Source of the DNA: a virus
Direction: 5' to 3' (one strand)
DNA length: 20,066 bases
Virus record (IMG/VR): IMGVR_UViG_3300048686_000223
Span: 1-20,066 of that record
Shown here: positions 1 through 20,066 of the stretch, piece by piece
How the letters are laid out: each line of letters begins with the position of its first letter
Numbering within the stretch: position 1 is the stretch's first letter
Position numbers and translations under genes: made by a program
The notes under the pieces: generated by a model
Told to the model about the DNA's origin: nothing
The model's database searches: none
What the model saw: the letters and a program-made list of their open reading frames with translations, nothing else

Positions 1-312
1 TTAAGCCTGCATTATGTTAATACTAACCCAATCCAGACTATGCAAATGGCTGAGGCAATGGTAGTTTTAGCAGCGGTAGGTGGTACAAGTTTTAAAATAA
101 AGTACGGTGACGTTATAGAGACACACATTGACATTAAAGTACCGTCTAATGTGTCAGTTCCTATTAAGAATCTGGAAGATACCTCAATACAGAGTTCTGA
201 AGTAGAGTTATACTTGACTGTTGATACTTATGCGGGTTTCTTACAACATGTAGCGGCTGTTAATGGTAACCCACCTAAATACTCCTACACTTTTGTGGAT
301 TTAGCACTATGA
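1..312 (+). CDS. Unassigned phage protein, 5' end missing (partial)
   Basis: This reading frame is open from the first base of the window to a TGA at 310-312, so the gene starts outside the window. The ATG at 40 need not be the true start, because codons 1-39 are also open and there is no Shine-Dalgarno sequence before it. The visible part (103 codons) is soluble and rich in beta-branched residues, with no membrane segment, cysteine pair or motif that I recognise. The stop overlaps the next start as ATGA (309-312), so the two genes are probably translationally coupled. Its place just before the tail sheath suggests a neck or tail-completion protein. That is inference from position only; no function can be read from the sequence. 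Confidence 0.7.
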   Translation, partial: LSLHYVNTNPIQTMQMAEAMVVLAAVGGTSFKIKYGDVIETHIDIKVPSNVSVPIKNLEDTSIQSSEVELYLTVDTYAGFLQHVAAVNGNPPKYSYTFVDLAL

Positions 313-656
313 AACTTCAACCATCTAACTTAACTTTAGTTATAGACTATACGATTAAACAAGTAAACTCGTATACAAGTAACCTAGTAGCGGGTAACAC
401 AGTAGCCATACCAACAACTACTTTAGAGTCTAAGGTAGCCATACTACCCCCACAGGGGTCTGTTGTTGTAACTGATGTTAAGAAGATGTTTACTGTAACT
501 AGCTGGTCACCGGTAAAACTTGTGTTAACCGTAAACTCTGTATCTATAGAGCTAGCCTGTTCTGGAGTATTTGTGTACACTGGAGCTATTGATGAGGTTG
601 TTATTATAAATCCTACAACCGATTTACAACTTAATGTGCAATATGTGGCATGTTAA
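309..656 (+). CDS. Unassigned small structural-type protein
   Basis: This 115-residue protein starts at the ATG of an ATGA overlap with the preceding gene. It is dominated by valine, threonine and isoleucine in alternating patterns, which suggests an all-beta fold. It has no signal peptide or transmembrane segment, and only two cysteines. I do not recognise the family. Lying immediately upstream of the sheath gene and coupled to the previous gene, it is likely a head-tail joining, tail-terminator or decoration-type protein, but this rests on gene order alone. The 46 bases after its stop hold the sheath leader. Confidence 0.7.
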   Translation: MKLQPSNLTLVIDYTIKQVNSYTSNLVAGNTVAIPTTTLESKVAILPPQGSVVVTDVKKMFTVTSWSPVKLVLTVNSVSIELACSGVFVYTGAIDEVVIINPTTDLQLNVQYVAC

Positions 657-679
657 CCATTAACAAAACAGTCCTTTAA

Positions 680-693
680 CCTTAACGATAAGG
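680..693 (+). promoter_or_regulatory. Possible small hairpin covering the sheath ribosome-binding site
   Basis: CCTTA (680-684) can pair with TAAGG (689-693) around the loop ACGA. The right arm overlaps the AAGGA Shine-Dalgarno sequence (690-694) of the sheath gene, whose ATG is at 703. A second complementary TCCTT lies at 672-676. Five base pairs is weak, so any effect on translation is speculative. Confidence 0.25.
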
Positions 694-702
694 ATACTTA
701 CT

Positions 703-2424
703 ATGATATTAGAGAATTTGCCTGTAGCTGGGGTTAAGAACTCCGCCGCAGGGTTATATGTACACGAAGACGACCGGTCAGCCCCCACAACAACAGCAAA
801 ACCGCTTAAAACTGTTGGTGTTCTAGTAGGACCTACCGTTAAAGGTACTACTGAACCTCGTTTTTACTCAAAAGCTGAACAGTGGCTAGCTGAATACGGT
901 AATGTACCAGTTGAGGGTTCTTTTGCATTCTACGCGGCATTGATATTCTTGCAAGAGTCAGATGCCTTATGGTTTACCCGTGTTACTGAACAAGCCCGGT
1001 ATGCAGGTGTAACCGTCAGTAATGTAAACGGAGTTGCTACCATTGATAGTGCAGATATTAGATGGGGTGGCAATCCTTTAACAGAACAATACGGCACTAC
1101 TGCACAAAAGACGGCAAATGGTGGTGACTTTGATAGCGAGTTGTTTGGTAAAGGTCAACTAAATCCGTTAACATTCGAGTTTACCAGCTCTGATTTGTTC
1201 ATTATTTATGACTTATCGGCAGGTGTTCGTAATCTTAGCTTTGATTTAATACCAGCAGGTTCTGACACTATTGCAGACCATGCGTTTCACTTAGTAGTGT
1301 ACGAAGATAGCGTTCAAGTAGAGACGTTTTTAGTAAGTCTGACGAATTACATTTATGGCGGTAAGCAGTGTGAAATTGAAAGTCGTGTTAATAGTAACTC
1401 TAAATACATTCGTGTCTTACAGAACCAAAATGCTGCTGTTTTCGTAGATGATGAAACTACACCGTTCGTAACAACTTCTATCTTTGGTGCACCTGCTTTA
1501 GGTGGTGATAGCGGTCTAAACCCTGGTACTGACAAAATACTTGAAGCCCTAAACTACTACAGTAATCAAGAAGCCGTAAGAATAAACGTTTTGATTAACA
1601 ATGGTTATACTGATTCAGCCATCCAGTCAAGACTTTTAGAAATGGCTGAAACTCGTATGGACTGTATGTCTATTATTGACGTTCCAAGTTCTGAGCAATT
1701 ACCTGAAAATGCGGTGAAGTTCAGAAACCGTACTTTACGCATGAATACAGGTCTAGGTGAAGCAAAAGCTAATACGTCTTATAGTGCTTTGTATAGTTGT
1801 GATATTCTCGTTCATGACAAAATAAATGACCGGCGTGTCATGGTTCCAATATCAAGTGCTGTTGCGGCTGCCTACGCTGCATCTGATAGAAACTTTGCAG
1901 AATGGTTTGCACCCGCTGGTAAAAAGCGTGGTTTACTGTCTGGTGATAAGAAGTACATATCAGTAATTGGTGTACGTCACGATTATGGTAAAACTGACCG
2001 TGATTTACTTGATGCAAATCAGGTAAACCCAGTACGGGTAATAGCTGGTAACGGAATATACTTGTGGGGTATTAGTACGTTACAACGTGAAACCTCGGCA
2101 AGACAGTTTGTGTCAGTACGTCGCTTATTGTTGCGTATTGAGACTTTACTGCAAGACCGTATTATGTTTAACGTTTTTGACCCGAATGACGAGATTTTGC
2201 GTAATGCAATAATTGCTTTATGTGACAGAGAGTTACAAGCGATTAAGGATGGTCGCGGCCTGTATGCGTTCGTAGTTGTGTGTGATGATTCCAATAATAC
2301 AGTTGAAGACGTTATTAACGGCGATTTGAACATCAACCTATACTTAGATGCCGTATTACCAGCAAAACGTATTATTGTTAACTTAGTTATTAACCGTACC
2401 GGTGTACGGTCAACTGTTCTTTAA
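703..2424 (+). CDS. Tail sheath protein
   Basis: The product forms the contractile outer sheath around the tail tube. At 573 residues it fits the usual sheath length. The N-terminal part has the typical opening, a loop-rich segment followed by 'TVGVLVGPTVKG' and a 'WFTRVTE' strand, as in gpFI/gp18 sheaths. The C-terminal third, from about residue 423, is the conserved polymerisation domain: 'NGIYLWGISTL', then 'FVSVRRLLLRIE', 'FDPNDEILRNAI' and a final strand region ending in 'IIVNLVINRTG'. The ATG at 703 follows AAGGA by about 8 bases. The next gene, a tail-tube protein, starts 13 bases after the stop, the normal sheath-tube order. The middle part (about 120-270) is the variable surface-exposed insertion seen in many sheaths. 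The family assignment is firm. Confidence 0.95.
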   Translation: MILENLPVAGVKNSAAGLYVHEDDRSAPTTTAKPLKTVGVLVGPTVKGTTEPRFYSKAEQWLAEYGNVPVEGSFAFYAALIFLQESDALWFTRVTEQARYAGVTVSNVNGVATIDSADIRWGGNPLTEQYGTTAQKTANGGDFDSELFGKGQLNPLTFEFTSSDLFIIYDLSAGVRNLSFDLIPAGSDTIADHAFHLVVYEDSVQVETFLVSLTNYIYGGKQCEIESRVNSNSKYIRVLQNQNAAVFVDDETTPFVTTSIFGAPALGGDSGLNPGTDKILEALNYYSNQEAVRINVLINNGYTDSAIQSRLLEMAETRMDCMSIIDVPSSEQLPENAVKFRNRTLRMNTGLGEAKANTSYSALYSCDILVHDKINDRRVMVPISSAVAAAYAASDRNFAEWFAPAGKKRGLLSGDKKYISVIGVRHDYGKTDRDLLDANQVNPVRVIAGNGIYLWGISTLQRETSARQFVSVRRLLLRIETLLQDRIMFNVFDPNDEILRNAIIALCDRELQAIKDGRGLYAFVVVCDDSNNTVEDVINGDLNINLYLDAVLPAKRIIVNLVINRTGVRSTVL

Positions 2425-2437
2425 CCGGAGATAAAAA

Positions 2438-2983
2438 ATGCCAAAACCTACATTAGGTAATATCATAACAGCAATACCTGACCCTCTGCTGTCTGATAAC
2501 TTTAGTTTTAGTTTCCCTTCAATACCAGTTGGAAAACGCAACCCTAACGGACTGCTATTTCAGTGTAAAAACACGATTAAACCAGGGGTAACCTTAGGAA
2601 ATATAGATATTGCGTTGTTTGGTCATACCGTAACGTATGCAACTAACAAAACGTTTAGCCATGAAATTAGCACAACTTACGCTGAAAACCGTGAAATGGT
2701 TATTCATCAGACTGTAGAAGAGTGGATTGAACTGATACGCGGTACTCAAACTCAGCATGGTGCACCAAAAGAAGAGCATGTTCGTGATGGGTATTTGACG
2801 GTGTACAACCAAGCAGGTGCAGTTGTTGTAGTGTACCGTATTATTAACTGTTGGCCTAGCGCTATTCAGGACTTAAACTTTGACGGTACGCAGTCTAGCG
2901 CCTTGGATACCGCGATAACTTGGCGTTATGACTACTATATCAACCAAACCACTGGCGTTGGTGCAGCGGTTCCAACTACTTAA
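2438..2983 (+). CDS. Tail tube protein (gp19-like)
   Basis: This 181-residue protein follows the sheath directly, where the major tube subunit is expected. The sequence fits the gp19-type tube fold: an N-terminal 'DNFSFSFPSIPVG' strand, a central 'TFSHEIS...VIHQTVEEWIELIRG' strand-helix, then 'DGYLTVYNQAGAVVVVYRIINCWPSAIQDLNFDG' and a final strand 'ITWRYDYYI'. A good CGGAG ribosome site (about 2426-2430) precedes the ATG. The following gene looks like a second, divergent tube-fold protein, so which of the two is the bulk tube subunit is not certain. The position next to the sheath and the stronger ribosome site favour this one. Confidence 0.85.
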   Translation: MPKPTLGNIITAIPDPLLSDNFSFSFPSIPVGKRNPNGLLFQCKNTIKPGVTLGNIDIALFGHTVTYATNKTFSHEISTTYAENREMVIHQTVEEWIELIRGTQTQHGAPKEEHVRDGYLTVYNQAGAVVVVYRIINCWPSAIQDLNFDGTQSSALDTAITWRYDYYINQTTGVGAAVPTT

Positions 2984-2988
2984 TCATT

Positions 2989-3501
2989 ATGGCACTTAAT
3001 GGAAGTAATTTAACGGCATTAAGTAAATTACTGTCGTTACCTTCACCTCAGCTAGACTTTAAATGGGTGTGTTTGTACCTTCCATTCAACCATCCCCTAC
3101 ACTATGTTGAGTCAATTGATGTACCTTGGTTAAACATAAGTGTAGGGGATAAAACTCATGCTGGTAGCACCTATGAATATTATCCAGGCACTCATGATAT
3201 TCAACCTGTATCTATTACCTTCTATGAGGATGAACGTGCCACCTCTTTGAAGTACGTTACTAACTGGAAATCAAAGGTTAAATCACTAGAAACTGGGTTC
3301 TATAACTTACCTACAGTGTATAAACAGGAAGTACGGGCACAATTGCTAGATACAAGCAATAATCCTGTTGTGTCAATAACCCTGACAGGAGTGTGGCCGT
3401 CAGAGACCCAGTCGTACTCTCTTAAGTACACAGATGCTGGTAGGCTTGTAGTAACACAGTCGTTTTCAGTAGATAACCAAAGGTTGCAGTTCCATAAGTA
3501 A
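2989..3501 (+). CDS. Second tail-tube-fold protein (tube paralogue or initiator)
   Basis: This 170-residue protein has the pattern of gp19-family tube proteins: 'SITFYEDERATSLKYVTNWKSKV', then 'YNLPTVYKQEVRAQLLDTSN', a 'GVWPSETQSYSLKYTDAGRL' turn-strand and a closing 'VVTQSFSVDN' strand. It differs clearly in sequence from the neighbour at 2438, so this is an old paralogue and not a recent duplication. It starts 6 bases after the previous stop with no recognisable Shine-Dalgarno sequence, which implies translational coupling and perhaps lower or proportional expression. T4 uses tube-fold paralogues (gp54, gp48) at the baseplate end, and Afp-type particles have a separate tube-start subunit. 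A similar initiator or terminal-ring role is possible here but inferred. Confidence 0.75.
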   Translation: MALNGSNLTALSKLLSLPSPQLDFKWVCLYLPFNHPLHYVESIDVPWLNISVGDKTHAGSTYEYYPGTHDIQPVSITFYEDERATSLKYVTNWKSKVKSLETGFYNLPTVYKQEVRAQLLDTSNNPVVSITLTGVWPSETQSYSLKYTDAGRLVVTQSFSVDNQRLQFHK

Positions 3502-3538
3502 ACCTAGTCTAACTAACGATTCAATATGAGTAAACTTC

Positions 3539-3568
3539 AACTTCAGGCACTAGTTTTCCTGAAGTTTT
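3539..3568 (+). terminator. Intrinsic (rho-independent) terminator after the tube genes
   Basis: AACTTCAGG (3539-3547) pairs perfectly with CCTGAAGTT (3558-3566) to give a 9-bp stem with a 10-base loop, and the right arm runs into TTTT (3565-3568). It sits in the 128-base gap between the second tube gene and the chaperone gene. The T run is short, so termination may be partial. That would lower expression of the chaperone and tape measure relative to sheath and tube, a common need in tail operons. The rest of this gap shows only the AGGAG ribosome site of the next gene. Confidence 0.65.
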
Positions 3569-3629
3569 ACCTTGTGGGCTACAGAGAACTGTAAATCTTA
3601 ATAAGAACAACAACTACTTAGGAGCAACT

Positions 3630-4406
3630 ATGAACCCATCTTTACCGAAAGACTCTAATTGGTCGGATATAGGTAACCTACCGTCAAACTTCTACCCATA
3701 TACTTACAGCAGCCTGGACATACAACCGCTGACGTTAAAACAGTTAAAACTGTTGTCAAAGACTACGCTAACTGGTGACTTAAACTACCAGTTTGAAGCA
3801 GTAGCTAGTTGCATATCAACTGACGTGCTAAGTCTCTCTATAGGAGACTACTACTACATACTAGAATGGCTAAAATACCATTCAATGCCTAAAACACCGC
3901 TTACGGTAGAATGGACATGTCCTCATAAAATACTCCAGCATAAAGAGACTGGTGACATGTTGTCGAATCACCCTGAGTCACTTAGACAGTCTGCTGCTAC
4001 GATTAACCCAGCTGACTACGATTTAGTAGACTGCAACACGCTTAACACTGAAATAGTGCATTTTTCTAGCCTTGAGGTATTCCAGTTACCTGAAGAAAAC
4101 TGGACAGGGTTACCTGATGGGTTTGACTTTCCAAGGGTATCACACCTAATTGACTTAAAAGAGGCTCTAAAAGACCCTGAGTTAAACATGATTATACCAG
4201 CGGCTCAATGGGTAAAAGCTGCAACCGTAGCAGAAAAACTCGCAATACTAGAAGCACAGCCTAACCTATCTATGTTTCACATGGGGTTGTCGTTAAACCG
4301 TAACATCAAGCATGGTATTGCCACCAATACTACACTTCACTGCAGGGCATGTTCAGCGGAATATAAGTACACTATTCAAGTAGAGGCCGCAAGTTTTTTC
4401 CAATAA
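3630..4406 (+). CDS. Tail/baseplate assembly chaperone, zero-frame product (gp26/gpG-like)
   Basis: This 258-residue protein lies between the tube genes and the tape-measure gene, where tail assembly chaperones are encoded. It has split zinc-ribbon-like features: 'WTCPHKILQH' around residues 95-104, a 'VDCNTL' strand near 133, and 'LHCRACSAEYKY' with C238 and C241 near the end. The C-terminal 'VEAASFF' resembles the ending of T4 gp26-type baseplate hub assembly proteins, in which a CxxC segment is followed by strands and a terminal FF; I rely on memory of that family. AGGAG stands before the ATG. The last codons form the slippery heptamer T TTT TTC (4394-4400), only one sense codon (CAA) before the TAA at 4404-4406, so this is the short product of a frameshifting gene. 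Calling it a chaperone rests on position plus the frameshift arrangement. Confidence 0.8.
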   Translation: MNPSLPKDSNWSDIGNLPSNFYPYTYSSLDIQPLTLKQLKLLSKTTLTGDLNYQFEAVASCISTDVLSLSIGDYYYILEWLKYHSMPKTPLTVEWTCPHKILQHKETGDMLSNHPESLRQSAATINPADYDLVDCNTLNTEIVHFSSLEVFQLPEENWTGLPDGFDFPRVSHLIDLKEALKDPELNMIIPAAQWVKAATVAEKLAILEAQPNLSMFHMGLSLNRNIKHGIATNTTLHCRACSAEYKYTIQVEAASFFQ

Positions 4407-4579
4407 GTTCAGAGCAGGTTATCCTTGATTTAGAGTATGACCTGCTAAAACATCTTAACCTGCAGCCGCGTGATGACATTCCATCTATGAAGTTCTTGTA
4501 CTTTCACTCCAAACTTAAGAAAGACCTTGAGCAACAAGCACAAGCTAGAGCAGCCGCTGCTGCGAAGAAAAAACGCTAG
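3630..4579 (+). CDS. Tail assembly chaperone, -1 frameshift fusion product
   Basis: If ribosomes slip back one base on T TTT TTC (4394-4400), reading continues with CCA at 4400-4402 and stays open to TAG at 4577-4579. The fusion protein would have 257 + 59 = 316 residues. The added part is helical and charged: it contains 'SSEQVILDLEYDLL', then 'DIPSMKFLYFHSKLKKDL', and ends in a Glu/Gln/Ala/Lys-rich tail with 'AAAAAKKKR'. The only in-frame Met in this stretch lacks a ribosome site, so separate translation is unlikely. This is the arrangement of lambda G/GT, P2 E/E' and similar chaperone pairs, directly before the tape-measure gene. The fusion probably binds the tape-measure protein during tube assembly, by analogy. 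The slip efficiency is unknown. Confidence 0.8.
4394..4446 (+). promoter_or_regulatory. Programmed -1 ribosomal frameshift signal: slippery heptamer plus stem-loop
   Basis: The heptamer T TTT TTC (4394-4400) is in the correct phase (X XXY YYZ) for simultaneous slippage in the zero frame of the chaperone gene. Twelve bases downstream, AGCAGGTTA (4413-4421) pairs with TGACCTGCT (4438-4446). This gives nine pairs including one G-U, around a 16-base loop. The zero-frame stop lies between heptamer and stem. The spacer is somewhat longer than the usual 5-9 bases. A competing perfect 8-bp pairing of GCAGGTTA (4414-4421) with TAACCTGC (4456-4463) is also possible. Confidence 0.75.
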
Positions 4580-4626
4580 TACCGAGCAGTTTTTAACGTT
4601 CTGAACTTACAAAAGGTACCACACCG

Positions 4627-7600
4627 ATGACTCTACAAGAAATTTTAGAATACCGTAAGGCCTATCTGCAAGATTTGCAAGAGAAAGACGACCGCGCGTA
4701 CATGATAGTTCTGTTAGAAGAACTTAACCGTACATTAGAGAGTTTGCGCGAGCCTTTAGTTAATGTACCAGCATTTAAAGATGACGATGCAGATGAACCT
4801 GAGCGGTCTAACCCTGTTGAGCACCTATTACAGAATAGTATTGCACCTACAGATGTAAAACCTGTTGTAGACGGTCTGAATAAGGTTAATGACGCTATTA
4901 CTGATGTAGATAGCCAGTTAACCCTATCTAACGAAGAAGTAAACCGTAACTTAAGAGCAATGCTGTACCAGTTAAAAGAGGTGCGCAAGGCTATTAAAGA
5001 AATAGAGGTTCAACCTACGGTTATTCAGGAAGAGTTGCAAAGTGCGGGTGGTTCAACTCGGCGTCGTAGTAGACGCCGTAGGCCATCAGTAACACCTAGG
5101 GAAACGCGACGCTCTACTAGACGTAGCTCAACAGGTGCAGGAAGTTCAAACCTACAAGGTTCTAGCTCTAACTCACAACAGTTAAACACTAACCTCCGTT
5201 CAGACTCAAGAACTACTAACAACTCAGCATCGTCGTCCTTATCATCACGGGTGTCTAACCTAGTACCACGTGGTATACCTCCTGTATTACAGCAGGGGCT
5301 TTCTTCTCTTACACCAACTCGGGCTACAGGTGTACTAGCAGCACTTACAGGAGTTCTAGGTATTGCCGATGCGGTAGCCAGTTCAGACAGTGCCCCACAA
5401 GCAGTAGGGCAAATAGCATCTACTGCTGTTAACACCGCTGGTGGTATTGCGGGTTCTGCTGCAGGTGCGGAAATTGGAGGTATTATTGGCGCATTTGGTG
5501 GGCCTGCTGCCCCAATAACTGTGCCTGCAGGTGCACTTTTAGGGTCAATGGTTGGAGGTTACTTAGGTTCTACGTTTACTACTGACTTAGCGACTAGTAT
5601 TGGTGACACAGTTACCGGTGCATTGTCTGGAGAGTACGGACCAGCAGAAATAATGGGTGCTATTGCACAAACTGTAGCACCGTTAAACCCTATGATGGCC
5701 TTAACACAAGTAATACCAGAATTAGCACAACTTACAGCGTCTTCTATTGTGGGTTCATCTGATGCTCCTGATTCAATACCGTTAGAGCTACCACCTGTAC
5801 TTACTGCCATCTTTACAACCCTGGGTTTCAATATTCGTTCATTAATGGGAAGTAATACAACTTTATCGGACTCTATTGAGACCTACGGTAATTCTCTAGT
5901 AGAAGGAGGTCAAGAAATGTTTGACCTTATAAAGTCTACTGGTCTAATACTTTTCAATGAAATGATGGACGGTTTGTCAGATATTGGCGATTCCGCAGTA
6001 GGTGGTGTGTCACAAGCATGGGAATCGACTAAACGTGGAGTAGGTGACGCCATAGGTGGTGTGGTTGGAGGTATTAGTTCAGCAGGTGGACAAGCATGGA
6101 AGTCTATAGAGTCTACTTTAAAAGGTGACGTAGGAAGTCCCCAGTTAGCAATGAAAGTTCTCATGGATAGAGGATACTCTAAGGATGATGCTGCTGCTAT
6201 AGCCGCCCAATACTCCGCAGAAAGCGGATTCAATACCAAAGCAGTAGGTGATAGTGGTAAAGCACGGGGTATCGGACAGTGGCACCCTGACCGTGTTGCT
6301 AAGATGGAAAAGTTGTACAACAAAAAGTTTGACCAGATTACCTTTGAAGAACAAGTCGGGTTCACAGACTGGGAACTTAAGAATACTCACGGCAAAGCCT
6401 TGCGAGCTATGCAGTCCGCAACAACTCCGGCTGAAAAGGCTAAGGCACTAGAGCGGTATTACGAAATAGATGCTTTATCTCTTAAAGGTGGTTTTCAACA
6501 AAAACGTGTTGATGACGCTGAAAAGTATGCAAGAATAGATGATAAAGTTATTTCTAGTTCTCAAGGTTTACCACAACGTGTATCTGAACATGCTGCACAA
6601 TTATCAGGTGTTGCAGACTATTCTGAAACCCCACCAGGTGAGCTTAAAGGTGGGTATCAAATAGTACCACCAGAGCAATTAAAGATTAAAAGTAAGGAGT
6701 CTACTGCAGGTGGAACCGCACAAAAAGGAACTATGGATTTAGCAGGACTTATGCAATCCAGGTATGGAGACTCTATTAAGTATTTTTCTGCATTTAATGA
6801 CCAGTACCATGCAGACCATAGCCCTACATCTGGACATACCAAGGGGTTAAAGTTTGATATGGTACTGAACGATGCTTCTCAAGCAGAAGTAATGTCTAAT
6901 AACATAAAAGCCATATCACAGGAGTTAGGTGTACCCGTAAATGTATTAAATGAGTATGCAGACCCTTCGGCAAAGGCAACTGGCGGTCACTTAGATGTAG
7001 GTTTTAAATCTCAAGAACATGCACAAGCCTTTGCACAGGCATTGGCAAAGAAACAAGAAGAAGCATCTAAGGCTCAACCTACTGTCCTGGCTAAAGGTCC
7101 TAGAGTTACACCAGATGCTAATCAACAACCTTTGGGGGCAATTACAGGAGAATTACCAACGTTACCATCAGGTGCTGAGAATTACTGGACTATTAATCCA
7201 GAAACAGTTACGTCGGTTTCCAATACTACCGCACCGCAATTGGAGGTAACACCTCAAGCTGCTACTGCTCAGGTGCAACCGCAGACCCCAGTTGTAACCG
7301 TAGATTCTTCTCCGATAACAGCGCAGTTACCTAGTACACCTACAGTTTCTTCTGCACCACCTATTATCCCAGTTGGTACCTCACAACAAGGTAATAGTTA
7401 TTACTCTGCTAGTTCTGCTGTATACGAAGAGAATACGTCGAAGTACCAAACACCTCAATACCCTGTTGGTACTGTAACTCCAGGGACTCCTAACTGGAAC
7501 GGTAGTCCTCAAGAGTTTGAGGCTATGAAAAGAGCAGCCTGGGGAGAGTCTACACCAGTACCTCAAGGTACACCATACAGTACACCTCAATACCCTGTTG

Positions 7601-8844
7601 GTACTGTAACTCCAGGGACTCCTAACTGGAACGGTAGTCCTCAAGAGTTTGAGGCTATGCAAAGAGCAGCCTGGGGAGAGCCTACACCAGTACCTCAAGG
7701 TACACCATACAGTACACCTCAATACCCTGTATATCCAGAGCCAGTACAAGGAGTGTCACCAGTACAAAGGTTGTTAGGCGCTACTAGCAGCTTGATTAGT
7801 CAGTTTGTACCAGGAGCTAGCAAAGTAACAGGAGTCTACAATGCAGTGTCACCTCTTCTAGGGTTACCTCAGGTTCCAACTGACGGGCCTTATGGTTCTG
7901 TAGGGTATAACGGGTATCCTAGCGTTACTCCAAACTATTACGGTTACGGTGGCAATCAATACGGATATTCACCTAGCAGTGTGCAAAGTGTAACAACGCA
8001 GTATGGTGGTAATCAATACGGTTATGGACGCCAGCCAGCAACCTCTAACCTATCGAACTACTTAACAACCGATGAATACCGAACTAGCAACGTAACATCT
8101 GCTAATGCGACGTTGAGTTCACCTGTTGGATACATAACCAATCAAAGTATGTATCAACAACCTGCAACACCTGCTCCAACTAGTTATACAGTTCCAACCC
8201 CAGGAACTCCTAACTGGAACGGTAGTCCTCAAGAGTTTGAGGCTATGCAAAGAGCAGCCTGGGGAGAGTCTACACCAGTACCTCAAGGTACACCTCAATA
8301 TGCACCAGGTGCCTCTTTAATAGAGACAGTTGACCCAACTACTGGTATTTCAACTATTAGTGTACCACAACCCTATGGTACTACTCAATCTTCGCAAGGT
8401 AGCCAACCACAATTACCCGACGTAACTAGTAGTGTGGGAGGGTATCAAGCAGCGGCACAATACTTAGGTTCTGTTACTACTAACCAACAATCTGATTATT
8501 CAGACATTCATAACCAAGTTCTTAATTCATCATTAGTATCTGGTGTGGGTTTATTGGATAGTGTAACTCCATCTGTACCATCACCATTGAATCCTAACAT
8601 TGGTAATGCTTTTGAGCCAGTGAGTCTAGGGTTATCTAACATAGGTGAACCAGTCGCAACCCCAATGCCAGTACCGTCATTACCTCCTATGTACGATGGT
8701 TCAATGGAACAACAAGGTGAACCATCTGTAGTTATGGGAAGTCAACCTTCACAAAGTCAAGGAGGTAGCAATGTTACTATGGATGAAATACCGGTACGTA
8801 TCGACGACTTTGGTATTGTACTTATGCAGATAATGAACATCTAG
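4627..8844 (+). CDS. Tape-measure-position protein with internal lysozyme and M15-like peptidase domains
   Basis: This 1405-residue protein is the largest in the window and directly follows the frameshifting chaperone, the normal tape-measure position. Regions in order: charged helical N-terminus (1-130); Arg/Ser-rich patch (141-170, with 'RRRSRRRRPS') and Ser/Asn-rich linker; Gly/Ala-rich hydrophobic stretch (about 232-318), possibly membrane-active; mixed helical region; phage-tail-lysozyme-like domain (about 503-612), with 'AAQYSAESGF' (candidate catalytic E532) and 'ARGIGQWHPDR'; and an M15-like peptidase domain (about 703-812), with SxHxxGxxxD (H737, D744) and 'GGHLDVGF' (H788) as likely zinc ligands. 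From about 820 to the end it is rich in Pro, Gln, Thr, Ser and Tyr, holding an almost identical 44-residue tandem repeat and a third copy. The enzymes would open peptidoglycan during DNA entry. The C-terminal half looks disordered and is unlike a classical helical ruler, so a dual tape-measure/hub-lysin role is inferred. An AAAGG-type site precedes the ATG. Confidence 0.85.
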   Translation: MTLQEILEYRKAYLQDLQEKDDRAYMIVLLEELNRTLESLREPLVNVPAFKDDDADEPERSNPVEHLLQNSIAPTDVKPVVDGLNKVNDAITDVDSQLTLSNEEVNRNLRAMLYQLKEVRKAIKEIEVQPTVIQEELQSAGGSTRRRSRRRRPSVTPRETRRSTRRSSTGAGSSNLQGSSSNSQQLNTNLRSDSRTTNNSASSSLSSRVSNLVPRGIPPVLQQGLSSLTPTRATGVLAALTGVLGIADAVASSDSAPQAVGQIASTAVNTAGGIAGSAAGAEIGGIIGAFGGPAAPITVPAGALLGSMVGGYLGSTFTTDLATSIGDTVTGALSGEYGPAEIMGAIAQTVAPLNPMMALTQVIPELAQLTASSIVGSSDAPDSIPLELPPVLTAIFTTLGFNIRSLMGSNTTLSDSIETYGNSLVEGGQEMFDLIKSTGLILFNEMMDGLSDIGDSAVGGVSQAWESTKRGVGDAIGGVVGGISSAGGQAWKSIESTLKGDVGSPQLAMKVLMDRGYSKDDAAAIAAQYSAESGFNTKAVGDSGKARGIGQWHPDRVAKMEKLYNKKFDQITFEEQVGFTDWELKNTHGKALRAMQSATTPAEKAKALERYYEIDALSLKGGFQQKRVDDAEKYARIDDKVISSSQGLPQRVSEHAAQLSGVADYSETPPGELKGGYQIVPPEQLKIKSKESTAGGTAQKGTMDLAGLMQSRYGDSIKYFSAFNDQYHADHSPTSGHTKGLKFDMVLNDASQAEVMSNNIKAISQELGVPVNVLNEYADPSAKATGGHLDVGFKSQEHAQAFAQALAKKQEEASKAQPTVLAKGPRVTPDANQQPLGAITGELPTLPSGAENYWTINPETVTSVSNTTAPQLEVTPQAATAQVQPQTPVVTVDSSPITAQLPSTPTVSSAPPIIPVGTSQQGNSYYSASSAVYEENTSKYQTPQYPVGTVTPGTPNWNGSPQEFEAMKRAAWGESTPVPQGTPYSTPQYPVGTVTPGTPNWNGSPQEFEAMQRAAWGEPTPVPQGTPYSTPQYPVYPEPVQGVSPVQRLLGATSSLISQFVPGASKVTGVYNAVSPLLGLPQVPTDGPYGSVGYNGYPSVTPNYYGYGGNQYGYSPSSVQSVTTQYGGNQYGYGRQPATSNLSNYLTTDEYRTSNVTSANATLSSPVGYITNQSMYQQPATPAPTSYTVPTPGTPNWNGSPQEFEAMQRAAWGESTPVPQGTPQYAPGASLIETVDPTTGISTISVPQPYGTTQSSQGSQPQLPDVTSSVGGYQAAAQYLGSVTTNQQSDYSDIHNQVLNSSLVSGVGLLDSVTPSVPSPLNPNIGNAFEPVSLGLSNIGEPVATPMPVPSLPPMYDGSMEQQGEPSVVMGSQPSQSQGGSNVTMDEIPVRIDDFGIVLMQIMNI
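7451..7730 (+). repeat. 132-base tandem repeat inside the tape-measure gene
   Basis: Two head-to-tail units (7451-7582 and 7583-7714) differ at only two bases, giving K/Q and S/P changes. They are followed by 16 bases of a third unit (7715-7730). The period is 44 codons, so the frame is kept. Each unit encodes 'PGTPNWNGSPQEFEAM', then 'RAAWGE' and a Pro/Thr/Gln-rich linker. The near identity at synonymous positions indicates recent duplication or ongoing homogenisation. Confidence 0.95.
8200..8294 (+). repeat. Dispersed third copy of the tape-measure repeat core
   Basis: These 95 bases match 7480-7574 (offset exactly 720 bases) with about two differences, and match 7612-7706 about equally well. 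The copy shares CAA (Gln) with the second tandem unit but TCT (Ser) with the first, so it is a mosaic of the two. It is in the same reading frame and encodes the same NWNGSPQEFEAM core. Confidence 0.9.
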
Positions 8845-8887
8845 TGTAATACTATTAACGAGAACTACACGAATAAAGGAGCACTTT

Positions 8888-9634
8888 ATGGCAACCGCGT
8901 TCAATGTTGGTACAGCTAACGCTAACTCTTTAACTAAACCATTAACCGCAAGAGTACCTGAGCAATACTCAGTAGTGTTAGATGTTGTTGGGGTGGACTC
9001 TTCAATACAACAACAGTTTCCCATGTATGGGGTGATACCAGAGCGGTATTCAATCGGAGTATCTTCAGATTATGATACCCCATTAGCGGCACCATCTGCC
9101 GGTAACCTAGCCCAAAGTATGGTAAACAAGAAGTTTGGTACAACTGGGGCACTATCAGCACTTTCACCTATACAACAGTATCTTGCAAAAAACGCTGGTT
9201 CTATCACAGACAGTGCATTTAAAGCATTAGGGGGTACAAATAAGTTAAAATACCAAATGTTGCAGGTCTGGCAAGCCACTTCGCCAATGTCAGTAAACGT
9301 AGAAATAGTGTTAAATGCTTATAGCGATGCAAACATTGATGTGAAACAAAAGTTAAAGGCGTTGATGAAGTTAGTTGTACCTTCAGAGGGTAGTGGTGGT
9401 ATGATGAACCCCCCGGGCCCAAACGTGTTAAACATAGCGCTAGGAAGACGTATAACCCTTAGAATGGGAACTTTTATGGTCATTGAAGATGCTATTATTC
9501 GTAATGTAAATGCAGATATACAGACTTTATGTGGTGCGGATGGTATACCAATGGCTATAACAACAACGGCAACCATAGAAACCCCATACGCCGCTGTAAC
9601 TGACCTTGATATAGACCGCATGTTTCCAGGGTAG
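8888..9634 (+). CDS. Baseplate tube-junction protein (gp48/gp54-like)
   Basis: This 248-residue protein sits between the tape measure and the gp53-like wedge. The C-terminal half has the features of T4 gp48/gp54-type proteins that cap the hub and start tube polymerisation: 'QVWQATSPMSVNVEIVLNAYSD', a helix, then 'PSEGSGGMMNPPGPNV', 'RRITLRMGTFMVIEDAIIRNV' and a closing 'ATIETPYAAVTDLDIDRMF'. The alternating strands fit a tube-like fold. The N-terminal 110 residues are more variable. The ribosome site AAAGGAG (about 8876-8882) is strong. It would be a minor virion protein at the tail-baseplate boundary. The assignment uses pattern and order, so which T4 protein it matches is uncertain. Confidence 0.75.
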   Translation: MATAFNVGTANANSLTKPLTARVPEQYSVVLDVVGVDSSIQQQFPMYGVIPERYSIGVSSDYDTPLAAPSAGNLAQSMVNKKFGTTGALSALSPIQQYLAKNAGSITDSAFKALGGTNKLKYQMLQVWQATSPMSVNVEIVLNAYSDANIDVKQKLKALMKLVVPSEGSGGMMNPPGPNVLNIALGRRITLRMGTFMVIEDAIIRNVNADIQTLCGADGIPMAITTTATIETPYAAVTDLDIDRMFPG

Positions 9635-9646
9635 TGGAGTTATACA

Positions 9647-9991
9647 ATGAGTACAAATGCTACAAAACTAAAGCGAATATTCTCAATTATCGCCGACGAA
9701 TACGGAGTAGACCCGTTAAAAGACAAACTTGCTCCAGGCATAGCCGCAATTGATAACTTTGAGTATTACACGATAGACTATTCAGAGCGTGGTTCACCGG
9801 ATGCGATTGCTTACAAGTTTTACCGTACTCACGACTTATGGTGGGTTATAATGGAATACAATGGTTTGCACTCCTACAAGCAAATAGTAGAAGGTATAAC
9901 CATTAAAATACCTGCAATTGCGGATGTCATACTTATTGCTGGTTTTCAGTCTAACCGTGATGTTTACGTTAAAAGGGTTATTGAGATATGA
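9647..9991 (+). CDS. Baseplate wedge protein (gp53-like)
   Basis: This 114-residue protein contains the core seen in gp53-type baseplate wedge proteins: 'DAIAYKFYRTHDLWWVIMEYNGL' followed by a short segment ending in 'IKIPA', which resembles a LysM-like fold used here for protein contacts. Gp53 joins wedges into the ring around the hub. It is short compared with T4 gp53 and lacks extra C-terminal material. It has a GGAG-type site before ATG, and its stop overlaps the hub start as ATGA (9988-9991), indicating coupled translation of wedge and hub genes. The core motif makes the call fairly safe. Confidence 0.8.
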   Translation: MSTNATKLKRIFSIIADEYGVDPLKDKLAPGIAAIDNFEYYTIDYSERGSPDAIAYKFYRTHDLWWVIMEYNGLHSYKQIVEGITIKIPAIADVILIAGFQSNRDVYVKRVIEI

Positions 9992-12135
9992 TACTTCTAA
10001 ATAACCAACTGTATGTAACGATTAAAATAGATGGACAAGAGTTGATTGAACAACCTTCTTGCATAGGAAGTATTGCAATGACTGAAGGTAACGGTGCATT
10101 GTTTCCTACATGTATGGTTAATCTAAATGATACTACTGGTGAACTTACCAGCAGACTTAACATAGTAGATGGTGCATTGTTGGAAATAACAGCAGGTATA
10201 GACAGTGCTTCAGTAGCAACGGTAAACCGTCAATACCGTGTTTTTGGACACCGTGCCCCTTCAAGTACGGCAGGTTCTACGTTTAAGATAGGTGGTATAT
10301 ATGATGCACCGGCTTACACAACTGCTGCTGCTAGTGAAGTTTACAAAGGAACTTCCAATGAGGTGCTACAAGAACTTGCAGATAAATGCCTACTGTATTA
10401 CGAAGGTCCAGACCAGCCTACTAATGATGCACAACGTTGGATGAATGCTGGTGGTTCACGTGCCCACTTCTGTAATAGAGTAGTAAGACATGGTTACATA
10501 GACCCTCATAGTTGCATGTCGTTTACCCTTAATTCGTTGGGTACACTAAAATACAAAAACTTGTTTCAATTGTTAGACGAACGCCCAAAGTTTAACCTGT
10601 ACTATAATACAGCTCCTAAGTATACCGACAATAGTTTTGTCGTAAGAGAATCACGAGTTTTATCAGGGTCTGGGTTAGTTAACACTTGGCAGAACTATGG
10701 GTCTGCCAAAGTAATACCTTCTAGTTCAGGTAATGCCAGTGTATCACAAAAAGTACAGGTAAACACGGCTCAGCAGTATTTACCAATTAACAGTCAAGTA
10801 TCTGCTACGATAGAAGGATTGTCTCGCATAGAACATGCGCCCCTTGATTGCTCTAATGTACACCCTATGTATGAGCAGGCGTTATACCAGAACTTAAAGT
10901 TCAATGCCTTATTCTCACAAAAGTTATCGGTCTTACTCTATGAGTGTTCAGATATACAACTGTTTGACGTAGGGTATTACCATCAAGCAAATGCCGACCC
11001 TATGGTATTCGCAGAGGCTAGCGACTTATACATAGTCGTAGGAAAATCAGTATATGTAAAAAATGGAAAAAGTTACGCCGAAAGGTTGGAGTTAATAAGA
11101 ATGAGTGTAAATTCACCAGGTGGGTCAAAGTTGTCTAGCCAAGACCCTGGAGTACTTAAGAACATACTTATACCAGATGCTTTGATGAATCCAGGTTCTA
11201 CTTTAGTTGAGCAGTGTTTATCGGTGGTTAACGTAGTCTCTGGTATTTATCAAGCGGTTAAGAATCCTGTTGCGGCTGCACAGGCATTGCTTCCTACGGT
11301 TAGTGCACAGTTAGCAGAAGTATCACCAGCTTTGTCGAGTTTAGCACAACTAGCTGCATCTGGAGCTTTGCATACTTCTACACAGACAACTATGGGCTTA
11401 ATTGATGCACTTGCTGCTCCTACTGGTAGTTTGGTGGGTGTACTAGACGATTTAACAGCACAGTATACAGGACAGTCTGGTGTTATCGCATCGGTTGCTA
11501 ATGCTGCTCACCAAGCACGCGTGTTTGCTTCAGGTTCTACCTCTAGCCTAGTACAGCAACAGTTTGGTCAATTGAATACTAATGCGTTGTTCATACCAGG
11601 TGGTGCTATAGATAGCCTTAGCGTTGCATTTCCTGCTCTAACAAGCGTATCAAATGCAGTTAGAGTGTACAATACCGTAGGTTCGGTAGTTAATGCGTCT
11701 AATTCTTTACCTCAATCAAGTATTGGTGTATACAATGATGGAGCCAACCAGATAAACCAAGCATATTTAAGACTAAGTCAGGCCGCGTGTACCACATGGA
11801 ATACCTGTGTTTCAGCTAGTACTGGTATGCAGCCAGAACCTAATGCAACAGCTAGTTATGAAGTACAAGCGATTGCTGTTGGTACTATAGCAGAAAGTAC
11901 ACAAGGTTTGAATGTTCCTACTTACAAAGATACTAACAACTCTATAGCGGGTATTCTGAGTACCGTAGACCCTTCAGGTTCTCACAGATTTATAGCAACA
12001 ACAGACAATAATGGTATACCAACACCTTTGTTTGACGTGTCACCAGTTAACATAACAGAGCTGCCACAGCACGTTGACTCAATGTTATATAGCAATGAAA
12101 AATTGCTGCGTATAGCTGATGAAAACTCATTTTAA
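9988..12135 (+). CDS. Baseplate hub protein (gp27-like) with long C-terminal extension
   Basis: This 715-residue protein should form the hub that holds the spike. The first 375 residues or so have an alternating-strand pattern typical of gp27/gpD-type hubs, opening with 'LYVTIKIDGQEL' and including 'QYRVFGHRAP' and 'FKIGGIYDAPAY', then a 'DVGYYHQANADPMVFAEASDLYIVVGKSVYVKNG' strand block ending near 'LELIRMSVNSPG'. After that come about 340 Ala/Ser/Thr/Val-rich residues with helical stretches ('AAAQALLPTVSAQLAEV', 'QYTGQSGVIASVANAAHQ'), which are not part of a usual hub. The protein ends in 'ENSF', and its stop lies in the first unit of a 22-base tandem repeat. It is followed by the OB-fold spike, the usual hub-spike order. 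The hub role is inferred from fold pattern and order. Confidence 0.7.
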   Translation: MILLNNQLYVTIKIDGQELIEQPSCIGSIAMTEGNGALFPTCMVNLNDTTGELTSRLNIVDGALLEITAGIDSASVATVNRQYRVFGHRAPSSTAGSTFKIGGIYDAPAYTTAAASEVYKGTSNEVLQELADKCLLYYEGPDQPTNDAQRWMNAGGSRAHFCNRVVRHGYIDPHSCMSFTLNSLGTLKYKNLFQLLDERPKFNLYYNTAPKYTDNSFVVRESRVLSGSGLVNTWQNYGSAKVIPSSSGNASVSQKVQVNTAQQYLPINSQVSATIEGLSRIEHAPLDCSNVHPMYEQALYQNLKFNALFSQKLSVLLYECSDIQLFDVGYYHQANADPMVFAEASDLYIVVGKSVYVKNGKSYAERLELIRMSVNSPGGSKLSSQDPGVLKNILIPDALMNPGSTLVEQCLSVVNVVSGIYQAVKNPVAAAQALLPTVSAQLAEVSPALSSLAQLAASGALHTSTQTTMGLIDALAAPTGSLVGVLDDLTAQYTGQSGVIASVANAAHQARVFASGSTSSLVQQQFGQLNTNALFIPGGAIDSLSVAFPALTSVSNAVRVYNTVGSVVNASNSLPQSSIGVYNDGANQINQAYLRLSQAACTTWNTCVSASTGMQPEPNATASYEVQAIAVGTIAESTQGLNVPTYKDTNNSIAGILSTVDPSGSHRFIATTDNNGIPTPLFDVSPVNITELPQHVDSMLYSNEKLLRIADENSF

Positions 12136-12180
12136 GTGAAACCCAAACTCATTTTAAGTGAAACCCAAACTCATTTTAAG
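12124..12180 (+). repeat. 22-base tandem repeat spanning the hub-gene stop codon
   Basis: Two complete identical units (12124-12145 and 12146-12167) and a 13-base third unit (12168-12180) lie head to tail. The first unit carries the last codons and TAA of the hub gene, so the stop context is copied three times. The third, partial copy ends in the bases that help form the AAGG ribosome site (12178-12181) of the next gene, whose ATG is at 12192. The unit length is not a multiple of three. Confidence 0.95.
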
Positions 12181-12191
12181 GTGTACTACTT

Positions 12192-12839
12192 ATGATAACC
12201 GCAGGAAGAGACATTAGACCTTCTACTTTAGAAGGTCAAACCTTTGAAGGTATTGTTGTTAATAACGATGACTCTTCGCATGAAGACCAGAAGAAATTAG
12301 GGCGTATACAAATAAGAGTAGCTGGTTTCTTTGATGGGTTTGCTGATGAAGACCTACCGTGGTGTATTTACGAGACTAATGAATCTTTAGACGGTTCTAG
12401 TCCAACTTCAGGAAAGTTTAACGTACCAGCTATAGGGGCTAGAGTTAACGTAAAGTTCCAAAAAGGCTCAGTTTACCATCCTACTTGGACACATTCACAT
12501 GGAACTGAAAAAGACATACCAGAGGAAGCCTTAACAAACTATCCAAAACGTGCTGTTTCCAAACTCAGTAATGGTTGTCTGGTTGTAGTTGACAGGGAAA
12601 CTAACGAAATATTTATCAGAAATCCAGGTAATGCTAATATCTATATACAAGGGGATGTGTCTATAACAGTAAGTGGTGCTGCTCACCACCAGATAAAAGG
12701 GGACTACATACTAGAAGTAGATGGTAATTACATAGAAAAAGTAAAAGGGAATCATCAAGTGAGTATAGATGGTTCAGAATCAGGTTCTGTTAACGGGTCT
12801 CGCCATTGGAATATAGGCGGGAGCGACACTTCAAGTTAG
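12192..12839 (+). CDS. Baseplate spike protein, OB-fold plus beta-helix, no lysozyme (gp5/gpV-like)
   Basis: This 215-residue protein resembles the non-enzymatic parts of T4 gp5 or P2 gpV. Residues from about 15 to 105 fit an OB-fold: 'FEGIVVNNDDSSHEDQKKLGRIQIRVAGFFDG', then 'LPWCIYE' and 'VPAIGARVNVKFQKGSVYHPTW'. From about 140 the octad-type repeats of a triple-stranded beta-helix follow: 'NIYIQGDVSITVSG', 'HHQIKGDYILEVDG', 'NYIEKVKGNHQVSIDG', 'SGSVNG'. No lysozyme domain lies between them; in this phage that activity is in the 4627-8844 protein. It would trimerise on the hub and form the puncturing needle. The ribosome site is AAGG at 12178-12181. It is short for a complete spike, and the next gene may supply the distal part. 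Confidence 0.85.
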   Translation: MITAGRDIRPSTLEGQTFEGIVVNNDDSSHEDQKKLGRIQIRVAGFFDGFADEDLPWCIYETNESLDGSSPTSGKFNVPAIGARVNVKFQKGSVYHPTWTHSHGTEKDIPEEALTNYPKRAVSKLSNGCLVVVDRETNEIFIRNPGNANIYIQGDVSITVSGAAHHQIKGDYILEVDGNYIEKVKGNHQVSIDGSESGSVNGSRHWNIGGSDTSS

Positions 12840-12851
12840 AACGGGTAATTT

Positions 12852-13619
12852 ATGGCTGAAATAGTAGAACCACCTCCACCCCCAGACCCATTGACGGTCA
12901 CCGTAGGTACAGCTACGCTTACCTATAGTATTATAGGTGGTTACATAACAATCGACAACCCTGGAGACACCATGATAACCATAAATGGAGACCTTACTAT
13001 GACTACAGGAGGCATAAACGTCGATGGCGTACTTAACTTAGTAGCAAGTTCTGCGGTTAACATCATAGCTCCTAATGCTGGTATACAAGCGGCAACCAGC
13101 ATTACTGGTGAAACTAACATTAGCGGTGCAACTACTATTAACGGTAATACTGACGTAATAGGAGGTGTTTCTGTCAATGGTAACATCAGTACAACCAGCT
13201 CTTCTATAGACATTACATCAGTTTCTATAGATGTTAACTCCGACGGTTTTTCGTTGGTAACTAACGTTTTTAACTGGATTAGTAGTACCATTGAGGCAGA
13301 TATACAAACGGTTACTGCATCCCTGAACTCGGTTATCACTTCGGTTACAAACAACTTAGAGACAAGTATTGGTGGTTCTTGGATTACTGCGGTTGCAGGA
13401 GACGTGTACCAATGCTTTAAACGTAACGTCAGACGGCATGTGCGCGGTAAGTCTATATCAACAGCTCCAGAAGTTCCTTTGGTTGTCGAAGACCTGTACG
13501 TTATGAGTTCTTGCATGGATAGTTACGAAAATACAGGAGGTACACCGTTTCCAGACTTACCACGGGTACCAGACTGGCCTGGCATAAACGGCCAACCACG
13601 AGATTTAGAAGAGGAGTAA
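12852..13619 (+). CDS. Beta-helix-like second spike or tip candidate
   Basis: This 255-residue protein has no family I can name with confidence. After a proline-rich start ('EPPPPPDP') it carries repeated short strands: 'TMITINGDLTMTTGGINVDGVLNLV', 'TSITGETNISGATTINGNTDVIGGVSVNGNIS'. The NG/GG turns at about 6-8 residue spacing suggest a beta-helix or intertwined trimer. Then comes a helix-prone segment ('FNWISSTIEADIQTVTASLNSVITSV'), a basic patch ('KRNVRRHVRGKS') and an acidic, proline-rich end ('EEE'). It starts 12 bases after the OB-fold spike gene with only a weak ribosome site. Position and repeats suggest an extension or tip of the membrane-piercing spike. I see no PAAR motif set. The role is inferred. 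Confidence 0.65.
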   Translation: MAEIVEPPPPPDPLTVTVGTATLTYSIIGGYITIDNPGDTMITINGDLTMTTGGINVDGVLNLVASSAVNIIAPNAGIQAATSITGETNISGATTINGNTDVIGGVSVNGNISTTSSSIDITSVSIDVNSDGFSLVTNVFNWISSTIEADIQTVTASLNSVITSVTNNLETSIGGSWITAVAGDVYQCFKRNVRRHVRGKSISTAPEVPLVVEDLYVMSSCMDSYENTGGTPFPDLPRVPDWPGINGQPRDLEEE

Positions 13620-13622
13620 TCT

Positions 13623-13916
13623 ATGAAACTTCAAGTAATGATTAGTGTTAGTGCTGTACTTGACATAAAACAATGGAGAACCCAAGCAAGTAAGAGACCT
13701 GGTTTTCACAGGTTTTTAAAAACCAATGATGGTGAAAAAGCTCTTGATGCTAACGACCGTGTTTTAGACTCTTGGTACTTTCCTAAGCAGCGCCCTACTC
13801 TTGATGGTTACACTCAAGAGCTGACGGGAACCTTACGTCCAGATGGTTCACAGGTTATCATAGAACCACCAACGCACGAAACGTACACATTCGTGCATGT
13901 AACCCCTGAATGGTAG
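13623..13916 (+). CDS. Unassigned small baseplate-region protein
   Basis: This 97-residue protein lies between the spike candidates and the gp25-like wedge. Its start has a clear GGAG site that overlaps the end of the previous gene (GAGGAGTAATCT before ATG). The sequence opens with a hydrophobic strand ('LQVMISVSAVLDI'), has a basic middle and a Trp/Pro-rich second half ('SWYFPKQRP', 'HVTPEW'). It has no signal peptide, membrane segment or cysteine. The next start codon overlaps its end by 7 bases, so it belongs to the same translation unit. I do not recognise it. A small baseplate adaptor is possible from position only. Confidence 0.65.
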   Translation: MKLQVMISVSAVLDIKQWRTQASKRPGFHRFLKTNDGEKALDANDRVLDSWYFPKQRPTLDGYTQELTGTLRPDGSQVIIEPPTHETYTFVHVTPEW

Positions 13917-14320
13917 TAGACACTATGATAAACACCCAACCTATAATACCTGAAGTGTATTCTGATATAAACCCACGGTTAGGGCAACCGGGACAGTTTA
14001 ACGAGAAAGTAATTAATACAGATTCTATTAGAGAAGCCTTGATTACTTTAATAACTACACCTGTAGGGTCGCGTGTATTTAACCGTGCGTATGGATGTCG
14101 AGCTGCTGACTATGTAGGAGACCCGCTTGTCTCAGGTGACACAGTTTTCAGGATAAAAAGCTCTATAGAAGTAGCCATTCGAGACTGGGAACCACGAGTT
14201 ACAAACGTACAAACTACTGTAGGGTATGATGAAGACCTTTTAGCGTACTACATTAGTCTGTCATACACAATACCTGCGTTAAACGGTATATCAGATGTTC
14301 TTACTTTTAACGTAAAATAA
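13910..14320 (+). CDS. Baseplate wedge protein (gp25-like)
   Basis: This protein of up to 136 residues is a gp25-type wedge component, a small beta-rich protein of the inner baseplate shared with type VI secretion (TssE). Seen are 'SIREALITLITTPVGSRVFNRAYGCR', in which the 'TPVGSRVF' motif is characteristic, 'FRIKSSIEVAIRDWEPRV', and terminal strands ('YYISLSYTIP', 'DVLTFNVK'). The length is normal for gp25. The start is uncertain: ATG at 13910 overlaps the previous gene by 7 bases, and ATG at 13925 (131 residues) gives the more usual beginning; neither has a good Shine-Dalgarno sequence. The gp6-like gene follows, as in many contractile phages. Confidence 0.9.
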   Translation: MVVDTMINTQPIIPEVYSDINPRLGQPGQFNEKVINTDSIREALITLITTPVGSRVFNRAYGCRAADYVGDPLVSGDTVFRIKSSIEVAIRDWEPRVTNVQTTVGYDEDLLAYYISLSYTIPALNGISDVLTFNVK

Positions 14321-14359
14321 CTTCCCACACAGCAACTTTAATTAAAGGAAGACCACAAC

Positions 14360-15802
14360 ATGGTTCCACTACAGCTATCACAGGTTAAACCTGATTTTGA
14401 ATCGCTTGTAACCCAGCTACAATTATACTTAGCACAAAAAGAGACCTGGATAGACTTAATACCATCAGCTACCGGGCAAACCTTAATAGAGTTATGTGCC
14501 GCCGTAGGTGCATTTAATCAGTATGGTATAGAGTCAGCTACTAGGGAGGCATTTCTCGATACGGCTAGGCGTGAAAGTTCAGTATACGCTATTGTTAGAA
14601 TGCTAGGTGTTAGAATAGCAAGGAAGACACCTGCTAGAGTAGAGTGTACTCTATCAAGAGGGGTGCACGTTGAAACCCTAACTATTCCTGAATACAGCCA
14701 GTTTTTAGTACAGGGGAAACCGTTTTTTAACCGAGACCCCTTAATATGGTCAAATACTACGCAATCAATAAGTGCAGTTTTGTACGAAGGTCAAATTAAA
14801 ACAAAGGAGTTTGAGCCGTCTGGAGAGAGTTTTAGACAGATTAAACTAGGTGAACCTGGTTTCGTTGTAAGCAACTCTGATGTTATTGTAACTTTAGTTA
14901 GAATTGATAACAATGCTAGGGATACTTGGGAAGCAAGTGAATCCGGCATACTAATAGCAGATGCCAATGCTAAGGTGTACTATGATTCAACCTCAGGTGA
15001 CGGAGACCTTATAGTGTCATTTGGGGACAACAATCATGGTAAAAAACCTGATACTTCACATAAGATTGAGATAAAGTATGTTGTCACCAAAGGTTTGGCT
15101 GGGTCAGTTGGTAACTCAGGTCAAAAAGTTACAATAAGCACTGTAACGACCGTAGTAGGTGTTACTACGTCTGCAATGACAGGAGGTGCCGATGAAATAC
15201 CATACACCGTGTACAAGCGCATAGCTCCACATTTAGCAAACAGTAAACAAGCATGTGTAACTGCTGACCAATACTTAGCGAAAGCATTAGATTTTCCAGG
15301 TGTAGGTTCAGCGTCTATTACAGCAGAGCGTGATTACGAAGCTCAGGGTATACAACCTGACTTAACAAGAATGAACGTACTTACTATTTGCATACTCCCA
15401 GCGGACTCCCAACTAGCTGCGTTTTCTGAAGAGCAGTGGAATGAGTTTCTTGATTACATGAATAACTTTAAGTTTGCTTTATGTGAGATAGAGACCCAAA
15501 ACCCAGTAGCCATAGAAACTACTCTAAATATACATGTTACCATTCATAGAACAGCAGTTGCAGAGCTAGTCAAAGTAAATACGAGAAAGGTTGTATCTGA
15601 TTTATTCTCTAGGACTAACAACTTACTGTCCAAAACAATAGCGTTATCCGATATATCTAAGGCCGTATGCGATTTAGACGGAGTTGATTACATCAACATA
15701 TTAAACCATACTGCTGACCTTATACCTCAGCAGTTTCCTAAAAATCGGTATTTCGTGTTAACTGACCTTACGGTTACAACCTCATATACTAAAAGGATAT
15801 AG
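14360..15802 (+). CDS. Baseplate wedge protein, baseplate J family (gp6-like)
   Basis: This 480-residue protein is the gp6/gpJ-type wedge subunit that builds the ring of the baseplate. Evidence: an N-terminal helical segment with 'LIELCAAVGAFNQYGIESATREAFLDTA', an 'RMLGVRI' turn, the typical strand 'DLIVSFGDNNHGKKPD' followed by 'IEIKYVVTKGLAGSVGN', and then 'TSAMTGGADEIPYTVYKRIAPHLANSKQACVTADQY' with a linker helix, as in baseplate J proteins. It is shorter than T4 gp6 and nearer to P2-type or TssF-related lengths. AAAGGA precedes the ATG, and the 39-base gap before it shows nothing else. The next gene starts 4 bases after its stop. Confidence 0.9.
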   Translation: MVPLQLSQVKPDFESLVTQLQLYLAQKETWIDLIPSATGQTLIELCAAVGAFNQYGIESATREAFLDTARRESSVYAIVRMLGVRIARKTPARVECTLSRGVHVETLTIPEYSQFLVQGKPFFNRDPLIWSNTTQSISAVLYEGQIKTKEFEPSGESFRQIKLGEPGFVVSNSDVIVTLVRIDNNARDTWEASESGILIADANAKVYYDSTSGDGDLIVSFGDNNHGKKPDTSHKIEIKYVVTKGLAGSVGNSGQKVTISTVTTVVGVTTSAMTGGADEIPYTVYKRIAPHLANSKQACVTADQYLAKALDFPGVGSASITAERDYEAQGIQPDLTRMNVLTICILPADSQLAAFSEEQWNEFLDYMNNFKFALCEIETQNPVAIETTLNIHVTIHRTAVAELVKVNTRKVVSDLFSRTNNLLSKTIALSDISKAVCDLDGVDYINILNHTADLIPQQFPKNRYFVLTDLTVTTSYTKRI

Positions 15803-15806
15803 ATGT

Positions 15807-16382
15807 ATGCAACTCTTAGACATAACGAGTCCAGTTATAAGGGATAATAAACTTTGGCATGATTTTGTATCAGCAGTTGATGAAGTCTTTATTAATAACA
15901 TAGAGCTACCTATCGACAGGTTAGCATCAATTCGAGAAAGCAGTACTGATAAGAATATATTAGAGCTTACTGCTAGATTACTAGGATTCTCAGTAGACCA
16001 GAATGTTTTGGCGTTGCATCACAGCAAGTTAAACTGGTTATTACAGGAAGTAGCTAGGTTTTCTGAGTATGGAGCAACATCTAAGTTTGTCAATTTCTTA
16101 GACCTTGCATTAAATGGGCGCTGTACTGTTATTCCTTTGTATACGATGGATTACACACAGTTTGAACCTGACATTCAAGGTGATGACCTTAGAAGTAATG
16201 GTGGTGAATGGTGGCTCACCACCCATGTAGACGTAGACCTCGTAGTATTTAACAGAAGTAACAATGATTTGCTAAGTTCGGCAGATGCAGTAGAACGGCT
16301 AAAAAGCATTGTTTATCAGTTTAGCCCGGTTAACCTCGTAATTCGTAATTTTACAGTGCGGCAGGATGTTTCATTAGACTAA
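15807..16382 (+). CDS. Baseplate wedge protein, tail protein I-like
   Basis: This 191-residue protein directly follows the baseplate J gene, the position of gpI in P2-like phages and of gp7-type wedge proteins. The sequence has a helical N-terminus ('LWHDFVSAVDEVFINNIELPIDRLASIRESS'), an 'ILELTARLLGF' segment, a central 'GATSKFVNFLDLALNG' helix and a C-terminal strand pair ('WWLTTHVDVDLVVF', 'QFSPVNLVIRNFTV'), which matches the layout of tail protein I family members. It would link the inner wedge to fibres. Another ATG at 15803 is in a different frame and is not used. This gene ends the baseplate block. Confidence 0.7.
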   Translation: MQLLDITSPVIRDNKLWHDFVSAVDEVFINNIELPIDRLASIRESSTDKNILELTARLLGFSVDQNVLALHHSKLNWLLQEVARFSEYGATSKFVNFLDLALNGRCTVIPLYTMDYTQFEPDIQGDDLRSNGGEWWLTTHVDVDLVVFNRSNNDLLSSADAVERLKSIVYQFSPVNLVIRNFTVRQDVSLD

Positions 16383-16493
16383 GATGAACTTATAGTACAA
16401 ATCATAATTTTAAGTAGGCGTGTCTCATACACACTCGTTGTAACATTACTCGATGTTCACACCAATACCCCCTTAAATTATAGCGGAGTACAC
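16383..16493 (+). promoter_or_regulatory. Gap before the lysis block, possible promoter region
   Basis: This 111-base AT-rich gap separates baseplate from lysis genes. TTATAGTAC (16390-16398) and CATAATTT (16403-16410) recur in similar form in the other large gap, 19686-19771 (TTATAGTGTAC, CATAATTT). The gap ends with the CGGAG ribosome site of the next gene. I see no convincing terminator: AACAT/ATGTT near 16443-16458 is a weak stem without a T run. The shared elements could be late-promoter parts, but this is a guess from two examples. Confidence 0.25.
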
Positions 16494-16949
16494 ATGAAAA
16501 ATCAATTTAGTAAAGGAGAGCAAGTAGAAGAAGCCTGTGATGACCAGGTAGAACGGCGGTCATTCACAAGAAGAACCTCTGACAATCTGGACCTCTCAGA
16601 CTATGTGAAAAAAGATGAAGTAGAGCAGTTATCAAGTTCAAAGCTTACTTTACGCGAAGTAATCGGTGCTTTTGTAGTTACATTGTCACTAGCAGGTGCT
16701 GCTCTAACCCAGTATGAAAAGGTTACCTCGCTTATTAATGAGCAGACAACTAACATCACTAAGTTAGAGAACGAGATTAACCGTATACAAGCAGCAAGTC
16801 ATGCAGATGCCAGACTAGCTGAAGTTGAACGTCGCAAACTAGAAGAAAATGTGGCCGAACTTCAAAAACGAGTAGCAGCTTTGAACGAGAAAGCAACAAA
16901 CCTAGAGCAGTTGACAGGTATGTTGTACCAGCAGCGGGCAAAACGATGA
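16494..16949 (+). CDS. Membrane-anchored coiled-coil protein, inner-membrane spanin-like
   Basis: This 151-residue protein has a polar N-terminus of about 50 residues, one transmembrane segment (about 55-77, 'REVIGAFVVTLSLAGAALTQYE') and then a long coiled coil to the end with heptad-like Leu/Ile/Val and many Glu/Lys/Arg ('NITKLENEINRIQ', 'RRKLEENVAELQKRVAALNEK'). A membrane anchor followed by a periplasmic coiled coil next to holin and endolysin genes is the layout of Rz-type i-spanins, which disrupt the outer membrane at lysis. The long cytoplasmic head is unusual, as Rz normally starts at the membrane segment. I found no Rz1 lipoprotein overlapping it or beside it; the next protein has no lipobox Cys. 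CGGAG precedes the ATG. The spanin role is inferred. Confidence 0.6.
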   Translation: MKNQFSKGEQVEEACDDQVERRSFTRRTSDNLDLSDYVKKDEVEQLSSSKLTLREVIGAFVVTLSLAGAALTQYEKVTSLINEQTTNITKLENEINRIQAASHADARLAEVERRKLEENVAELQKRVAALNEKATNLEQLTGMLYQQRAKR

Positions 16950-17347
16950 AAAGATTACGACTAATATGGTTCTTACTGTTTTGGTTGAATTCTAGCTCGG
17001 CTGCCATTTTAATCAATAGGTCTTCGTATGAGTATTCACCTACTTTACTAGACCTATTCACACTGCACAAAACTCGTTGGTTGGATGGTACTAAAGTAAC
17101 GGTTGTAATATTCCCAACAACAACCATCCAACATGAGTTATTCTTAATAGAGTGGTTATCTATGACTGTGACCACCTATGATGAAATGCTAGCTCAGGGT
17201 ATATGTGGACACGAAAACAACATTAAGTATGTAACTTCTGAGGAAGAAATGCTTGATGTAGTATCAAGTATACCAGGTGCTATAGGGTACATAGTAAGTG
17301 AAAGAAAGTTGCCAAAACACTCCAAACTAATCATTTTAAACAACTAA
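16946..17347 (+). CDS. Secreted PBP-like (PstS-type) domain fragment protein
   Basis: This 133-residue protein starts in an ATGA overlap with the spanin-like gene. Residues 1-19 form a signal peptide ('MKRLRLIWFLLFWL', then 'NSSSA'), probably cut near 'SSA-A'. The mature part resembles the short periplasmic 'PBP-like' proteins related to phosphate-binding protein PstS: 'LLDLFTLHKTRWLDGTKVTVVIF' (34-56) matches their 'IFlGk...W.DG..v.pv' block, a polar segment with 'ELFLIEWL' follows, and 'EEMLDVVSSIPGAIGYI' (100-116) matches their 'V...pGaIGYv' signature. A complete PstS has about 320 residues, so this is one lobe at most. It has no lipobox. What a phage does with it inside a lysis block is unknown. 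The family call is from motif memory. Confidence 0.6.
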   Translation: MKRLRLIWFLLFWLNSSSAAILINRSSYEYSPTLLDLFTLHKTRWLDGTKVTVVIFPTTTIQHELFLIEWLSMTVTTYDEMLAQGICGHENNIKYVTSEEEMLDVVSSIPGAIGYIVSERKLPKHSKLIILNN

Positions 17348-17367
17348 ACTAGATACTTGAGGTTTTT

Positions 17368-17706
17368 ATGAATATCTTTAATAAAAGCATTGTTGCAAAA
17401 CAAGTAGCATCTGATTTGTACAGAGGTCTTATAGGACTCGCTTTAATACTATTCATGTTGTCATGGACGTCTGACTTAGAGAGTCTTACGGCTAACCTTC
17501 ATATAATTGGATTGCAAATTGCGTTTAGCATTGCAACCGCTTTGCTATCTCATGTAACAAGACGCCTGTTATTTCCATACTTAGACTTACAGGAACTTGT
17601 TATTGCAGCCCGTGGTCAACCTATGGCGTCCGCCATTGTGTTTTTAAGTGTGTGTATGGTATTGTCTACTATGATTATATCTGCATCTGCTTTTATATCA
17701 AACTAA
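17368..17706 (+). CDS. Holin-like membrane protein
   Basis: This 112-residue protein has three hydrophobic segments: about 19-34 ('RGLIGLALILFMLSW'), 43-62 ('NLHIIGLQIAFSIATALLSH') and 85-109 ('QPMASAIVFLSVCMVLSTMIIS'). Basic residues lie near the first and after the second. Size, three membrane segments and its place directly before a secreted endolysin fit a holin that triggers lysis timing. I do not recognise a specific holin family, and a small membrane protein of other function cannot be excluded. A GAGG ribosome site stands 7-8 bases before ATG. The endolysin gene starts 10 bases after the stop. Confidence 0.6.
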   Translation: MNIFNKSIVAKQVASDLYRGLIGLALILFMLSWTSDLESLTANLHIIGLQIAFSIATALLSHVTRRLLFPYLDLQELVIAARGQPMASAIVFLSVCMVLSTMIISASAFISN

Positions 17707-17716
17707 GAGGTGCCTA

Positions 17717-18439
17717 ATGAAACCAGTATTGATAGCATTGGTTCTGGTAGCATTAGGCATTAAGTGTGGGGTAGCTGAACCTACGTTACCTACCCTACCA
17801 AAAAATGCTTATGACAAAATACCCTTGGTTATTAAAGCACTAGAGGTAGACTGGCCGAGTATGCCAATGCCTAGTTTTATACCGTCAATGATAGAGCAAG
17901 AGTCCTGTATTTCGGTGACGCATAGCAAGTGCTGGTCGAGTACCGTTGAACTGAAAACTTCAAGAGAGTACGGGTTTGGGTTAGGTCAAATAACTATCGC
18001 ATATAACTCGAATGGTAGTGTCCGTTTTAACGTATTTGAAGAGCTTAAAGCGGTTAACCCATCGTTACGAGATTGGAAGTGGTCTGACCGCTACAATGCC
18101 TTGTACCAGATAAGAGCAATAGTTCTTAAAAACCGCCTAAATTGGAACAAGATAACTTTCCCTACTCGTAACTTATGGGAAAAGTTAGCATTCCTAGCTG
18201 CATACTACAATAGCGGTTCCCCGGTGAAAGATATGGCACTCTGTAGGTCTCACGCTGATTGTGACCCTACATCATGGTTTAACCGGAAAGGCAAAAAAGG
18301 AGTGGAAGCCTACTCCTACAAGAGTAAAACTGTAAAAAAGGGATATGGTAAGTCGTTTTTTGATATTAGTAGAGAGTATCCTATTAATGTCTTAATTTCA
18401 CGGCGACCTAAATACATTCCTTATGTAGAGAAAAGTTGA
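17717..18439 (+). CDS. Endolysin, lytic-transglycosylase-like, with signal peptide
   Basis: This 240-residue protein begins with a signal peptide ('MKPVLIALVLVALGIKCGVA', likely cut before EP). The mature protein has the pattern of SLT-type transglycosylases: 'PSMIEQESCISV' with candidate catalytic E62 (ES motif), then 'YGFGLGQITIAY' (84-95) corresponding to the GlxQi block, and 'LAFLAAYYNSG' (about 157-168), matching the AYNaG block. These enzymes cut the glycan strands of peptidoglycan. Cysteine pairs (C64, C72 and two near 175-182) could form disulfides in the periplasm. A signal peptide means export by the host Sec system, so the holin would act as trigger and not as the only route. AGAGG precedes the ATG. 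Its TGA overlaps the GAGG ribosome site of the next gene. Confidence 0.85.
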   Translation: MKPVLIALVLVALGIKCGVAEPTLPTLPKNAYDKIPLVIKALEVDWPSMPMPSFIPSMIEQESCISVTHSKCWSSTVELKTSREYGFGLGQITIAYNSNGSVRFNVFEELKAVNPSLRDWKWSDRYNALYQIRAIVLKNRLNWNKITFPTRNLWEKLAFLAAYYNSGSPVKDMALCRSHADCDPTSWFNRKGKKGVEAYSYKSKTVKKGYGKSFFDISREYPINVLISRRPKYIPYVEKS

Positions 18440-18447
18440 GGTTTAAA

Positions 18448-19083
18448 ATGCCTAACAAACTAGTAAGACGATATGCAGCACAACTTCGTATATCGGAAAG
18501 TGCAGTTGAAGAGTATTGGAAAGCCGCCAGAGTAGTAGCCGATGAAAAGTTCAAAAATCGTCGTGATTCTGCTTACTGGGGGTATGTAAACGGTACACTT
18601 AAACGTATGTTAGGCATTTCTAAAACAACAAAACCTTACAAGAACCGTAATAAGAGTGTTAACTCTAATGGGGTCACTAAAGAGTTAACAGCCTTTACGG
18701 GTCTAGACCGTGCTAAAATTGAAACAATTATAGAGAAAAACCTACCGTTCTTAATGCAAACATTAGATTCTAGTGTAAGTGAGGTCGCTCTTGATAGCAT
18801 TATGAAGCTACAGTCAGGAGTCTCAATAAACTCTTATGAGGTTCGAACCATTGAAAAACTGACGACCTTGCTAATAAAGTTTTTAATTGACATTATACCT
18901 ACGTTTAATCTGTATAAGAACCCAAAGCAAATAGCCTTGTTGTACACGCAAGAAATGTTAAAGTGGAAACCTTTAGTTCCTAATAAAGCATTACAGCAGG
19001 TCTCTATTAAACTCTTATGTAATCACATAGTAAATTGGCTAATCTTATACTCAACTATAAAAGAGGACTTAAAATGGATGTAG
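18448..19083 (+). CDS. Unassigned phage protein upstream of the fibre genes
   Basis: I take ATG at 18448 as start (211 residues), because GAGG at 18438-18441 lies 6 bases before it. An in-frame TTG at 18436 is possible but would overlap that site. The N-terminus has a compact motif, 'ISESAVEEYWKAARVVADEKF' followed by 'SAYWGYVNGTLKRMLG', similar to a short helical region found at the start of various phage structural proteins (memory, weak). The middle is polar and basic ('KPYKNRNKSVNS'), and the remainder is helical with several hydrophobic stretches ('LTTLLIKFLIDIIPTF', 'HIVNWLILYSTI') too polar at the edges to be certain membrane segments. It overlaps the next gene by 10 bases. Its role is unknown. 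Confidence 0.7.
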   Translation: MPNKLVRRYAAQLRISESAVEEYWKAARVVADEKFKNRRDSAYWGYVNGTLKRMLGISKTTKPYKNRNKSVNSNGVTKELTAFTGLDRAKIETIIEKNLPFLMQTLDSSVSEVALDSIMKLQSGVSINSYEVRTIEKLTTLLIKFLIDIIPTFNLYKNPKQIALLYTQEMLKWKPLVPNKALQQVSIKLLCNHIVNWLILYSTIKEDLKWM

Positions 19084-19685
19084 CAATTATACACAGGTAC
19101 AAACAACTTGCTTCGAGTTATGGTGTTACAAGCACTAACAGAGTAGACGTATTAGTCTGGGCAGTTAATAAGAAAGGTATCGAAGTATTAAGGAAAATGT
19201 GGATGACACCTAATGTACCTCCTTTTCCACAAAATGAAGAAATATGGTTGTGGTTTAATCCTGTGACCTCAGTTTTCTATAAGTCATCGAACTGGAAACC
19301 AGGTACTGTAACTTGGGAAACCGTAGATGAGTATGACCTCCTATTTAATGAAGAAGACTTGACGTCTACTAGCGGTAATACGTCTGCAAACATACTAGAA
19401 GTGCTGCAAACTAATCCAAACCTACTAGACTCTGCAGTACAGGTAGCTATTGCCAACATGACGAATACTTTAACACAAATACAGAGTTTGTCTGATTTAA
19501 GAGCTATATCAACCACGTCACTTCATGATAAGTCGTTACGTTATGTAGAGAACGAAAATGAGTTTTATGCTTACGACCTACAAAGTAGTGCAAGTGAGGA
19601 CGCTCCTTACATAATTGTGCCTAATAGTGGCGCAGGTAGGTGGAACCGTGTTGACCAGAAAATAGTAGACGGTGGGCAGTTTTAA
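19074..19685 (+). CDS. Tail-fibre-associated protein (attachment or adaptor candidate)
   Basis: The start is placed at ATG 19074 (203 residues), since AGAGG at 19062-19066 precedes it by 7 bases; an upstream TTG at 19035 has no such site. The last 75 residues have a pattern common in phage tail fibre proteins: 'LSDLRAISTTSLHDKSLRYVENENEFYAYD', then 'APYIIVPNSGAGRWNRV', where 'P..GaGRW' is frequent in fibre N-terminal or linker domains. The first 90 residues include a Trp-rich section ('EEIWLWFNPVTSVFYKSSNW'). It probably belongs to the fibre attachment apparatus or is a short fibre. Its start overlaps the end of the previous gene by 10 bases. Family assignment is moderate. Confidence 0.65.
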   Translation: MDVAIIHRYKQLASSYGVTSTNRVDVLVWAVNKKGIEVLRKMWMTPNVPPFPQNEEIWLWFNPVTSVFYKSSNWKPGTVTWETVDEYDLLFNEEDLTSTSGNTSANILEVLQTNPNLLDSAVQVAIANMTNTLTQIQSLSDLRAISTTSLHDKSLRYVENENEFYAYDLQSSASEDAPYIIVPNSGAGRWNRVDQKIVDGGQF

Positions 19686-19771
19686 TCAGGTCTAACTATA
19701 CTGAAATCCATAATTTATAGTGTACTGGTAAAGTACGACTATCTAGTTATTAACCCTGATAAGGAAACATT
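19686..19771 (+). promoter_or_regulatory. Gap before the tail fibre gene, possible promoter region
   Basis: The 86-base AT-rich gap holds CATAATTT (19709-19716) overlapping TTATAGTGTAC (19715-19725), like the elements in the gap at 16383-16493, and a small inverted repeat TGTACT/AGTACG around GGTAA. The AAGGA at 19761-19765 is the ribosome site of the fibre gene. No T run follows the hairpin, so it is not a clear terminator. Confidence 0.25.
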
Positions 19772-20066
19772 ATGAATCGATTACAATTACTGCGCACTAG
19801 CGTATCCGGTAGAATTCCAGAGGTTGCCAATTTACTCGAAGGCGAAATGGCAGTAAACACGACCGATGCGGATATGTACATAAGACTTGGTGGTCAGGTC
19901 TATCACATTAATGCTGCTTCGTTCTTGAAACAAGACTCTGCACACCGTCTAGTGTCAGACGCTCAAATTGCTGCATGGTCAACCACGTATCAACTTCCAA
20001 TTGCTAGTTCTACAGTCTTAGGAGGTGTTAAAGTAGGTGCTAACATAGTGCAAGATGTTGACGGTA
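19772..20066 (+). CDS. Tail fibre protein, N-terminal part (3' end missing)
   Basis: ATG at 19772 follows AAGGA (19761-19765), and the frame stays open to the window edge, giving 98 visible codons. The opening 'SGRIPEVANLLEGEMAVNTTDADMYIRLGGQVYHI' is the typical start of phage tail fibres and collar proteins, where 'P....L..GE.avN..D..lY' forms the virion-binding N-terminal domain. Near the window end 'SSTVLGGVKVGANI' is the repeat motif found along fibre shafts ('LGGVkVG'). The protein binds the baseplate with its N-terminus and would carry receptor-binding parts beyond the window. The family call is good; the total length is not visible. Confidence 0.85.
   Translation, partial: MNRLQLLRTSVSGRIPEVANLLEGEMAVNTTDADMYIRLGGQVYHINAASFLKQDSAHRLVSDAQIAAWSTTYQLPIASSTVLGGVKVGANIVQDVDG

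Follow-up and report, generated by a model that had tools for sequence, protein, structure and literature searches.

Does the gene that lies between the tail tube genes and the putative tape-measure gene of this viral contig encode one protein or two, and to which known tail proteins are its products related? The window, which is the whole 20,066-base stretch of DNA that was analysed, is a viral contig with a contractile-tail module. Its gene order is sheath, two gp19-like tubes, putative chaperone gene, tape-measure-like gene, then gp53-, gp5-, gp25- and baseplate-J-like genes. The chaperone gene thus sits between the tail tube and the putative tape measure, whose role is assigned in part from its position. 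The relevant features are the following:

703-2424, + strand, tail sheath, gp18-like (profile matches)
2438-2983, + strand, tail tube, gp19-like (profile matches)
2989-3501, + strand, second tail-tube paralogue (phrog_45, E=1.7e-17)
3620-3624, + strand, AGGAG Shine-Dalgarno of the chaperone gene (sequence)
3630-4406, + strand, short form (TAC-N-like), 258 aa, from ATG 3630 to TAA 4404-4406, ending ..ASFFQ* (phrog_13792, AlphaFold2, BFVD)
4367-4579, + strand, -1-frame ORF, open from 4367 to 4576, TAG at 4577-4579
4394-4400, + strand, slippery heptamer T TTT TTC, in phase, one sense codon 5' of the stop (sequence)
4400-4576, + strand, post-slip extension, 59 aa, helical and charged, PISSEQ..KKKR (homology)
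4413-4446, + strand, candidate stimulatory hairpin, 12 nt 3' of the heptamer (RNA folding)
4627-8844, + strand, putative tape-measure protein, 1405 aa, with a phage tail lysozyme domain (PF18013)

Three observations concern the neighbouring genes. The second tube-like gene adjoins the main tube gene, as it does in Lu11, PaBG and HRDY3. The tape-measure-like gene contains direct repeats (TPQYPVGTVTPGTPNWNGSPQEFEAMxRAAWGE, window 7380-7760). The segment 8888-9634 matches phrog_1114, "PmgG-like head morphogenesis", yet it is placed in the baseplate region; this name is probably misleading, since PmgG is related to T4 gp48 (PMC9024508).

Predicted slip site and -1 reading frame

The chaperone gene ends with the codons AGT TTT TTC CAA TAA, in which T (4394), TTT (4395-4397) and TTC (4398-4400) form a zero-frame X XXY YYZ heptamer. 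It is the sole in-phase TTTTTTY among the 6178 codons of the window, three codons from a stop. A first-pass annotation of this DNA had placed the heptamer there, and its coordinates are all right. It had also described the -1 frame as open for 59 codons, to 4579, with no ribosome site of its own, which is the case: the first start codon in this frame, ATG 4487, lies within the conserved part and is preceded by no Shine-Dalgarno.

According to the proposed mechanism, most ribosomes would terminate at 4404-4406, which yields the 258-aa short form, whose predicted C-terminal peptide is YTIQVEAASFFQ. At T TTT TTC, both tRNA-Phe would re-pair one base back on UUU UUU, and a minority of ribosomes would slip by -1, pass the stop and add 59 aa, possibly helped by the downstream hairpin. 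The predicted long form (TAC-NC-like) has 316 aa and 35.8 kDa, and its junction peptide should be YTIQVEAASFFPISSEQVILDLEYDLLK. As predicted from the frames, the short and long forms share the N-terminal body, and the paralogue pairs found in relatives show the same relation.

The two readings overlap by only 13 codons, so that the slip site itself carries little statistical signal in one sequence. The evidence that the -1 ORF is coding comes from homology. In PHROG 34149, whose members are single in-frame proteins, the body aligns to profile positions 53-218 and the -1 ORF to positions 217-277 (E=8.8e-5); these positions are adjacent, and the two frames therefore join where the profile is continuous. 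Similarly, an HMM of the extension, built from in-frame long paralogues alone and including no frameshifted sequence (leave-one-out), finds the -1 ORF of the window among 502 ORFs with E=4.5e-15, the next best having E=2. Comparison with relatives and with these in-frame long proteins makes it very likely that a programmed -1 frameshift at 4394-4400 yields a short and a long chaperone.

ORFs of this kind are annotated separately in the records of Xhv, RHEph12, XacN1 and GAP32, and the -1 ORF could likewise be a small gene of its own, translated from the internal ATG 4487 or by reinitiation. This is very improbable, however: not only does ATG 4487 lack a Shine-Dalgarno, but the conserved FFPIxxEQxxLDM precedes any start codon and is translatable by frameshift only.

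The hairpin at 4413-4446 has a centroid energy of -17.7 kcal/mol, with a z-score of -2.9 for 4401-4470. Strong hairpins lie 3' of the site in PA5oct and Atu_ph07 as well, but RNA folding of the sites of the five nearest relatives gave none. The hairpin may help the slip in the window; it is not a family-wide feature.

Relatives with predicted -1 and +1 slips

A scan based on an alignment of the tube gave 63 loci, among them the nearest relatives; a sheath alignment was also usable, while a long-form alignment was too divergent for scanning. When the window's own protein or sheath served as the query, the scans gave nothing useful; the single match (L011) was a chance match to a different gene. 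Six loci are cut by contig ends (L042, L124, L128, L137, L153, L161). In L021, no chaperone-type gene adjoins the sheath and the ORFs there are uninformative.

The relatives that are nearest by tube identity and have a complete gene (L113, L114, L115/L116 and the L118-L123 group), plus L175, have a single gene followed by a -1 extension. Aligning the relatives had been suggested as a check of the first reading, and the outcome bears it out: the nearest ones keep the heptamer and the -1 extension, and the more distant ones have a predicted +1 slip or two paralogues in its place. The five distinct nearest metagenome loci all end in xxT TTT TTY xxx stop (AGT TTT TTC CGA TAA; GAT TTT TTT CGG TAG; ACT TTT TTC CCC TGA; AAT TTT TTC CGA TAA; TCT TTT TTC CGG TAA). 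Their extensions (L113, L114, L115, L118, L175) are 37-49% identical to that of the window, with which they align as FFPIxxEQxxLDMQYEL.... As in the window, their chaperone gene lies between the tube and a long tape-measure-like ORF, which is directly 3'.

Between the window and these relatives, the -1 extension has a dN of 0.22-0.56 and a dS of 1.5-2.7 or saturated, and differences counted by -1-frame codon position are most numerous at the third (394, versus 252 and 230 at the others). Judged from these substitutions, the extension evolves as coding sequence under purifying selection.

Six jumbo-phage isolates, whose gp26-like gene is more distant, also have an in-phase T TTT TTY and a -1 ORF, which extends 63-73 codons beyond the stop: Stenotrophomonas RAS14/CM1, Xanthomonas XacN1, Pseudomonas PA5oct, Cronobacter GAP32, Klebsiella RaK2 and Agrobacterium Atu_ph07. 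The fusion is unannotated in the isolate records that were examined, including those of RaK2, GAP32, PA5oct and XacN1. In loci of the RaK2/GAP32/PA5oct type (L107-L111), no long tape-measure-like ORF follows the frameshifted gp26-like gene, and a large structural gene lies upstream on the opposite strand.

These loci bear on the possibility that the real gene encodes one in-frame long protein, broken here by an indel error or a private mutation in the T-run. The window is a single metagenome contig, and a 6-T homopolymer is a usual place for errors. However, six isolates and another five distinct metagenome loci show an identical phase and also have the extension out of frame, and among the classified complete loci no relative has an in-frame long gene alone. 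An artefact or a private mutation is thus hardly credible.

In about 50 further loci, a homologous extension lies in the +1 (or -2) frame, two shifts which sequence alone does not separate; several of these contigs are near-identical, so that this number counts loci and not independent events. The gene ends in TTT TTT T(GG/AC/AT) CCT, TTT TTT C or TTT_C. The group includes IMG/VR contigs, Flavobacterium immuto, Microcystis Mel-JY01, L159, L165, Motura and Xanthomonas PhiXhv/Erwinia Ep032. One T4-like set of environmental and isolate loci (L024, L026-L028, L034-L100; e.g., L079:7551-8550) conserves TTT TTT T(GG/AC) CCT, and its +1 (or -2) extension ORFs, of 59-91 codons past the stop, are unannotated in the records examined. 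In PhiXhv-16/Ep032 and Motura (L006:2779-4006, L010, L112:15134-16625), the +1 slip apparently occurs at TTT_C, and the products FFPIYSEQ and FFPVNTFEA resemble the FFPISSEQ of the window. In Rhizobium RHEph12, I42 and N46 (L013-L015, around 3500), the +1 site is CCC_TAA; the body of these proteins has lost the cysteines and gained a helical insert.

In each of the 12 distinct -1 loci (7 + 5, in two comparisons), the U-run starts one base ahead of the codon; in the approximately 50 +1 loci that have a U-run site, it starts on the codon. The phase of the U-run therefore tracks the direction of the extension, as re-pairing of tRNA-Phe predicts. Transcriptional slippage on the T-run would instead produce mixed mRNAs, and it does not require such a strict link between phase and direction. 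The site is indeed a T-run, and some +1 relatives have runs of 7-9 T. But a run of six T is short for slippage of a bacterial polymerase, and several relatives have sites that are not runs, such as TTT_C and CCC_TAA. Slippage of the polymerase is therefore improbable, and slippage of the ribosome is the reading kept below.

The -1 products of the window type and of the RaK2 type (the latter in L102, L107-L111) have bodies that are alike by profile comparison, but extensions that are not directly alike. When profiles were compared directly, the window-type extension gave no significant match to either the RaK2-type extension (0.3%) or the gp51 tail (4%). A chain of comparisons links them, from window-type to +1-type (77%), from +1-type to RaK2-type (94%) and from RaK2-type to the gp51 tail (72%), which suggests that the extension types may be remotely related. 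The window-type and RaK2-type extensions may have diverged beyond detection, or one may have been replaced.

Fold and identity of the short form

The HMM of phrog_13792 covers residues 15-258 of the short form (E=3.3e-48). The Pfam family PF12322 (T4_baseplate, gp26/gp51) scores 15.3 bits (E=0.017), under its gathering cut-off of 24.5; the short form is therefore regarded as a remote relative of gp26/gp51 and not as a member of PF12322. PHROG 150 (baseplate hub) also matches weakly (E=7.6e-4).

An AlphaFold2 model of the short form, built on 36 aligned sequences, is confident (pLDDT 93.1). A BFVD search with this model gave 42 matches at E <= 0.001, including proteins of PaBG and Motura, a baseplate hub assembly chaperone of Acidovorax ACP17 (1.9e-8) and hub subunits (1e-6 to 4e-10); gp26 of Aeromonas 25 matches at 3.2e-3. 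The gp26-like identity claimed in the first-pass annotation is thus upheld at the level of the predicted fold, by which the window protein is a remote relative of T4 gp26/gp51, the match by sequence being weak. The zinc ribbon claimed along with it needs correcting: the four nearly invariant cysteines (C97, C135, C238 and C241) are split and do not make one simple ribbon. Among solved structures, none matches the window protein by sequence or by fold. The fold of a long paralogue weakly matched B. subtilis YqbN (3klu, Z 4.4); this match was dropped, as a much better model of the window protein gave no chain with Z >= 2.

From its family and position, the window protein likely fills the TAC-N/TAC-NC (lambda G/GT) chaperone role. 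The short form would coat the tape measure and the extension would bring in tube subunits, by analogy with lambda G/GT. The slip could also be real and its products structural parts of the hub: for a long time, T4 gp26 was counted among the hub components (PMC3004832). Yet a table in the same paper gives gp26 and gp51 as hub assembly chaperones, with gp51 required but absent from the particle, and a short and a long product encoded before the tape measure conform to the TAC pattern. A structural role is thus rather unlikely, and the chaperone role is preferred.

Paired genes, T4 and other known systems

Adjacent short and long paralogues are found in Lu11, PaBG, HRDY3, NCTB, Alexandra, Yoloswag, Y3, Sen-NF and some 35 IMG/VR loci. 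At the 25 distinct ends of short paralogues, an in-phase T TTT TTY or TTT_Y is never seen; the Phe pair there is TTC TTC or TTC TTT. The extension of a long paralogue is modelled as two helices, with lower confidence. T4 gp26 and gp51 are members of a single family (PF12322, E=8.8e-64 and 3.9e-52; hhalign 99%). They match phrog_150 up to positions 235 and 280, respectively, gp51 being the long member, and the T4 gp26 gene ends in TTC TTT.

In a tree of the body domain (243 columns, LG+G4, midpoint root), the -1 clade that contains the window has as its sister the +1 clade of L159/L165 (support 93). It lies between the A and B paralogue clades (supports 69-80), which mirror each other's order. 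This topology agrees with an ancient, single duplication of one gene that frameshifted; the deep supports are modest and the root is placed at the midpoint. The change of direction goes with a U-run shifted by one base relative to the frame. Taken together, the loci probably represent one homologous chaperone family, in which a short/long pair would be obtained at the same protein position by three interchangeable routes: a -1 slip, a slip by +1 (or -2), or a duplication in which the slippery codons are lost (TTT TTY to TTC TTY), T4 gp26/gp51 being one outcome.

Frameshifting in lambda G/GT is a classic case. The first-pass annotation had linked T4-type hub-assembly proteins with the G/GT pair; the G/GT role stands as likely, but such a link is not new. 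Vladimirov et al. 2022 is cited in the PRFect paper (PMC10885494) and in the Adele paper (PMC12846349) for TAC genes of T4-like phages, for a form with two genes, and for -1 signals of the poly-T type in the TAC-N genes of these phages; as these papers report it, the two-gene form is already published. In the literature, with Vladimirov et al. 2022 known via its citing papers, no description was found of -1, +1 and duplicated forms in one homologous family, and a family that switches between them may be new. Relatives of the T4 hub chaperones are predicted to frameshift in both directions, although T4 was for long the stated exception ("except T4") to conserved tail-chaperone frameshifting (PMC5009743). 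The loci also provide natural controls for how the phase of the U-run sets the direction of the slip, and for the circumstances in which a phage replaces a frameshift by a second gene.

Compared with T4 gp26/gp51, the window protein has the same fold family (BFVD) and short and long members, but T4 uses two genes where the window has one gene and a predicted -1 frameshift. With lambda G/GT it has in common a short and a (predicted) frameshifted long product, a gene between tube and tape measure, and a slip just before the stop. It differs in its heptamer (TTTTTTC, versus G GGA AAG in lambda) and in its Cys-containing body of 258 aa, and the likeness seen is one of arrangement. The TAC of Pakpunavirus/Vandenendeviridae (GTTTTT, -1 frameshift; PMC12846349) is similar in mechanism, in another phage family. 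Listeria phage PSA (PMC5009743) has a +1 frameshift on a proline codon, CCC before the stop, like the RHEph12 relatives, but in capsid and major tail genes and not in a chaperone. The two-gene chaperonin gp143/gp144 of 0305phi8-36 (PMC2147016) is an earlier precedent for paralogues replacing a frameshift; it belongs to another lineage, whereas the homologous family of the window also has single-gene forms with a predicted frameshift.
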